A stretch of 64,000 bases of DNA from Marivibrio halodurans (GTDB taxonomy: Bacteria > Pseudomonadota > Alphaproteobacteria > UBA8366 > Aestuariispiraceae): NCBI RefSeq assembly GCF_017963645.1, contig NZ_JAGMWN010000001.1, positions 744,001-808,000 on the forward strand. The letters run 5' to 3'. A model generated the notes under the pieces. The model ran no database searches. It worked only from the letters and a program-made list of their open reading frames with translations, and was not told where the DNA came from. The stretch's first letter is position 1. Each line of letters starts with the position of its first letter. Positions 1-64,000 of this stretch are shown here, one piece after another. The position numbers and the translations under genes were made by a program.

Positions 1-859
1 ACAGCCCCCGGAACGGATGGGTCATTTGTCCCAGGAAGGAAGCCGGCATCGGTTCGTCGATCCCGATCCTGACCGATGGACGATAGCGCGCGTAATGGTG
101 GGTGCCGAACAACAGGTCGAAAATCATCAAATTCTCCCCGTAGTTCCTGTTCCCCTCCTTCAGATCGCGCGAGTGGTGGAAGCGGTGCAGTACCGGCGTG
201 TTGACGATGTAATTCAGAAAGCCGAAGCGCATCTCGACATTGCAATGGGTCAACATGCCGATGAAGGCGGTCGTGGCGCTGACCCATTTGAATATCTCGA
301 TCGGCGCACCGGCAAGGAACAGGATCGGCTGACTCAGCAGGATGCTGGTGACGGTATCGACCAAATGGAACCGCCCGGTATTGATGAAGGTCAGACGCGG
401 CGCGCTATGATGAACCGCATGGAAGCGCCAAAGGAACCGCCATTCATGCGCGAGGCGATGCGCCGCGTAGAGACCGGCCTCCACGAGTACCAGGGCCAGC
501 AGGACTTGCGCCGGCAGCCACCATTCCCCGGGCCAGACACCGTGAAGTTCCGTGCCACGCGCCACCTCCGCCACGCCGAAGACGGCGCCCACCGCGACCA
601 GCACCTGAACCGCGCTCTTGTTAAGCACCGTATGGGCGAGATCGACCCCGATCTGGCCGTCGTTCTCCAGCCAGGCGCGCTCATAGGGCCAGCGCCGCTC
701 GGCCAGGAAGAGGCATGCCGCGAGACCGAGATAGGCCAGATTGAACGCCAGGAAGGAATACCCATGGGCGATCCCGGTCCAAGTTATCGTCAAGGCCGCG
801 CAAAGCAGAAGGGGCCAAAGCAGATAAAGCCGGGCAAAACGAACGAGAGAGCGAATCAT
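1..859 (-). CDS. Sterol desaturase / fatty acid hydroxylase family protein (3' end cut off by window)
   Basis: The reverse strand is open from an ATG at 859 to the window edge, so the C-terminus is missing. The protein starts MIRSLVRFARLYLLWPLLL and has several hydrophobic segments. It carries the three His clusters of the membrane di-iron hydroxylase family: HRLAHE, then HAVHH, then HRFHH followed by THHYARY. This family hydroxylates or desaturates sterols, hopanoids or fatty acids in the membrane; the substrate cannot be read from sequence. It lies downstream of hpnN on the same strand, which makes a lipid-modification role plausible but unproven. Confidence 0.85.
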   Translation of the reverse strand, partial: MIRSLVRFARLYLLWPLLLCAALTITWTGIAHGYSFLAFNLAYLGLAACLFLAERRWPYERAWLENDGQIGVDLAHTVLNKSAVQVLVAVGAVFGVAEVARGTELHGVWPGEWWLPAQVLLALVLVEAGLYAAHRLAHEWRFLWRFHAVHHSAPRLTFINTGRFHLVDTVTSILLSQPILFLAGAPIEIFKWVSATTAFIGMLTHCNVEMRFGFLNYIVNTPVLHRFHHSRDLKEGNRNYGENLMIFDLLFGTHHYARYRPSVRIGIDEPMPASFLGQMTHPFRGL

Positions 860-1070
860 CGGGGTGTTCCGTGAAAACGGCGAGGAACGGAAACCCACGC
901 AGGAACCCGATGCGCGACGCCGAGGAGCTTCTTCATGACGATCGGGAGGTGGCGCCCGTAAAGAACCAGAGCCGCGAGATGAAAACGAATATGTGCCAAA
1001 CCTCCGATGGCCCCGATTAATTGTTACGGTTTCGCGACAAAATCAAGCCCCAACGCGGGAATCGGGCCGA

Positions 1071-3665
1071 TTACCGTGACGCATCCCCAGCCCGCAGAAG
1101 TAGGGCCGGTAGAAGCACGCATGTCGCGCCCAGGACCGTCACGACCCCGATCGTCAGGAACTCCCCCATGCCGGCTATACCGCGATTATCCGAAAGGATG
1201 AGGGTGGCGAAGGACGCGATGGTCGTCGCACCGCTCATCAGCACGGCGCGCGGCGTCGAGGATCGCATCAGCAGGCCGAGCGAGGTCTCGTCGCGCAGCC
1301 GCATCACGAAATGCACGCCGTTATCGACTCCCAGCCCCAGGATCAGGGGGACGACGATCACGTTCGTGCTGTTGAAAGGGCGATCGAACAAGACGCTATA
1401 GCCCCCAAGGACCACGACCGAGAGCCCCAGCGGCGCCATCACGCACAAAGCCGCGCGTCCACTGGCGAGGACCCACCAAATCAGGAGAAAAACAGTGGCC
1501 GCGGCACCAAGGATCGCCTGTAGGAAAGCCCGGGTCACGATGTCGCCCACGCCCGCCTCCAGGACCGGACGTCCGATCGCATCCGGATAGAGGGCGGTGA
1601 CGGCCTCCGTGAACCGTCGTAAAGCGCGGAAGTCCGTCAGATCCTCGGCCGGCAGCGCCACCGCGCGGCCATGGCCGGCCTCGCCGATGTAACGCGCCTT
1701 CATTGCTTCCGGCACGTCGTCCAACGTCACCGCCCTGGCCTCCAACACCGCCTTGAGACGTGTCATCAGGTCGGGCAAATGGCGAGTCAGCCTGCCCTCG
1801 TATTCGGCCAGGGCGGCCGCCGGCGACGACGCGTCGGTCAGCCCGTCCAGGGCGCTCATCAGCCGCGCGGGGGCCGCCCCGCCGACGCTTGCCGCCACGT
1901 CGCGCAGGGCGGCGACGGCCTCGGCCCGCCCCGCGTCCGAAAGGGCTTCCATGGTCCGCCTCGGATTAAGCGCCGGCCAAAGACTCGCCGCCATGTCGGC
2001 GACGATGGCGAGCTTCAGCGCCTGCTCCTCCGGCAGTAACGAGGCCGGCCCGCGCGCCGAGGCCACTTCCGGCAGGACGGCGAGCCGCGCCGCCACCGCG
2101 TTCGCCGCCTCCGGCGTATCGGTCACGACGGAGAGCGAATAGGGCGTGAGGGTACCGTCATCCTGCAGATCGCGCAGCGTGGCGATCGATTCCGCATCCG
2201 GGTCCTTAAGGGAAAGCGTATTGAAATCGAAGGCGATCCGCGTCGTCAGCAGCGCGCCGAAAACGGCAAGCGCGAAGCCAATCAGCAGGATCGCCCGCCG
2301 CCGACGCGAAATCCAGCGCGCCAGGGCCGGCCCACCAGGCAGATCCCGCCCCTTGTCGTCCGGTAGGGAGGCGACCCGGCACAACGCCAGCAATGACGGC
2401 ATGACGGTAAAGCTCGCCAGGAAGGCGAGGACGATCCCCCCGGCGGAGATCAACCCCAATTCCGCCAACCCCCGAAAATCCGTCGGCAGAAAGGCGAGGA
2501 ACCCGACCGCCGAGGTGACCGCGCATAGGCCGAGCGCCGAAAGGCACGCCCCTCCCGTCCGCGACAGCGCCCGAACGGCGCCGTCGCCGAACGCCGCTTC
2601 CTCGCGGAACCGCAAGGCGAAGTGGATCGCGAAGTCGATACCGAGCCCGATGAACAATACCGCGAAAACCGCGGACAGAAGGTTGAGGCTGCCGACGGCC
2701 AAGGCCGCGAACCCGGCGGTCCAGGCAAGGCCCGTCAACAATGTCGCGACCCCGATCGCGATCAACCGGAACGACCGGAAGCCGAGCCACATCACGACGG
2801 CGACGAGCGCGAGCGAGATCAGCCCCGCGCGTTGAAGGTCCGCGGTAAGACCGTCCACCTCCTCGGCCGAGAGCGGCCCCCTGCCGGTCAATCGCACGCG
2901 ATAGCCGTTCTCCGCCGTCAGGCCGAGGCCGCGCGCTTCCTCGCGGATCACGCGGCTGGTATCGCCACCGACCGCCTGCTCGTCGCCATCGAGCCGCCCC
3001 TGTACCAAAATCAGGCGCCGCGAGGGCGCCGCCTCCGGCCCCAGAAGCAGACCGGACCATGAAGCCGCCGGCGGCGCGCCGTCCCGGGCCCGCACCGCGC
3101 TCTCCGCGAGGAAATCGGCGAGCGACCTGGCGGCTTCCGGGTCATTCTGAACGGCGAGGAGATAGACCTCCGCCACGCCGCGCAGACTCGGATCGCGGGC
3201 AAGCTCTGCGATCGCGGGTTGCGCGGCGAGCAAGCGTCCGCTTACCGCCTCCAGCCGTTCGACGGATAGATAGAGCAACCCGTTACGCCGCATGAAGGCG
3301 GTGTCATCAGGGGTACGGACCGCGTTGAAGAAACGCTCGTGTCCCGCCAATGCCCGCGCCAGCGCACGTTGCGCATCCGCCGCCTGGTCCGCGCCCGGGG
3401 CATCGATCACGACGATGTTGACGCGACGATCATAGGGAAAAAGCCGCTTGTACCGCTCATAGGTTTGGAGAAACCCCGTATCCGCCGGTATCAGGGCGGT
3501 CGCGTCGGTTTCGAAAGTGAGGCGTGCGTCGGCTACCGCCAGCGATCCCGCCGCCAGGGCCAGCGCCAACCCCAGACATGCGACCGGCCGCCGCGCGCAG
3601 GACCGGACCCAGGCGGCACCAAATCGCTTCAAGGGGGTCGCCAGACGGTCGAGCACGCGAAACAT
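1071..3665 (-). CDS. hpnN: Hopanoid-associated RND/MMPL transporter HpnN
   Basis: This 864-residue RND-superfamily protein has the MMPL layout: TM1 near residues 30-50, a large periplasmic domain to about 275, five TM helices to about 430, TM7 near 470, a second periplasmic domain, and five closing helices (about 705-855). The two halves resemble each other (GLGIDFAIHF and GLGVDNGVHF). HpnN proteins move hopanoids from the inner to the outer membrane. The divergent neighbour is an MlaC/HpnM-type periplasmic carrier, its usual partner, which supports this over a generic MMPL exporter. The start is the ATG at 3665. Confidence 0.8.
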   Translation of the reverse strand: MFRVLDRLATPLKRFGAAWVRSCARRPVACLGLALALAAGSLAVADARLTFETDATALIPADTGFLQTYERYKRLFPYDRRVNIVVIDAPGADQAADAQRALARALAGHERFFNAVRTPDDTAFMRRNGLLYLSVERLEAVSGRLLAAQPAIAELARDPSLRGVAEVYLLAVQNDPEAARSLADFLAESAVRARDGAPPAASWSGLLLGPEAAPSRRLILVQGRLDGDEQAVGGDTSRVIREEARGLGLTAENGYRVRLTGRGPLSAEEVDGLTADLQRAGLISLALVAVVMWLGFRSFRLIAIGVATLLTGLAWTAGFAALAVGSLNLLSAVFAVLFIGLGIDFAIHFALRFREEAAFGDGAVRALSRTGGACLSALGLCAVTSAVGFLAFLPTDFRGLAELGLISAGGIVLAFLASFTVMPSLLALCRVASLPDDKGRDLPGGPALARWISRRRRAILLIGFALAVFGALLTTRIAFDFNTLSLKDPDAESIATLRDLQDDGTLTPYSLSVVTDTPEAANAVAARLAVLPEVASARGPASLLPEEQALKLAIVADMAASLWPALNPRRTMEALSDAGRAEAVAALRDVAASVGGAAPARLMSALDGLTDASSPAAALAEYEGRLTRHLPDLMTRLKAVLEARAVTLDDVPEAMKARYIGEAGHGRAVALPAEDLTDFRALRRFTEAVTALYPDAIGRPVLEAGVGDIVTRAFLQAILGAAATVFLLIWWVLASGRAALCVMAPLGLSVVVLGGYSVLFDRPFNSTNVIVVPLILGLGVDNGVHFVMRLRDETSLGLLMRSSTPRAVLMSGATTIASFATLILSDNRGIAGMGEFLTIGVVTVLGATCVLLPALLLRAGDASR

Positions 3666-3892
3666 CGCTCCAAGCCGGGAAAATTCGGCGAATTCGTGTA
3701 ACAGAGGGCTTTAAGATAGCGTCTGGTTGAGCTAAATCCCACAGTTAGCGTCGGTGATGGGACGCGATAAAGCGCAATTCGTCACATCAAGCGGGGGATA
3801 ACGGTCCGGCATCGCGGTCGCCGATTGGCGATGGCGCCGGAACCGTCTGTTCATGGACGATGCCCTGTGCGCGGCATCAAGGAGGATTGGAA

Positions 3893-4555
3893 ATGTTGAC
3901 CCTCGTCCGGTCGAGCCTGACCCGGTCGATCCTGGCCGGCCTCGCGATCGCCATGGCGATGTCCTTGACCCTGGGCTTGGAAGCGCGCGCCGCGACCGAC
4001 ACGGAACGATCGGCCGCGCGCGCCCGGGTCGAAAGCCTGGGCGCGGATCTGGCGCGGCTATCGGAACGCGCCCCCACGCTATCCAACGAGGAAGCGGTCA
4101 AGGCCGGCGCGGAAATCGTCCGCGAGAATTTCGACCTGCCCGCGATCGCCGCCGCGACGGTCGGCCATGGCGTCTATGAGAAATGGACACCGGACCAGCG
4201 GGAGGAATATGTCGATGTCTTCATCCGCTACACGATCGCCTCGCAATCGGACGCGCTGACGATGTATGAGGGCGACAAGCTGGAAATCACCGGCGTGGAG
4301 GACGCGCCGAGCGACCTCGTCATGGTCCGCACACGCTACGAAGGCGATAGTGGTGAGCCGTCCAGCGTCGATTTCATGCTCTCGAACGATTCCGGAGACG
4401 GCTACAAGATTGTCGATCTGATCGTCGACGGCTCGGTCAGCCAATTGAAATTGCGGCGCGCCGAATTCTCCTCGGTCCTGAAATCCAAGGGCTATGAAGG
4501 GCTGATCGAGATCCTGCGCGACAAGGCGGATCAACTCATGGCCCGCAACGACTGA
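3893..4555 (+). CDS. hpnM: Periplasmic MlaC/Ttg2D-family lipid carrier, HpnM-like
   Basis: A 220-residue protein. The ATG at 3893 is preceded by a clear AAGGAGGA ribosome-binding site, so the upstream in-frame ATG at 3860 is not preferred. Residues 1-34 form a Sec signal peptide with a likely cut after EARA. The mature part matches the toluene-tolerance/MlaC fold, with motifs such as YVDVFIRYTI, YKIVDLIVDG and a C-terminal GLIEILRDKADQL helix. MlaC proteins carry lipids across the periplasm. Placement beside hpnN indicates the hopanoid-associated HpnM subtype. Confidence 0.8.
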   Translation: MLTLVRSSLTRSILAGLAIAMAMSLTLGLEARAATDTERSAARARVESLGADLARLSERAPTLSNEEAVKAGAEIVRENFDLPAIAAATVGHGVYEKWTPDQREEYVDVFIRYTIASQSDALTMYEGDKLEITGVEDAPSDLVMVRTRYEGDSGEPSSVDFMLSNDSGDGYKIVDLIVDGSVSQLKLRRAEFSSVLKSKGYEGLIEILRDKADQLMARND

Positions 4556-4602
4556 CCCTCGGGCGGCGGGAAGCCAGCCATGACGCCCAGGGCCTGAAGC
4601 CG

Positions 4603-5454
4603 ATGCCGCTCGATCCATGCTACCGAACGATGCTGTGGGGCGGGTTCGTGCTCATCCTCGTTGCATCGGCCGGCATCGTCCTGCCGGTCGAGGACGCCGC
4701 GATCGGGCGCCTGATCGACTGGATCCGGCCGACCAATCGCTATTACGATCCGCTACGGCTCGAAATCTCGCTGGCGATCGCGGGGCTGTTCCTGATCTGG
4801 GGCGCGCATGAACTTTCGACGCGCTTCCCGAACCCGGCCAACCTGCCACCTTTCCACTGGTACGGGCATTTCACCGCCGGCGCGGCGATCGTTCCCTTCT
4901 TCCTGATCGGCCACCATGAATTGTTAGGCATTCCGCCAGGAATCTGGGCGGAGGACGGGCCGATGGAGTATCTGACGGTCCTGCTCCTGGTCCTGTCGGC
5001 GGCGCTGGCGATCCGCGCCACCTCGCGGCCCGGGAAGGCCTTCGGGCGGGAAGAACGTCTTGTGCTTTGGCTTTTCGCAATCGGCCTCCTGTTCCTGGCC
5101 GGCGAGGAAATCAGTTGGGGCCAACGCATCCTGGGAATCGAAACCCCCGCGGCGCTGAAGGCAAACAATGTCCAGGGCGAACTCAATCTGCACAATCTGA
5201 CCGTCGGCTGGAACGAGGTGGCGCGGATGATCATCGCCTGCCTGCTCTCGGCGCTGATCTGGCTGAACGAAAGTGACCGCCTCCCCCTACCGCGCGGCTG
5301 GCTGGACGGGCTGCGGCCGCCGCCGGCCCTTTTCTTCTGGCTGCCGCTATTGCTGATCCCCGGCCATCTTTACGACGAGTTGTTCGAGCAAATCGTCTCC
5401 TTCGCGATCCTTGCCTATGCCCTGACGATCGACCGGCGCGCACGGGGTGATTAG
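4603..5454 (+). CDS. Conserved polytopic membrane protein of unknown function
   Basis: A 283-residue integral membrane protein with about seven or eight hydrophobic segments. The most distinctive stretch is GEEISWGQRILGIETP followed by an NVQGELNLHNL segment. I recognise this signature from uncharacterised bacterial membrane proteins but know no function. Charged residues inside the segment (two Glu, Arg, His) suggest a buried polar or catalytic site. It starts 47 nt after hpnM on the same strand and may be co-transcribed with it. The ATG at 4630 is an alternative start. Confidence 0.7.
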   Translation: MPLDPCYRTMLWGGFVLILVASAGIVLPVEDAAIGRLIDWIRPTNRYYDPLRLEISLAIAGLFLIWGAHELSTRFPNPANLPPFHWYGHFTAGAAIVPFFLIGHHELLGIPPGIWAEDGPMEYLTVLLLVLSAALAIRATSRPGKAFGREERLVLWLFAIGLLFLAGEEISWGQRILGIETPAALKANNVQGELNLHNLTVGWNEVARMIIACLLSALIWLNESDRLPLPRGWLDGLRPPPALFFWLPLLLIPGHLYDELFEQIVSFAILAYALTIDRRARGD

Positions 5455-5528
5455 TGACTGATGGTCAAAGCTATTCCGAGAAAAACGCCCCTGCACGCTC
5501 CCGCGACGAGCCACTAGACTGCCGTTTC

Positions 5529-6821
5529 ATGAGCCTGCGTTCCCCCGCCTATGACCAGACGAACGGCGCGTCCACCTTGCGCCCGCCGAGGCGGGCGGTC
5601 TTCGCCTTCGCGCTCGGATGCTTGGTCTTCGGCTATGCCTTTCTGCAACGGGTGGCGCCAAGCGTGATGACGGAGGAGTTGATGCGCGCCTTCTCCGTCG
5701 GCGGGGCGGCGCTGGGCTCGGTTTCCGCCTTCTATTTCTACGCCTATGCCGGCATGCAACTACCCGTGGGGCTGCTGATCGACCGGTTCGGACCGCGCCG
5801 CATGATGGCCGGCGCCATGGCGACCTGCATGATCGGCAGCGTGCTCTTCGCAACCAGCGAATCGCTCGCCATCGCCGCGATCGGGCGGGCATTGATCGGC
5901 GGGGCCGTCGCCTTCGGCTATGTCGGCACCATGACCATCGCCGCGCACTGGTTCCCGGCCGGCCGCTTCTCGCTCCTCGTCGGTATCCTGCAGGCGGTCG
6001 GCATGACGGGCGCGATCAGCGGGCAGGCGCCGCTTCGCCTCGTCGTCGACGGCACCGGGTGGCGGGACGCGATGATCATGGTGGGGGCGCTCGCCGCGCT
6101 GCTGGCATTGGCGATTTTCCTGGTCGTGCGCGACCGGCAGGACATGCGCAAGACGTCTGGCGGCATGCTGTCCGGCATGGGACGGATGCTGCGCCGCGCG
6201 GACAGTTGGGGCAATGCGGTTTGCGGCCTGACCCTGAGCGCGCCGATGCTGGCCTTCGCCGGCCTCTGGGCCGTGCCCTGGCTCGTCCAGGTGCATGGCT
6301 ATAGCAAGGCCGAGGCGGGCGCGACCACCTCCATAATCTTCATCGGCTGGGGCATCTCGGCCCCGGTCTATGGCTGGTTGACCGACCGGATCGGACGACG
6401 CAAGCCTTTGCTCTATTCGGGTTACGCCTTCGCGGTCATGGGGCTGGTCGGGGTGGTCTACATCCCGGAACTCTCGCCGCCGGCGATATCCTTCCTGCTG
6501 GCCCTGATCGGAATTGGCGGCTGCTCGATGGTGCTGAACTTCACGTTGGCGCGCGAGACCAATAGTCCAAGCGACACCGGCGTGGCCCTCAGTTTCGTCA
6601 ATATGTGCGTCGTCGGCGCGGGCGCGATCTTTCAGCCCCTGATCGGCTATCTGCTTGATCTCGGCTGGGATGGGACCGAGATCGAGGGCGTGCGGATTTA
6701 TTCCGAGGCCGCCTACCGCATCGCCTTCAGCGCGATGATCGTCGGCTATGCCATTGGGCTGGCGGCATGTTTTTTCGCGGTGCGCGAGACGCACTGCCGT
6801 CAACTGGTGGAGGATCGATAA
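5529..6821 (+). CDS. Major facilitator superfamily transporter
   Basis: About 430 residues with 12 predicted TM helices. The loop 2-3 motif LLIDRFGPRRMM and the equivalent WLTDRIGRRKPL between TM8 and TM9 are classic MFS signatures. An early segment, YAFLQRVAPSVM, resembles nitrate/sugar-phosphate-like MFS carriers; the substrate is unknown. The ATG at 5529 is chosen because TM1 follows at a normal distance. An in-frame GTG at 5454, overlapping the previous stop, would add 25 polar residues. The stop is 3 nt from the next gene. Confidence 0.85.
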   Translation: MSLRSPAYDQTNGASTLRPPRRAVFAFALGCLVFGYAFLQRVAPSVMTEELMRAFSVGGAALGSVSAFYFYAYAGMQLPVGLLIDRFGPRRMMAGAMATCMIGSVLFATSESLAIAAIGRALIGGAVAFGYVGTMTIAAHWFPAGRFSLLVGILQAVGMTGAISGQAPLRLVVDGTGWRDAMIMVGALAALLALAIFLVVRDRQDMRKTSGGMLSGMGRMLRRADSWGNAVCGLTLSAPMLAFAGLWAVPWLVQVHGYSKAEAGATTSIIFIGWGISAPVYGWLTDRIGRRKPLLYSGYAFAVMGLVGVVYIPELSPPAISFLLALIGIGGCSMVLNFTLARETNSPSDTGVALSFVNMCVVGAGAIFQPLIGYLLDLGWDGTEIEGVRIYSEAAYRIAFSAMIVGYAIGLAACFFAVRETHCRQLVEDR

Positions 6822-6824
6822 AGG

Positions 6825-7313
6825 ATGGGAACCGCGCGTTGCTCGGCCGATGCCGTGACGATCCAGGTGGAGCCGCCCGACCAGGGCACGATCCAATGCA
6901 TGATGGCGGACAGCGACCGCGTCTATGCCGACCTCTATCCAGTGGAGGAGAACCATCTGCTCGACCCCGCCGCTTTGATCGATCCCGATATAACCTTCCT
7001 CGTCGCGCGGTGCGACGGGGTGGTGGCGGGCTTCGGCGCACTCGCCATTCGGCGGGACGAGAATGCGGCCTATGGCGAATTGAAGAGGATGTATGTCGCC
7101 CCGTCCCTGCGCGGCATCGGCCTCGGACGCCGGCTCCTCCAGGCGCTGGAGGATCGCGCGCGCGCGGACGGCATGGCGCTGCTGCGCCTGGAAACCGGCA
7201 ACCGCCAGCCGGAGGCCATCGGCCTCTATCGCGCCGCCGGCTTCACCGAGCGCGGCCCCTTCGGCCCCTATGCCGAGTCCGAGCACAGCCTCTACATGGA
7301 AAAGCGGCTATAG
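6825..7313 (+). CDS. GNAT-family N-acetyltransferase
   Basis: A 162-residue single-domain protein. The acetyl-CoA loop reads APSLRGIGLGRRLLQ (R/QxxGxG/A), preceded by the GELKRMYV strand and followed by LLRLETGNRQPEAIGLYRAAGF, all typical of GNAT enzymes near the small-molecule or peptide acetyltransferase groups. The substrate is unknown. It begins 3 nt after the MFS stop, so the two are probably translated from one message. Confidence 0.85.
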   Translation: MGTARCSADAVTIQVEPPDQGTIQCMMADSDRVYADLYPVEENHLLDPAALIDPDITFLVARCDGVVAGFGALAIRRDENAAYGELKRMYVAPSLRGIGLGRRLLQALEDRARADGMALLRLETGNRQPEAIGLYRAAGFTERGPFGPYAESEHSLYMEKRL

Positions 7314-7321
7314 GGGCCGGC

Positions 7322-7812
7322 CTACAAATCCCGTCGCAACAGGACCACGGCCTTCTTGCCGCCCTCGGTACGCTGTTCGCCCACCGGCTTGAAGCCGAGG
7401 CGCTCGTGGAAGCGCATGGAATGGGGATTGGGCGGCTCGCTATTGACCTCGCAGCCGACGAAGGGAAAGCGACCCTCCATCGCCTCGAACAGGTCGCCAT
7501 AGAGCAACGCGCCGACGCCGCGCCCGCGCGCGCTCTCGCTTACCATGACGCGGTCCATATAGACGAAATCCGTGAAGTTCTGCCGGAACCACAGGAAATT
7601 CAGGCTGTCGTAATCGGCCGGCGGCCCGAAGGCGATCATCACGCCGACCGGATCACCGTCGATGCAGGCGACGCGGGCATAGGCGCTCTCCGCGATCAGG
7701 TCGGCCAAGCGCGTCTTGGGCAATGAGTTGACCGCCGGCACGCAGGCCTCGTTCAGCGCGTAATACCAGTCGATATCATGCTCGGGGTCGAGCGGGCGGA
7801 TGTCGATCGCGC

Positions 7813-7816
<4 letters not shown>
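7322..7816 (-). CDS. GNAT-family N-acetyltransferase
   Basis: A 164-residue protein starting MSAIDIRPLDPEHDIDWYYALNE. The start at 7816 overlaps the upstream MoxR stop in an ATGA arrangement, so longer in-frame starts are rejected. The acetyl-CoA binding segment is SARGRGVGALLYGDLFE, and a late NPHSMRFHERLGFKPVGEQ segment is also typical of the fold. Substrate unknown. Overlap with the AAA ATPase gene suggests coordinated expression. It converges with the other GNAT gene across an 8-nt gap. Confidence 0.82.
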
Positions 7817-8667
<851 letters not shown>

Positions 8668-8793
8668 GGGCTCGGCGTCCTCTCGCAACTGTTCAAAGGG
8701 TCGTCATGGGCGAGTGCCCGGGACGATAGGGGGTCGCGCGGACGGCGGCAAGGTCGGCTTCCCGATGGCGCCCGCCCGGGCTATGATCCGACC

Positions 8794-9492
8794 ATGATGG
8801 CTTCCCGACGCGCCCCCGATCCCCCTACACCCCCTGTTCCCTCCGCGCCCCCTGTTCCCTCCGCGAAGGTGAAGCGCCTGATCGCGGAAGCGATGGCCGC
8901 CTATGGCGCCGGCGACGCGCGCAAGGCGGAGGCGGGCCTGCGTCAGGCGGCGCGCCTGAAGCCCTTCTTCCCGCCCGCCGCCTATAATCTGGCCGTCCTG
9001 CTGCGGCGCGAGGGGCGCGCGGCGGATGCCGTCCGCGCGCTGGAGACGGTGGTCGAGCGGGCGCCGGACTATCTCGCCGCGTGGATCGAACTCGCCCTCG
9101 CCCGGCAGGAGACGCGCGCGACGGCCGGGGCCCGAGCGGCTGCGGACCGCGCCCTCGCGCTCGCGCCGTCGGACGGGGACGCGCGACGGGCGGCCGCGGG
9201 CGCCGCCTTCGCCGATGGCGACTGGCGCGCGGCGGCGGATCATTCGGCCGCGCTCGCCGCGCCCGGGCCGGAAGACCGACTGCTGCACGCCCGGGCGCTG
9301 CTGGAATGCGGGGAGAAACAGGCGGCCCAGGAAGAGCTGCACGCGCTGGCCACGTCAGAGCCCGCACGCATCCCCGATATTTTGAAGGTGCTGACCCATC
9401 GCGGGTCCGGCGGCTTTCCCCTCGACGAGCGACGCTTGATGGCGGCGTTGGGGCTGGACACTCAGTCGGCCGAGCGGCCGCCGACGCGATAA
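8794..9492 (+). CDS. Tetratricopeptide-repeat protein
   Basis: A 232-residue, very GC-rich cytosolic protein. After a Pro-rich N-terminus come TPR-like helical pairs (AMAAYGAGDARKAEAGLRQA, then AYNLAVLLRREGRAADAVRA and further degenerate copies). Residues near 12-23 are encoded by two tandem copies of an 18-nt unit, giving PPVPSAPPVPSA. TPRs mediate protein contacts; no partner is evident. The 3' end overlaps the convergent gene by about 31 nt. Confidence 0.65.
   Translation: MMASRRAPDPPTPPVPSAPPVPSAKVKRLIAEAMAAYGAGDARKAEAGLRQAARLKPFFPPAAYNLAVLLRREGRAADAVRALETVVERAPDYLAAWIELALARQETRATAGARAAADRALALAPSDGDARRAAAGAAFADGDWRAAADHSAALAAPGPEDRLLHARALLECGEKQAAQEELHALATSEPARIPDILKVLTHRGSGGFPLDERRLMAALGLDTQSAERPPTR
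8832..8865 (+). repeat. 18-nt-period tandem duplication inside the TPR gene
   Basis: The 16-nt string CCCTGTTCCCTCCGCG occurs twice with an 18-nt period. In frame it doubles the residues PPVPSA near the N-terminus of the TPR protein. It looks like a recent slippage event that keeps the frame. Confidence 0.8.
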
Positions 9493-10178
9493 TGCTTGCG
9501 ATAGCCGCCGGGGGCCTCGGCGATCGCCTCCTGCGTTTCCTCGAACCGCGCGCCGTCGCCGCCGTCGAGCGTGCCGAACCTGGCGCCGACGCCGCGCGGC
9601 ACCGGGATCAGTTGCGCGACCGGCGTGCCGGCGGGCAGGCGGCCCACGAACCCCTCCCCCGTCCAGATCGCCGGGAAATGCACCAGCCCATGGCTGAACC
9701 GGTCGCAATCGACCAGCCCGCTCAGGGTGCGGAAAGGCAGGTCCGTCCGGCTCGCCGGGTGGGTGAAGAGCACGGACCAGCCGGGCGGCGTCTCCACCGT
9801 CCAGAAATTCATGAATTTGAGGAAGAGCTGGCCCGGCTTGCCGATCGGGCTTCCGGCCGCCTGGGCCGAGACATGAAGGCCGAGCGGCGCGCGCGTCAAC
9901 CGCTCGAACCGGGTCGGCGGCGGCGACCAGTTCCAGTCGAAACGGCCGTCGGCCGAGACCTCGACATCCGCGGCCAGCGGCATCAACCATCCCGCCCCCA
10001 TGGCGTCGATCAAGGGCGGGCAGTGCTTCAACGTGCGCACCGGCGCGCCGAGCAGGTCGCTGTCCGCCGTCGCCGGCATGGTGCGAAGCCATTCCGGCAG
10101 CGCTTCCGTCCCGCGCACCGGCCGGGGCAGGATATCGACCCATTCGGGGGGGCAGCGAAAGGTGATCTCGATGCTCAA
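9462..10178 (-). CDS. Conserved hypothetical protein (DUF6065-like)
   Basis: A 238-residue soluble protein starting MSIEITFRCPPEWVDILPRP. Recognisable conserved stretches are ALPEWLRTMPA, TLKHCPPLIDAMGAGWLMPL and KFMNFWTVETPPGWSVLFTHP. I recall such proteins as uncharacterised alphaproteobacterial families resembling DUF6065; no catalytic role is known to me. There is no signal peptide or TM segment. It converges on and slightly overlaps the TPR gene. Confidence 0.65.
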   Translation of the reverse strand: MSIEITFRCPPEWVDILPRPVRGTEALPEWLRTMPATADSDLLGAPVRTLKHCPPLIDAMGAGWLMPLAADVEVSADGRFDWNWSPPPTRFERLTRAPLGLHVSAQAAGSPIGKPGQLFLKFMNFWTVETPPGWSVLFTHPASRTDLPFRTLSGLVDCDRFSHGLVHFPAIWTGEGFVGRLPAGTPVAQLIPVPRGVGARFGTLDGGDGARFEETQEAIAEAPGGYRKHYRVGGRSAD

Positions 10179-10222
10179 CGCGGGGCGGCCTTAAAGCGGA
10201 TTGACGGGGAATCGGACCGGGA

Positions 10223-11038
10223 TTACCGCGCGAGCTTGCGCTTACGCTCCCGTTCCTTCTGCAGGACATAGACGCTGGCCGCGATCACGGTAAAGACGAC
10301 GAAGATGACGCCGATCACGTTGATGACCGGCGACAGACCGAAACGGAAGCGCGAGCCGATCTCCGTCACCAGGGTCCAATCGCCGCCGATCGCGAAGACG
10401 GTGGTGTTGTAATTCTCGATCGATTGCAGGAAGGCGATCACGGCGGCCGTCAGGATCGTCGGCATCAGGAAGGGCACGGTGATCCGCCGGAACATGAAGA
10501 AGCTGGAAGCGCCGAGATCGAGGGCCGCCTCCTCCAGCCCCCGATCCTGACGCTGCAGGCGCGCCATGAAAAGCAGCATGGAATAGGCCGCGATGAAGCT
10601 GCCTTGCGCCATCACCGTCAGGAACAGGCCGCCCGGCACGTCCACCCGCCCCCAGAAGATCAGAGTGGAGATACCGAGCACGATCCCCGGGATCAGCAAG
10701 GGCGATACCAGGATGGCGTAGAGCAGATTATTGTAGCGGCCGCGCAGGCGGGTCAGGATGAAGGCGCCCGAAAGCCCGAGCGGCAATGCCACCAGGATCA
10801 CGCCCAGGGCGACGATCAGGGAGTTCACGACACCCTGCAGGATTCGGTCGTCCCGCGCCAATTCGCCGAACCATTGCAACGTCCAGCCGCGCCATTGCGT
10901 GACCGACGGATACTCATAGGCGTTGAAGGCCGCCAGCGACATCACCAGCAGCGGCGCGAAGAGATAGACGAAGAAGACCACGACATAGATGTCGAGGACG
11001 AGAGTGGACCAATCGCGGCCCTGGCGTTGCGTGCTCAT
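10223..11038 (-). CDS. Polyamine-type ABC transporter permease (PotC/PotI-like)
   Basis: A 271-residue inner-membrane permease with six TM helices. The cytoplasmic coupling loop with the EAA motif is EEAALDLGASSFFMFRRITVP. The ATG at 11038 follows a GGAGAGAA ribosome-binding site. It is the last gene of a binding protein-ATPase-permease-permease operon on the minus strand. With the partner permease it should form the pore for spermidine, putrescine or a related cation or osmolyte. Confidence 0.85.
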   Translation of the reverse strand: MSTQRQGRDWSTLVLDIYVVVFFVYLFAPLLVMSLAAFNAYEYPSVTQWRGWTLQWFGELARDDRILQGVVNSLIVALGVILVALPLGLSGAFILTRLRGRYNNLLYAILVSPLLIPGIVLGISTLIFWGRVDVPGGLFLTVMAQGSFIAAYSMLLFMARLQRQDRGLEEAALDLGASSFFMFRRITVPFLMPTILTAAVIAFLQSIENYNTTVFAIGGDWTLVTEIGSRFRFGLSPVINVIGVIFVVFTVIAASVYVLQKERERKRKLAR

Positions 11039-11093
11039 CGATTCTCTCCGCTCAAGGCCCCGGTCGCCGCGCATCCCATGATTTTGCGCCCCG

Positions 11094-12131
11094 TCATTTC
11101 GCGATATCGCGGATGCCAACCTTGAAGACCTTCATCATGATCAGGATGAAGCCCAGGCAGACGAGCACGAGCGAGAAGCTGTAGGCGGCGCCGCTGTTCC
11201 AGTTCTGGCTTTCGAAGAATTGGCGATAGATCAATTGGCTGAACCAATCGCCGGATTTGCCCCGTGTCATGATCTGCGGCACCGAATAGGACCCGACGGA
11301 CAACATGAAGGTCATGATGCACCCCACCGCGATGCCGGGCTTGGCATGCGGAATGACGACGCGCAGATGCGTGCGGATGACGCCCGCGCCCAGATCCTCG
11401 CTCGCCTCCAACTGATTGCGGTCCAACGTCTCGACCGTGTTGTAGATCGGGAAGATCATGAAGAGGACATAGGCGTAGATCAGCGCCACGAAGACGGAGC
11501 CGGAATATTCCAGGAAGGGAACCCAGCTCTTATCCTCGAACGAGACCAACCCCAGCCAAGCCAGCAGGCTGTTGATAACCCCCTGATAGTCCAGGATCAT
11601 CAGCCAGGCATAGACGCGCAGCAACTCGTTGATCGCATAGGGCACGATCAGCCCCAGCATCAGCAACGCCGCCTTGTTCGGCGTCGACAGCTTGGCGATC
11701 GTGAAGGCGATCGGATAGCACACGATCAAAGCCAGAATCGTGACCGCCAGCGAATAGCCGATGCTCTTCAGGAATATCTCGAAATGCAGGGCCGACATCT
11801 TGGTGTAATTGTCGAAGCCGTAATGCTTCGGCGGCGCGGTCTCCTCCGCCTCCATAGCGGCGATGTCGGCCTTAAGTCCGTCGATCCGTTCCTGGATATC
11901 CGCCTTTCCCTCCGGCGTGTCAGCCTGCCCGAGATCGAATTCCAGGAGCCCCATGTCGGAATAGGCCCGGTCGATCCTCATGCCCAGTTGGTCGTCGCGA
12001 TCGATCCACCAGAGCGAATGCTCGATCATGAAGGCCTGCGGCAGCAGGATCATGATCAACATCCAGAAGGCCGTCAGCGTGATGAAGACACCCGTCAGCG
12101 TGCGGCCGTAGCTGCGCAGAAGTTCATGCAT
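11094..12131 (-). CDS. Polyamine-type ABC transporter permease (PotB/PotH-like) with periplasmic insert
   Basis: A 345-residue permease, longer than the usual 280-300. TM1 spans about residues 13-36. The EAA loop is LEASEDLGAGVIRTHLRVVIP near the C-terminal third. Between TM1 and TM2, residues about 43-103 form a polar, charged, helix-prone insertion (with IQERIDGLKADIAAMEAE) that ordinary PotB proteins lack or have shorter. The ATG at 12131 lies inside the end of the ATPase gene (8-nt overlap), indicating coupled translation. Confidence 0.85.
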   Translation of the reverse strand: MHELLRSYGRTLTGVFITLTAFWMLIMILLPQAFMIEHSLWWIDRDDQLGMRIDRAYSDMGLLEFDLGQADTPEGKADIQERIDGLKADIAAMEAEETAPPKHYGFDNYTKMSALHFEIFLKSIGYSLAVTILALIVCYPIAFTIAKLSTPNKAALLMLGLIVPYAINELLRVYAWLMILDYQGVINSLLAWLGLVSFEDKSWVPFLEYSGSVFVALIYAYVLFMIFPIYNTVETLDRNQLEASEDLGAGVIRTHLRVVIPHAKPGIAVGCIMTFMLSVGSYSVPQIMTRGKSGDWFSQLIYRQFFESQNWNSGAAYSFSLVLVCLGFILIMMKVFKVGIRDIAK

Positions 12132-13218
12132 CGTCCGCCTCGGCCTCGATCTCGCCGGCGCGCATGACGACCGCGTCGGCGGCGTTGAAACCAACCTTCA
12201 CCGCGCCTTCGAGCCCGCCATGGCCGCCCCGGTTCGCCTCATGCACGATGAAGCTGTCCGCACCGGCCTTGAAGAACAGATTGACGAAGGACCCTTCGAG
12301 GTCGCGACGCTCGAACCGCGCGTCGAAGACGTTGTCGGGGGCCACGCCATTGACGCGCGCGCTGCGCTCCGGCCGCACGAAAAGCATCGCGCGCTCCCCG
12401 ACCGACAGGCGGTCCTGATCGCGCCCGCGCAGCATGCCGTGCGGCGTCTCGACCGTGGCGAAGCCATCGCCCGTTGCCGTGACCCGCCCCTCGATCACAT
12501 TGTTCTCGCCGACGAAGGTGGCCACGAACGGGGTGCGGGGATTGTCGTAGATGGTATCGACGTCGCCGACCTGCTCGACCACGCCGGCCTTCATCACGGC
12601 GATCCGGTCGGACATGGTCAGCGCCTCGCCCTGATCGTGGGTGATGAAGATGAAGGTAACGCCGGTCTTGCGTTGGATGTCCTTCAGTTCGGCCCGCATG
12701 TACTGGCGCAGCTTGAGGTCGAGCGCGGAGAGCGGCTCGTCCAGCAGCAGGACCGCCGGTTCGACGGCGAGCGCGCGGGCGATCGCCACGCGCTGCTTCT
12801 GGCCGCCGGACAGTTCGTTCGGGGATTTCTCCTCATGCCCTTGCAGCCCGACCAGGGCGAGCAGGTCGAAGGCCCGATCGCGCCGCGTCTTCCGGTCGAC
12901 GCCGCGCGCCTCCAGCCCGAAGGCGACATTCTCCCAATTGGTCATCAGCGGGAACAACGCCAGATTCTGGAAGATCAGTGCCGTCGGCCGCCGCGCCGGG
13001 CCCAGGGCGCCCATGTCCTGGTCGCCGATCAGCACCTTGCCCTCGCTCGGCCGGATGAAGCCGGAGACCATGCGCAGGATCGTCGTCTTGCCGCATCCCG
13101 ACGGCCCCAGAATGGAAAAGAACTCGCCCGCATTGATCGTGAGCGTCGTACGCTCTACCGCCGTGAACCCGCCGAAGCGCATCACGACATCCTGAAGCCG
13201 CACGTCCTTGCCGCGCAT
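12124..13218 (-). CDS. Polyamine-type ABC transporter ATP-binding protein (PotA/PotG-like)
   Basis: A 364-residue ABC ATPase with Walker A GPSGCGKT, Q-loop FQNLALFP, signature LSGGQKQR, Walker B LLLDEPLSALD and switch His in ITHDQGEAL. A C-terminal TOBE-type regulatory domain follows from about residue 240 (FVGENNVIEGRV). The layout matches PotA/FbpC-type importers. It sits between the binding protein and the first permease and energises the importer. Confidence 0.9.
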   Translation of the reverse strand: MRGKDVRLQDVVMRFGGFTAVERTTLTINAGEFFSILGPSGCGKTTILRMVSGFIRPSEGKVLIGDQDMGALGPARRPTALIFQNLALFPLMTNWENVAFGLEARGVDRKTRRDRAFDLLALVGLQGHEEKSPNELSGGQKQRVAIARALAVEPAVLLLDEPLSALDLKLRQYMRAELKDIQRKTGVTFIFITHDQGEALTMSDRIAVMKAGVVEQVGDVDTIYDNPRTPFVATFVGENNVIEGRVTATGDGFATVETPHGMLRGRDQDRLSVGERAMLFVRPERSARVNGVAPDNVFDARFERRDLEGSFVNLFFKAGADSFIVHEANRGGHGGLEGAVKVGFNAADAVVMRAGEIEAEADDA

Positions 13219-13306
13219 GGCCCGCCCCCTTTTTCGAACCCAGACGTCGCGATCGGCGTGAGCGGACGGGGAATTGCCCCGTCCGCCCCACCGTCACCCT
13301 CGCCGA

Positions 13307-14422
13307 TCAGGCGTTGGTGATCTTCTCGACATATTCCTGGCGGAGTTGCGCGAAATAGGGCGTATCCGCCTGCCACCACCACAGATTCGCGAGGTTCTCC
13401 TCATTGTAGACCTCGTCGAACTGCTGCTTGTATTCGGTGCCGGCATGGTCGGCGGCGCCCTTCACGGCCGAGTTATAGCCGGTATTCTTGGAGAACATGC
13501 CGGCCATCCGGGGCTCGAGCATCGCGTTGATGAAGGCATAGGCCTGATCGATATTCTCCGCGCCCGCGGTGACACCCATCGAGTCCATCCAGGTGATGCC
13601 GCCTTCCTTGGGCATGCGGTATTTCCACTTCGCATTCTCGCGATTGAGCAGAAGACCGGTCGTGTCCCAGGTCTGGCCGATCGTCGCGCCGGCGTCGGTG
13701 AAGGCGGCGGTCGCCTCGGTCGCGTTGTTCCAGAAGGCCGCGATATTGTCCTTGCGCTCGATGATGAAGGCCGCGCAAGCATCCCACACGCGGCGCGCCT
13801 CGTCCTCGGACTTATAGATGTCGAGGGCGCGGTTCGACGGCACCTCGCCGGTCGCGTCGAGATAGAGCGCCACGCCCATGATGACCGACTTCTGACGGAA
13901 GGCGGCGGAACCCGAGGCCTCCGGCGCCCAGAGCGAGCCGAAGGAGACCGCCTCCGCGTCCATCGGCATGGCCTCGCTGTCATAGGTGATGGCTTCCGTG
14001 CCCCAGTCGAACGGCAGCAGATAGCGCTTGCCGCGATAGGTCGCGCCGAGATTGATCGAGTCGCGGACCATGGAGGGGATCAGGCGGTCCATCGCCACCT
14101 TGCTCTCGTCAAGCGGGGCGATCAGGTCGTACTGATAGTAGTTCGGCCCGTTGGTGATCGAGGGGAAGATAACGTCGAATCCCTTGCCGCCCGCGGCGCG
14201 CAGCTTGTTCTCCGCCTCGTCGTTGGAGCCGTAGGTCGACAGATTGACCGTGATGCCGGTATCGCCCTCGAACTTCTTGATCATGTTCTCTTGGATATAA
14301 TCGCCCCAGGCATAGACATTGACCTGCCCGCTCGAGGCGAGCGCGTCATGGGCCTTCAGGATGACGGGCGCGACGGCGGCGGCGGCCACACCCTTCAGCA
14401 TGGATCGACGGGAAAAGCGCAT
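13307..14422 (-). CDS. Polyamine-type extracellular solute-binding protein (PotD/PotF-like), Tat signal
   Basis: A 371-residue binding protein. The N-terminus MRFSRRSMLKG is a twin-arginine signal followed by an Ala-rich hydrophobic stretch ending near DALASS, so export is by Tat. The mature part opens with VNVYAWGDYIQENMIKKFE, the standard PotD/PotF first strand and helix. As first gene of the minus-strand transporter operon it sets substrate specificity; polyamine is the best guess and I did not verify ligand residues. Confidence 0.85.
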   Translation of the reverse strand: MRFSRRSMLKGVAAAAVAPVILKAHDALASSGQVNVYAWGDYIQENMIKKFEGDTGITVNLSTYGSNDEAENKLRAAGGKGFDVIFPSITNGPNYYQYDLIAPLDESKVAMDRLIPSMVRDSINLGATYRGKRYLLPFDWGTEAITYDSEAMPMDAEAVSFGSLWAPEASGSAAFRQKSVIMGVALYLDATGEVPSNRALDIYKSEDEARRVWDACAAFIIERKDNIAAFWNNATEATAAFTDAGATIGQTWDTTGLLLNRENAKWKYRMPKEGGITWMDSMGVTAGAENIDQAYAFINAMLEPRMAGMFSKNTGYNSAVKGAADHAGTEYKQQFDEVYNEENLANLWWWQADTPYFAQLRQEYVEKITNA

Positions 14423-14667
14423 GGTCTCGAAACCCCTTGGTTGGCCGATCGGTTGGCACGATCGGTTGGCATGATGGGCCACGGCGGTTCCACCGGGTCG
14501 CATCGCACGGAGCGACCCGGCCGCATATCGCCGCGACCGGCAGGCCTATGCTGATAGGGAGAAAGCGAGACCGAACCGTTGCCGGCCGGTGAATATTTGA
14601 TGGCCGTGACATTGCACCGGCATGACGTCGCCGCCGTGATGGTCACCCCCTGAAGAGGCATCGCGGC

Positions 14668-15201
14668 TCAGCGCGCGGACATCTCCCGGCAGCGCGCCTC
14701 GACCTCTTCCCGGGCGGCATCCTCGAGGTCCGAGGCGAGACGGGTTTCGAGCATGCCCAAAACATCGGCCTTGAAGCCGAGACCTTGCAGAAAATCGACG
14801 AGACTGGTGGCGATCCGCCCGCCAAGCTCGCTCACCCGCGCGTCGACCGACGTGACACGGCACCGGGCGAGATCGGCCGTCAGATCGATCGCGACACGGC
14901 CGCCGAGGTCGCCGCTCATCGAGGCGTCCGGCCCCGCCTCGCAATAGAGCGTCGCATCGATCGCGGCCGAAAGCGCATCGTTTTCCATGTTGAGCGCGAC
15001 ATCATGCACCGTCAGGCTCTTGAAGCGGTCGACGGCGATCGTCACCAACTTGAAATCGTCGATCCGAAGGGCGGAACACGGCTCGGCCTGTCGGATCGCG
15101 TTTTCCACCATGGCGTTCGCCCGCGCCTCGCCCGGCACCGTCAGGACCGCGACGAGGAGAAGAGCGACAAGGCGGAACCCGGTGAAGACATGATAACGCA
15201 T
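14668..15201 (-). CDS. Secreted hypothetical protein
   Basis: A 177-residue protein starting MRYHVFTGFRLVALLLVAVL, a clear signal peptide with likely cleavage after ARA near residue 28. The mature part has three or four Cys residues (in EPCSAL, LYCEAG, ARCRVT and EARCREM) that could form disulfides. I do not recognise the family. It lies downstream of mobA on the same strand, 50 nt away, but its link to molybdenum metabolism is only positional. Confidence 0.6.
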   Translation of the reverse strand: MRYHVFTGFRLVALLLVAVLTVPGEARANAMVENAIRQAEPCSALRIDDFKLVTIAVDRFKSLTVHDVALNMENDALSAAIDATLYCEAGPDASMSGDLGGRVAIDLTADLARCRVTSVDARVSELGGRIATSLVDFLQGLGFKADVLGMLETRLASDLEDAAREEVEARCREMSAR

Positions 15202-15251
15202 GGATGATCGGTCCCTGGCTGGGGATCTCGACGGCCGATACGGCCGGCCGC

Positions 15252-15950
15252 CTATCTGCTGCGGCGTAGAAGGCGCTCCGCCGCCTCGATGTCGCCGGGG
15301 GCATTGGCGTTGAAGAAGGGGTCGACAGGCTCCGCCGCGAACTCGACCTGGATCAACTTGAAACGGCGGGTCCAGCGGTCGACCTTCCGGATATCCTCCT
15401 CCAGCATGGTCTGGCGCAGATCGTCGGCCAGCCGCACGGGCCAGAGGCCGACCACCGGATGCGCCCGGCCGTCGGAGGCGGCGCAGGCCATGTCCGCCTC
15501 CGCGCGCTCGACCGCCTGCATCAATCGCGGCACCAGATTGCGCGGCAGGAACGGTGCATCGCCCGGGAAGGTCGCGAGCCATTCGGCCCCGCGATGGTGG
15601 CGCCGCGCCCACTCCAACCCCGCCAACACGCCGGCCAGCGGGCCAGGCTGCCCATCCATCGTATCGGCCAGGACATCCATGCCGGTGACCTCGAAACGCT
15701 CCGGGTCGCCATTGGCATTGAGGGCAAGCTCGTCGACCTGGGGCCGGACGCGTTCGATGATATGATCCAGGATGGGACGGCCGCCCAGGAGGCGCAGGGA
15801 TTTGTCCCCACCGCCCATGCGCGACGACAAGCCGCCCGCGAGCACGATGCCCACGACGCCCGTGGAGACCGGCGCCGTCTTGGTTACATCCAAGTTCTCG
15901 TTAACACTCAATGGCGTGCCTTGCTTCGTTTCTGGGTCCCTCACCATCAT
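15252..15950 (-). CDS. mobA: Molybdenum cofactor guanylyltransferase MobA
   Basis: A 232-residue nucleotidyltransferase. The GTP-binding loop LAGGLSSRMGGGDKSL is the MobA signature. ADTMDGQPGPLAGVLAGLEWA and FPGDAPFLP (metal-binding Asp) follow in the right order. MobA attaches GMP to Mo-molybdopterin to make the bis-MGD cofactor. The start at 15950 overlaps the stop of the diguanylate cyclase gene; a GGGAG site lies upstream. moaA is encoded divergently about 1.3 kb away, forming a small molybdopterin neighbourhood. Confidence 0.9.
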   Translation of the reverse strand: MMVRDPETKQGTPLSVNENLDVTKTAPVSTGVVGIVLAGGLSSRMGGGDKSLRLLGGRPILDHIIERVRPQVDELALNANGDPERFEVTGMDVLADTMDGQPGPLAGVLAGLEWARRHHRGAEWLATFPGDAPFLPRNLVPRLMQAVERAEADMACAASDGRAHPVVGLWPVRLADDLRQTMLEEDIRKVDRWTRRFKLIQVEFAAEPVDPFFNANAPGDIEAAERLLRRSR

Positions 15951-16990
15951 CTCATGCTTCTCCCGCCTTCCTTCGAGAATTCTGGCGACAGGTCGGACGA
16001 CAAACCCGGTCTCCAACAGGTTATCCTGTTCCGTCCCGTATCCTTCGATCGGTATAGCGCTTCGTCCGCACGCTCAATCACGGTCTTCAACGGTGCCGCG
16101 CGATCCGCCACGGCGAGGCCGAAGGAGGCCCGAACCTCGATCGCCCCTCCCTTGTCCAAGCCGATTGGGCGTTCCTCCAGGGCGCGCCGCAAACGCTCCA
16201 GCACATCCCGTGCCGTTTCCTCGCCGGCATTGGGCAGACAAACGAGAAACTCCTCGCCGCCATAGCGATAGATAGTGTCCGTCGGCCGCAAACGCGAGAC
16301 GAAGCGACCCGCGACGGCCCTCAAGACCTCATCCCCGACACCATGACCGTGGGCATCATTGATCGCCTTGAAATGATCGATGTCGCAGAGCCCGATCGCG
16401 AGCCCCTTGCCGCCATGCCCCGTGTCGGTACCCCGGCGGTACGCTGTCTCGACTTCCGCCATCATCCCGGCGCGCGTACTGAGGCCGGTCAGCGGGTCGA
16501 GGGTCGAAACCGCCTTTCCGAAGGCATCGCGCAACCGGCGCGCGCGCCCCCGGAACGCATCCGCGCGGGCGACCAGCTCGTCATATTCGCCGACAGGAAC
16601 CGGACGGTCGGCGCGCGCGCGTTCCGCCAGGAGGCGCGCCAGTTCATGAAGGCTTCGATAGCTTTTCCAAAGTTCACTGACCGCCGATTGGCGCAACAGC
16701 GGGTCATCCGCATGCGCCAGATACCACATGCCGAAACGGCTGTAGAGAACCCGGTCCTCGTCCAGTAAATCCGGTTCCGGCTCGATACGGCAGACAAGCG
16801 CGCGATGCCATCGATTCAACCATCGCGCATGCTCGTCCAGCGCATCGTCGACCGCCGCAAGGACATCATTCGCGTCGAGATCCTCCGGCCGCGACTGATC
16901 GGCGGGCTGACAGCCCTGTTCGCGCTTATTCATCACCAAACGCTCGCTTCGCCGGACGCTCGTATCGCCGGAGTCCAACCCTTGCGCCAT
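15947..16990 (-). CDS. Diguanylate cyclase with degenerate CZB-like N-terminal domain (DgcZ-like)
   Basis: A 347-residue protein. Residues about 160-330 are a GGDEF domain with active site GGEEF (244-248) and an intact inhibitory RxxD site, RPTD (235-238). Residues about 44-125 align by eye with the zinc-sensing CZB domain of E. coli DgcZ (DEHARWL, SRFGMWY, SLHELARLL). Two of four zinc ligands appear changed: the Cys position is S84 and one His is Y111, while H54 and H115 remain. It should make c-di-GMP; the sensing role is uncertain. It overlaps mobA by 4 nt. An alternative start is the Met at 16933. Confidence 0.85.
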   Translation of the reverse strand: MAQGLDSGDTSVRRSERLVMNKREQGCQPADQSRPEDLDANDVLAAVDDALDEHARWLNRWHRALVCRIEPEPDLLDEDRVLYSRFGMWYLAHADDPLLRQSAVSELWKSYRSLHELARLLAERARADRPVPVGEYDELVARADAFRGRARRLRDAFGKAVSTLDPLTGLSTRAGMMAEVETAYRRGTDTGHGGKGLAIGLCDIDHFKAINDAHGHGVGDEVLRAVAGRFVSRLRPTDTIYRYGGEEFLVCLPNAGEETARDVLERLRRALEERPIGLDKGGAIEVRASFGLAVADRAAPLKTVIERADEALYRSKDTGRNRITCWRPGLSSDLSPEFSKEGGRSMR

Positions 16991-17313
16991 GCATACCCCT
17001 AAAATCGGGACAAACCCCCAGCAAGTGGGGCGACTTGGCCCTTATAGCCCATGCACGCGCCCTTACACGCCCCGAAAGTACTATGGATACTCCTCTCGAA
17101 GTGGGCAAGTCGTCGCCATGCCATGCATGGACCGGGGGTGTTGGTGCGTGCATCAAGAGCCTATATAGTCACGTGTTAGCCATCGGCAAATCGCGGCACG
17201 CGGCCGATGGGCCATGCCCGACGGCAACGCGAAAGCACGGTGAACCGTCGGTGCATGACGAGTGAACGCGGGCAACACGCGTGAACGATCACGGGATAGT
17301 GGGAAACGCATTC
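16991..17313. other. Intergenic region between divergent diguanylate cyclase and moaA
   Basis: About 320 nt with no supported gene; it should hold promoters for both directions. It contains several inverted repeats: CATCGGC...GCCGATG around 17180-17210, and a perfect 7-bp stem CCGACGG...CCGTCGG around 17218-17252 just upstream of moaA. I checked for a molybdenum-cofactor riboswitch and could not match its conserved elements. Confidence 0.5.
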
Positions 17314-18384
17314 ATGCATGGGTCGAAGGAACAGGAAGTCACGGCCGTCTTGGACGATGCCGCGCGAATCGCGAGCGACCAGCAGGCGCCGATGATCGAC
17401 CCGTTCGGCCGGGCGATCAGCTATCTGCGCGTCTCGGTCACGGATCGCTGCGATTTCCGATGCGTCTATTGCATGTCGGAGGACATGACCTTCCTGCCGA
17501 AGAAGGACGTACTGTCGCTGGAGGAGCTGGACCGCGCCTGCTCCGCCTTCGTGCGCCTGGGCGTGCGAAAGCTCCGCCTCACGGGCGGGGAACCGCTGGT
17601 TCGCCGCAATATCATGTGGCTGATCGAACGGCTGGGCCGTCATCTGGATAGCGGCGCGCTGGAGGAATTGACCCTAACCACGAACGGCAGCCAGCTCGCC
17701 CGCTACGCGGAGGACCTCTATCGCTGCGGCGTTCGACGGGTGAACGTTTCGCTGGACACCCTCGATCCCGGGAAATTCCTGGAGATCACGCGCTGGGGCA
17801 AGTACGACAAGGTGATGGAGGGGCTGGAGGCCGCGAAGCGCGCGGGCCTGCAGGTCAAGATCAACTGTGTCGCGCTGAAGGGCGTCAATGACGACGAGAT
17901 TCACCGCATCGTCGAATGGTGCGGCGAAGAGGGGTTCGACCTGACCTTCATCGAGGTCATGCCGATGGGCGATATCGGCAATGAGGAGCGGCTGGATCAG
18001 TACTGGCCGCTGACCATGGTGCGGGCGGAGCTTGCCCGGCGCTGGACCCTGACGGACAGCGACTACGTCACCGGCGGGCCGGCGCGTTACGTCCACGTCG
18101 CGGAGACGGGGCGGAAGATCGGCTTCATCACGCCGCTCACCCATAATTTCTGCGAAAGCTGCAATCGCGTGCGCTTCACCTGCACGGGCATGCTCTATAT
18201 GTGCCTCGGCCAGGACGACTCCGCCGATCTCCGCCCCGCGCTGCGCGAGCGCGAGGATGACGGCGCCCTGGAAGACTCGATCCGCGAGGCCATCGGCCGC
18301 AAGCCCAAAGGGCATGATTTCGTTATCGACCGGCGCCGGGGCGCCAAATCGGTCGCCCGGCATATGAGCGTCACCGGCGGATAG
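17314..18384 (+). CDS. moaA: GTP 3',8-cyclase MoaA
   Basis: Radical-SAM enzyme of molybdopterin synthesis; it converts GTP to 3',8-cyclo-GTP. The N-terminal [4Fe-4S] motif is CDFRCVYC, followed by [13 protein letters not shown] (SAM-binding GGEP). The C-terminal cluster motif [11 protein letters not shown] and a later Cys bind the second cluster, which holds GTP. Start choice is open: GTG 17281, ATG 17314 or ATG 17392 ([15 protein letters not shown], where family similarity begins). The C-terminus lacks the usual terminal Gly-Gly context only in being Thr-Gly-Gly, so the functional GG tail is kept. Confidence 0.9.
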
Positions 18385-18503
18385 CGCCCTCCTCGGACGG
18401 GTGGCCGCCTCCCCTCCTTCCCCGTCGCGCCGCAAGGCGATTGCCCGGTCGGCGTGGCGGGCGTACCGTCGCCCCGACGTCAATCGACGGAGCCCGAGAT
18501 TCC

Positions 18504-19148
18504 ATGCAGACGATCCGCAGCGAGGAGGAACTCGCCGCCCTTTACGACGCGCCGGGACGCGCGTCCCTGGTCAAGGAAGCCGTTAGGCTGACGCCGGAAT
18601 ATCGCGCGCTGCTCGCGGCGTCCCCCTTCTTCGCGCTGGCGACCGTCGGGCCGGAGGGCCTCGATTGCTCTCCGCGCGGCGACCGGGGTGCCGCCATCCA
18701 TATCGAGGATGACGAAACCCTGATGCTGCCCGACCGGCGCGGCAATAATCGTATCGATTCCCTGCGAAATATCGTCCGCGACCCGCGCGTGGCGCTGCTG
18801 TTCCTGATTCCCGGTTCAGGCACGACGGTCCGGGTCAACGGGCATGCCTCGATCACGACCGATGCCGCGCTGCTTGAGCGTTTCGCGGTCGAGGGCAAGA
18901 AGCCGCGCAGCGTCCTCGTGATCGGCATCGACCGGGTCTATTTTCAATGCGCGCGCGCCGTGCTGCGCGCCGGTTTGTGGGACGAGGCCGCACGGGTCGA
19001 TCCCGCCGACATCCCGACCCCCGGGAAACTGTTGCAGGCGATGACCGAGAAGCCGCAGATGCCCCGGAACGATTCCGGCGAGGCCCCCATCGACGGCGCC
19101 GCCTATGACGCCGACTGGTCGGGGCGAGCCAAGAAAAGCCTATGGTAG
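18504..19148 (+). CDS. PPOX-type FMN-binding flavoprotein (MSMEG_1061-like)
   Basis: A 214-residue split-barrel flavoprotein. The core FFALATVGPEGLDCSPRGD, the LMLPDRRGNNRIDSLRNI stretch and VALLFLIPGSGTTVRVNG are typical of the pyridoxamine-phosphate-oxidase-like family, particularly the subgroup described as MSMEG_1061-like. These bind FMN or a related flavin and reduce unknown substrates. The ATG at 18504 starts MQTIRSEEEL; upstream in-frame residues are low-complexity and excluded. It ends 14 nt before panE. Confidence 0.8.
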   Translation: MQTIRSEEELAALYDAPGRASLVKEAVRLTPEYRALLAASPFFALATVGPEGLDCSPRGDRGAAIHIEDDETLMLPDRRGNNRIDSLRNIVRDPRVALLFLIPGSGTTVRVNGHASITTDAALLERFAVEGKKPRSVLVIGIDRVYFQCARAVLRAGLWDEAARVDPADIPTPGKLLQAMTEKPQMPRNDSGEAPIDGAAYDADWSGRAKKSLW

Positions 19149-19162
19149 GGAGTGGACGTAGC

Positions 19163-20089
19163 ATGAAGATGGCGGTAATGGGGGCCGGTGCGCTCGGTTG
19201 TTATTTTGGGGGCCGAATCGCGGCCGCAGGCGGCGATATCGCCTTCATCGCGCGCGGCGCGCATCTCGAAGCCATGCGGCGCGACGGCATTCGGATCGAG
19301 AGCCCGCTCGGCGACAGCCATATCGAAAAGGTGACGGCGAGCGACGATCCGGCCGAAATAGGCCCCGTCGATTGCGTCTTCTTCCTGGTAAAGCTTTTCG
19401 ATATCGAGGCGGCCGCCCATCAAATGGCGCCCCTGATCGGCCCCGGGACCACGGTCGTCACCTTCCAGAACGGCGTCGAGGGCGCGGAGCGGATCGGCGC
19501 GATCGTCGGCGCGGAACGTGTCCTGGACGGAATCGCCTATATCCCCGCCCATATCAGCGCGCCGGGAACGGTCCATCATGGTGGCACGCTGGCACGCCTG
19601 CTGTTCGGGGAGACGGATGGCGGGCCGAGCACACGTACGGACGCGCTGCTCGACGTCATGAAGGCGGCCGGCATCGACGCCGAGATCGTCTCGGACATCC
19701 GGGTGCGCAAATGGCAGAAATTCGTGATGCTGAGCGCATTGAGCGCCACCACCGCGCTGACCCGGCTGCCGATCGGCCCCATCCTGGCCGATCCGGAGGG
19801 TGCGAAACTGTTCAAGGCGGCACTTGACGAAACCGTGGCCGTCGGCCGTGCCGAATGTTCCGGTCTCGCGGCCGATGCGGCGGATCAGGCGTTGGAGATC
19901 GCACGCGGCTTCGCGCCCGGCGTCCGCGCCTCCATGGCCGAGGATCTCAACCGCGGCAAGCGGATCGAGCTTCTCGATCTGAGCGGCGCGGTCGTGCGCC
20001 TGGGCGAGAAGCACGGCATCGACACACCGACACACCGGGTCGTGCTGCGGGCGCTGCACCCTTTCGTCGCGGGCTCACCCGCCGACTAG
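19163..20089 (+). CDS. panE: Ketopantoate reductase family protein (PanE/ApbA)
   Basis: A 308-residue NADP-dependent reductase. The dinucleotide fold begins MKMAVMGAGALGCYFGGRIA (GxGxxG), followed by VDCVFFLVKLFD and TFQNGVEG, and a helical C-terminal domain containing RVRKWQKFVML (catalytic Lys region). PanE reduces 2-dehydropantoate to pantoate for coenzyme A. Paralogues act on other 2-oxoacids, so the exact substrate is not certain. It is the third gene of a moaA-PPOX-panE run. Confidence 0.83.
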   Translation: MKMAVMGAGALGCYFGGRIAAAGGDIAFIARGAHLEAMRRDGIRIESPLGDSHIEKVTASDDPAEIGPVDCVFFLVKLFDIEAAAHQMAPLIGPGTTVVTFQNGVEGAERIGAIVGAERVLDGIAYIPAHISAPGTVHHGGTLARLLFGETDGGPSTRTDALLDVMKAAGIDAEIVSDIRVRKWQKFVMLSALSATTALTRLPIGPILADPEGAKLFKAALDETVAVGRAECSGLAADAADQALEIARGFAPGVRASMAEDLNRGKRIELLDLSGAVVRLGEKHGIDTPTHRVVLRALHPFVAGSPAD

Positions 20090-20095
20090 GCCCCT

Positions 20096-20971
20096 TTACC
20101 AGCGTCCCGTGCGCGCCGCCCAGGCGACCCGGAGCGCGCGGCTCACGGGCGGGTTGGCGAGCCGCCCGTCGAAGGGATCGCCGCCCGCCCGGCGAAGCTG
20201 CTTCAAATGCGCCGCCGCGATCGGCGCGGCAAGGAAGGCGGGCGTGGCCTCACCCGGCACGGACCGCCGCAGGGCGCGCGCCTCGCGCAGGTGCCCTTCC
20301 GCGCGCTCAAGCAAGGGCGCGACCGCCCTCGCGATGGCTTCATGCGGTTTCGCGGCGAAGAGGATGTCCTCCGTCGCGCCGGCCTCCTCCAGCACCGCCC
20401 GGGGCAGCATCATGTGCTTTCCCGCCAGGTGGAACGGCAGCGCGCGTACCTGCCCGACCAACGCGTGGGCAATGCCGAGCGCATCGGCGGCCGCCCGGCT
20501 CGCCGCCGTCTCCGGCACGCCCATCATCTGTTGGGCAAGGCGGATCAGCCCGCCGTTGGTCGCGCGGGCATAGTCCTCGAAATCCTCCAGCGTCTCGATC
20601 GTCCCTTCGTCCAGATCGCGGGCCCGGGCATCGATCAGCGCATCGAACAGGGCACGGTCCGGCCGCATGGCGTCGATCGCCCCGGCCAGCGGCAGGACCA
20701 CCTCATGGCGGCGCGGATTTCCGTCCTCGATCCCGTCCAGCGCTTCCCGCCACCATTGCAGGCGAATCTCGCCCAGCATCGCCTCGCTTACCACCTCGCG
20801 GGTCTTCGCCACCTCCGCGTTGAAGGCGTAAAGCGCGAACAGCGCCGGCCGATGCACCGCCGGCGCGGCGATGGCCATCATGTAGCGATCCGCATCCTGC
20901 CGCCGGACGAGACGCGCGCAGGGGCCGTCGCCCGCACGCTCGGCCTCCGGATCGACGATATCCTCGCTCAT
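20096..20971 (-). CDS. Squalene/phytoene synthase-fold protein lacking the Asp motifs (NDUFAF6-like)
   Basis: A 291-residue protein of the trans-isoprenyl synthase fold: ALYAFNAEVAKTREVVSE, LGEIRLQWWREALD and GQVRALPFHLAGKHMML. Both Asp-rich motifs that bind diphosphate-Mg in catalytic members are absent from the corresponding stretches. This is the pattern of NDUFAF6 (C8orf38), a complex I assembly factor with bacterial homologues, so a non-catalytic assembly role is more likely than terpene synthesis. It overlaps the upstream synthase-like gene by 4 nt. Confidence 0.75.
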   Translation of the reverse strand: MSEDIVDPEAERAGDGPCARLVRRQDADRYMMAIAAPAVHRPALFALYAFNAEVAKTREVVSEAMLGEIRLQWWREALDGIEDGNPRRHEVVLPLAGAIDAMRPDRALFDALIDARARDLDEGTIETLEDFEDYARATNGGLIRLAQQMMGVPETAASRAAADALGIAHALVGQVRALPFHLAGKHMMLPRAVLEEAGATEDILFAAKPHEAIARAVAPLLERAEGHLREARALRRSVPGEATPAFLAAPIAAAHLKQLRRAGGDPFDGRLANPPVSRALRVAWAARTGRW

Positions 20972-22065
20972 TCCGTCCCGTGCTCCGGTCCGACGTCGCC
21001 CAGGGCATCCAGCCCACTTTCCGTGAAAGCCCCAGCCACCACGCCCTTCGCGATACGCTCGGGCGCGTCGATAACCGCCCCCGGGTCATCGGCCATCCGA
21101 TCATGCAGACGTTCATAGACACCGATCAAGGTGGTCAGGATCGCACGTTCGCGCCGGCCGAGCGACGGCGCCACCCGGTCCCGGGCGGCGCGTATCGCCG
21201 CCCGATAGTCGCCCGCGCGCCGATGAATCTCAGCCGCGAGCGATAGGACACCCGGTTCCCGTGCCGCCATGGCCTCGGCCAGGCCGGCGCGGGTCAGCCC
21301 ATGGACCGCCAGCCGATCCGCCGGCAGGGTCACGAGTTGTCCCCCGCGCGCCGTATCCTTGGCGAGATCGCGCTGGATATGGACAAGATAGCAGAAGAGG
21401 GCCATAGGCCGCGCCGCCGCGAAAAGTGTATCTTCCGACAAGGTCGGAACGAGGCGCCCCCTCTCCTCCCGCATCGTGAGCACATGCAGGAAGACGGCCG
21501 CCGGCGCGACCGTGGCCCCCTCGCAATAGGCATCGAAATCGGCCCAACCCGCGATCGCTCGCTCAGCGACATCGCGGGCCATCGCCTCGGCCAGCGCGCG
21601 CCAAGCACGCGATCCCGGCGCACCGGTAGAAGCCGCGGCCAGCAGCGCGTCATGCACCGGCGCGGCGCCGGCGGCGAGCAATGGATCGCCCATATCCTCC
21701 GCGTCGGCCGACCGCCAGTCCCGGCCCGCCAGCGCGGCCTCGCACCGCGCGCACCAACGAGCCACCGCGCGAATAGCCAAGGGCCGCGCGGCGGCACGTG
21801 CCGTTTCGTCCATTGCCAGAAAACCGTCGTCGACGAAATCATCGACGATGCGCATGCTGGCATAGCAGGCCTCGAACAAGGCGCGCTTGCGCCCCGGCAG
21901 GAAGCGCCCGACCGCATCCAAATTCGAACCGCTGTCCCGCGTCACCGCGCGCGCGGCCTCATGCGGGGCCTGATCCGACAGGCAAGCGACCCTAAACCCG
22001 GCGAAGAAATCCTTTCGGGGGGCGGCGGATCGGCGAAGATCGGATGAATCGCTATGCGCTGGCAT
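20968..22065 (-). CDS. Squalene/phytoene synthase family protein with intact Asp motifs
   Basis: A 365-residue protein. The first Asp motif is RIVDDFVDD after GSNLDAVGRFLPGRKRALFE; the second is IQRDLAKD. Both are present and correctly ordered for head-to-head prenyl diphosphate condensation. It could make presqualene diphosphate, phytoene or a related C30/C40 product, and the organism has hopanoid transport genes. However, no hpnC/D/E or carotenoid genes are nearby, so the product is open. It is translationally coupled (ATGA overlap) to the next, motif-less paralogue. Confidence 0.78.
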   Translation of the reverse strand: MPAHSDSSDLRRSAAPRKDFFAGFRVACLSDQAPHEAARAVTRDSGSNLDAVGRFLPGRKRALFEACYASMRIVDDFVDDGFLAMDETARAAARPLAIRAVARWCARCEAALAGRDWRSADAEDMGDPLLAAGAAPVHDALLAAASTGAPGSRAWRALAEAMARDVAERAIAGWADFDAYCEGATVAPAAVFLHVLTMREERGRLVPTLSEDTLFAAARPMALFCYLVHIQRDLAKDTARGGQLVTLPADRLAVHGLTRAGLAEAMAAREPGVLSLAAEIHRRAGDYRAAIRAARDRVAPSLGRRERAILTTLIGVYERLHDRMADDPGAVIDAPERIAKGVVAGAFTESGLDALGDVGPEHGTE

Positions 22066-22174
22066 GCGGGGAGTTGAAGGCTATCATATCCGGGAATGCA
22101 ACCATTGGCTCGTTGATATCCCCTTAACCAATACGTATTAGCATTCTCCATGAGCACGGTCAGGATGGAAACCG

Positions 22175-23713
22175 GTGCCGCACGTCGATCTACGGGTAAC
22201 TACAGTGTCTCAACTCGTTGCCAAGGCCAAGGGATGGACGATCGAGACCTATCGCGAGGTCATCGACAATGCCGGCGTGGGATTATTCCAAACCCGGCTG
22301 GACGGCACCTATGTGTTCGCGAACGATACGCTCGCCCGCATGCTGGGCTATTTGGATGCCGATGCGTTGTTTCGCGATAACCCGAAGGTGGGGGATCGCT
22401 TCTACGCCAACCGGACCCAACGGGACGAGTTCCAGGCCCTCATGGCGCAGGACGGCCATGTCCGCGACTATCTGATCCAATGCCGCAAGATCGACGGCAC
22501 CGGGTTCTGGGTCAGCGAGACATCCAATGCCATGCATGACGTGCACGGAACGTTGATCGGCTATGTCGGGGCGCTGATCGATGTCACGGCACGTGTCCAG
22601 GCGGAGGACAGCTTCGCCCAACTATTCGACAACATGACCGAGGGCGTGTGCCGCACGACGCCCGACGGTCGGCTGGTACGGGCCAATCCCGCCCTGGTGC
22701 GCCTAATGGGCTTCGAGACGGAGCGGGCACTGATAGAAAGCATCTCCGATCTCGGTCAACAAGTCTATGTCGACCCGTCGCGACGGCAAACCCTCGTCCA
22801 ACTCATGACCGCTCGCGGCGAGGTCGCCGGCTTCGAGAGCGAAGTTCACCGGGTCGGAACCGGCGAAACGATCTGGATCAGCGAGACCCTGAGGGTACTG
22901 CGCGACGAGCACGGCGTGATTCGCTATTACGAAGGGACCGTGCGCGATATCACGGAACAACGCGCGTCCTATGAGCAACTTCGCATCGCCAAGGAGGCCG
23001 CGGAGAACGGTCACCGGTCCAAGGCGCGATTCCTCGCCAATATCAGCCACGAACTGCGCACGCCGCTCAACAGCATCATCGGCTTCTCGGAGGTCATGCG
23101 CACGGAACTGTTCGGCGCGCTCGGTTCCGAGAAATATCGCGGCTATATCGAGGACATGCACAACAGCGCATCGATGCTGCTGAGGCTGATCGACGACATC
23201 CTCGAGATCGCCAAGCAGGAGGCGGGGCAGACCGCCCTTTCCCCGGAAAGCATCGAGCTGCCCGACGCCCTGGACCGGGCGATACGTGTCCTTCGGCCAC
23301 GCGCCGAGGCACGCGGTGTCATCCTGGGCTATATGGCGCCGCCGCCTGCCGTTACCTTCAACGCGGACCCGAACCGCCTCAATCAGATCCTGGTGAATCT
23401 CGCCGGAAACGCCATCAAGTTCAACCAACCGGGCGGGCATGTCCGTTTCGCCGGCCATGTCCACGACGATCGGCTGGAGATCAAGGTCATCGACGATGGA
23501 CCGGGCATCGACCCCCGTGACGTAGAGCGCCTGTTCCAACCGTTCGAACGCAGCCGCGACGCGCAGGCCCGCGCGGTCGAGGGCACGGGCCTCGGCCTTC
23601 CACTCGCGCGCGATTTGGCGCGGCTGCATGGCGGCGATGTCCTGTTGACGGGCGAATTGGGCAAGGGCACGACCGCGACGGTGATCCTCCCGCTCCCGAA
23701 ACGAACCCTATAG
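22175..23713 (+). CDS. PAS-PAS sensor histidine kinase (cytosolic)
   Basis: A 512-residue kinase without TM segments. Two PAS domains occupy about residues 22-140 (YREVIDNAGVGLFQTRLDG) and 145-265 (FAQLFDNMTEGVCRTTPDG). A HisKA domain follows with phospho-acceptor H292 in ISHELRTPLNSIIGFSEVM. The ATPase has N box LVNLAGNAIKF, G1 DDGPGI and G2 GTGLGLPLA. No response regulator is adjacent, so it is an orphan that may feed a phosphorelay. The first codon is GTG at 22175; a second GTG lies at 22205. Confidence 0.88.
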   Translation: MPHVDLRVTTVSQLVAKAKGWTIETYREVIDNAGVGLFQTRLDGTYVFANDTLARMLGYLDADALFRDNPKVGDRFYANRTQRDEFQALMAQDGHVRDYLIQCRKIDGTGFWVSETSNAMHDVHGTLIGYVGALIDVTARVQAEDSFAQLFDNMTEGVCRTTPDGRLVRANPALVRLMGFETERALIESISDLGQQVYVDPSRRQTLVQLMTARGEVAGFESEVHRVGTGETIWISETLRVLRDEHGVIRYYEGTVRDITEQRASYEQLRIAKEAAENGHRSKARFLANISHELRTPLNSIIGFSEVMRTELFGALGSEKYRGYIEDMHNSASMLLRLIDDILEIAKQEAGQTALSPESIELPDALDRAIRVLRPRAEARGVILGYMAPPPAVTFNADPNRLNQILVNLAGNAIKFNQPGGHVRFAGHVHDDRLEIKVIDDGPGIDPRDVERLFQPFERSRDAQARAVEGTGLGLPLARDLARLHGGDVLLTGELGKGTTATVILPLPKRTL

Positions 23714-23757
23714 CCTCCACAGGCGTGGCGGATCGGTTCACCCGCCTCGCTCGAAGC

Positions 23758-23787
23758 GCTTCACACGGGGATGCTTCACACGGGGAT
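23758..23787. repeat. Exact tandem duplication of a 15-bp unit
   Basis: GCTTCACACGGGGAT occurs twice head to tail between the histidine kinase and the convergent Mth938 gene. The second copy contains the stop codon of the Mth938 gene (23776-23778). Confidence 0.9.
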
Positions 23788-24150
23788 CAAGGCCGCCGCG
23801 ACAGGGCGCGCCTCCGCCAGAAGCACATTGAAGGTTCGGCACGCCGCGCCCGTGGCCATGAAATCCACGGCCACCCCACGATCCTTCAAGGCCGCGCGAA
23901 GATCGGACGAAACCAGCCGCATCGACGGCCCGGTACCGATCAATAGCAGTTCGACCGGCTCCTCGGCGCTCAGAACCGGAGCAAGGGATTCGAGCGTCAA
24001 GACCTCGAGCCGATCGACGGTCCAGGCGGCGACCCGCATCGGAAAGACGATGACGGGTCCCTCATAAGGCGTCTTGGCGATCTTGAAGCGCCCCGGGCCG
24101 TAGCTGTCGATGACCTGCCGGTCCTCGGGGATGGCGGGCGTTATCTCCAT
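23776..24150 (-). CDS. Mth938-fold protein (DUF498, NDUFAF3-like)
   Basis: A 124-residue protein starting MEITPAIPEDRQVIDSYGPG. Conserved stretches VIVFPMRVAAW, LLIGTGPSM and VAVDFMATGAACRTFNVLLAE match the Mth938 fold. The mitochondrial member NDUFAF3 helps assemble complex I; in Alphaproteobacteria this gene commonly precedes secDF-yajC, as here. The start at 24150 fits family length; longer in-frame sequence is excluded. Function in bacteria is not established. Confidence 0.82.
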   Translation of the reverse strand: MEITPAIPEDRQVIDSYGPGRFKIAKTPYEGPVIVFPMRVAAWTVDRLEVLTLESLAPVLSAEEPVELLLIGTGPSMRLVSSDLRAALKDRGVAVDFMATGAACRTFNVLLAEARPVAAALIPV

Positions 24151-24225
24151 CCGGATAGCCCTCCCTGAACGGTCCGCGCATATGCCGGTGGGCGGGGCCC
24201 CGCGCACATCGTCGATTGAGTGATC

Positions 24226-25176
24226 TCAGCCCTTGGCAGCTTGCGGGCCGGAACCGCTGCCCTCGCCCGGCGCGATCTCCTCGTCGCCGCGCCTCGGCCG
24301 GAGATAAAGCAGCAACGGCACCGCCACGAGGACCGAGGAATAAGTTCCGATCACGATGCCCCAGATCAAGGCGATCGAGAAGCCACGGATCACCTCGCCG
24401 CCGAAGAAGACGAGCGCGAACAGCGCGATCAACGTGGTCAAGCTGGTCATCACGGTACGCGACAATGTCTGATTCAACGCGCCGTCGAATAACTCCGCCA
24501 GCGGCATGCGCTTATACTTCCGGATGTTCTCGCGCACGCGGTCGAACACGACGACCGTATCGTTGATCGAATAGCCCGCGATGGTCAGCACCGCCGCGAC
24601 GGTCGACAGGTTGAATTCCAGTTGCAGCAGCGCGAACAGCCCCATCGTCGCGATGACGTCATGGGTGAGCGCGACGATGGCGCCAAGGCCGAACTGCCAT
24701 TCGAAGCGGAACCAGATATAGATCATGATCGCGGCCAGCGCGCTCAGCACCGCGTAGATCGCCGCTTCCTGCAGTTCGGAGCCGATCGTCGGGCCGACGA
24801 ACTCCTGCCGACGATACTCGACCACCCGCTCGTCGATCGCGGCCTTCGCGACCTCCAGCGCCGCGCGCTGGGCCTCTTCCTCGCCGGGCTGGCGTTGGAT
24901 GCGGATCAGAACGGTGTCCGGCGCGCCGAATTCCTGCAAGGCCACCTCGCCGAGCCCGAGGCCGTTCAGGTCCGCGCGCATTCCCGACAAATCGGCCGGA
25001 CCATCCGTCTGAACCTCGATCAGCGTACCGCCCAGGAAATCGATACCGAGGTTGAGGCCGCGCCCCGCGACAAGCGCGATCGAACCAAGGATCAGCAAGG
25101 CCGAGAAGGCGAAGCCGATCTTGCGCCAGCGCATGAAGCCGATCGTCGTTTCGGCCGGGATCAGTTTGAGCAGCAT
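24226..25176 (-). CDS. secF: Protein translocase subunit SecF
   Basis: A 316-residue SecF with six TM helices. TM1 is followed by the conserved GLNLGIDFLGGTLIEVQ segment and the first periplasmic domain; later come AIVALTHDVIATMGLF, YSINDTVVVFDRVRENIRKY and TLTR-type LNQTLSRTVMTSL signatures. With SecD and YajC it uses the proton gradient to pull preproteins through SecYEG. It lies 37 nt downstream of secD. Confidence 0.96.
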   Translation of the reverse strand: MLLKLIPAETTIGFMRWRKIGFAFSALLILGSIALVAGRGLNLGIDFLGGTLIEVQTDGPADLSGMRADLNGLGLGEVALQEFGAPDTVLIRIQRQPGEEEAQRAALEVAKAAIDERVVEYRRQEFVGPTIGSELQEAAIYAVLSALAAIMIYIWFRFEWQFGLGAIVALTHDVIATMGLFALLQLEFNLSTVAAVLTIAGYSINDTVVVFDRVRENIRKYKRMPLAELFDGALNQTLSRTVMTSLTTLIALFALVFFGGEVIRGFSIALIWGIVIGTYSSVLVAVPLLLYLRPRRGDEEIAPGEGSGSGPQAAKG

Positions 25177-25213
25177 GGGTCTCGCCTTCCCTTGGGCAGG
25201 ATGCGGTCGGTCG

Positions 25214-26788
25214 TCAGATCGGCAGCGTCTGCGGCCGCTTCGCGCGCAACCAACTGACGACGAAGAAACGTGTCACCATGATCGCCGTGAACATCGAGGT
25301 CACGATGCCGATCGACAGCGTCACGGCGAAGCCCCGGATCGGCCCCGACCCGAAGGCAAAGAGTAGAACGGCCGCGATCAATGTCGTCAGATTGGCGTCG
25401 ATGATGGTGGAAAGCGCGCCGCGATAGCCCGCGTCGACCGAGGATATCGGGTTGCGGCCATTGCGCGCCTCCTCCCGAATCCGCTCGAAGATCAGAACGT
25501 TCGCGTCGACCGCCATGCCGACGGTCAAGACGATGCCCGCGATACCGGGAAGTGTCAGCGTCGCCTGCAGCGCGCTCAACAAAGCCAGGATCAGGGCCAG
25601 ATTAACGACCAGCGCCAATACCGTCATCAGCCCGAAGAGGCCGTAGCTCGCGGCCATGAAAGCCGCGACGGCGACGAAACCGATGATCGAGGCGAGCTTC
25701 CCGGCCTCGATCGAATCCTGGCCGAGGCCCGGTCCGACGCTGCGCTCCTCTATATAGGTCAGCGGCGCGGGCAAGGCGCCGGCGCGCAGCAGAATCGCCA
25801 GATCCTCCGTCTCCTGGAGCGAGAAGTCCCCGGTGATGATACCGTTGCCACCCAGGATCGGCTCGTTGATGCGCGGGGCGCTCACCACCTCGTTATCGAG
25901 CACGATGGCGAGTTGCTCGCCCGTATTCTCCGTCGTCGCCTCACCGAAGCGCTGGGCCCCCCGGCTGTCGAAGCTGAAGGAAACGACGGCACGGCCCTGC
26001 TGGAAGGTGGATTGCGCGTTGGTCAGATTCTCGCCGCTGACGATGACCCGGCGCTCGACCAGATAATATTGGACCGGCTCGCCATCCGGCCCGGTCTCGC
26101 GCGAGGGCATGAGGTCGAGGCCCGGCGGCACACGGCCCTGACGCGCCTCCTGCACCGACTCGGACCGGTCCACCAGATGGAAGGTCATCTTCGCCGTGGT
26201 GTTGAGGACCTCCTTCAGGCGCGCCGTATCCCCGATGCCCGGAACCTGGACCAGAATCCGATCCTCGCCCTGGCGTTGGATCGTGGGTTCGGTCGTCCCG
26301 AATTCGTCCACGCGGCGCCGAACGATCTCGATCGACTGATCGATCGCGTTGCTGATCAACTCCTCGCGCGCCGAGTCCGGCAAACCGAGACGGAACGAAC
26401 CGGTCTCCGTCGCATCGACCGTGATTTCGTCATCGAGGTCGCGGACGATATCGCGAACCTCATCCACCTTGTCCGGATCGGCCAGCGTGAAGGTTACGGC
26501 CCCATTGGTGACGCCCAAGCCCCGGGCGCGCACCCGCGCCTCGCGCAGCGCGCCGCGCACCGCCTCCTCCGTCGATTGCAGCCGCTCCGCGATCACGGCT
26601 TCCGTCTCGACCTGCATCAGAAGATGCGCGCCGCCCTGGAGATCGAGGCCGAGATTGACCGTCTTGCTAGGCGCCCAACTCGGCAGATCCTTGAATGCGG
26701 AGGGCGCGAAGTTCGGCAGGGCATAAATCAGCCCCAGGGCGCAAACCGCCGCGATCAGGATCTTCTTCCAAAGCGGAAACTGAAGCAT
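25214..26788 (-). CDS. secD: Protein translocase subunit SecD
   Basis: A 524-residue SecD. TM1 is at the N-terminus, then NLGLDLQGGAHLLMQVE, a large periplasmic P1 head (about residues 60-330), and a six-helix RND-like membrane domain with GMAVDANVLIFERIREE and FFVVSW-type ends. It partners with SecF in proton-driven late-stage protein export. The gene order yajC-secD-secF on one strand is the standard operon. Confidence 0.96.
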   Translation of the reverse strand: MLQFPLWKKILIAAVCALGLIYALPNFAPSAFKDLPSWAPSKTVNLGLDLQGGAHLLMQVETEAVIAERLQSTEEAVRGALREARVRARGLGVTNGAVTFTLADPDKVDEVRDIVRDLDDEITVDATETGSFRLGLPDSAREELISNAIDQSIEIVRRRVDEFGTTEPTIQRQGEDRILVQVPGIGDTARLKEVLNTTAKMTFHLVDRSESVQEARQGRVPPGLDLMPSRETGPDGEPVQYYLVERRVIVSGENLTNAQSTFQQGRAVVSFSFDSRGAQRFGEATTENTGEQLAIVLDNEVVSAPRINEPILGGNGIITGDFSLQETEDLAILLRAGALPAPLTYIEERSVGPGLGQDSIEAGKLASIIGFVAVAAFMAASYGLFGLMTVLALVVNLALILALLSALQATLTLPGIAGIVLTVGMAVDANVLIFERIREEARNGRNPISSVDAGYRGALSTIIDANLTTLIAAVLLFAFGSGPIRGFAVTLSIGIVTSMFTAIMVTRFFVVSWLRAKRPQTLPI

Positions 26789-26855
26789 CTAATCCTCGAG
26801 GCAGACGACAGGGAAAAGGGTGGATCGGCGTGGGAACGAGCCGGACAGCGGGCGA

Positions 26856-27341
26856 CTACTTCTCGTCGCCCTTCTTCGTATCGTCCTGTTCGGCGTCGCC
26901 CTTATTGTCGCCGTCCTTGTCGGCCGGCGCGGGCGAGGCCGCCGCCTTTTGCCCACCGAGCAGACCGCCGAGCAATCCGCCCTTCTTCTCCGTCGCGTCA
27001 TTGGCCGCGGCCGCGCCGCCCTTGGCGGGCTCGGTCTTGTTGATCACATCCGCGACCATGGCGCGGGAAACGCGGACCTTCACGCCGTCCGCGATCTCGA
27101 CCTGCAATTCCGTCTCGTCGATCACCTTGGAAACGGTGCCGAACACGCCGCCCCCGGTCAGGATCTTGTCGCCACGGCGGATCGCCTGCAGCTTCTGCTG
27201 ATGCTGCTTCTGCCGCTTCTGCTGGGGACGGATCAGCAGGAAATAGAAGATCACGAAAATCAGGATCAGCGGCAGGAAGCCGACGAGCGCGCCCCCACCA
27301 TCCGCGCCGCCACTCTGGGCCCAGGCGGTCGAAATCAGCAT
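26856..27341 (-). CDS. yajC: Preprotein translocase accessory protein YajC
   Basis: A 161-residue protein with one N-terminal TM helix (about 20-38) followed by FYFLLIRPQQKRQKQHQ, the YajC hallmark, and a small cytoplasmic domain (GDKILTGGGVFGTVSKV). It is longer than the usual 100-110 residues because of a disordered, charged C-terminal tail rich in Ala, Gly, Lys and Asp. It is first in the yajC-secD-secF operon. Confidence 0.94.
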   Translation of the reverse strand: MLISTAWAQSGGADGGGALVGFLPLILIFVIFYFLLIRPQQKRQKQHQQKLQAIRRGDKILTGGGVFGTVSKVIDETELQVEIADGVKVRVSRAMVADVINKTEPAKGGAAAANDATEKKGGLLGGLLGGQKAAASPAPADKDGDNKGDAEQDDTKKGDEK

Positions 27342-27679
27342 CGGAGTCTCCTCGGGGCCGCCGGTCCGATCCGCCCTTGTTCGGCGTTGGTCGGGCCCGG
27401 CCGGCCCGGCATTCGGTTGCTCGGGTCGGGGCGCCCATCGGCCCCCGGCGAAATCCGCGCGGGACTATACCTGCCAAAAGCGGGAATGCAACGCCGCACG
27501 GTGCCGCACGCGCGGCGATTCACGGCACGGGCGCGCACCTCCATCCGGGCGTCCCGGGATTGACCGGCAAGACCTCTCTGCTATCGTCCCGCTGATTTCC
27601 GGCACGCTGCCTTTCGCCCCGCCGGATTTTGGGACGCCCCCGCCAAACAGTACCCGCCAACAATAATGGACATGCACTC
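27342..27679. other. Divergent intergenic region between yajC and the DUF815 gene
   Basis: About 340 nt with no supported gene. It must carry the promoter of the yajC operon and of the DUF815 gene. Several GC-rich inverted repeats occur (for example GGGCCCGGCCGGCCC near 27390) but none has a T-tract, so I do not call a terminator. Confidence 0.5.
27560..27587 (+). promoter_or_regulatory. Candidate sigma-70-type promoter of the DUF815 gene
   Basis: TTGACC at 27560-27565 is followed after 16 bp by TATCGT at 27582-27587, about 90 nt upstream of the ATG at 27680. The -35 fit is good and the -10 fit is fair. Confidence 0.4.
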
Positions 27680-28561
27680 ATGAGCGCGCCGACCGGCCCC
27701 GGCCAGCAGGAAGATATGACGGCCTATCTGGCCCGGATCGCCGATGCGCTGGAACGCCTCAGCCCCCCGCCCCCGCCGGCGCCGGACGCACATGCCGCCG
27801 ATGCCTTCGTCTGGCAGCCCGGGGACGGCCAATTGGTGCCGATCGCGGCCGTCAACCGCGTGCCGATCGACCTGCTTCAAGGCGTGGAAAGCCAGCAACG
27901 CCAGCTTCACGACAATACCAAGCGCTTCGCCGACGGCCTACCGGCCAACAACGCGCTGCTCTGGGGCGCGCGCGGCACGGGCAAGAGTTCCCTGGTCAAG
28001 GCGGTGCACGCCGCGATCAACGAGGATCATCCGGGCGCGCTGGCGCTGGTCGAGATTCATCGCGAGGATATCCCGACCCTGCCGACGCTGCTCGGCCATC
28101 TGAAGGCGATGGAACGGCGTTTCGTGCTGTTCTGCGACGACCTCAGCTTCGACGGCCAGGACGCGGCCTATAAGTCGCTGAAGGCCGTGCTGGAAGGCGG
28201 GGTCGAGGGCCGGCCGGAGAATGTGGTGTTCTACGCCACCTCCAACCGGCGCCACCTGATGCCGCGCGACATGATCGAGAACGAGCGCGGCACCGCCATC
28301 AACCCCTCCGAGGCGGTGGAGGAGAAGGTCTCCCTCTCCGACCGCTTCGGCCTCTGGCTCGGCTTCCACAACACGGATCAGAAGACCTATCTCGCCATGA
28401 TCCGGGGCTATGTCGCCGCCTATGAAATCCCGGCCGAGGAGGAGGAATGGAAGCCACAGGCGATCGAATGGTCGGTCACGCGCGGCGCGCGCTCCGGCCG
28501 CGTCGCCTGGCAGTTCATCCAGGATCTCGCCGGACGCCTCGGCGTCCCGCTATCGGGATAA
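27680..28561 (+). CDS. DUF815 family P-loop ATPase
   Basis: A 293-residue protein. A Pro-rich linker (about residues 28-36) is followed by the ATPase domain: Walker A GARGTGKS (96-103), Walker B FVLFCDDLSF, and FYATSNRRHLMPRDM as sensor 1. The late SDRFGLWLGFHNTDQ segment is typical of DUF815. The family's cellular role is unknown to me. The ATG at 27680 is chosen over an in-frame start at 27629 because family similarity begins after it. Divergence from the sec operon is a common arrangement. Confidence 0.85.
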   Translation: MSAPTGPGQQEDMTAYLARIADALERLSPPPPPAPDAHAADAFVWQPGDGQLVPIAAVNRVPIDLLQGVESQQRQLHDNTKRFADGLPANNALLWGARGTGKSSLVKAVHAAINEDHPGALALVEIHREDIPTLPTLLGHLKAMERRFVLFCDDLSFDGQDAAYKSLKAVLEGGVEGRPENVVFYATSNRRHLMPRDMIENERGTAINPSEAVEEKVSLSDRFGLWLGFHNTDQKTYLAMIRGYVAAYEIPAEEEEWKPQAIEWSVTRGARSGRVAWQFIQDLAGRLGVPLSG

Positions 28562-28583
28562 AGCAACCGCGAGGCGGACGCCG

Positions 28584-28988
28584 TCAATCGCCGCCCCGCC
28601 CTTGCGCCTCTTCCTCTTCCTGGTTCGCTTTCCGCGTAGCCACCGCCTTGCGCGCGGCCGCGCGGCGGCGTCTGGTTTTGCCGGCCTTCTCACCCGCGTC
28701 CTTCATGCGTAGCGAATGATCGATTGGTTTGCCCGCGTCATTCCAGCGTTGCCAATTATCGCGCAGCAGCTTGACCGCGTCGATCGGGTAGAGACCGCAA
28801 TCGACCATCCAGTGATGGGTCTTGCAGAGGAAGGCGAGATTGTCCGGCGCGTCGTTCGCCGAATCCTGATCCAGATGCGCGACATCCAGAACCGGACGCA
28901 AGGCGATCCCACAGACGGCGCAGCAGGCATAGGGATAGGCTTCCTCCGCCACCTTCACCGATTTCGAGGATCGTTTGCGCCGTGCCAT
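28584..28988 (-). CDS. Small HNH-type nuclease-like protein
   Basis: A 134-residue basic protein. A treble-clef HNH-like core is visible: paired Cys (CAVC, residues 23-26), AHLDQDSAND (H38), N50 and LCKTHHWMVD (C55, H58, H59). The C-terminal 40 residues are Lys/Arg-rich then acidic (QEEEEAQ), likely disordered and nucleic-acid binding. HNH domains usually cut DNA or RNA, but I cannot assign a target. The ATG at 28988 (MARRKRSSKS) is preferred over an upstream one at 29030. It converges with the DUF815 gene. Confidence 0.7.
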   Translation of the reverse strand: MARRKRSSKSVKVAEEAYPYACCAVCGIALRPVLDVAHLDQDSANDAPDNLAFLCKTHHWMVDCGLYPIDAVKLLRDNWQRWNDAGKPIDHSLRMKDAGEKAGKTRRRRAAARKAVATRKANQEEEEAQGRGGD

Positions 28989-29108
28989 GCCGCCCTCCCC
29001 TTCCCGTCTCGCACTTCGGGGTTCGGCCAAATCGTCGCAGCGCGCTATTTCAAAGGCAAGTTTGACGCCCCGCGTTCATCCGACGGCTATCGCGCCGCCG
29101 CTCCCCGT

Positions 29109-29729
29109 TCAGATCTTCTTCTCTTCCATCTGCTGGCGAAGGATACCGAGGCGCTGGGCGATACTCGGCATATAGGGGTTGAGTTCGAGCGCCTTGGCAT
29201 AGGCGGCGGCCGCCGACTCCCGGTCACCGAGCGCGTCATGAACGAGACCAAGGCCCGACATCGCGCCGAAATGGCGTGGCTCCAGCGCCAGCGTACGCTC
29301 GATATCATCGAGCGAGGCGCCGTACTTGCCCATGTGATAGCGCACCGTCGCGCGCTTGTTCCACCCTTCCGCATAGTCGGGCAGAAGGCCGGTCAGGGCG
29401 GTGAAGCTCTCTTCCGCGCGGGCGAGGTCGTGCTCGCTCATCGCCTGCAGGCCGTCCTTCATCAGGATATCGCCGCCGGCGCTCTCCGCATCCATCCAGT
29501 GGCCCCAGATGCGCACCTCGATCCCCTTCGCTTCCCCGAAGGAAAGCTCTCCCGATTGCAGGGCGGTGAAGAGATCGTCAAGCTCCGGCGCGTCCTGATC
29601 CGCCCCGGCGATCACCGGCGCCGCCAGCAGCCCTATCAGGATGATCAACGGCGCCAAAACCCGGCGCGCCGCGGCATGGTGCATTGCCGGGCCGGCCGTG
29701 ACTGCGATATGGAAAGCCGCGTTCCGCAT
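29109..29729 (-). CDS. Exported tetratricopeptide-repeat protein
   Basis: A 206-residue protein with an N-terminal hydrophobic segment (VLAPLIILIGLLAAPVIAGA) that acts as a signal peptide ending near residue 43. Three TPR-like units follow (YAEGWNKRATVRYHMGKYGA, HFGAMSGLGLVHDALGDRES and neighbours). A periplasmic scaffolding role is likely; no specific partner is visible. An internal Met at residue 16 is an alternative start. Confidence 0.75.
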   Translation of the reverse strand: MRNAAFHIAVTAGPAMHHAAARRVLAPLIILIGLLAAPVIAGADQDAPELDDLFTALQSGELSFGEAKGIEVRIWGHWMDAESAGGDILMKDGLQAMSEHDLARAEESFTALTGLLPDYAEGWNKRATVRYHMGKYGASLDDIERTLALEPRHFGAMSGLGLVHDALGDRESAAAAYAKALELNPYMPSIAQRLGILRQQMEEKKI

Positions 29730-29829
29730 GATCAGGAACTATGGGCGCGGTTGCTTGGCGCGGCAAGAGGCTCACCGTATCGTGACCGATCCGCCGGATG
29801 CCGCCTTATCTTGAGGGAAGAGACCTGTC

Positions 29830-30837
29830 ATGGCCGAGGGGGCCAGTTTCTTCAGCGACGATGTCGCGACCGCGCGCGCCGGATTCCTGGCCGCCTGCGA
29901 CCGCATCGGGCTGCGCGTCGATTCCTTCCCCGGCCATGATCCGGCGGATGGAAGGGCCGGCACGGGGGGCGCGTCCGCCCCCGTCCGCGCGCCCTTCTTC
30001 TGCGACGTCGCGCGTCTCGGCTCGCCCGAGGCAACGCGAATGCTGGTTCTGTTTCCCGCGGCCGGCGGCGGGGCCGGCTTCGCCGGGGCGGGCGTCGTGC
30101 GGGGCGTTCTGGCCGGGGGGCTGATCCGCGACCTGCCGCGCGAGGTGGCCTGCCTCCTGGTCCATGCGGTCAATCCGACCGGCCCGGCCTGGCCGCCGGC
30201 CGAGGATATGCCCGCCCAGCCTCAGCGGCCCGGGGGCGCGGCGCCACGCGCCGATTGGTCGGATGGGATGTTGAGCGCGGCGGAACGGCGCTTCGCCGCC
30301 TATGAACAGGCGCAACGCTTCGACCGGGAGCGGCTGGCGGGGCGCACGCTCGCCTCCCTCGCCCCGCCCGCCTGGGGCCGGGACGTGTTGGAGGCCATCG
30401 CGGCACGTCATCTGGCCGGGCGGGAGCGTCTGCTGTTCGTCGATGTGCGAACCGGTCCCGGCCCGTTCGGGGAGATCGAGCGGATCGCACCGCGCGGCGG
30501 CGGCAGCGCGGAAGCCGCATCGCGCTGGACCGGGCTGACCCTGCCGGGCGGCACGTCCGCCGCCTCGACCGCTGCCGCGCCGTCGGGCGGGCTTCCCGCC
30601 TATGTCGAGGGGCCGGGCCGCGAGAAGGCGACGGTGATGCTGGAGGCCGGTACCTATTCCATGGCCACTCTGTTGCAGGCGAGCGGTCCGATCTCGGAAG
30701 GACGCCCGCGCGATCTCGGCGCGGACGGGCCGGCCATCGCCGCCTATCCGCGCGAAATCGACTGGCGCGAGGGGCTGTGGCGGGCGGCGAGCGACCTGAT
30801 CCGGCGCGGTTTCAAGGGCCTCGCCGAGGATAAATAG
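29830..30837 (+). CDS. DUF2817-like protein lacking the predicted zinc ligands
   Basis: A 335-residue protein that follows the DUF2817 (M14-carboxypeptidase-like) pattern from FFSDDVATARAGFLAACDR through VACLLVHAVNPTGPAW to the C-terminal LEAGTYSMATLL. In the family as I recall it the metal site is HGVEGF, DLNRN and a later His in a HTG motif. Here the first reads GGGAGF (His to G79, Glu to A82), the DLNRN block is replaced by a Pro-rich stretch, and HTG is RTG (R207). Only the late Glu (E272) remains. It probably has lost peptidase activity. Confidence 0.65.
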   Translation: MAEGASFFSDDVATARAGFLAACDRIGLRVDSFPGHDPADGRAGTGGASAPVRAPFFCDVARLGSPEATRMLVLFPAAGGGAGFAGAGVVRGVLAGGLIRDLPREVACLLVHAVNPTGPAWPPAEDMPAQPQRPGGAAPRADWSDGMLSAAERRFAAYEQAQRFDRERLAGRTLASLAPPAWGRDVLEAIAARHLAGRERLLFVDVRTGPGPFGEIERIAPRGGGSAEAASRWTGLTLPGGTSAASTAAAPSGGLPAYVEGPGREKATVMLEAGTYSMATLLQASGPISEGRPRDLGADGPAIAAYPREIDWREGLWRAASDLIRRGFKGLAEDK

Positions 30838-30964
30838 GTCGGACGGCGGATCGGTCGCGGATCGGCCGATCCTGGTCGCGCCCGCGACGGGGTGCTTGGG
30901 TCCATGCGCGCTACATCCCCGCGCGTGGAGTGGGAACCGGCGATCGAAACGAAGGAGCGAGCGA

Positions 30965-31876
30965 ATGGGCGACCGGGATTTGCGTGGCAAGCCGGTGGCG
31001 GACCGGCTGATCGCCGAAACGAAGACCGAGATCGAGGCGATGGTGGAAGCGGGCTGGAGCCCGCGCCTCGTCTCCATGACCGTGGGCGACGTGGCGGCCG
31101 TCGACGTCTATGTCCGCAACCAGCGCCGCGTGGCGGAGCGTGCCGGCATCGCCTTCGAGGAACGGCACTACCCCCAGGACGTGACCCAGGCCGAACTGGA
31201 GGTCGCGATCGAGACCATGAATGTCGATCCCCGCGTGACCGGCATCATCATCCAGCGCCCGGTGCCGCCCCAGATCTCGATCAAGGCGTTGCAGACGGCC
31301 GTCCACCCCCATAAGGACGTGGAGGGGATGAACCCCACCTCGATCGGTAATATCGTCTATAATGAGCTCGATCTAGCACCCTGCACGGCCGCCGCCTCGG
31401 TCGAACTGCTGAAACATACGGGCCTGCCGCTCCAGGGGTTGGAGGTCGTCGTGATCGGCCATTCGGAGATCGTCGGGAAGCCCATCGCCTTCCTCGCCAT
31501 GGCGGAGGGGGCGACGGTCACTGTGTGCCACCACATGACCCGTGCGGTCAGCGTCCATTCGCGCCGCGCCGACGCCATCTTCGTCGCGGTGGGAAAACCG
31601 AACCTGGTCACCGGCCAGATGATCAAGCCCGGCGCCGCCGTGATCGATATCGGCATCAACGCCGTCACCGACGCCGACGGGACGGAACGGATCGTCGGCG
31701 ATGTCGATTACGACAGCGTCAGCGAGGTCGCGGGCTGGATCACCCCGGTGCCGGGCGGTGTCGGCCCGGTCACGGTCGCCATGCTGATGCGCAACACCCT
31801 GACCGCGCTGAAGCGCCAGAAACAGGTCTATGACGCCCAGTTCAGCCGGCGGGAGGTCGCCACGGACCAGCCGTGA
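30965..31876 (+). CDS. folD: Divergent FolD-family methylene-tetrahydrofolate dehydrogenase/cyclohydrolase
   Basis: A 303-residue FolD homologue with an AAGGAG site before the ATG at 30965. The NADP domain has VVIGHSEIVGKP and the end motif ITPVPGGVGPVTVAML. The N-terminal catalytic region is unusual: the Tyr of YVxxK is present (Y49) but the catalytic Lys is Q53, and the KDVDG Asp is E120, whereas Q97 of the IQxPxP motif is kept. In other FolD enzymes the Lys is needed for cyclohydrolase activity. Dehydrogenase-only or another C1 role is possible. The SDR gene follows 44 nt later. Confidence 0.78.
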   Translation: MGDRDLRGKPVADRLIAETKTEIEAMVEAGWSPRLVSMTVGDVAAVDVYVRNQRRVAERAGIAFEERHYPQDVTQAELEVAIETMNVDPRVTGIIIQRPVPPQISIKALQTAVHPHKDVEGMNPTSIGNIVYNELDLAPCTAAASVELLKHTGLPLQGLEVVVIGHSEIVGKPIAFLAMAEGATVTVCHHMTRAVSVHSRRADAIFVAVGKPNLVTGQMIKPGAAVIDIGINAVTDADGTERIVGDVDYDSVSEVAGWITPVPGGVGPVTVAMLMRNTLTALKRQKQVYDAQFSRREVATDQP

Positions 31877-31920
31877 ACGGGCCCCTTGCCCCGGTCGCGG
31901 CTTTCGGCGACCCTCATGGT

Positions 31921-32622
31921 ATGAGCGAGTCGGAGACAGCCCTTATCGTCGGTGCCGGACCGGGCCTGAGCGCGGCCTGCGCCCGGCGCTTCGCCGCCGA
32001 CGGCATGGCGGTGCATCTGGCCGCGCGGGCTCCCGGCAAGCTCGACGAGCTATGCGCGGAAATCGGGGCTAAGGCGCATCGCTGCGATGCGACCGATCCG
32101 GCCCAGGTGGCCGATCTGTTCGCGGCCCTGCCCCGCGCCCCGGACCTCGTCGTCTATAACGCCAGTTACCGGGTTCGGAAGCCCTTCGTCGAGGTCACGG
32201 CGGAGGAGGCCGCCCAGGCGATCGCCGTTTCCTGCACCGCCGGCTTCCACGTGGCGAGCGAGGCGGCGAAGCGCATGGTCGATCGCGGCAGCGGCACCAT
32301 CCTCTTCACCGGCGCCTCGGCCAGCGTGAAGGGCTTCCCCCAATCCGCGACATTCGCCATGGGGAAATTCGGGCTGCGCGGCCTGGCGCAATCCATGGCG
32401 CGCGAACTGGCGCCGCGGAATATCCATGTCGCGCATTTCGTGATCGACGGCGCGATCAGCGATCCGGAGAACGCGCGCAAGGCCGCGCTGGAGGCGGAAT
32501 GGGGGCCGGACAGCATGCTGAACCCGGACGAGATCGCGCGGACCTACCTCTTCACCCACCGCCAGCACCGAAGCGCCTGGACCTGGGAGATCGAGTTGCG
32601 GCCCTGGGTCGAGCGATTCTGA
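31921..32622 (+). CDS. Short-chain dehydrogenase/reductase-like protein without the catalytic Tyr
   Basis: A 233-residue SDR. The nucleotide fold is TALIVGAGPGLSAACARRFA (GxxxGxG variant), NAS replaces the NAG strand motif, and TGASAS holds the catalytic Ser (S135). The YxxxK motif reads FAMGK, so Tyr is F145 while K149 is kept. I recall a group of SDRs sharing this FAMGKF change; their reactions are unknown. The ATG at 31921 is preferred; a GTG at 31873 overlapping the folD stop would add 16 residues. Confidence 0.8.
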   Translation: MSESETALIVGAGPGLSAACARRFAADGMAVHLAARAPGKLDELCAEIGAKAHRCDATDPAQVADLFAALPRAPDLVVYNASYRVRKPFVEVTAEEAAQAIAVSCTAGFHVASEAAKRMVDRGSGTILFTGASASVKGFPQSATFAMGKFGLRGLAQSMARELAPRNIHVAHFVIDGAISDPENARKAALEAEWGPDSMLNPDEIARTYLFTHRQHRSAWTWEIELRPWVERF

Positions 32623-32664
32623 GGGCCGTGCCCTCATCCTCCTCTCCGCGCCGCGAGGGCGCGA

Positions 32665-33918
32665 TCAGACCTCCCGGCCCAGCATGTCCTCGTCGAAGGG
32701 GAAGCGGCTCATCAGGCGCCAGCCGGTCTCCGTGATCTCGATCTGCTGTTCGAGCTTCACGCCCTCGCCGCCGTCCTCCGCGCCGATGAAGCTCTCGACG
32801 CAGAGCACCATGCCGGGTTCGATCACGCCGTCGTACCCGCCGGCCTCGAAATCCTTGCGATAGAGGATATAGGGATATTCCCCGGTCATCCCGATGCCGT
32901 GGGCGAGGAGATAGTAACGGTTCCTCTCGTACCGTTCCGGGATGACCCAGCCCTTTTCGCTGATTTCCCGGAAGCTCATGCCCGGGCGAATCAGGTCCAT
33001 ATTGGTGTGTACTTGCTCATGGGCGAGCTTATAGAGGGTTCGTTGATGGGCGCTCGGCCGGCCGTCGCCGACGATCCAACTACGGGAGAAATCGGCGTAA
33101 TAGCCATGCCGCCCGACGACGTCGGTATCCAGGCAGACCATATCCCCGGCGCGCAGCACGCGCTCCCCGCTCTCCTGATACCAGGGGTTGGTGCGCGGGC
33201 CGGAATTCAGCAGCCGGGTTTCCACGTAATCCGCGTCATGCGCCATCACATGGGACCATAGCTCCGTCCAGACCGCGTTCTCCGTGACACCGGGGCGGAT
33301 CGCGGCGCGCAACTTCGCCACCCCTTCCTCCACCGCCGCGATGGAGGACCGCATCATGCGGATTTCATGCGGCACCTTGATGGCGCGCGCCCGTTCCACC
33401 GGGGCCTGGGCATCCACCACCTCGACCCCCCGGGCGCGGAGGGCGAAGGCCACCTCGGGCGCGAAACGCTCGATCCCGACGCGCCGGGAACCGCCGCCAT
33501 GGGCGCGCATCAAATCCGCGATCTCCGCCGCCCAGGCGTCGACCACGCCCTCCTGCAGATGGGCTTGCGAGACATAGGAGGTGCTCTTGGCGGTGCGTAT
33601 CTCGTCGATCGTCTCCAGGCCGACCGTCAGATGCTCCGCGCCCGCGAAATCGAACATGATCGCCGGACCGTCGGCCGCGATGAAGACATAGCGGGCCGGA
33701 TTGCGCGCGGTGAATATCTGCATGTTCCGCGCGTCGCAGGCATAGCGCACATTGACCGGGTCGGTCAGCACGAGTCCCCCGATATCGTGCGCCACCATCT
33801 GCGCGCGCACCCGGGCGAGCCGGCCGAGGCGCACGGCGGAAAGTTCCGCCACGCTCAAGCTCAGATCGGCCTCGGAGAAAGGCTCCGCTTGCCGTCCCCC
33901 CGTCTCTATCCCTTCCAT
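32665..33918 (-). CDS. M24-family metallohydrolase resembling DddP
   Basis: A 417-residue creatinase/aminopeptidase P-type protein. By eye it is close to the DMSP lyase DddP (VNVRYACDARNMQIF, ETRLLNSGPRTNPWYQ, SRSWIVGD). All six metal ligands are present: D264, D266, D276, H340, E375, E390. The residue matching the proposed catalytic base D377 of DddP is G346, so DMSP cleavage is doubtful. It may be a peptidase or act on another small substrate. It converges with the SDR gene. Confidence 0.72.
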   Translation of the reverse strand: MEGIETGGRQAEPFSEADLSLSVAELSAVRLGRLARVRAQMVAHDIGGLVLTDPVNVRYACDARNMQIFTARNPARYVFIAADGPAIMFDFAGAEHLTVGLETIDEIRTAKSTSYVSQAHLQEGVVDAWAAEIADLMRAHGGGSRRVGIERFAPEVAFALRARGVEVVDAQAPVERARAIKVPHEIRMMRSSIAAVEEGVAKLRAAIRPGVTENAVWTELWSHVMAHDADYVETRLLNSGPRTNPWYQESGERVLRAGDMVCLDTDVVGRHGYYADFSRSWIVGDGRPSAHQRTLYKLAHEQVHTNMDLIRPGMSFREISEKGWVIPERYERNRYYLLAHGIGMTGEYPYILYRKDFEAGGYDGVIEPGMVLCVESFIGAEDGGEGVKLEQQIEITETGWRLMSRFPFDEDMLGREV

Positions 33919-34042
33919 GCGCCCGTCCCCTGGGATGGCTTGATCGACGCATCATGATGCGCGTTTTCGTCTTCCGGGCCCTGGAACACGACCCATTCCC
34001 GCCGATCCGCGTCACGATCCCACGGGCACCATGGGCAGGGGC

Positions 34043-34468
34043 TTATTCCCGGCGACGATGCGCGCTCAACCCCAATTCGTCGAGGTCCTGGGTTTCTTGG
34101 CGGTTTTCCGCCGCCGCCTCCGCCTCGGCGCGATTGGCGGCCGCGATCTCGTATTTCTTAAGGGCGCCGAAGGCATCGGCGAGCGCGGCGCGCGCCTGCT
34201 CGATCTCGGGATAAAGCTCGGCGAGCTTGTCCAGTTGCGCGACCTTCCGCTGCTTCACCGCGGCCGCGAAGGCACCATAGGACTGACCGGGCAATTGGTC
34301 GCGCATGGTGGCGGCCACCGATTGCTCCTCGCGCAACTCCTCGTTGAGGCGGCGGATCGTCTCCTTCATCTCCGCCTCCCGGTCGAGCAGACGGCCGAGG
34401 TCCCGGCGCTTCTCGTCCACCTCGAACCGGCCGAGGCGGATCAGGGTCTCAAGCGTTCGGCGCGCCAT
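34043..34468 (-). CDS. fliJ: Flagellar export chaperone FliJ-like protein
   Basis: A 141-residue, almost entirely helical, charged protein (EVDEKRRDLGRLLDREAEMK, then REEQSVAATMRDQL). Its length, coiled-coil character and position 14 nt downstream of fliI identify it as FliJ, the stalk-like partner of the FliI ATPase and escort of export chaperones. Sequence conservation in FliJ is low, so context carries much of the call. Confidence 0.82.
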   Translation of the reverse strand: MARRTLETLIRLGRFEVDEKRRDLGRLLDREAEMKETIRRLNEELREEQSVAATMRDQLPGQSYGAFAAAVKQRKVAQLDKLAELYPEIEQARAALADAFGALKKYEIAAANRAEAEAAAENRQETQDLDELGLSAHRRRE

Positions 34469-34481
34469 GGCTCACCCCCGC

Positions 34482-35870
34482 CTAATCCGGTTCCTCGCCG
34501 CCGTCGTCCACGTCCTCCGACGGGTCGCTCGGCGCGCCATAGTCCATATCCAGCACCTCGGCGAGCGCGCGATATCCCTCCTCCAAGCTCGCGCGTTCGT
34601 TCTTGCCCTGGGCGATGAAGCCCTCGATCGCGCCGTTATACTTGATGGCCTCGTCCACCTGCGGGTCGGACCCCCGACGATAGGCGCCAAGCCGGATCAG
34701 CTCCGCCATGTCGTCATGGGCGGAGAGCAGTTGGCGCGCGCGATCGACGATCCGGTTCTGCGCCGCATCGTTGCAGTCCGGCATGGTGCGCGAGACGCTG
34801 CGCAGCACATTGACCGCCGGGTAGCGGTTGCGATGGGCGATCGTCCGGTCGAGCACGATATGCCCGTCGAGGATACCGCGCACCGCGTCCGAGACCGGCT
34901 CGTTATGGTCGTCGCCTTCCACCAGAACGGTGAAAAGGCCGGTGATCGATCCGCTGTCCGGCCCCGCGCCCGGGCCCGCGCGCTCCAGCAGGCGCGGCAA
35001 TTCGGCGAAGACGGTCGGCGTATAGCCCTTGGTCGCCGGCGGCTCGCCCGCGCTCAACCCGATCTCGCGCTGGGCCATGGCGAAGCGGGTGACGCTGTCC
35101 ATCAGGCAGAGCACATCGAGCCCCCGGTCGCGGTAATATTCCGCCACCGCCAGCGTCAGATGCGCGGCCTCGCGGCGCATCAGGGCGCTTTCGTCGGAGG
35201 TCGCGACCACGACGACGGAACGCGCCAGGCCTTCCTCGCCCAATTCGTCCTGGATGAACTCCTGCACCTCGCGACCGCGCTCGCCGATCAGGCCGATGAC
35301 AATCACCTGCGCCTCGGAGAAGCGCGCCATCATCGACATCAGGATCGATTTACCGACACCGGAACCGGCGAAGATGCCCATGCGCTGCCCACGGCAACAG
35401 GTGGTGAAGGTATTGAGGACACGGACGCCCAGGTCGATCTTCCCCTCGATCCGATTGCGCGCATGGGCCGAGGGAGGCGCGCTGCGGATCGGCACCGCCT
35501 CGTCCCCCTGCGGCAACGGCGCGCCGCCGTCCACCGGCTCCCCGAAGGCATTCACGACACGGCCGAGCCAGGCATCGGTCGGCCGCACCGCCGGCTCCGC
35601 CGGCAGGGCCTCCGCCCGCGCGCCCAACGCCACCCCCTCCAACGCCTGATAAGGCATGACGAGCGCGCGGCGATCGCGGAACCCGATGCACTCGCAGACC
35701 ACCAGCCGCTGTCCGCGCGCCGCGATACGACAGCGGTCACCGATCGAGAGATGCCCTTGCAGCCCCTCGACCTCCACCAGCATGCCTTGTACCGCCGCCA
35801 CGCGTCCATGAACACGGCGGTTTGAAATCCGTCGTAAATTTCCGTGAAGATGATCCAGGACGTCGGACAT
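34482..35870 (-). CDS. fliI: Flagellum-specific ATP synthase FliI
   Basis: A 462-residue type III export ATPase. Walker A is GIFAGSGVGKS, and LIGERGREVQEFI, LCLMDSVTRFAMAQREIGLSAGEPP and GSITGLFTVLVEGDD are FliI signatures. It powers flagellar substrate delivery at the cytoplasmic base. The ATG at 35870 (MSDVLDHLHG) is chosen over an upstream in-frame start at 36044 that runs into the ctrA promoter. An acidic tail (DPSEDVDDGGEEPD) closes the protein. It is transcribed divergently from ctrA. Confidence 0.95.
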   Translation of the reverse strand: MSDVLDHLHGNLRRISNRRVHGRVAAVQGMLVEVEGLQGHLSIGDRCRIAARGQRLVVCECIGFRDRRALVMPYQALEGVALGARAEALPAEPAVRPTDAWLGRVVNAFGEPVDGGAPLPQGDEAVPIRSAPPSAHARNRIEGKIDLGVRVLNTFTTCCRGQRMGIFAGSGVGKSILMSMMARFSEAQVIVIGLIGERGREVQEFIQDELGEEGLARSVVVVATSDESALMRREAAHLTLAVAEYYRDRGLDVLCLMDSVTRFAMAQREIGLSAGEPPATKGYTPTVFAELPRLLERAGPGAGPDSGSITGLFTVLVEGDDHNEPVSDAVRGILDGHIVLDRTIAHRNRYPAVNVLRSVSRTMPDCNDAAQNRIVDRARQLLSAHDDMAELIRLGAYRRGSDPQVDEAIKYNGAIEGFIAQGKNERASLEEGYRALAEVLDMDYGAPSDPSEDVDDGGEEPD

Positions 35871-36049
35871 GATTCCATAATCTAGCCGAGGATTCGCACG
35901 CCGTGCAGGGCAAATTCCCAAGTCGGCGCTACACGCTCTCTTTTTCTTGAACCCATGGACGCAACCGCGCAAGATGTTAACCATTGTGGCAAGGTCGGCT
36001 TCCGGGTGATTACGGGGTGGGGACGCCGTTCCACGAAGGAGCATCAGCC

Positions 36050-36763
36050 ATGCGCGTACTGCTTGTTGAAGACGACGATTTGACCGCGCGTAGCGTCGAG
36101 ATGATGCTACAGTCGGAAGGCTTCGTCGTCGACACCTCGGATATGGGCGAGGACGGGCTGGAGATCGGCAAGATCTACGAGTACGACCTCATCATTCTCG
36201 ACATCATGCTGCCGGATATCGACGGCTACGAGGTTTTGCGACGCCTGCGCGATAGCCGGGTCGAGACACCGGTGCTCATCCTTTCCGGCCTCAGCCAGAT
36301 GGACGACAAGATCAAGGGGCTCGGCTATGGGGCGGACGATTATCTGACCAAGCCGTTCGACAAACGCGAACTGGTGGCGCGTATCCAGGCGATCGTGCGC
36401 CGATCGCGCGGACATTCCCAATCGAAGATCCAGGTCGGGCGCCTCGGCGTCAATCTGGAAAGCCGCACGGTCGAGATCGACGAGCGGCCGGTCCACCTCA
36501 CCGGCAAGGAATATGGAATCCTCGAACTGCTGGCTCTGCGCAAGGGAACGACCCTGACCAAGGAGATGTTCCTCAATCATCTCTATGGCGGCATGGACGA
36601 GCCCGAGGCGAAGATCATCGACGTTTTCGTCTGCAAGCTGCGCAAGAAACTGGCCGCCGCCGCCGACGGCTCCAATTTCATCGAGACTGTCTGGGGCCGC
36701 GGCTATGTGCTTCAGGACCCGGAGGCGGCATCGGCGAAACCGCCGCGCAAGAAGGCCAGCTAG
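36050..36763 (+). CDS. ctrA: Cell-cycle / flagellar master response regulator CtrA
   Basis: A 237-residue OmpR/PhoB-type regulator. The receiver has acidic pocket EDDD (7-10) and phospho-acceptor D51. The DNA-binding domain contains [24 protein letters not shown]-type sequence and [20 protein letters not shown], nearly identical in these blocks to Caulobacter CtrA. It is phosphorylated through ChpT, whose gene lies 6 kb away. The ATG at 36050 has an AAGGAG site. In Rhodospirillales CtrA mainly controls motility genes, consistent with its neighbours. Confidence 0.95.
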
Positions 36764-36771
36764 CTTCGCCT

Positions 36772-36801
36772 CATATCGGGAAAGCCGCATATCGGGAAAG
36801 C
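36772..36801. repeat. 14-bp direct repeat, 16-bp period, after ctrA
   Basis: CATATCGGGAAAGC occurs at 36772-36785 and 36788-36801 in the gap between the convergent ctrA and cheR genes. It forms no hairpin. Confidence 0.85.
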
Positions 36802-36856
36802 TGACGAACCGAAAGACCGTGAGGGGCCGGCGGCGCGGAGTAATCAGCCGTCCGCG

Positions 36857-37696
36857 CTATGCCATTTTCACCGCCGGCTCCCCATCGCTGCGCTGATAGA
36901 TACCGCGCAGCCCCGGGATCGGCTTGAATCGATCGGTGACGCCGAGCACGGTTTCCGCACCGCCGAGATAGAGCACACCGTCCTTCGGCATGATGTCGGC
37001 AATCCCCTCCAGCACCTTTTTCTTGGTCGGTTGATCGAAATAGATCAGAACGTTACGGCAGAAGACGATATCGAACTGACCGAGCGAACGGGGATGGGTC
37101 AACAGGTTGAATTCCCCGAACTGAACCATCGAGCGCAACCCCGCGTCGATCTGCCATTTGTCGCCCGTCTGGCGGAAATATTTCACCAGAAGCTGAATCG
37201 GCAGGCCGCGCTGTACCTCGAACTGGGTATAGAGACCGGCCTTGCCCTTATCGACGATCTCCTTCGACAGATCGGTCGCGACAATGTCGAAGCGCCAGCC
37301 GGAAACCTTCGCCTGATTCTCCTTCAACAGGATGGCGAGCGAATAAGGCTCCTGGCCGCTGGAGCAGGCAGCGCTCCAAATTCGGATTTTCCGCTGACCG
37401 CCCCTGGCCTGCATCATGCCCGGCAGGACATGATCGCGAAACAGGTCGAACGGGCGCGTGTCACGGAAGAACAGCGATTCGTTCGTCGTCATCGCCTCGG
37501 TCACGTCGACCATGAGCTTCTCGCCGCCGCTGCCGCTGCGCAACTTCGGGATCAACTCGTCCAGCCCCTTGAGGCCGTGACGCCGCGCGACCGGCATCAG
37601 CCGGGTTTCCAGCAAATAGACCTTGTCCTTGCCGACGATAAGACCAGACCGGTCCTTCAGCAGCTTCGCCAGATACTCGAAATCCTCGACCCTCAT
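36857..37696 (-). CDS. cheR: Chemotaxis methyltransferase CheR
   Basis: A 279-residue SAM-dependent methyltransferase that methylates chemoreceptor glutamates. The N-terminal helical domain contains LIVGKDKVYLLETRLMPVARR; the catalytic domain has TNESLFFRDTRPF, RIWSAACSSGQEPYSLAI (SAM loop) and FDIVFCRNVLIYFD. Its start overlaps the cheB stop by 4 nt, so it is the last gene of cheY-cheB-cheR. Confidence 0.95.
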   Translation of the reverse strand: MRVEDFEYLAKLLKDRSGLIVGKDKVYLLETRLMPVARRHGLKGLDELIPKLRSGSGGEKLMVDVTEAMTTNESLFFRDTRPFDLFRDHVLPGMMQARGGQRKIRIWSAACSSGQEPYSLAILLKENQAKVSGWRFDIVATDLSKEIVDKGKAGLYTQFEVQRGLPIQLLVKYFRQTGDKWQIDAGLRSMVQFGEFNLLTHPRSLGQFDIVFCRNVLIYFDQPTKKKVLEGIADIMPKDGVLYLGGAETVLGVTDRFKPIPGLRGIYQRSDGEPAVKMA

Positions 37697-38880
37697 GGCC
37701 GCCCTCCGACGGCGACCTGCCTAAGGCTCTTGCCGATCGTTCCGACGGGAAGAACCTGCATCGCGGCGCCGCGATGCGCGGTCGCCCCCGGCATACCCCA
37801 GACCACGCTGCTCGCCTCGTCCTGCGCCAGCACGACGCCACCGGAATCGGCCACGAACTCGGCACCCTTCGACCCGTCGGCCCCCATGCCGGTCAGGATG
37901 GCGCACAACACCTTCCCGCCATAGGCCTTGACCAGACTGCGCAACATCGGATCGACCGCCGGCTTACAGAAATTTTCCGGCGGGCCGTCATCGAGTCTGA
38001 GGATCTTGGACGCGCCCTTGGCCTCGATCAGCATATGCTTGCCGCCGGCCGCGACATAGAGGTGCCCTGGCCGGACCGTCTCGCCATCGCGTGCCTCGGT
38101 GCAATCGCGTCCGGTCGCGCGCGCGATATGCTCGGCCAGGATACGGGTGAAGGTCGCCGGCATGTGCTGGGTGATGAAAATCGGAACATCGACCGCCCCG
38201 ACGTCCTTCAACACCGTGAAAAGCGCTTGGGGACCGCCGGTCGAGCTGCCGACAGCGATGCAATGCGGCCGAAAGGCGGCCGGAAAGCGCCGCAGCGTGA
38301 TCTCCCTCGTCGAGGGCTGCGCCGCCGCGCGGACGCCCCCCTGCGCGCCGCCCTGATTCTGGGGCGCCGGAGTGCTCGCGCGTCCGACACGGCGCTTGGC
38401 TACCCGGCCAAGCGCGCGCACCTTGGCCACCAGATCATGCTTGAAATCGTCGGCGGAGCGCAATTCGGTGCTGCTGCTGGGTTTCGCGACATAATCCGCC
38501 GCACCCAACTCCATCGCCTTCAAGGATATCTCGGCATTGCGCTGGGTCAGGGTGGAAGCCATGACCACCTGCACGCGCGGATGTTTGGCGACGATCTGAG
38601 GCAGCGCCTCCAACCCGTCCATCACCGGCATCTCGACATCCAGAACCACGACATCGACCACGTTGCGGTCCAACAAATCCAAGGCTCGGCGACCATCGGC
38701 GGCGGTGGAGACCACCTCGATGCCACCAGCGGATTCGAGCATCCGCCCGATCAGCCCGCGAATCACCAGCGCGTCATCAACGACCAGAACACGAATGGGA
38801 TCGCCGGAATCCTGGCCGCCGCCCCTCGATGCCGAGGTTGTCGAGCCCGATGCGGCCGAATGCGGCGCGCTCTCGATCAT
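37693..38880 (-). CDS. cheB: Chemotaxis response regulator methylesterase CheB
   Basis: A 395-residue protein with an N-terminal receiver (RVLVVDDALVIR, phospho-Asp in VVLDVEMPVMDG) and a C-terminal methylesterase with catalytic Ser in GSSTGGP, His in ITQHMPATFT and Asp in TGMGADGS. It removes methyl groups from chemoreceptors after phosphorylation by CheA. A Gln/Ala-rich linker near residues 175-200 is longer than usual. It overlaps cheY and cheR by 4 nt each. Confidence 0.95.
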   Translation of the reverse strand: MIESAPHSAASGSTTSASRGGGQDSGDPIRVLVVDDALVIRGLIGRMLESAGGIEVVSTAADGRRALDLLDRNVVDVVVLDVEMPVMDGLEALPQIVAKHPRVQVVMASTLTQRNAEISLKAMELGAADYVAKPSSSTELRSADDFKHDLVAKVRALGRVAKRRVGRASTPAPQNQGGAQGGVRAAAQPSTREITLRRFPAAFRPHCIAVGSSTGGPQALFTVLKDVGAVDVPIFITQHMPATFTRILAEHIARATGRDCTEARDGETVRPGHLYVAAGGKHMLIEAKGASKILRLDDGPPENFCKPAVDPMLRSLVKAYGGKVLCAILTGMGADGSKGAEFVADSGGVVLAQDEASSVVWGMPGATAHRGAAMQVLPVGTIGKSLRQVAVGGRP

Positions 38881-39245
38881 GCGGTCAGTCCCAGCATCTC
38901 GAATTTGGTCTTCACGATCTCGGCGTCGAAGGGCTTCATGATGTATTCGTCCGCGCCGGCGGCCAGCGCCTCCTGGATATGCCGCATATCGTTCTCGGTG
39001 GTGCAGAAGACCACCGACACCTTATCGCCGCCGGGAAGCTGCCGCAGCGCGCGCAGATATTCGAGGCCGTCCATATTGGGCATGTTCCAATCGAGCAGGA
39101 CGCCGTCAGGCAGCCTCTCCTCGCTTTTTTCGAGTGCGACCTTGCCGTCCTCGGCCTCAATCACCTCGAACCCCAATTCCTCGATGATCTTGCGCGCAAC
39201 CGTGCGGATGACACGGGAATCATCGACAACGAGACAGGTTTTCAT
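38877..39245 (-). CDS. cheY: Single-domain response regulator CheY
   Basis: A 122-residue receiver with acidic pair D8-D9, phospho-acceptor D52 (LLDWNMPNMDG) and conserved Lys in YIMKPFD. It is phosphorylated by CheA and should act at the flagellar switch. It is the first gene of the tightly overlapping cheY-cheB-cheR unit, separated from cheA by 255 nt in which I see no cheW. Confidence 0.94.
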   Translation of the reverse strand: MKTCLVVDDSRVIRTVARKIIEELGFEVIEAEDGKVALEKSEERLPDGVLLDWNMPNMDGLEYLRALRQLPGGDKVSVVFCTTENDMRHIQEALAAGADEYIMKPFDAEIVKTKFEMLGLTA

Positions 39246-39500
39246 CGGAAGCTACCCTCGAAGCTATTCTTCGGCGTCCGCCCATGTCGCGACGGCCCCC
39301 CATGAGCCGTCCGGCCGGCGGGGTCGCCCCCTTGATCACGACCCATTCGGAACCGACCCGCGGGCCGTCTCGAATGCTCGGAGCGAGCTTACTCCCCGCG
39401 ATATCGCCCTGCAACGTATAGGCGTTCCCGCCTCGGGGCGATGGAAGCGAGAATCTCCATCACCGATCCGGAACGACCTCCGAACCGACAGCGGCGCATC

Positions 39501-42386
39501 TCAACCGTGGCGTGAACCGCTATCATAACCCGATCCGGCCGCGCTTTCCTCCAACGCCGCCAGCAGACCATCGCGATCATGCTTGGCGACATAATCGGTG
39601 AAGCCCACGGCATGGCCCCGCTCCAGATCCTCCCGCTCGGTGTGGGAAGAGACGGCGACGATCGGCACATTGGCCCAGCGGCCGCCGGCGCGCAGCTTCT
39701 CCACGAGGTCGAAACCGCTCATGCCCGGCATCTCGATGTCGGAGACGATGGCGTCGAACATATCGCCCCGCTCATAGAGTTCCAGCGCCTGCTCGGCGCT
39801 CTCCACCGAAGTCACCGCATAGCCGGCGACCGACAACATCGGCGTCAACAGATTGCGGAAGAAAGCGCTGTCATCGACCAACAGCAACCGTGAGCGCTTC
39901 GCCTTGCCGGACTCGATCGCCTTGCGGTCGGCCGCGAACCAATCCGGGAAAGCCTTGGTGAGGAAGAAGGTCGTATCCAGTATCTCGGTCGCCTTGCCGG
40001 CCACGATCGCGCTGCCCAGCATACCGTCGGTCTTGTCGCTGAGTTCGACCGACAGACGATCCTCGACGATATCCAGGATTTCGTCCACGACGAGACCCAT
40101 CGAGCGCTCGCGGTCCGTGAAGACGAGCGTCGGGCGCTTACCCTCCTTGGGAAACTCGATCCCGTCCCGGATCGGCACCAGAGGCATCAGTACGCCGCGA
40201 TACTGGATCATGGCCCGGCCGTTGGAATACTCGACGGAGCCGAAATCGACCTCCTCCAAGCGGGCGACGAGGCCGAGCGGCACCGCCTTCGGCGCCGCGC
40301 CGCCGGCCCGGAACAGCAGCAACGCCACGCGATCCTCCTCGACCAGATCCATGTGCTCGTCACGAGCCTCGCCACGCTGGTCCGCGACCGCGATCTCGCC
40401 CGTCGTCTGGGCGATGCCGTTGGGGTCGAGGATCATGATCACGCTGCCGTCGCCCAGGATCGTGTTGCCGCCGAAGATCGGCAGGTTACGCAGGATACTC
40501 GCGGTCGGCTTCACCACGATCTCCTCGGCGTCGTATATGCGATCGACGATAATGCCGAACGTATAGGCACCGACCTGGCTGACCACGATATAGGCTTCGC
40601 GGGCATAGGCGCCGTCGTCACCTTCCATGTCCAGGAGCTTGCGCAGCGTCACCAACGGCAACAGCTTATCTCGCAGGCGCAGAACGGGTGTGCCGTGAAT
40701 CCGCTCGATCTTGTGCTCGCCGTCGTTCGAGGCACGGACGAGTTCCACGACGCTGATCTGCGGGATCGCGAAGCGCTCGTTCGAGCATTCGACGATCAAC
40801 GCGTTCACGATCGCCAGCGTCAGCGGAATCTTGATGGTGAAGGTGGTGCCCTGCCCTTCGACCGAGGTCAGTTCGACCGTGCCGCCGATCTTGTCGATAT
40901 TGCTCTTCACCACGTCCATGCCGACGCCGCGTCCGGAAACGGAAGTAACGGAAGCGGCGGTGGAGAAGCCGGCGGCGAAGATGAACTGCTGAACCTGATG
41001 CTCGGTCATCCCCTCCAGTTCGGATTCGGTCGTCAGCCCATTGTTGAGCGCCTTCTCCTTGATCTTGGAGAGTGCCAGACCCTTACCGTCATCCTTGATC
41101 TGGATCAGGATGTGCCCGCCTTCGTGATAGGCGTTGAGGGTGATGGTGCCGGTCTCGGACTTGCCGGCGGCGGCGCGCACATCCGGCGTCTCGATCCCAT
41201 GATCGGCGGAATTGCGCACCATGTGGGTCAGTGGATCGCGGATGATCTCCAGCACCTGACGGTCCAACTCCGTCTCGGCGCCGATCATCTGCAGGTCGAT
41301 CTTCTTATGCAGTTCGACCGACAGATCGCGCACGATGCGCGGCAGCTTCGCCCAGGCATTGCCGATCGGCTGCATGCGCGTCTTCATGACGCCTTCCTGC
41401 AACTCCGACGTGACGTGGCTGAGACGCTGCAGCGGCGCGCCGAACTCGCTCTCCGACTGGCTGCGCAGGATCTGCAGAAGCTGGTTACGGGTGAGCACCA
41501 GTTCCGAGACCATGGTCATCAGGTTTTCGAGCAGATCCACATTGACGCGGATCGTCTGAATGACGCCGCCGCCTTCCTTGCGCTCGACCGGGTGGTCGTC
41601 CCGCTTATCCGTCTCGGCGGGTGCCGGCGCATGATCGCCGGTCCTGGCGGGTAGGCCGGAAGCCGACGCGCGCGGGGCCGCTTTATGGGCCTCCGCGTGA
41701 TCGGCGGACGCCGCCGCGTCGGCCTGCTTCTTCGCTGCCAACGGATCGCCCGGCCCCTTGTATTCCGTCGCGTCGAAAATGGCCTGCAGGGCGTCGTTAT
41801 CCTCCGCCACGGGGCCATCGTCCGCGTCCGCGCCGGACGCCGCCGCGTCGGCTATCTTCTTGGCCGCCAGCGGATCGCCCGGCCCCTTGTATTCCGTCGC
41901 GTCGAAAATGGCCTGCAGGTCATCGCTGTCCTCGGCCGGCGCTTCTTCCTCCGCCCCCGTTTCCGGTTCCGGCTCGGCCGCGGGCGTGTCGGGCGCGCCC
42001 GGAACCTCGCCGGTTTCGGCCAGGTGATTCAAGCGCGCGATCAGATCGGTATCCTCGCCTTCCGGCTCCGCCTCCGTCGCCTCCAGCGCGGCCAACAGCG
42101 CCTTGATCTGGTCTAGCGATTCCAGGACCAGGGAAATCCGGTCCGCCGTCACCTCCAGCTCGCCGTCCCGGATCTTGCCGAGCACGTTCTCGGAAGCGTG
42201 CGCCACGGATTCGAGCCGGGGCAGACCAAGGAACCCGCAGGTCCCCTTGATGGTATGAACCATCCGGAAGATGCTGCTCAGTATCTGCTGGTCGTTCGGA
42301 TTCTGCTCAAGCTTGACCAGTTCGACGTCGAGCTGATCCATGCTCTCCGCGGTTTCGGTTAGAAACTCATTCAGCAAGTCGTCCAT
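39501..42386 (-). CDS. cheA: Hybrid chemotaxis kinase CheA with two CheW-like domains and a receiver
   Basis: A 961-residue protein. In order: Hpt domain with H44 (VHTIKGTCGF); a long Ala/Glu/Pro-rich linker (about 105-270) holding a duplicated 22-residue motif; dimerisation domain (NVDLLENLMTMVSELV); ATPase (HMVRNSADHG, DDGKGLA, GRGVGMDVVK); a CheW-like P5 domain; a second CheW-like domain (about 675-820); and a C-terminal receiver (RLLLVDDSAFFRN, SDIEMPGMSG). No canonical P2 domain is visible. The extra CheW-like domain may explain the lack of a cheW gene here. Confidence 0.95.
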   Translation of the reverse strand: MDDLLNEFLTETAESMDQLDVELVKLEQNPNDQQILSSIFRMVHTIKGTCGFLGLPRLESVAHASENVLGKIRDGELEVTADRISLVLESLDQIKALLAALEATEAEPEGEDTDLIARLNHLAETGEVPGAPDTPAAEPEPETGAEEEAPAEDSDDLQAIFDATEYKGPGDPLAAKKIADAAASGADADDGPVAEDNDALQAIFDATEYKGPGDPLAAKKQADAAASADHAEAHKAAPRASASGLPARTGDHAPAPAETDKRDDHPVERKEGGGVIQTIRVNVDLLENLMTMVSELVLTRNQLLQILRSQSESEFGAPLQRLSHVTSELQEGVMKTRMQPIGNAWAKLPRIVRDLSVELHKKIDLQMIGAETELDRQVLEIIRDPLTHMVRNSADHGIETPDVRAAAGKSETGTITLNAYHEGGHILIQIKDDGKGLALSKIKEKALNNGLTTESELEGMTEHQVQQFIFAAGFSTAASVTSVSGRGVGMDVVKSNIDKIGGTVELTSVEGQGTTFTIKIPLTLAIVNALIVECSNERFAIPQISVVELVRASNDGEHKIERIHGTPVLRLRDKLLPLVTLRKLLDMEGDDGAYAREAYIVVSQVGAYTFGIIVDRIYDAEEIVVKPTASILRNLPIFGGNTILGDGSVIMILDPNGIAQTTGEIAVADQRGEARDEHMDLVEEDRVALLLFRAGGAAPKAVPLGLVARLEEVDFGSVEYSNGRAMIQYRGVLMPLVPIRDGIEFPKEGKRPTLVFTDRERSMGLVVDEILDIVEDRLSVELSDKTDGMLGSAIVAGKATEILDTTFFLTKAFPDWFAADRKAIESGKAKRSRLLLVDDSAFFRNLLTPMLSVAGYAVTSVESAEQALELYERGDMFDAIVSDIEMPGMSGFDLVEKLRAGGRWANVPIVAVSSHTEREDLERGHAVGFTDYVAKHDRDGLLAALEESAAGSGYDSGSRHG
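41742..41919 (-). repeat. Two copies of a 49-bp exact repeat in the cheA linker
   Basis: 41742-41790 and 41871-41919 are identical over 49 bp, with similar flanks, at a 129-bp (43-codon) period. They encode residues 156-177 and 199-220 of CheA, each containing LQAIFDATEYKGPGDPLAA. The flanks have diverged at synonymous and Ala-rich positions, while the motif core has not. Confidence 0.92.
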
Positions 42387-42538
42387 GGATCGTCCCTTGT
42401 CATGATCCGGCGCCGGGGATGTCGCGTGCCCCGTGCGACCCGTTTCCTCTCACGCGACCGATCTCCCGGCGCGACCGCACCCTCGCGCGTCGTACCATGA
42501 TGGTCGCTCAACCGGGGCGCAACCTACAGAAACAATGG

Positions 42539-42553
42539 TTAAGAAACGTTTTA
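42539..42553. promoter_or_regulatory. Candidate CtrA-binding box upstream of cheA
   Basis: TTAA-N7-TTTA, one base from the CtrA consensus TTAA-N7-TTAA, lies about 155 nt upstream of the cheA start and touches the chpT stop codon. The CtrA link is inferred from the motif alone. Confidence 0.3.
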
Positions 42554-43213
42554 TCGTAAGCGACCCCCGCTCGCCTCCCTCTCCGCGGCTACCGCCATCA
42601 GGGCGAGCCTGTCCGCCGACTGCCGTTGCAACACCGCGGAACGCCCGCTTTCCGCGCACAAGACGGCCGTCAGATAAGCATGCACGGTGCGCGGCGTCAG
42701 AGCCTCGACATCCATCTCGACGGTCATCGCGGCCGCCACTTCCTGCCGTAGAGCCATATCGGTCCCCTCGGCGGTGACAAGGAAGCACGCATCGTCCAAA
42801 GACACCGTGACGACGCCGCCACGCGGCAGGGTTTCGGCGGCGAGCGCGATGAGATTGAGGATGAGCTTCCCTTCCCCCCCCATCAGAACCGGCACGACCG
42901 GCGCCATCGGCCAGTCGAGCGTCACGCCGTCCACATGCTCGAGAAAGCCGACCGTCAAGGCGCGTAATTCCGGCAACCCGGCGGCCTCCCGCCCGGCACG
43001 GCCATAGGCCATGCGATAGAACTGGAGCCTGGCCTTGAGATTGGCGGCGCTTTCCGAGACCAGATTGGTAACGTCCTGACCGGCTTCTCCGCCCATTTCC
43101 TCGATCAGTTCCAACCCGTTGGAAATCGCGCCGGACGCTCCGACCAGTTCATGGGCGAACCGCGCGGTGACGAGTTCGCTCAACCGGAGAGCTTGATCGA
43201 AGGACTGTGACAT
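42551..43213 (-). CDS. chpT: Histidine phosphotransferase ChpT
   Basis: A 220-residue protein with a DHp-like helical N-terminus holding the phospho-His (H21 in ARFAHELVGASGAISNGLEL) and a C-terminal pseudo-ATPase-like domain without nucleotide motifs. This is the ChpT architecture: it relays phosphate from hybrid kinases such as CckA to CtrA. The ATG at 43213 (MSQSFDQALR) fits the family. Proximity to ctrA and cheA suggests a shared motility/cell-cycle module; cckA is not in this window. Confidence 0.9.
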   Translation of the reverse strand: MSQSFDQALRLSELVTARFAHELVGASGAISNGLELIEEMGGEAGQDVTNLVSESAANLKARLQFYRMAYGRAGREAAGLPELRALTVGFLEHVDGVTLDWPMAPVVPVLMGGEGKLILNLIALAAETLPRGGVVTVSLDDACFLVTAEGTDMALRQEVAAAMTVEMDVEALTPRTVHAYLTAVLCAESGRSAVLQRQSADRLALMAVAAEREASGGRLR

Positions 43214-43323
43214 AGGACGCTTTCCCTGGTCGCTACCGAACATCGAACACCATTCTTTCCGCGACCTTAGAGCGGTTCATCGCGATACGGAAGCATCCAG
43301 GTCGATCCGAAAGCGGGAATAGC

Positions 43324-43536
43324 ATGAACAATGATGAAGGCGCGAAGCGGGCTCGCGCGGCGGCCGCGATGGAGCATGGGCTGGAACCGGGTGATTTCGT
43401 CCGTCATCCGCGCGAACCCGACTGGGGGCTCGGCCAAGTACAAAGCGTCGTCGGCGCCAATGTCACCGTCAATTTCGAGGATCGCGGCAAGGTCATGATC
43501 AATACTACCGTCGTGTCACTCGTCCTCGCGCGCTGA
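43324..43536 (+). CDS. Small DUF3553 domain protein
   Basis: A 70-residue protein. The C-terminal 50 residues (GDFVRHPREPDWGLGQVQSV then TVNFEDRGKVMI) form a small SH3/KOW-like barrel typical of DUF3553, which also occurs next to UvrD-like helicases as a nucleic-acid contact domain. It is divergent from chpT. Its function as a stand-alone protein is unknown. Confidence 0.82.
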   Translation: MNNDEGAKRARAAAAMEHGLEPGDFVRHPREPDWGLGQVQSVVGANVTVNFEDRGKVMINTTVVSLVLAR

Positions 43537-43700
43537 TCGAAAACGGTCATTACGGACGCGCGCGCCGCCGCCTTTCGACCGGCCATTGAACGCACGTATT
43601 GCGACAGTGCCTGAAACCTCTCCACTATTTCCGTGCTTTACGGCTCCTTAAGGTTTCTGTCCTAAGGTTGGCGCCTCATATTCAACTGGAACCAACCGCC

Positions 43701-45182
43701 ATGAGCGATACGCGATCAAACGCAGTCCGCGCGGCAATGCGGCATGCGCATTTCGCCGAGCACGACCCAACCGGGGCGTCTGCGCGTCGAATCGCCCAGA
43801 TATTCGGACCGACGCGCCGTTTAATTCCGGTCTCCCTCGGCTATCTTCTATTTCTGATTCTCATCGTCGTTAGCACGAACTTCCTGCTCGACTTGCGCGC
43901 GCGGCAGTTGATCTCGGAACAGGCCGGGCGCTACTCCGTCGCCTGGGCCGAATTCGTCGGCGCGGGCCTCAAGAATCATCGGACCATCCTCTCGGGCGAC
44001 TCGATCGACCCGGCCGATATCGAATTTCTTCGCGCCGCCCTGCACGTACGCGACATCTTCCGCTTCAAGCTCTTCGACGAAACCGGTCGACTGCTTCTCG
44101 ATTCCCGTGATCTCGGCCGTCCGAACCCGTTGCGGCGCCGCGCGGATCATTCCGACACGGCACGCTGGGCCCTGACACTGAACGAGGCGGTCGCCACGAT
44201 CAGCACGGACCACGATGATCCGTCCCGGCCAGCCGTCTATGTCGAAACATATGTTCCCTTGATCATCGACGGCATGCCGATCGGAGTGGCGGAAGTCTAC
44301 ATCGATCAGGTCGACGCCACCCAATCGATCGAGAGCAACTTCCTGGAACTCGGCCTCGTGACGGGCGCGGCGATGGCGGTCGCCCTGCTGTTCCCGACCG
44401 GCTGGCTCTTCGTCCTTCTCCGCCGGCTCGACCGTCAGAACGAACGGTTGACCCATCACAAACGCCGCGCCGAGGAAGCGGAGCGGATCAAGGCCGACTT
44501 CATCGCGCGAATGAGTCACGATCTCCGCACGCCGCTGAACTCGATCATCGGCTTCACCGACCTCATGCGGACCATACCGGAAATCGCGGCCTCGCCCGAA
44601 AAATGCCGGGAATATGCCTCCCTGATCCACCGAAGCGGGCATAACATGCTGGCCTTGGTGAACGATATTCTCGAACTATCCGCCATTGAGTCCGGGAAAC
44701 GCGCGCGCGTTCCCGTGCCGATCGACCTCGCCACCGCGCTCGCCGATTGCGCGAAGGAACTGCGCCCCATGGCCGATCGCAAGAATGTCGCGCTTACGAT
44801 CGCCATCGATCCCGACTGCGCGGCGCCAATCATGGACGACCAGTCTTTCAACCGTGCCCTGGGAAACCTTCTCTCCAACGCGGTCAAGTTCTCGCCGGCG
44901 GGTGAATCGATCGAGATTCACGCGACACCCGCCGACGATCGCGTTTCCATCGCGGTGCGCGATCACGGGCCGGGCATCCGGCCGGCCTTGCTGCAAACGA
45001 TCACGGACCCTTTCACCCAGGGCGAACAGGATCCGTTCGTCGCCCGCAACGGCGTCGGCCTCGGGCTTTCGATCGTCAAGGCCCTGCTCGAGGAGAATCA
45101 AGGTGAACTCCGTATCGAAAACGCGACGGGAGGAAGCGGGACCATCGCGACAATAATTCTGCCGAGCGCGCTGGATGCTTAA
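43701..45182 (+). CDS. Membrane-bound sensor histidine kinase
   Basis: A 493-residue kinase. TM1 lies near residues 40-62 and TM2 near 213-235, enclosing a periplasmic sensor of about 150 residues that ends in YVPLIIDGMPIGVAEVYID, a CACHE-like strand pair. The cytoplasmic part has phospho-acceptor H273 (RMSHDLRTPLNSIIGFTDLM), N box NLLSNAVKFS, G1 DHGPGI and G2 GVGLGLSIV. No cognate regulator is adjacent. Just upstream, near 43648-43672, TAAGGTT occurs twice in a CCTTAAGG/CCTAAGG context that might be regulatory. Confidence 0.87.
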   Translation: MSDTRSNAVRAAMRHAHFAEHDPTGASARRIAQIFGPTRRLIPVSLGYLLFLILIVVSTNFLLDLRARQLISEQAGRYSVAWAEFVGAGLKNHRTILSGDSIDPADIEFLRAALHVRDIFRFKLFDETGRLLLDSRDLGRPNPLRRRADHSDTARWALTLNEAVATISTDHDDPSRPAVYVETYVPLIIDGMPIGVAEVYIDQVDATQSIESNFLELGLVTGAAMAVALLFPTGWLFVLLRRLDRQNERLTHHKRRAEEAERIKADFIARMSHDLRTPLNSIIGFTDLMRTIPEIAASPEKCREYASLIHRSGHNMLALVNDILELSAIESGKRARVPVPIDLATALADCAKELRPMADRKNVALTIAIDPDCAAPIMDDQSFNRALGNLLSNAVKFSPAGESIEIHATPADDRVSIAVRDHGPGIRPALLQTITDPFTQGEQDPFVARNGVGLGLSIVKALLEENQGELRIENATGGSGTIATIILPSALDA

Positions 45183-45217
45183 ATAAGCGGCGGAACATCA
45201 TAGCCCGCGACGTCTTC

Positions 45218-47053
45218 TCAACCGGCCGCCGCCGCATCATCGATGAGAAGCTGCGGTTCCTCCCGCCCTTGCCAGTTATCGACCCGCACCTTGCCGGCGA
45301 GGTGGACGGGCGCGCCGCCCCGGGCGCGCAACAGCAATTCGCCCAGCGGCTGGTCCGCCGCGCGGAAGGCGATGCCCTTCACGCGCCCACCATCGCCGCC
45401 GGCGACGATCACCCGCACATGATCGCGTCCGACCACGTCCGCCTTCACGATACGGGCGTCGGTAACGGCGAAGCGCGGTTCCGCGTTGCCCGGGCCGAAG
45501 GGCTGCAACCGTTCCAGCGCGCGCGCCAGATCGACGGACGCGCCCGCCACATGCAAGGCGCCGTCGAGCGTCAGCGTCGGCACGATACCGTCGGCGCCGA
45601 CCTGATCCGCGATTCGCTCCGCCAGGAAATCCCGGAAAGCCTCCCCGCCCCCCGGCGGCACGGTGAAGCCGGCAGCCATGCGGTGCCCGCCACCGTTGGC
45701 GAGCAGCCCGGATTGTCGTGCCGCGATAACCGCCGCCCCCAGATCGACACCCTCGACCGACCGGCCCGACCCCTTGCCGACCCCCGCATCGTCCAGGGCG
45801 ACGACACAGGCCGGGCGGTTGTACCGTTCCTTGAGACGACCCGCGACGATGCCGATGACGCCCGGATGCCACCCGGGCGCGCCGGCATAGACGAGGCTCT
45901 CGCTCACCCCTTCGCCGGCCTCCACGGCCGCGATCGCCTGATCGAGGCATTCGCGCTCGATCTCCTGACGTTCCTGATTGTAGACATCGAGGCGCCGGGC
46001 CAGTTCGGCAGCCAGCCGCTCGTCCTCCGTCGCAAGGAGACGAACGCCCAGATCCGATTCCCCCACGCGCCCACCGGCATTGACCCGGGGCCCCATGAGG
46101 AAGCCCGCGTGATAGGTGCCGGGCACGCTGTCGACCCGCGCCACGTCGGCAAGCGCCCGCAGCCCCGGATTGCGACGGCCCGCCATGACCTTCAGCCCCT
46201 GCGCCACCAGCGCCCGATTGACGCCGGTCAGCGCCACCACGTCGCACACGGTGCCGAGCGCCACGATATCGAGCCATTGCATCAGGTTCGGCTCGCCCCG
46301 GCCGGCACGCTCGTACCACCCGGCCTCCCGCAATGCCTTGTTGAGGGCGACGACCAGCAGGAAGGCGACACCGACCGCCGCCATGTGTCCGTGCGGGCTG
46401 GTCTCGTCCAACCGGTTCGGATTGACGACGGCGACGGCCGGGGGAAGCGTCGGTTCCGCCACATGATGGTCGACCACGATCATGTCGAGGCCGACCGACG
46501 CCGCGTGCCCCAGCGCATCGAAGGCCGTGATGCCGCAATCGACGGTGATCGCGACATCGACGCGATGGTCCCGCCGCAGACGCTCCAACGCCGCCGCGTT
46601 CGGGCCATACCCCTCCTTCAGCCGATCCGGAATATAGGGAAACAGTTCGACGCCCAGCGCCCGGAAGAACCGGATCAGCAACGCCGAGGAGGTGGCGCCA
46701 TCCACGTCGTAATCGCCGAAGACCGCGATCCGTTCCCCGTCCCGCACCGCGCGGACGAGACGATCGACAGCCTTGTCCATGTCGAGAAGATGGAACGGAT
46801 CGGGCAGGTCCCGACGCAATGTCGGCTCAAGAAAGGCCTCGGCCTCCTCCGGCCCGATGCCGCGCGCCGCGAGCGCGCGACCCACGCTCTCCGGCAGGTC
46901 GAGGCGCTGGGACAGGGCAAGCGCACGACGCCCATCGACCGCCCGGCCTTCCCAGCGTTTGCCCGAGGCGGAGCGTTCGACGCCGAGAAAGGCGTCGCCC
47001 CGTCTTCCGGTCGGCGATTCCGACCGATCCAGCGTGAGCGCTCCGTCAGCCAA
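45218..47053 (-). CDS. recJ: Single-stranded-DNA-specific 5'-3' exonuclease RecJ
   Basis: A 611-residue DHH-family nuclease used in recombination and mismatch repair. Motifs: FGDYDVDGATS, VDCGITAFDA, VVDHHVAEP (DHH) and the DHHA1 motif GGGHRMAAG, followed by a C-terminal OB-fold domain. The start overlaps the 3' end of glpX by 8 nt, so glpX and recJ are co-translated. Confidence 0.96.
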   Translation of the reverse strand: MADGALTLDRSESPTGRRGDAFLGVERSASGKRWEGRAVDGRRALALSQRLDLPESVGRALAARGIGPEEAEAFLEPTLRRDLPDPFHLLDMDKAVDRLVRAVRDGERIAVFGDYDVDGATSSALLIRFFRALGVELFPYIPDRLKEGYGPNAAALERLRRDHRVDVAITVDCGITAFDALGHAASVGLDMIVVDHHVAEPTLPPAVAVVNPNRLDETSPHGHMAAVGVAFLLVVALNKALREAGWYERAGRGEPNLMQWLDIVALGTVCDVVALTGVNRALVAQGLKVMAGRRNPGLRALADVARVDSVPGTYHAGFLMGPRVNAGGRVGESDLGVRLLATEDERLAAELARRLDVYNQERQEIERECLDQAIAAVEAGEGVSESLVYAGAPGWHPGVIGIVAGRLKERYNRPACVVALDDAGVGKGSGRSVEGVDLGAAVIAARQSGLLANGGGHRMAAGFTVPPGGGEAFRDFLAERIADQVGADGIVPTLTLDGALHVAGASVDLARALERLQPFGPGNAEPRFAVTDARIVKADVVGRDHVRVIVAGGDGGRVKGIAFRAADQPLGELLLRARGGAPVHLAGKVRVDNWQGREEPQLLIDDAAAAG

Positions 47054-48011
47054 TCCAGTCCTTCCGGTCGAAATTATGCAGGCTTTCGATCTTACGCACC
47101 GTGCCGCTGCCCGAGCGCATCACGATCGTGTTGGTGGACGCGCCATTTCCATGAATCCGCACGCCATGGACGAGCGAGCCATCGGTGACGCCGGTCGCGG
47201 CGAAAATCACATCGCCGCTGGCCAATTCATCGAGGTTATATTTGCGGTCGAAATCGGTGATGCCGAGACGCGACGCGCGTTCGCGCTCCTCGTCCTTACG
47301 GAACAGCAGGCGCCCCTGGAACTGCCCGCCGATGCAGCGCAGCGCAGCGCAGGCCAGCACGCCTTCCGGCGCGCCGCCGGAGCCCATATAGATATCGACG
47401 CCGTTCTCTCCCTCGGTCGTCTGGATGACGCCATAGACGTCGCCGTCGCCGATCAACTGAATGCTGGCCCCGGCCTCCCGCACCGCCTTGATCAAATCGG
47501 CGTGACGCGGCCGGTCCAGGATGCAGACGGTCAGATCCTTGACCTGCTTGCCCTTGGCGTCGGCGACGTTCTTCAGGTTTTCCGCCGGGCTGTTGTCGAG
47601 ATCGACGATACCGTCCGGCAATCCGCCACCCACCGCGATCTTGTCCATATAGACGTCCGGCGCGTTCAGGAATTTACCCTTCTCCGCCAGCGCGATGACG
47701 GCGAGCGAATTCGGCAGGCCCTTGGCGCAGATCGTCGTGCCTTCCAGCGGGTCGAGGGCGATATCGACCTCCGGCCCCTCGCCGGTGCCAACCTCCTCGC
47801 CGATGAAAAGCATTGGCGCCTCGTCGCGCTCGCCCTCGCCGATGACGACGGTGCCCCGAATATTCAACCGATTGAGGGCCGAACGCATGGCGTCGACCGC
47901 CGCCTGGTCGGCCGCCTTCTCGTCGCCGTGACCGCGCCACTTAAGGGCTCCGATCGCCGCCGCCTCGGTCACGCGGGCCGCGTCCAGCACCAGATTACGA
48001 TGCATCAACAT
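47046..48011 (-). CDS. glpX: Class II fructose-1,6-bisphosphatase GlpX
   Basis: A 321-residue phosphatase. DPLEGTT (metal/phosphate site), VVIGEGERDEAPMLFIGE, and MGSGGAPEGVLACAALRCIGG are GlpX signatures. It hydrolyses fructose-1,6-bisphosphate in gluconeogenesis, and some members also act on sedoheptulose-1,7-bisphosphate. The ATG at 48011 has a GGGAGGAAG site. The order hom-glpX-recJ on one strand is common in Alphaproteobacteria. Confidence 0.95.
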   Translation of the reverse strand: MLMHRNLVLDAARVTEAAAIGALKWRGHGDEKAADQAAVDAMRSALNRLNIRGTVVIGEGERDEAPMLFIGEEVGTGEGPEVDIALDPLEGTTICAKGLPNSLAVIALAEKGKFLNAPDVYMDKIAVGGGLPDGIVDLDNSPAENLKNVADAKGKQVKDLTVCILDRPRHADLIKAVREAGASIQLIGDGDVYGVIQTTEGENGVDIYMGSGGAPEGVLACAALRCIGGQFQGRLLFRKDEERERASRLGITDFDRKYNLDELASGDVIFAATGVTDGSLVHGVRIHGNGASTNTIVMRSGSGTVRKIESLHNFDRKDWIG

Positions 48012-48132
48012 GTTGGTTCTTCCTCCCGAAACGCCCCTGTGGCCACCCACCGCGTTTAACGGGAGTCGGCCCGATTCGACAATCCCCGACCGGACCCGCC
48101 ATTCACCGGGCGACGGACGGGACCAAACGATC

Positions 48133-49431
48133 CTAGTCCCGCTCGATCCGAATGAGGGTCGGCGGTTCGACCACCGCATCCAAACCGTCGATGGCGACCA
48201 GTACCTGCTGCATCGCGGCCTCGGTGGTCTCATGCGTCGTCATGACGACATCCACCGGCTCTTCCGGGTCCCGGCCGCGTTGAATGATGGATTCCATCGA
48301 GACCGCGTTGTCCCGCAACACCGCCGTCACGTCCGCGATGACACCCGGCCGGTCGATCACGCGCAATCGAACGTAATAGGGCCCGACATGGCCGGTCATC
48401 GGCAGGCTGGCCGCCGGGGTCAAGCGCTCCGCCGGAACGCCGAAGACGGGCGCGCGCCGGCCGGCCGCGACATCCAGCACATCGGACATCACCGCCGAAG
48501 CCGTCGGCCCCGCACCGGCGCCGGCGCCTTGCAGCACGGTCGCGCCGACGAAATCGCCGAAGGTCTCGACCGCGTTGGTGACCCCCTCGATCGCGGCGAT
48601 CGGCGCCTGGACCGGAACCATGGTCGGATGGACGCGCTGGTAGATGCCGTCCTCCGTCCGTTCCGCGATGCCGAGCAACTTGATCTTGAACCCCAATTCC
48701 CGCGCGAATTCGAGGTCGAGCGGCGCGATCCGCCGAATGCCCTCGACATGGACATTCCCGAAATCGACCGCCGCGCCGAAGGCGAGGCTGGCCAGGATCG
48801 CGAGCTTGTGTGCCGCGTCGATGCCATCGACATCGAAACTCGGATCAGCCTCCGCATATCCCAATGACTGCGCTTCCTCCAGCACGTCGTCGAAGGCGCG
48901 GCCGGTCTCGCGCATCTCGGTCAGGATATAGTTGCAGGTGCCGTTCAGGATGCCGTGCACCCGGGTAAAGCGGTTGCCGGCCAGCCCCTCGCGGATCGCC
49001 TTGATGATGGGGATGCCCCCGGCGACCGCCGCCTCGTAGCCGAGCGCGACCCCCTTCTCCTCCGCCAGCCGGCCGAGCGCGGTGCCATGATGGGCGATCA
49101 ACGCCTTGTTGGCGGTGACGACATGACGTCCCGCCTCCATCGCGGCCTCGCAAACGGCCTTGGCCACGCCGTCCGAACCGCCGATCAACTCGACCACCAG
49201 ATCGCATTCGGCCTCCCTGGCCATGGCGACCGGATCGTCCCACCATTCGAAGGCGGACAGATCGACACCCCGGTCGCGCCCGCGATCGCGCGCCGAGACG
49301 GCGACGACCTCGACGCCAGCGCCCGCGCGATCCGTGAGAAGGCGGCCCTGGGCCGCGATCAGCGCGATCGTCCCGGCACCGACGGTCCCCAGGCCCGCGA
49401 TCGCCAATTTGATGGTGCGCTCAGCGGTCAT
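48133..49431 (-). CDS. hom: Homoserine dehydrogenase
   Basis: A 432-residue enzyme reducing aspartate semialdehyde to homoserine for Thr/Met synthesis. The NAD(P) fold is KLAIAGLGTVGAGTI, the catalytic region includes TANKALIAHHG, ILNGTCNYIL and AEADPSFDVDGIDAAHKL. A C-terminal ACT domain (YYVRLRVIDRPGVIADV) should confer feedback control by threonine. It lies upstream of glpX on the same strand. Confidence 0.95.
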   Translation of the reverse strand: MTAERTIKLAIAGLGTVGAGTIALIAAQGRLLTDRAGAGVEVVAVSARDRGRDRGVDLSAFEWWDDPVAMAREAECDLVVELIGGSDGVAKAVCEAAMEAGRHVVTANKALIAHHGTALGRLAEEKGVALGYEAAVAGGIPIIKAIREGLAGNRFTRVHGILNGTCNYILTEMRETGRAFDDVLEEAQSLGYAEADPSFDVDGIDAAHKLAILASLAFGAAVDFGNVHVEGIRRIAPLDLEFARELGFKIKLLGIAERTEDGIYQRVHPTMVPVQAPIAAIEGVTNAVETFGDFVGATVLQGAGAGAGPTASAVMSDVLDVAAGRRAPVFGVPAERLTPAASLPMTGHVGPYYVRLRVIDRPGVIADVTAVLRDNAVSMESIIQRGRDPEEPVDVVMTTHETTEAAMQQVLVAIDGLDAVVEPPTLIRIERD

Positions 49432-49598
49432 ACCCTGTCCCCTCTCCCGATCCGATCCAACATTTCGCCATGCCGCCCCGCGTGGCGCGCGACGAGCGGC
49501 CTTCCGTTACCCGGCACCACGGGCCGTGACAAGGGCTGTCTGGCCCGCGCACGGACTGAACACAGCCCTGCCCCATAATCGACGCACGGGTTATGCTA

Positions 49599-50846
49599 TC
49601 AGCCCGCCGTCCCGCCGGCACGGGCGGGGGCGTCCCGTTCCGTGTCCCGCGCCCCTCCGGCCAGGAAACCCTTGATGCCGCGCAGTGCCTGCCGGGTGCG
49701 GTGCGTATTCTCGACCAGGCCGAGACGGACATAGCCCTCGCCATACTCCCCGAAACCGATACCGGGCGCCACCGCGACCTTGGCGGCATCCAGCAATTGC
49801 TTCGAGAAGGCGAGCGACCCCATCGCCTCGAAGCCCGGCGGCAAGGGAGCCCACACGAACATCGTCGCCTCCGGTACCGGTACGGGCCAACCGGCCTTGG
49901 CGAGGCCCTGGCACAGGACGTCGCGACGTTCCTTATAGAGCGCGCGCACCTGATCGACGCAATCCTGCGGGCCGTTCATCGCCGCCGTCGCCGCCACCTG
50001 GATCGGCGTGAAGGCGCCATAATCGACATAGGACTTGATGCGGGCCAGCGCCGCGACCAATGCCTTGTTGCCCGCCGCGAAGCCGATCCGCCAGCCGGGC
50101 ATGGAATAGGTCTTGCTCAGCGACGTGAACTCGACCGCGATCTCCTTCGCGCCCGGAATTTGCAGCACGGAAGGCGGCGGCATGTCGCCGAAATAGATCT
50201 CCGCATAGGCGATGTCGGAGAGAATATAAATGCCATGGTGTCGGCAGAACGCGACGACCTCTCCATAGAAATCGAGATCGACGCATTGCGCCGTCGGATT
50301 CTGGGGAAAATTCAGGACGACAGCCAACGGCTTCGGTATCGAATGCGCGACCGCGCGCTCCAGCGCGGCCATGAAATTCTCGCGAAAGCTCATCGACGGA
50401 TCGCCGCCCGCCGGCAGGCTGCGGATCGCGCCGCCCGCGATGATGAAGCCGAAACTATGGATCGGATAGCAGGGATTGGGCACCAGGACGACATCGCCCG
50501 GGCTGGTGATCGCCTGGGCGAGATTGGCAAGCCCCTCCTTGGAGCCGAGGGTGACGATCGCCTCGCTCTCCGGGTCGATATCGACGCCGAAGCGACGCTC
50601 GTAATAGGCGGCGAGTGCCCGGCGTAGCCCGGGGATGCCCCGGCTCTGCGAATAGCGGTGGGTCTTGGGGTCCCGCACCGCCTCCACCAGTTTCTCGACG
50701 ATATGTGGCGGTGTCGGGCTATCCGGATTGCCCATGCCGAAATCGATGATGTCGTCACCCGCCTGGCGCATGCGCTGCTTGTGCGCGTTCACCTCCGCGA
50801 AGACATAGGGGGGAAGCCGTTTGATTCGATGAAACTGCTCGGTCAT
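49599..50846 (-). CDS. AlaC-like class I/II aminotransferase
   Basis: A 415-residue PLP enzyme starting MTEQFHRIKRLPPYVFAEVN, a signature of the AlaC/LL-DAP-aminotransferase-like group usually placed before hom. The PLP lysine is in SLSKTYSMPGWRIGF; NFPQNPTA and SDIAYAEIYFG are the PLP ring and pyridinium contacts. Likely a glutamate-pyruvate type transaminase making alanine or a related amino acid. A TTG at 50870 is an unlikely alternative start. The last 20 residues are low-complexity. Confidence 0.87.
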   Translation of the reverse strand: MTEQFHRIKRLPPYVFAEVNAHKQRMRQAGDDIIDFGMGNPDSPTPPHIVEKLVEAVRDPKTHRYSQSRGIPGLRRALAAYYERRFGVDIDPESEAIVTLGSKEGLANLAQAITSPGDVVLVPNPCYPIHSFGFIIAGGAIRSLPAGGDPSMSFRENFMAALERAVAHSIPKPLAVVLNFPQNPTAQCVDLDFYGEVVAFCRHHGIYILSDIAYAEIYFGDMPPPSVLQIPGAKEIAVEFTSLSKTYSMPGWRIGFAAGNKALVAALARIKSYVDYGAFTPIQVAATAAMNGPQDCVDQVRALYKERRDVLCQGLAKAGWPVPVPEATMFVWAPLPPGFEAMGSLAFSKQLLDAAKVAVAPGIGFGEYGEGYVRLGLVENTHRTRQALRGIKGFLAGGARDTERDAPARAGGTAG

Positions 50847-51196
50847 CGTCGTTCCGCCTCTTGGCCACAATCGCTGGCCGCTCCTATCCGAAAATCACCC
50901 TATGCACAATGCGCCGACATGGACCAATGCCGAATGCCGAAGGTTCGGTGCCTCGCCTTCGGATACCGCTTCGGACAAGCACCGCCGTGACGCATGGAAA
51001 TTCCGGATTCCTAAGCTTTTTCAACGCCAAGGTTGCTTTTTTCAATGAATTCAAAGGAAAAATCGAACCTTCGGTTGTATTGCCCCTTAATTTCCTATAG
51101 GTATATAGGGTCATTTTCAGACTAATCCGAAAGGGTCGTGACACACGTCCAGGCTCCTCTCTCACCCCCTCGCGCACTCGGTTCAAGGAGACGGTG
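50847..51196. other. Divergent regulatory region between the aminotransferase and kaiB
   Basis: About 350 nt without a supported gene. The stretch near 51010-51115 is clearly more A+T-rich than the flanks. TTGTAT and TATAGG lie 15 bp apart near 51074-51100 and could be a promoter for kaiB. Short palindromes based on CCGAA/TTCGG recur near 50935-50980 (for example CCGAAGGTTCGG). The kaiB ribosome-binding site AAGGAG is at 51185-51190. Confidence 0.45.
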
Positions 51197-51490
51197 ATGG
51201 TCGATTCACCCGCCCCAGAAATGGAGTTGCGGCTTTTCCTCGACGGGCACAATGCGCGGGCTCGCGTGACCGAGGAGACCTTGCGCGAATTGCTCGGCCA
51301 CAATTTCCCCGATCAATACCGGCTGGAGGTGATCGATATCCGCCAGAACCCCGCCGCGTTGGAAGAGGACGACGTTCTGGCGACCCCGACGCTCGTCAAG
51401 CGAACGCCACCGCCGCCTTCGCGCCTCATCGGTGATTTCTCGGACGAGCTGGCGGTGCTGCAAGTGCTGCGTCCGTCCCTGATGCGATAG
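51197..51490 (+). CDS. kaiB: Circadian-clock-type protein KaiB
   Basis: A 97-residue thioredoxin-like protein. ELRLFLDGHNARA, the LEVIDIRQNPAALEEDDVLATPTLVKR block and PPPPSRLIGDF match KaiB closely (cyanobacterial KaiB has [22 protein letters not shown]). KaiB binds phosphorylated KaiC after a fold switch. It is followed 44 nt later by kaiC, so they form an operon. No kaiA is present. The ATG at 51197 has an AAGGAG site; a GTG three bases upstream is also possible. Confidence 0.92.
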   Translation: MVDSPAPEMELRLFLDGHNARARVTEETLRELLGHNFPDQYRLEVIDIRQNPAALEEDDVLATPTLVKRTPPPPSRLIGDFSDELAVLQVLRPSLMR

Positions 51491-51534
51491 AGGCGTGCCG
51501 TACCGGCCGCGCCTATTCCGTCCCTCATGGCCCC

Positions 51535-53298
51535 ATGGGGCCGTCCGAAACGATGGAGGCGACCTTGCCCCCCAATCCCGCTTCGAGCGCACCGGAAGGT
51601 GACCCACCGACCGAGGTTCAGCGAAACCGCGTTTCCGTGACACCTTTCGGTATCCCGGGGCTCGACCAAATTCTCGGCGGTGGCTTGCCGCGCCGGCGGG
51701 CGGTCCTTGCGACGGGTGGCGCAGGATCCGGCAAGACCATTCTCGGCCTTGAGTTCCTGATCCGCGGCGCGACGCAGTTCGACGAGGCGGGCGTGCTGGT
51801 TTCCTTCGAGGAATCACGTGACGAACTGGTCGAGAATGCCGCCGGCTTCGGTTGGGACATCGAGGCGCTGGAACGCGACGGAAGCCTGCGGGTCGTCTGT
51901 ATCGACATCCAGGGGGCCGCCCAGGGGGTCGAGACCGGCAAATTCGATCTGGCCGCCCTTTCCATGCGCATCGACAATGCCGCGGCCGGCGTCAATGCCA
52001 AACGCATCGTGCTCGACGGCCTCAACAATCTGTTATCCGCCTTCCGGGACGAGCAGCAGGTGCGGACCGAATTGCTAGGGCTCTTCCGCCACTTGAAGAA
52101 CGAGGGTCTGACCATCGTCGCGACCGGCGAACGCGGCATCAACGGCGAAACGCGCCTTGGCTTCGAGGAATATCTCGCCGACGGGCTGATCGTCCTCACC
52201 CATCGTATCGACGGGCGGATCGCGAAACGGACGCTGCGCGTCGCGAAATGCCGGGGCATCGCGCATGCCACGGACGAATTCCCGATCATGCTTGGTAATT
52301 CGGGTATCGTGCTGTTCCCGATCGGTGCCGTCGACGAAGCGGACGAGTTCGCCGCCTGCGAGGAGATCATTTCCACCGGCGTACCGGGCCTCGACGCGAT
52401 GCTGGAGCCCGGCGGCTTCTACCGTGGGGGCTCGATCCTAATCGGAGGCGCCGCGGGGACCGGAAAATCCAGCCTTGGCGCGCGCTTCGTCGAAGCCGCC
52501 TGCGAGCGGGGGGAGCGGGCGATTCTCTTCTCCTTCGAGGAATCACCGGCGCAGATGGCGCGCAACATGCGCACGATAAGCATCGACCTCCAGCGCTGGA
52601 TCGACAACGGGGCCCTGGAGTGCCGAATGATCCGTCCCCAATCGGACAGCCCCGAGGCCCATCTCGCGACGATGATGGATGCCGTCCGCCGGCACGATCC
52701 GGATGTCGCGGTCCTCGACCCGATCTCGGCCCTCACCACCGTCGGCCATGATGACGAAATCCGATCCATGCTGGCGCGCATGGTCGATTTCTTCCGCGCC
52801 TCGCGTCTGACGACGATGATGACGAACCTCGCCGCGGGGGGCCGGACGGGCGAGGCCGCCGAACTCGCCGTCTCCTCGCTGGCCGACGCCTGGATCCTGG
52901 TGCGGCGGATCGAGCAGAACGCCGAGCGCAACAACATCATCCAGGTGCTCAAATCGCGCGGTATGAGCCATTCCAACAGCCTGTGCGAGTTCGATTTCAC
53001 GAAGGACGGGATCGCCGTTCGCGAAGCCTATATCGGGGTCGACGGCGTCGTGCTGGGCAGCGCCCGCCATGCGGCGGAAGCGAAGGACCGGATGCGCGCG
53101 GCCCAGCGACAAACGACGATCGACGCGAGCAAGGCGGAGCTTCAACTCCGGGAGCAGGAACTGGAGAGTCGCATCGCCGAGTTACGCCTATCGCATGAGG
53201 CGCAGACACGTCGCCTCGAAGCGGCGATCCGCGAGGCGGAGGACGCCGACGGAGCAGAGCGTGCCGCGCGCGACAAGATCGCCGACGAACGGAGCTGA
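51535..53298 (+). CDS. kaiC: KaiC-family double-ATPase with C-terminal coiled coil
   Basis: A 587-residue protein with two RecA-like domains. CI: Walker A GGAGSGKT (61-68), catalytic Glu pair E92-E93. CII: Walker A GAAGTGKS (305-312), Glu pair E335-E336. The autophosphorylation pair equivalent to Ser431-Thr432 of Synechococcus is S447-S448 (AVSSLADAW). After about residue 512 the tail is a long Arg/Glu/Ala coiled coil rather than the cyanobacterial A-loop and tail that KaiA binds. It should autophosphorylate and interact with KaiB. The ATG at 51553 is an alternative start. Confidence 0.93.
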   Translation: MGPSETMEATLPPNPASSAPEGDPPTEVQRNRVSVTPFGIPGLDQILGGGLPRRRAVLATGGAGSGKTILGLEFLIRGATQFDEAGVLVSFEESRDELVENAAGFGWDIEALERDGSLRVVCIDIQGAAQGVETGKFDLAALSMRIDNAAAGVNAKRIVLDGLNNLLSAFRDEQQVRTELLGLFRHLKNEGLTIVATGERGINGETRLGFEEYLADGLIVLTHRIDGRIAKRTLRVAKCRGIAHATDEFPIMLGNSGIVLFPIGAVDEADEFAACEEIISTGVPGLDAMLEPGGFYRGGSILIGGAAGTGKSSLGARFVEAACERGERAILFSFEESPAQMARNMRTISIDLQRWIDNGALECRMIRPQSDSPEAHLATMMDAVRRHDPDVAVLDPISALTTVGHDDEIRSMLARMVDFFRASRLTTMMTNLAAGGRTGEAAELAVSSLADAWILVRRIEQNAERNNIIQVLKSRGMSHSNSLCEFDFTKDGIAVREAYIGVDGVVLGSARHAAEAKDRMRAAQRQTTIDASKAELQLREQELESRIAELRLSHEAQTRRLEAAIREAEDADGAERAARDKIADERS

Positions 53299-53385
53299 CC
53301 GCCAAGCGCGGCGCCACACGCCGGCTTCGGCACGGGGGGAGATTGAAAAGCGGGGGATGGAGGAATATCCGGTGGAGGACATATC

Positions 53386-55389
53386 GTGATGCCCTGGCCG
53401 CGCCGTCCCCAGGGCCGGCCGAGCGGCACCCGGCAAGGCGTTCCGCCCCGTCATTACGTCCCCCAGACAGGATGGACGACATCCCACTTCGCCGTCCTCG
53501 GCGGGGCGGCCGTGCTGACGGTGGCGCTATGCTTCCTGATTGTTGCCGGTCTTTTCTGGCGTACCGGTTCCGAGAACACGCGCCAACTCCTTCGCGAGGA
53601 CGCGGCGCGCCAGTTGACGATTCTGGAGAATACGCTCGACGGTCATTTTCGTCGCGCCCATTTTCTGGCCGGGAGCCTTGCCCGTGGCGCGATCGGCGAT
53701 ATCGGCGAGACGACCGCGGACACGGCGCGTACGATCCTGATCACCGCCGTGTCTTCGACGCAAGGAATAACGGACGTCGCTTATCTCGCGCCCGACATGC
53801 GCGAACGCCGTGCCCGCATCGAAAAGAACGGGGCCGTTCGCTACCTCCTGCGCGACCGCTCCGACGCTGCGGGTTTCAAGCAGTTCACGGCCAATCTGAA
53901 GGAAGCGACGGGGACGGTTTGGCGTGGCCCTTATCTGTCCGAGACCGCAGGCACCGCGAATTTCGAGGTATGGCACCCGGTTCACCGCCGCGGCGCGTTC
54001 GTCGGGGCCTGGGGCGTCGCGATATCGCTCGCGGAGGTGTCCCGCTCGCTCGTCCGGTTCAAGCGGGCGACCGGCACCACGCCTTTCCTGCTACGCGGCC
54101 GCTACCAGGTGCTCGCGCATCCGTCCCTATCGGAACCCGCGCCGACACAAGCGCATGGCAGTCCGCTCCTATCCATCGACGCGCTGGCGGACCCGGTACT
54201 GCCATATCTCTGGGCCTCCGGTGAGCGGATTTTCGGCGATGAAACGCCGAATGATCGTGGCGGCGACCGACGAGCGGTCGCCAGAGAGGTCACGCTGGAG
54301 CGGTTCGACGGCGACACGACGCATCATCTGGCTTTGTATCGTTGGAACGATACATTGGGCCCCTCGCCATGGGTCGCGGGTCTCTGGTTCGAGGCCGATA
54401 TCTACAGCCGCTTCGACACCGCGACGCTACGCGCCCTCGGGATCGGCTTGGGGGTTACCCTGATCGCCTGCCTGCTGCTGTTGGGGAAGATCTGGTACTT
54501 CGGAACGCGGCCGGTGGAACGTGTCGCGGGCGCCGCGCGCGGCCTCGCGGACAGGCGCTTCGAGACCGACGCCCCCCTGCCCCCGAGCCACATCGCGATC
54601 TTCGATCAGCTATCCCATGCCTTCGCGCGCATCAATCGCGCGCAACGGCTGATCGAAACCTATGTTCCACGAAAGCTGATCCGCGACCTTGTCCGTTCCG
54701 AAAGGGATGCCTCTCCCGTCCTGGAAGACGATATCGCGGTGATGTTCACCGACATCGTCGGATTCTCGCGGATGTCGGAAGGCATGTCGTCGCGCGAGAT
54801 ATCCCGCACATTGAACGAGCATTTCGCGCTCCTCGGACGCGCGGTCGAGGAGACGGGCGGCACGATCGACAAATATATCGGCGACGCCCTCATGGCCTTC
54901 TGGGGCGCGCCGGAGCGGGTGGAGAACGCAGCGGAAGCCGCCTGCCGCAGCGCCCTGCGCATCGCCGAGGTCCTGGAGGCGTCGAACCGGGAGCGCGCGA
55001 ACGCCGGCAAACCCACGATAACCGTCCGCATCGGCATTCATATCGGACCCGCGATCGTCGGCGATATCGGTGCCGAGAACCGCGTGAACTACACCGTCGT
55101 CGGCGATTGCGTGAATGTCTGCAGCCGGCTCGAAAATCTGGCCTCCGACATCATCGCCAAGGGCGCCGCCACGACCCTGGTCAGCGAGGCCGTGCGGCAT
55201 GACCTGCCGGACGGTTTCGAATGCAAGGAGGTCGGCACCGCCTCGATCAAGGGGCGTCGCGGCAACATCAAGGTGTTCCTCCTGCGGTCGGGCCTGTCCG
55301 GGCGCACCGGCCCCGCCGGGGAATTCGATGAAGAACGACAACGGTCGGATCGAACCGATGACAAGGCGACACCCCGCCGGGAAATGTAA
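53386..55389 (+). CDS. Membrane-bound class III adenylate/guanylate cyclase
   Basis: A 667-residue protein. TM1 (about 35-58), a periplasmic double-CACHE-like sensor of about 290 residues, TM2 (about 350-370), a HAMP-like stretch, then a class III cyclase domain. Catalytic elements: metal Asp in FTDIVGFSRM, DKYIGDALMAFWG (Lys and second Asp), and VGDCVNVCSRLE. It should make cAMP or cGMP. A GGAGG site 7 nt before the GTG at 53386 supports that start (ATG 53389 is alternative). It lies 87 nt after kaiC on the same strand. Confidence 0.87.
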   Translation: MMPWPRRPQGRPSGTRQGVPPRHYVPQTGWTTSHFAVLGGAAVLTVALCFLIVAGLFWRTGSENTRQLLREDAARQLTILENTLDGHFRRAHFLAGSLARGAIGDIGETTADTARTILITAVSSTQGITDVAYLAPDMRERRARIEKNGAVRYLLRDRSDAAGFKQFTANLKEATGTVWRGPYLSETAGTANFEVWHPVHRRGAFVGAWGVAISLAEVSRSLVRFKRATGTTPFLLRGRYQVLAHPSLSEPAPTQAHGSPLLSIDALADPVLPYLWASGERIFGDETPNDRGGDRRAVAREVTLERFDGDTTHHLALYRWNDTLGPSPWVAGLWFEADIYSRFDTATLRALGIGLGVTLIACLLLLGKIWYFGTRPVERVAGAARGLADRRFETDAPLPPSHIAIFDQLSHAFARINRAQRLIETYVPRKLIRDLVRSERDASPVLEDDIAVMFTDIVGFSRMSEGMSSREISRTLNEHFALLGRAVEETGGTIDKYIGDALMAFWGAPERVENAAEAACRSALRIAEVLEASNRERANAGKPTITVRIGIHIGPAIVGDIGAENRVNYTVVGDCVNVCSRLENLASDIIAKGAATTLVSEAVRHDLPDGFECKEVGTASIKGRRGNIKVFLLRSGLSGRTGPAGEFDEERQRSDRTDDKATPRREM

Positions 55390-55548
55390 AACCCATCCTG
55401 CCGGGGCATTCATCATGTGCCGAGGGGAACTCGACCATATCGCCTACGCCATGCAGGTGGCGAGCGTCGAGGTTTGGCGGTGCCCCCCTCCGATCCGGGC
55501 GAAAAGCGTGGGCGTGGGCCGGTCAGACCCGCCGAACGGCCCAGCGTG

Positions 55549-55582
55549 CTGCGGCCGAGTGGCTGCGGCCGAGTGGCTGCGG
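55549..55582. repeat. 14-bp tandem repeat, 2.4 copies
   Basis: CTGCGGCCGAGTGG is repeated exactly at 55549-55562 and 55563-55576, with a third partial copy to 55582, in the gap between the cyclase and OmpA-type genes. Confidence 0.9.
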
Positions 55583-55623
55583 GGCCTCGGCCCCCGACCA
55601 GATCGGCGGGCACGCCGACCGGC

Positions 55624-56787
55624 CTAGAAACTCATGAAAATCTCGGCTCGGCGGTTGGCCGCGATGCCGGCATCGGTGCTCTCGTCATAGCGCGGTTGCT
55701 TGGCGCCCCGCGCATCGATGCTGAGCGCGTCGCGCGGCACGCCATAGTCGGCCAGCGCATCGGCAACCACGCTCGCCCGGTCGAGCGAGGCCTTGTAGGT
55801 GACGAGCGCGGCCTGCTGGCTCCCGTCCTCGGTACCGACGGAGGTGTGTCCGATGATCCGCACCGTCTGAGCCCCTTGCGAGAAGATCTGAGCCACCTGC
55901 CGTAGGATTTCGCGGTCATGCCCGGTCAGGCCGGCGCCACCACCGGGGAAATAGATGGTGGCGATAAGCCGCTCGCTCCCCGCCTGGGGCGCGTCCTGTT
56001 GCGCCGGCGGCGAGGTCGCATCGGCCGACCGCGCCATGCCGGCCGCCGAGTCCGGCGGCTGGGCCGGGCGCATGGGCTCGTCCGACGCCCGAGCGGATCC
56101 GCCCAGAGGTTCCGGCGCGGGAGCCTGTTCCGCCACCTGGGGTGCCGCCTGGGATTCCTGGGACGCGGATGCGGGGGAAGAAGAGGCCGGTTCGGGCGGG
56201 GCCGGTTGGGGCTGCGCGGGTTCGGAACCGGGGGCAGGAGCGGGCGCGGGCGTGGCGCTCGACGCTTGGCTCGGCGCGGGCGCGACCGTCGGCACGGAAG
56301 TATCCTTCTCGGCCGCACCAGAATTCGGGGCGGCGCCGTCCCCAGCCATGCCTGTGTTATCGAGGTTGGCGGTGGGCGGCTCTCCGGGTTGTTGCTCCAG
56401 GGCCTGCATCGCGGCTTCGGCGCGATTCTGCTCCGGCGGCGGCGCGCGACGGATCACCTCGTCGGAATATTGCGCGTTCTGACGATCGGCGACCAACCCG
56501 GCGCGCAGATCCTCGAAGCGGCTCTTGATCTCCGGTTCGGGCGGACGCTCCGGCACGGTGGCGAGCTTGGGATAATCCTCGTCCGCGCCGGGCACGGGCT
56601 TCGACGGGCGCGGCGCCCCCTCGGGCGGCTCCGGATCATCGTCGGAGAACCATTCCGTCGGATCGGCCGCGTCCACCACGTCGCGGGTCGTGTCGCAGGC
56701 CTGGAGGACAACGGCCCCCAACAGCAACAGCATCGGCAGCCCGAGCCCTTTGAGAAGACGGCCGAGACGGAAGGTGCGGAGGGTCAT
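55624..56787 (-). CDS. OmpA-family lipoprotein with long disordered linker
   Basis: A 387-residue protein. The signal peptide ends in a lipobox LQAC (Cys31), so it is lipidated. Residues about 45-265 are Pro/Ala/Glu/Ser-rich and disordered. The C-terminal 110 residues form an OmpA/peptidoglycan-binding domain (VRIIGHTSVG, ANRRAEIFMSF). It should bridge a membrane and peptidoglycan. The start at 56787 is chosen because the lipoprotein signal follows directly. It is divergent from phaC. Confidence 0.85.
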   Translation of the reverse strand: MTLRTFRLGRLLKGLGLPMLLLLGAVVLQACDTTRDVVDAADPTEWFSDDDPEPPEGAPRPSKPVPGADEDYPKLATVPERPPEPEIKSRFEDLRAGLVADRQNAQYSDEVIRRAPPPEQNRAEAAMQALEQQPGEPPTANLDNTGMAGDGAAPNSGAAEKDTSVPTVAPAPSQASSATPAPAPAPGSEPAQPQPAPPEPASSSPASASQESQAAPQVAEQAPAPEPLGGSARASDEPMRPAQPPDSAAGMARSADATSPPAQQDAPQAGSERLIATIYFPGGGAGLTGHDREILRQVAQIFSQGAQTVRIIGHTSVGTEDGSQQAALVTYKASLDRASVVADALADYGVPRDALSIDARGAKQPRYDESTDAGIAANRRAEIFMSF

Positions 56788-57100
56788 GAGGATCGATCCA
56801 TCGTGCTTTCGCAAGTGACGCCACGCCGGTCGCCGGCCACCGGCCAGCCCAGGGCGCGCATAGTATGGCCGCCGCCCGCGCGGAGCAACCGCGAGAAGCC
56901 GATCGCGCCCAGCCCCCGGCGGCCGCCTTGGCGCCACCGGGGGGGCTGCGGTATAAGGCGGGACGTTGAAAATCTCGCGCGCGCTCTAAGATGAAGAACG
57001 TGCAAGCGATAGGAAAAGCAGCCGGCGGGTATCATCATCGCCTTCCCGTCACGTCCCGGCCCGGGACGGCGGCATGCCACCCAAGGGAACGGAACGCACC
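56788..57100. other. Divergent intergenic region upstream of phaC
   Basis: About 310 nt with no supported gene. TTGAAA (56966-56971) and TAAGAT (56987-56992), 15 bp apart, are a candidate phaC promoter. A perfect palindrome lies downstream of it at 57052-57068. Confidence 0.45.
57052..57068. promoter_or_regulatory. Perfect 8-bp inverted repeat in the phaC leader
   Basis: CGTCCCGG, one C, then CCGGGACG. It sits between the candidate promoter and the phaC start, where an operator or an mRNA hairpin could act. Its role is not established. Confidence 0.45.
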
Positions 57101-58930
57101 ATGAGCGAGGACAAGCAGCGCGAAGCGGAGCAGGAGCACGGCCAAGCCCTCGACCCGGTCGAGTGGTCGCGCAGCATGACCCACATCGCCGAGCGCAGCC
57201 AACGGCTCGTCGGCGACTTCCTATCGCGGCAGGCCGAGACGGGCGGCGCCGACACGATGGACAGGGCCGATCCGCTCAATCTCGGCGGCGCCTTCTTCGA
57301 GATGACCAAGGCCATGATGAACAACCCGGCCGCGGTCATGCAGGCGAGCGTCGATCTCTGGTCGGACTATATCAATCTCTGGCAGGCGACGACGCGCCGG
57401 ATGCTGGGCGAGGAGGCCGATCCGGTGATCGAACCGGAGCGGGAGGATCGGCGCTTCCGGGACGAGACCTGGTCGGAGAACGCGATCTTCGACTATATCA
57501 AGCAGTCCTATCTGCTGTCCGCGCGCTGGATGCAGAACACGGTACGCGATGTCGACGGCGTGCTGGACGACCACACCGCGCGCAAGGTCGATTTCTATAC
57601 CAAGCAGTTCGCGGACGCGCTGGCGCCGACAAACTTCCTGATGACCAATCCGGAGGTGATCCGCGCGACGCTGGACAGCCGGGGCGAGAACCTCGTCCAC
57701 GGGCTGGAGAACCTGTTGGACGATCTGGAGCGCGGCAAGGGGCGCCTTAAGATCGCGATGACCGATGCCGACGCCTTCGAGGTCGGCGCCAACCTTGCCT
57801 GCACCGAGGGGCAGGTGGTCTTTCAGAACGATCTGATCCAGCTCATCCAATACGAGCCGAAGACGGAGCAGGTGCATAAGCGCCCGCTGCTGATCGTCCC
57901 GCCCTGGATCAACAAATATTACATCCTCGACCTGCGGCAGAAGAATAGCTTCATCAAATGGGCGGTGGAGCAGGGCTTCACCATCTTCACGATTTCCTGG
58001 GTCAATCCGGACGAGAAGCTCGCGGACAAGAGCTTCGAGGATTACATGCTCGAAGGGCCGCTCGCCGCGATGGACGCGGTGGAGCAGGCGACGGGCGAGA
58101 AGGACCTGAACCTGATCGGCTATTGCCTCGGCGGCACGCTGACGGCCGCGACGCTCGCCTATCTGACGGCCAAGGGCGACAATCGGGTGAAGGCGGTGAC
58201 CTACCTCACCACCATGATCGATTTCGAGGAATCGGGCGAGCTCAGCGTCTTCATCGACGAGGAACAGTTGGCCGCGCTCGAGGATCAGATGAACAAGCGC
58301 GGCTATCTCGAAGGCTCGGAGATGGCGACCACCTTCAACATGCTGCGGGCCAACGATCTGATCTGGTCTTTCGTGGTCAACAACTACCTGCTGGGCAAGG
58401 ACCCCTTCCCCTTCGACCTGCTCTATTGGAACAGCGATTCGACGCGCATGCCCGCGCGCATGCACAGTTTCTATCTCCGACAGATGTATCTGGAGAACAA
58501 GCTGATCGAGCCGGGCGGGATCGAACTCGCGGGCGTGCCGATCGACCTGACGACGATCAAGACGCCCAGCTATGTCCTCTCCACCCGGGAGGACCACATC
58601 GCGCCCTGGAAGCCGACCTTCGCCGCCTACAACACCTATTCGGGACCGGTGAAGTTCGTCCTTTCCGGCTCCGGCCATATCGCCGGCGTCATCAACCCGC
58701 CGAACCCGGACAAGGTGAAATACGGCTACTGGACCAACAGCCGCAAGGCAAAGACGCCGGAGACCTGGCTCAAGAACGCGACGCAGCATGAAGGCTCCTG
58801 GTGGCCGGACTGGAAGACCTGGATCACCAAGAAGGCCGGGCCGATGGTTCCCGCCCGTAAACCGGGCGACGGCAAGCTGTCGGTAATCGAACCGGCGCCG
58901 GGCTCCTATGTGAAGATGCGGGTCAATTGA
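57101..58930 (+). CDS. phaC: Class I poly(3-hydroxyalkanoate) synthase PhaC
   Basis: A 609-residue synthase, the usual class I length. The lipase-like box is GYCLGG with nucleophile C342; the other triad members are D498 (TREDHIAPW) and H526 (SGHIAGVINPP). It polymerises hydroxyacyl-CoA into storage granules. The ATG at 57101 (MSEDKQREAE) is preferred over an in-frame ATG at 57074. No phaA, phaB or phasin gene is adjacent. I see no terminator after it. Confidence 0.96.
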   Translation: MSEDKQREAEQEHGQALDPVEWSRSMTHIAERSQRLVGDFLSRQAETGGADTMDRADPLNLGGAFFEMTKAMMNNPAAVMQASVDLWSDYINLWQATTRRMLGEEADPVIEPEREDRRFRDETWSENAIFDYIKQSYLLSARWMQNTVRDVDGVLDDHTARKVDFYTKQFADALAPTNFLMTNPEVIRATLDSRGENLVHGLENLLDDLERGKGRLKIAMTDADAFEVGANLACTEGQVVFQNDLIQLIQYEPKTEQVHKRPLLIVPPWINKYYILDLRQKNSFIKWAVEQGFTIFTISWVNPDEKLADKSFEDYMLEGPLAAMDAVEQATGEKDLNLIGYCLGGTLTAATLAYLTAKGDNRVKAVTYLTTMIDFEESGELSVFIDEEQLAALEDQMNKRGYLEGSEMATTFNMLRANDLIWSFVVNNYLLGKDPFPFDLLYWNSDSTRMPARMHSFYLRQMYLENKLIEPGGIELAGVPIDLTTIKTPSYVLSTREDHIAPWKPTFAAYNTYSGPVKFVLSGSGHIAGVINPPNPDKVKYGYWTNSRKAKTPETWLKNATQHEGSWWPDWKTWITKKAGPMVPARKPGDGKLSVIEPAPGSYVKMRVN

Positions 58931-59141
58931 CCACGTGCCCCCAAAAGCGCTCTAACCTCAGCCACCATTCGCCCCCCTAGACGCGGCTTGATCGAGTTCA
59001 CTAAGCCTGCCCGTGCCTAGGGAGATACGGCCTCTATAATTAGGTTGTGTTTCAAAATAAAACCATTTTCCCGTAATAGGGGACAAGGATAGGGGTTGAG
59101 GTTACCTTTGGAATGATCCAAGTAATACTAAAACGCTTTAA

Positions 59142-59261
59142 GGTCATAGACACATTAATATCGTAACGGAATTCATTTCTTCTAAAATAGAAAACATTAT
59201 AGACGGCAATGAATTATATGAAATTTTTCATGGAATCAAATATAAGAGTGTATCTCCTTAG
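59142..59261 (+). pseudogene. Possible decayed coding fragment
   Basis: An open frame of 39 codons ends at TAG 59259-59261 and reads like protein (EFISSKIENIIDGNELYEIF, then HGIKYKSVSP) but has no start codon after the upstream stop. It could be the 3' end of a lost gene or chance in AT-rich DNA. Confidence 0.2.
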
Positions 59262-59297
59262 CATACGTTGTTGACGATTTTCCTATAGCGGCGTAAC

Positions 59298-59347
59298 CTT
59301 CCCCATATTGCATGGGGGAGGACTTCCCCATATTGCATGGGGGAGGA
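59298..59347 (+). repeat. 25-bp exact tandem duplication carrying the ribosome-binding site
   Basis: Two head-to-tail copies of a 25-bp unit (59298-59322 and 59323-59347). Each holds CCCCATATTGCATGGGG, a short stem, and GGGGGAGGA, a strong Shine-Dalgarno sequence. The second copy is 3 nt upstream of the ATG at 59351. An ATG inside the first copy (59312) is in frame and gives a 13-residue extension. Confidence 0.95.
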
Positions 59348-59350
59348 TTT

Positions 59351-60370
59351 ATGAGTTCGGCGAATGAACGTATGTTTTATCTCATGCGTCTAGCGATGGG
59401 GCGATACCCAGCGGTGGACGCAAGTGTAACCATTCAAATCCTGATCGAAGCTTGCGAGCATGCGCGAAAAAAGGCGACAGACGTCGCGTGGGTTGTTGGT
59501 AACCAAGTCCACGGAGACGAACCAGGCATCAATAGCTCTAACGCTATATATCTTGCCGATTTCCGACAGGATGAGAAGTACGTCTACATTTTGCTAGTGC
59601 GAGGCGACCCGACAGTCGGGCGACCCACGTTTGCGAACATGAAGAAAAAGAGTGTAACGCCCGCAACGTCTGATGATCCGGACGCGGTGCCAGCTGTCTC
59701 AGCGTTGCTGGTTATTGAGCGAGGTGTCTTGGTCAGCGACAAAGGGCAACATAGATCGATTCTTGAACGTGCGTCCGGCCTCGGCAAAGTCATGGTTAGA
59801 GATTACTTGGCAGTTCTTCTTCGACGGTATGCCAAGGAACATCCAGACAAGTTTGAAGCCCAGAAGAAAGTTAGCAAGAAGGGCGAGAAGCCTGAAACCA
59901 TCCAATATTCGCCGACCGTCAAGCTGCATCCACAACAGAATGCCAGCTTGAAGAACGATATGGAGCAGGGTCAGATTGGAGGCTTCCGCCTGATGCGAGG
60001 GGAGGCCAAATACAATGGTCCAGCCGATGAAGCAAAGATCGTGGGGACAAATGTCCAGCTTAAAGTGAAGCTCGCGCCAACAGGAAATGTTCAAGACGTT
60101 TTCAAAACCTTGAAGAATGTCAAAGAGGCAATGAGCGATGCGGTGAACTTCGACAGCTACAAGCTTGATCTTCTCGATACTGATGATGGCGACAATCACA
60201 GCACGCAGCTGTTGCCACTTGAGACAATCGATAACGCTGACATGCGTTATTGCCGAACGGTGAAAGCTTCGGGTTTTTCATCGGAACTGGAGCAATGCTA
60301 CGCAAGGTTTCATGAAGAGATCGTAGACAAAGCGAAAAAATTTTTCGATTTGGGCGATTACTGGAAATAG
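59351..60370 (+). CDS. Unrecognised soluble protein, first gene of an island cassette
   Basis: A 339-residue protein without TM segments or a signal. The N-terminal third contains SVTIQILIEACEHARKKATD and a strand-rich YLADFRQDEKYVYILLVRGD. The middle has a Lys-rich stretch (AQKKVSKKGEKPETIQ) and the C-terminus ends FHEEIVDKAKKFFDLGDYWK. I do not recognise the family. Codon use is less GC-biased than its neighbours, indicating recent transfer. The stop lies inside the ribosome-binding site of the next gene, so the two form an operon. Confidence 0.75.
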   Translation: MSSANERMFYLMRLAMGRYPAVDASVTIQILIEACEHARKKATDVAWVVGNQVHGDEPGINSSNAIYLADFRQDEKYVYILLVRGDPTVGRPTFANMKKKSVTPATSDDPDAVPAVSALLVIERGVLVSDKGQHRSILERASGLGKVMVRDYLAVLLRRYAKEHPDKFEAQKKVSKKGEKPETIQYSPTVKLHPQQNASLKNDMEQGQIGGFRLMRGEAKYNGPADEAKIVGTNVQLKVKLAPTGNVQDVFKTLKNVKEAMSDAVNFDSYKLDLLDTDDGDNHSTQLLPLETIDNADMRYCRTVKASGFSSELEQCYARFHEEIVDKAKKFFDLGDYWK

Positions 60371-60379
60371 GAGAACGGT

Positions 60380-60952
60380 ATGTGGTGGGCAAGATACCTG
60401 TTCTCCGGCTTCGCTTTTCTTAGTGTATCGGAAGATGCTCCGTTTCATCATTCCAAGCGCGTACTGGAGTTCGCGCTGCCGATTGTGCTTACGATATTGA
60501 CGCTGTGGGCATACATATGCCTCCGATCATATTTCGTAGTCGGGATTCCCGGAACACTCGATGGCAAATTGTTTCAGCTCGTCGTATTCATGGTCCCATT
60601 CCACTTAGCTGCACTCGCAGCTTTGGCAACTTTTCAAAGCCCGGCATTAGATAAGCCACCGGCTGGTGCAGCGGCTTCTATTCGCAGGTGGAGCAATGAA
60701 GACAACGGCTGGTTTCGCCATCTCCTGACCATGAGGGAGTATGCCTGCCGTTTGTTTGGCTATCTATGCGCGCTGGGGATCATCTATCTCGTCGTGTCGA
60801 TCTCTGCGTCACTGATAAACTTTTCGGCAATCCCATGGACGTCGAACGATCTGGTGCACATGGCCATGGTTGCCGCGATAGTTGGTTTCTTTTGGCACTA
60901 CATCGTAATGTCGCTTTATGCGATCTATTTTCTGATAGCGAAGACCGTATAG
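60380..60952 (+). CDS. Unrecognised four-helix membrane protein, second gene of the island cassette
   Basis: A 190-residue protein with four likely TM helices (about 27-50, 66-88, 125-148, 158-186). Between helices 2 and 3 is a polar loop with a WSNEDNGWFRHLLTMREYACR segment. An AGGAG site follows the upstream stop directly. Codon use is AT-shifted, as in the preceding gene. A soluble-plus-membrane pair in an insert is a layout seen in several phage-defence systems, but I cannot place this one in a named system. Confidence 0.72.
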   Translation: MWWARYLFSGFAFLSVSEDAPFHHSKRVLEFALPIVLTILTLWAYICLRSYFVVGIPGTLDGKLFQLVVFMVPFHLAALAALATFQSPALDKPPAGAAASIRRWSNEDNGWFRHLLTMREYACRLFGYLCALGIIYLVVSISASLINFSAIPWTSNDLVHMAMVAAIVGFFWHYIVMSLYAIYFLIAKTV

Positions 60953-60981
60953 ATAGACGGTCAGGTTGGATACAGAATCTC

Positions 60982-61089
60982 ATGGTGTACAAAGAAACGC
61001 TAACACTAAAAAAGGCTGTCGAGACTCGTCAGGTGGAACGGTTCATTCGGGAACATGAAGAAGACTGTACAGAGACGGTAATCACCTGA
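60982..61089 (+). pseudogene. 35-codon ORF resembling the start of a small alphaproteobacterial family
   Basis: The frame MVYKETLTLKKAVETRQVER (then FIREHEEDCTETVIT) resembles the N-terminus of a small family that I recall as beginning KLTLKEAVESGRLEEFIAQEE and running on for about 30 more residues. Here it stops early and has no ribosome-binding site, so it is probably a truncated remnant at the right edge of the insert. Confidence 0.35.
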
Positions 61090-61288
61090 CACCTCCCGCT
61101 CCAGCATACGCATTTCGACCTGGCTCCTGAAAATCGAAAGCCCCGCTCTCGGAGCGGGGCTTCATATGTTTCGGCTTCCGTTTGTAAGCCTTTGCCGAAG
61201 GTTCGACCCGGAGGCCGCGCACCCATGCGGCGACGGCCTCCGGATTTCGGCGTTTCGGTGGCGCCGATGCCTTTCTCCGCTTGGTCAT
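61082..61288 (-). CDS. Small basic ORF with an internal terminator hairpin (arfA-like arrangement)
   Basis: A 68-codon frame, MTKRRKASAPPKRRNPEAVA onward, whose ATG overlaps the stop of the gamma-carbonic anhydrase gene (ATGA), so translation is coupled. It is very basic and contains SAKAYKRKPKHMK, reminiscent of the KGSYxRKGKH region of the ribosome-rescue factor ArfA. Codons 43-51 coincide with an intrinsic terminator, so most transcripts may lack its stop codon. Homology to ArfA is uncertain; the ORF could also be spurious. Confidence 0.45.
   Translation of the reverse strand: MTKRRKASAPPKRRNPEAVAAWVRGLRVEPSAKAYKRKPKHMKPRSESGAFDFQEPGRNAYAGAGGVR
61138..61162 (-). terminator. Rho-independent terminator
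   Basis: A perfect 11-bp stem (AAGCCCCGCTC / GAGCGGGGCTT) with a 3-nt loop. On the minus strand it is followed by TCGATTTTC, a modest T-tract, so it should terminate the murI/gamma-carbonic anhydrase direction. It lies within the small ORF 61082-61288. Confidence 0.8.
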
Positions 61289-61824
61289 GACAGGCTCTCC
61301 GCGTGCTGCTTCGCCAGATCGGTATAGTGCGTGTGGGTCCAGGTGATCATCTTGCGGTCGTCCTCGGTCACGTCCCGCATGCGTTTCGCCGGCCAGCCGG
61401 CCCATAGCTCGCCCGCGCGCACGATCTTTCCCGGCGTGATCAGCGCGCCGGCGGCAACCATGCCGCCGCCTTCCACCTTCGCGCCGTCCATCACGACCGC
61501 CTTCATGCCGACGAAGCCGCCCGCCTCCACCGTGCAGGCATGCAGCAACGCCATATGCCCGACGGAAACCTCGTCGCCGACATAGCAACCCTGCCCATGT
61601 GTCGCGACATGGATGACGGTACCGTCCTGGATATTGACCCGATCGCCGATGCGAATCTCGTTCACATCGCCGCGCAGGATGCAGCCGTACCAGATGCCGC
61701 AATCGGCGCCGATCGCGACATCGCCGATCACGCTCGCCCCGGGCGCGAGGAAGCTTCGCGCGCCGATGCGCGGGCGCGCATCGCCGAAAGGCAGGATATT
61801 TCCATGATCGTAACGGATGCTCAT
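61285..61824 (-). CDS. Gamma-class carbonic anhydrase family protein
   Basis: A 179-residue left-handed beta-helix protein with hexapeptide repeats. The metal-binding His positions are visible in GTVIHVATHGQG and VSVGHMALLHAC, as in YrdA/CaiE-type proteins. It may hydrate CO2 or serve as a metal-bound chaperone or acyltransferase-like protein; the family is functionally mixed. The ATG at 61824 (MSIRYDHGN) fits the family. It is downstream of murI on the same strand. Confidence 0.85.
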   Translation of the reverse strand: MSIRYDHGNILPFGDARPRIGARSFLAPGASVIGDVAIGADCGIWYGCILRGDVNEIRIGDRVNIQDGTVIHVATHGQGCYVGDEVSVGHMALLHACTVEAGGFVGMKAVVMDGAKVEGGGMVAAGALITPGKIVRAGELWAGWPAKRMRDVTEDDRKMITWTHTHYTDLAKQHAESLS

Positions 61825-61896
61825 CTCAAGCGCGCCTCGTTCCACCGACCCCATTCCCGGATGACGCGCGGCTGATAGCATAGGCGGCGGGCCGGG

Positions 61897-62823
61897 TCAC
61901 TCGGACCGTTCGGCCGCACTCGCCTCCTCCGTCCCCGAGGAGCGTGCCGGGCTGGGGGCATTGCCCGGCGGCGGCGCGCTGATATGGGTGAAGGTGACGG
62001 GCTCGCCATAGAAGCGCGCCGCGTTCCCGGATATCCCTTCCGGGTCGCCGGAGGTCGTCAGGTGGACGCCCGGCGCCTCCTCCGTCGCACGGGCGAAGCG
62101 CTTGTGCCGGACGAGATAGTCCGCCAGCCCCTGCGCGCACAATTCGGCCTGATCGACGAACCGCACGTCATGCGGCAAATGGCGGGCGAAGATCGGCTGG
62201 ACCAGCGGGAAATGGGTGCAACCCAGCAACACCAGGTCGACGCGCTTGCCCCCCGCCTTCGACATCAACGATCCGACATAGCGCGCGATGCCTCGGTCCA
62301 GGTCGCTTTCGTCCCAGCCCTCCTCGATCGCCTGGGCGAGACGCGGGCAGGCCTGTTGCAAGACGTGCAGATGACGCGCGCGCCGCCGCAACTCCCGGCC
62401 GAAGGCATCGCTATCGATCGTCGTTCGGGTGGCGAAGACCGCGACCGTCCTGGCCGGCCGGTCGGCGCTGTAGCGGCTCACGCCGGGCGCGGTCCAATTG
62501 GTCCCGCTCAGACTCTCTATCGCGGGCACGAAGACGCCCAGGATATTGCGGTCGGGCCAATGCGCGGGCAGCCATTCCTGTTGCAGGCGGCGCAGGGCCA
62601 CCGCGCTCGCCGTGTTGCAGGCCAGCACGACCAGCCCGCAGCCCGCGCGGAACAGACGATCGACGCCGCGCCGCGTCAGCATGTAGATCTCGTCCGCCGG
62701 CCGCTTGCCATAGGGGGCGTAGGCGTGATCCCCGAAATAGAGGAATCGCTCCTCCGGCAGGCGCGCGACCAGCGCGCGCAGAACCGTCAGCCCCCCGATG
62801 CCGGAATCGAAAACCCCGATCAT
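61897..62823 (-). CDS. murI: Glutamate racemase MurI
   Basis: A 308-residue racemase that supplies D-glutamate for peptidoglycan. The start MIGVFDSGIGGLTVLRAL and the two catalytic Cys regions, VLACNTASA and LLGCTHFPL, are diagnostic. The last 35 residues form a low-complexity Pro/Ser/Glu tail beyond the usual end. It starts 12 nt after argC on the same strand. Confidence 0.94.
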   Translation of the reverse strand: MIGVFDSGIGGLTVLRALVARLPEERFLYFGDHAYAPYGKRPADEIYMLTRRGVDRLFRAGCGLVVLACNTASAVALRRLQQEWLPAHWPDRNILGVFVPAIESLSGTNWTAPGVSRYSADRPARTVAVFATRTTIDSDAFGRELRRRARHLHVLQQACPRLAQAIEEGWDESDLDRGIARYVGSLMSKAGGKRVDLVLLGCTHFPLVQPIFARHLPHDVRFVDQAELCAQGLADYLVRHKRFARATEEAPGVHLTTSGDPEGISGNAARFYGEPVTFTHISAPPPGNAPSPARSSGTEEASAAERSE

Positions 62824-62835
62824 CGATCGGCGTCG

Positions 62836-63801
62836 CTAAAGCACGAGCGGCGTGTCGAGGCCGGTTTCCTCCGGCGCGCCCAGCATCAGATTAAGATTCT
62901 GCAGCGCCTGCCCGGAAGCTCCCTTGCCCAGATTGTCGATCAGGCCGACGACGAGCGCCTGCCCCGCCCCCTCGTTCGCGAAAACATGGAGATGCAGGTC
63001 GTTGGTGCCATTGAGGGCCTCCGGCTCCAGCTTGGAGAGCGCGGCCGTCTCCGCGCGCGGCAGCACGCGAACATGCCGCTCACCCTCATAGCGTTCAGTC
63101 AACGCGCGGTGGATGTCGTCCGCCCCCGGCTTGCCCGGCAGGGCGTCGAGTTGAAGCGGCAGGCTGACCAGCATGCCCTGGCGATAATGCCCGACGCTGG
63201 GCACGAACAGCGGCCGATGGACGAGGCCGGAGCGATGCTGGATTTCCGGCACATGCTTGTGATCGAGGCCGAGTGCATAGAGCCGGAACGGCGCGTCGGT
63301 GTGATCCGGCGCGCTATCGTCCTCGAAGGCGCGGATCAGCCCCTTGCCCCCGCCGGAATAGCCGGAGATCGCATTGATCGTCACCGGCCAGTCGGTGGCG
63401 ATCAGGCCCGCCTCGACTAGCGGATGCAGCATCGCGACCGAGGTGATGGCGTAGCAGCCGGGATTCGTCACCCGTTTCGCCGCCGCGATCGCCGCGCGCT
63501 GACCGGGCGCATATTCCGGGAAGCCATAGATCCAGCCATCGGCCGTCCGATGCGCGCTGGAGGCGTCGATCACCCGCACCGCGTCGTTCTCGATCATGGC
63601 GACCGCTTCCCGCGCCGCATCGTCGGGCAGGCAGAGGACGACGATATCCGCCTCGTTAAGGCGCGCGCGACGGCGCTCGACATCCTTGCGCTCGGCATCG
63701 CCGAGGCTCATCAGCCGAATGTCGTCGCGGCCTTCCAGCCGCTTGCGGATTTGGAGGCCGGTCGTCCCCGCCTCCCCGTCGATGAAGATCGTCGCCGCCA
63801 T
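62836..63801 (-). CDS. argC: N-acetyl-gamma-glutamyl-phosphate reductase ArgC (short type)
   Basis: A 321-residue enzyme of arginine synthesis. It has the compact type-2 ArgC layout: IFIDGEAGTTGLQIRKRL at the start, catalytic Cys in TNPGCYAITS, and SGYSGGGKGLI near the middle. The ATG at 63801 (MAATIFIDGE) is chosen over an upstream one at 63861. It is upstream of murI. Confidence 0.93.
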   Translation of the reverse strand: MAATIFIDGEAGTTGLQIRKRLEGRDDIRLMSLGDAERKDVERRRARLNEADIVVLCLPDDAAREAVAMIENDAVRVIDASSAHRTADGWIYGFPEYAPGQRAAIAAAKRVTNPGCYAITSVAMLHPLVEAGLIATDWPVTINAISGYSGGGKGLIRAFEDDSAPDHTDAPFRLYALGLDHKHVPEIQHRSGLVHRPLFVPSVGHYRQGMLVSLPLQLDALPGKPGADDIHRALTERYEGERHVRVLPRAETAALSKLEPEALNGTNDLHLHVFANEGAGQALVVGLIDNLGKGASGQALQNLNLMLGAPEETGLDTPLVL

Positions 63802-63907
63802 GATATCCCGTCGCGTCATCCAGAAACCAGTATGGGAAGAGGTTCTATCGAATGCCGGCACCTCGGGAAACCCGCTTCAAGCCCCCGTGCTTCACGTCCC
63901 CCATGCC

Positions 63908-64000
63908 TCACGTCCCGTTACCCGAAGCGAGGTCGTCGATCACCTTCCGCCCGCCACGCCACACCGCGCGCGACGGATCGAGGGCCAATCCGATCCGGCC
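63908..64000 (-). CDS. Possible 3' end of a truncated gene
   Basis: The minus strand is open from the window edge to a TGA at 63908-63910, giving GRIGLALDPSRAVWRGGRKV and ten more residues. Codon third positions are strongly G/C, as in real genes here. The stop lies inside an imperfect 14-bp direct repeat (63888-63917). Too short to identify. Confidence 0.35.
   Translation of the reverse strand, partial: GRIGLALDPSRAVWRGGRKVIDDLASGNGT

Follow-up and report, generated by a model that had tools for sequence, protein, structure and literature searches.

Within a 64,000-nucleotide stretch of the Marivibrio halodurans genome (the window), a gene for a DgcZ-like diguanylate cyclase is placed directly ahead of mobA, and two of the four zinc ligands of DgcZ are replaced in its product. 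This raises the question of what became of zinc control in this protein, and what a predicted producer of c-di-GMP does among genes for molybdenum cofactor assembly. The features on which the answer rests are listed in Table 1.

Table 1. Coordinates in the window of the cyclase gene, its domains, motifs and key residues, and the neighbouring genes.
Feature	Position	Strand	Evidence or remark
CZB-like/GGDEF diguanylate cyclase gene	15947..16990	-	347 aa; Pfam, DgcZ alignment, model
CZB-fold N-domain, ~aa 38-160	16511..16879	-	AlphaFold2 model of aa 31-159, pLDDT 93.7 (predicted); top structural match 3t9o
His54 (DgcZ H22 ligand, kept)	16829..16831	-	two alignments
His62 (in 22/23 ligand-poor rows, 5/12 full-site rows)	16805..16807	-	clade alignment
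Cys67 (in 23/23 ligand-poor clade rows)	16790..16792	-	clade alignment
Ser84 (DgcZ C52 ligand, lost)	16739..16741	-	two alignments
Tyr111 (DgcZ H79 ligand, lost)	16658..16660	-	two alignments
His115 (DgcZ H83 ligand, kept)	16646..16648	-	two alignments
GGDEF catalytic domain, ~aa 163-324	16019..16504	-	Pfam PF00990, E 2e-38
RPTD inhibitory (I-)site motif, aa 235-238	16277..16288	-	sequence, clade alignment
GGEEF active-site motif, aa 244-248	16247..16261	-	sequence, clade alignment
mobA, molybdenum cofactor guanylyltransferase	15252..15950	-	TIGR02665, 208.6 bits vs. cut-off 151.85; ATG at 15950 overlaps cyclase stop by 4 nt
moaA, divergent neighbour	17281..18384	+	TIGR02666, 363.2 bits vs. 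cut-off 284.05

The cyclase open reading frame begins with an ATG, although residues 1-28 mostly have pLDDT values below 50 in the AlphaFold2 model and translation may instead begin further on, at Met20 (16933). E. coli DgcZ (PDB 4h54) can be aligned to residues 41-323, and the NCBIfam equivalog NF007380, which we take to be the model for DgcZ (its own title is diguanylate cyclase), gives 261.9 bits versus a cut-off of 256. The model of the whole protein (mean pLDDT 88.4) retrieves DgcZ 4h54 as its top Foldseek match (TMt 0.77), and the C-terminal GGDEF domain with its catalytic motif was confirmed. Because the homology to DgcZ extends over the full length and the N-domain recurs in 30 of the 43 genomes of the order (E <= 1e-6), this kinship is not a chance result. 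The descriptions of the protein as DgcZ-like and of its GGEEF and RPTD motifs as intact, both from an initial sequence-only reading, therefore hold.

The assignment of the N-domain to the CZB family required more care. The Pfam CZB model (PF13682) matches residues 54-119 with 19.4 bits, below its gathering score of 29.4, and the N-domain by itself likewise stays below it with 21.6 bits. In the predicted model, however, the N-terminus has the CZB fold: the DgcZ CZB crystal structure 3t9o_B ranks first (Z 15.3, rmsd 2.1, 118 residues aligned), and the first unrelated structure follows at Z 11.2, about 4 Z units lower, with the caveat that helical bundles without kinship can reach Z values of about 14 by shape. 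Foldseek gives a TMt of 0.83 against 3t9o with an E value of only 0.025. Because helical bundles score high by shape, and because of this E value, the CZB assignment rests on sequence homology to DgcZ. The superposition on DgcZ proposed earlier places residues 9..129 of the N-domain model on 7..126 of 3t9o, which, judged by these end points only, is compatible with the ligand register.

In this register, two MAFFT alignments put the four DgcZ ligands H22, C52, H79 and H83 into the same columns of the window protein, bearing out the earlier claim that Ser84 and Tyr111 replace two ligands and that His54 and His115 remain. Its quartet thus reads HSYH instead of the 3His/1Cys combination HCHH, and the CX(L/F)GXW(Y/L) motif reads SRFGMWY, with only the Cys missing. 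The window protein has the architecture of DgcZ, yet it falls outside the zinc-binding CZB family by quartet, motif and Pfam score.

We then looked at how widespread this deviation is. Among the 59 genomes around that of the window, 31 have an N-domain match at E values up to 0.01, and the carriers include Pacificispira spongiicola (G010) and Hwanghaeella grinnelliae (G003), both Aestuariispiraceae of the Rhodospirillales. The initial scan comprised 80 loci, of which 40 were used in the domain alignment, the rest matching mainly in the GGDEF part; a MobA match was present in only two of the 80 (L046 and L047), both of which repeat genomes G010 and G003. Before the tree was calculated, EcDgcZ, L046 and L047 were removed as duplicates and L055, L061, L063, L071 and L075 as poor domain matches; because the latter five are all non-HCHH (HARQ, QLLV, QVLV, HARQ and H-HA, respectively), the tree understates the non-HCHH rows. 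Of its 87 proteins, 35 form one clade (support 98/90), all of them from an fdhD/mobA-type locus.

The 35 rows of this clade, which contain near-copies (e.g., L136/L137 and L130/L132) and do not equal independent events, divide into 12 with HCHH and 23 without. Three ligands are left in two of the ligand-poor rows, two in eight (including the window), one in twelve and none in one. The Cys is gone from all 23 (replaced by T in 11, S in 8, G in 2, A in 1 and E in 1), and the His residues are retained in 8, 10 and 16 rows at positions 54, 111 and 115, respectively. The replacements follow no pattern (e.g., HTYM, QTYH, NSHH, MENF), and the four ligand columns rank 105, 68, 60 and 51 of 121 in conservation (1 being the most conserved), near or beyond the median. 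W61, C67, G87, W89, Q101 and R152 are invariant in the same 23 rows, none of which lacks GGEEF or RxxD. Over the whole tree, well supported branches require at least six ligand changes, and change counts (8 changes, 6 of them so required) cannot separate loss from gain; we infer loss because HCHH is found in DgcZ and in 37 of the 57 rows outside the clade.

The loss of the Cys by itself is no proof of zinc loss. According to the available parts of two CZB studies, C52 mutants of DgcZ retain zinc (PMC8262984, PMC13370339), the C52D variant binds it more tightly than the wild type (PMC8262984), and CZB proteins with a changed Cys are said to have a roughly tenfold lower, yet still femtomolar affinity (PMC13370339). 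A loss of zinc control becomes likely only where the Cys and at least one His are both missing, as in 21 of the 23 ligand-poor rows including the window, and zinc binding may persist in the two HGHH rows. Since the window protein keeps two His residues, His115 and His111 are still present in 16 and 10 of the 23 rows, and the C52 mutants bind zinc, weak binding is conceivable in the window protein as well. Zinc might then still inhibit the cyclase from a weaker site made of His54, His115 and water or other side chains. The mutant affinities favour such a site, but they concern the exchange of one ligand, whereas the window protein has lost two and no more than one is left in 13 of the 23 ligand-poor rows, and we regard it as quite improbable.

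We also searched the ligand-poor rows for a replacement metal site, in the form of columns with Cys or His in 8 or more of the 23. Besides the old ligands, these were columns 62, 67 (Cys in 11/12 full-site rows) and 93 (11/23 versus 8/12), and only column 62 was enriched. The substitutions at the old ligand positions show no consistent pattern in the 23 clade proteins, so that the ligand loss looks like decay, not like the gain of another metal site. The sequence-only reading had left two options, zinc control lost or a different ligand sensed; the alignment supports a lost or changed control and narrows the choice in favour of decay. The domain itself remains conserved after the loss of its ligands, with Cys67 in every ligand-poor row, a pattern more in keeping with a role that persists than with decay alone.

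The main rival interpretation of the N-domain starts from this point and assumes a repurposed sensor, in which Cys67, possibly with His62, would act from helix 1 as a thiol redox switch or as part of a metal site across the dimer. The distribution of both residues in the ligand-poor rows agrees with it, and helix 1 makes up a large share of the DgcZ CZB dimer interface in the accessible part of PMC8262984. Neither residue is a clear replacement, however: Cys67 occurs in 15 and His62 in 17 of the 57 other rows, and helix spacing would place Cys67 far from the old site. Since 11 of the 12 full-site rows have Cys67 as well, this residue was retained and not gained anew. We therefore hold repurposing to be unlikely, and prefer a domain that has lost its zinc site and retained its fold.

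Ligand changes are not confined to the clade of the window. HSQH or HTQH occurs in four tree rows from metagenome-assembled genomes (L067, L070, L072 and L076, one of them Tepidiphilus and one Betaproteobacteria) that group apart from it, as well as in L260, the one locus of the 19 numbered L242-L260 that reads HSQH, the other 18 having HCHH. The group neighbouring the window clade shows VTHH/VTHY, TSHY and VSHL, and another group HKHH/HAHH/HNHH. In the fetched stretches of the 11-row neighbouring group (up to about 6 kb on each side), mobA, moaA and fdhD found no match; the only matches were to ABC-ATPases, at 26-30% in three rows. Matches were found in at least 35 of 385 genomes across the class (E <= 1e-6) and at least 21 of 398 across the phylum (E <= 1e-15), both counts being lower bounds with the best ten candidates per genome scored. 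Three loci of one genus from another class (L261, L262 and L263) have the full HCHH and were considered as cases of the same operon; they were rejected, since mobA is encoded there on the complementary strand, at a distance of 1.2-1.6 kb and behind another gene. Two more loci of this genus are too near contig ends to judge mobA.

The second part of the question concerns the neighbouring genes. The cyclase gene ends in AGC ATG AGA TGA, whose last four letters are shared with the mobA start at 15950, in agreement with the 4-nt overlap reported before; this start is immediately followed by another ATG, at 15947, which would reduce the overlap to 1 nt, and later starts are possible too. With the ATGA start, the N-terminus of MobA is longer than in most relatives, and its nucleotide-binding motif begins 104 nt past the cyclase stop, versus 16-52 nt in most loci where the two genes are direct neighbours. 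In 27 of the 32 clade loci whose spacing was measured (all but L136, L154 and L155), mobA could start 60 nt or less from the cyclase stop, and 11 of these 27, the window included, show the ATGA overlap. On the other side, the real start of moaA is, by our own reading, probably the ATG at 17392 (MIDPFGR...). A search for Moco riboswitches and other RNA elements in 14500-18600 returned only two matches, both far below their gathering scores, and a scan of 14600-17400 with a sigma-70 pattern found no promoter, which carries little weight with only 0.4 expected by chance. After mobA, the reverse strand holds a small open reading frame (14668-15207) with a start resembling a signal peptide by our own reading; a longer frame, 14668-15612, has no Pfam match. 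Further downstream follows an ABC transporter set (11094-14503, reverse strand) with a solute-binding protein (Pfam SBP_bac_8), which we read as polyamine-type.

Across the clade, mobA is present in the locus of 33 of the 35 members, and the contig or stretch ends too early in the other two (L136 and L155). In 32 of the 35, fdhD lies upstream on the same strand, the exceptions being the window, the stretch fetched around L143, and L151, where its place falls beyond the contig end; moaA occupies the opposite strand in 19. Genes for transporters of apparent molybdate type (Mod) are found beside L140, L142 and L149, and of apparent tungstate type (Tup) beside L214, L216, L217, L218 and L225, both names being assigned by us to ABC-transporter matches. 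The five tungstate-type stretches are those of L189, L191, L192, L193 and L200, which belong to two families outside the order. Since these outside-order loci keep HCHH, the arrangement of the locus is most likely older than the loss of the zinc site. With the order fdhD-cyclase-mobA present in four families of the order (f1-f4) and two families of the class outside it, the pairing of cyclase and mobA is not the oddity it had appeared to be from the single gene pair.

Among the presumed FdhD proteins of these operons, the L128 copy scores 256.5 bits with PF02634 (cut-off 27.2), and the L137 copy 139.2 bits with TIGR00129, slightly below the cut-off of 140.9. Both copies (L128:4083-5012 and L137:6102-6971) carry a single Cys in the sequence SGCAQG, as opposed to GCGLCG in the paralogue of the window genome, and their sequences possibly represent a divergent type of FdhD. 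No FdhD of the operon type was found in the window genome, where the sole PF02634 match is this 28% paralogue on another contig. It adjoins a formate-dehydrogenase-like subunit with TIGR01591 as its best NCBIfam match (449 versus a cut-off of 666 bits). The stretch in question (L231, G000:C20:88000-106000) contains this alpha subunit next to the FdhD paralogue and, by our own reading, a small iron-sulphur subunit and a helix-turn-helix regulator.

The cyclase is absent from 13 genomes of the order. An operon-type FdhD (E <= 1e-20) is encoded in three of these, each time with mobA adjoining at gaps of about 17-40 nt, and the RYGG(D/E)EF motif is absent from these fdhD-mobA stretches. Because fdhD adjoins mobA there without it, the cyclase appears to be dispensable in these three genomes. 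It might accordingly be a passenger, carried along in the operon but functionally unrelated to molybdenum or tungsten; the window, which has the cyclase and mobA without an operon fdhD, is the complementary case. We nevertheless doubt this interpretation, as the arrangement has been preserved over a long divergence, through f1-f4 and two families outside the order.

Family f4 (L148 and L151-L155) presents the reverse case of the window, with HCHH in all six CZB proteins and GG(D/E)EF in none. Its loci hold extra degenerate GGDEF-like segments in the vicinity of the CZB gene, either between fdhD and mobA or next to them, and the four extra genes checked all score above the Pfam GGDEF cut-off. 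Counting the CZB-bearing ones, the six loci contain 23 GGDEF-like segments, none of which has GG(D/E)EF and 22 of which have RxxD, the exception being a 41-residue stretch at a contig end. Relatives of one of the extra genes (E <= 1e-15) occur in seven of the 43 genomes of the order, i.e., the six f4 genomes and G017, where the match is the genome's own cyclase. These sequences suggest proteins that bind c-di-GMP without synthesizing it.

The persistence of the f4 gene in the locus after the loss of its GGDEF motif in six of six cases, together with the further degenerate segments, could also mean that the protein serves MobA and FdhD as a partner with a GGDEF fold, any cyclase activity being incidental. 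A purely structural use would not need GGEEF and RxxD, yet both are kept in all 29 clade rows outside f4, and the RxxD of the f4 segments points to c-di-GMP binding instead. This makes a structural partner very improbable, slightly more so than residual zinc inhibition.

The reading that we consider the most probable is that the window gene codes for an active, product-inhibited cyclase that is no longer gated by zinc and is made together with MobA. A cyclase of DgcZ architecture would thereby have remained enzymatically competent and product-inhibited, retaining the CZB fold without the zinc quartet, and would most likely be deaf to zinc. Expression would then be the main determinant of its output, via translational coupling to mobA. 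The locus, mostly fdhD-cyclase-mobA and often facing moaA and molybdate or tungstate transport genes, would make and deliver the bis-MGD cofactor of formate dehydrogenase, and c-di-GMP would rise while the cell builds this machinery. The available part of PMC13197769 describes MobA followed by FdhD in cofactor maturation of W-formate dehydrogenase, and mutual two-hybrid signals between MobA and FdhD of Methylorubrum. Against our reading stand the missing operon FdhD in the window genome and around L143, and the three fdhD-mobA genomes without a cyclase.

In a wider and considerably more speculative view, which we offer tentatively, the assembly of the Mo/W formate dehydrogenase cofactor would have c-di-GMP as an integral output and, in one lineage, also as an input. 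A zinc-sensing cyclase would have joined an fdhD-mobA operon once; the branch of the window would then have lost the zinc input and kept catalysis, whereas f4 would have given up catalysis but not the zinc ligands, and acquired degenerate RxxD-containing GGDEF genes reading c-di-GMP in the same locus.

A natural clade without the zinc site is a counter-example to the universal CZB Cys and provides ready controls for the role of the CZB fold without zinc. In the available parts of the CZB literature, the Cys is called universally conserved (PMC8262984, PMC13370339) and zinc-mediated redox sensing is proposed as the conserved, ancestral function (PMC13370339); we met no description of ligand-poor CZB cyclases there. 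This may follow from the survey in PMC8262984, which, in the part available, made the 3His/1Cys core a condition of its automated step and reviewed other sequences by hand. The conserved locus, in turn, hints at a concrete, testable link between c-di-GMP and Mo/W formate dehydrogenase assembly. Among the matches listed, judged by title and opening of the abstract, no open-licence article makes this link, and a review of c-di-GMP stimuli (PMC8846402) contains no word starting with molybd- or formate.

The steps of W/Mo formate dehydrogenase maturation in M. extorquens (MobA, FdhD) are matched by the neighbouring genes mobA, fdhD, mod or tup type and moaA, and a diguanylate cyclase was not met in the accessible part of the corresponding study (PMC13197769), where one mention of a cyclase concerns two-hybrid assays based on adenylate cyclase. 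A cyclase gene near molybdoenzyme genes is not wholly unprecedented, since E. coli ycdT lies near ycdY, a gene of the NarJ-type molybdoenzyme-chaperone family, as described in the available part of PMC4464133; the YcdT protein is described there as membrane-anchored, and no fdhD-mobA locus was met in that part.

With the CZB-type zinc and HOCl sensors TlpD, McpA and DgcZ, the window protein has the four-helix bundle fold and the FGxW motif in common, but it is without the Cys described as universally conserved and without the full 3His/1Cys core. Compared to E. coli DgcZ (YdeH), it shares the CZB and GGDEF domains over the full length, the GGEEF motif and the Trp three residues past the first ligand (W57), at about 28% identity and without two of the four zinc ligands; the gene adjoins mobA, whereas E. 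coli dgcZ is flanked by mgtT/mgrR and ydeI. Degenerate GGDEF proteins of the PopA type bind c-di-GMP through RxxD. The f4 copies likewise have RxxD without GGDEF, and the window protein instead has an intact GGEEF.
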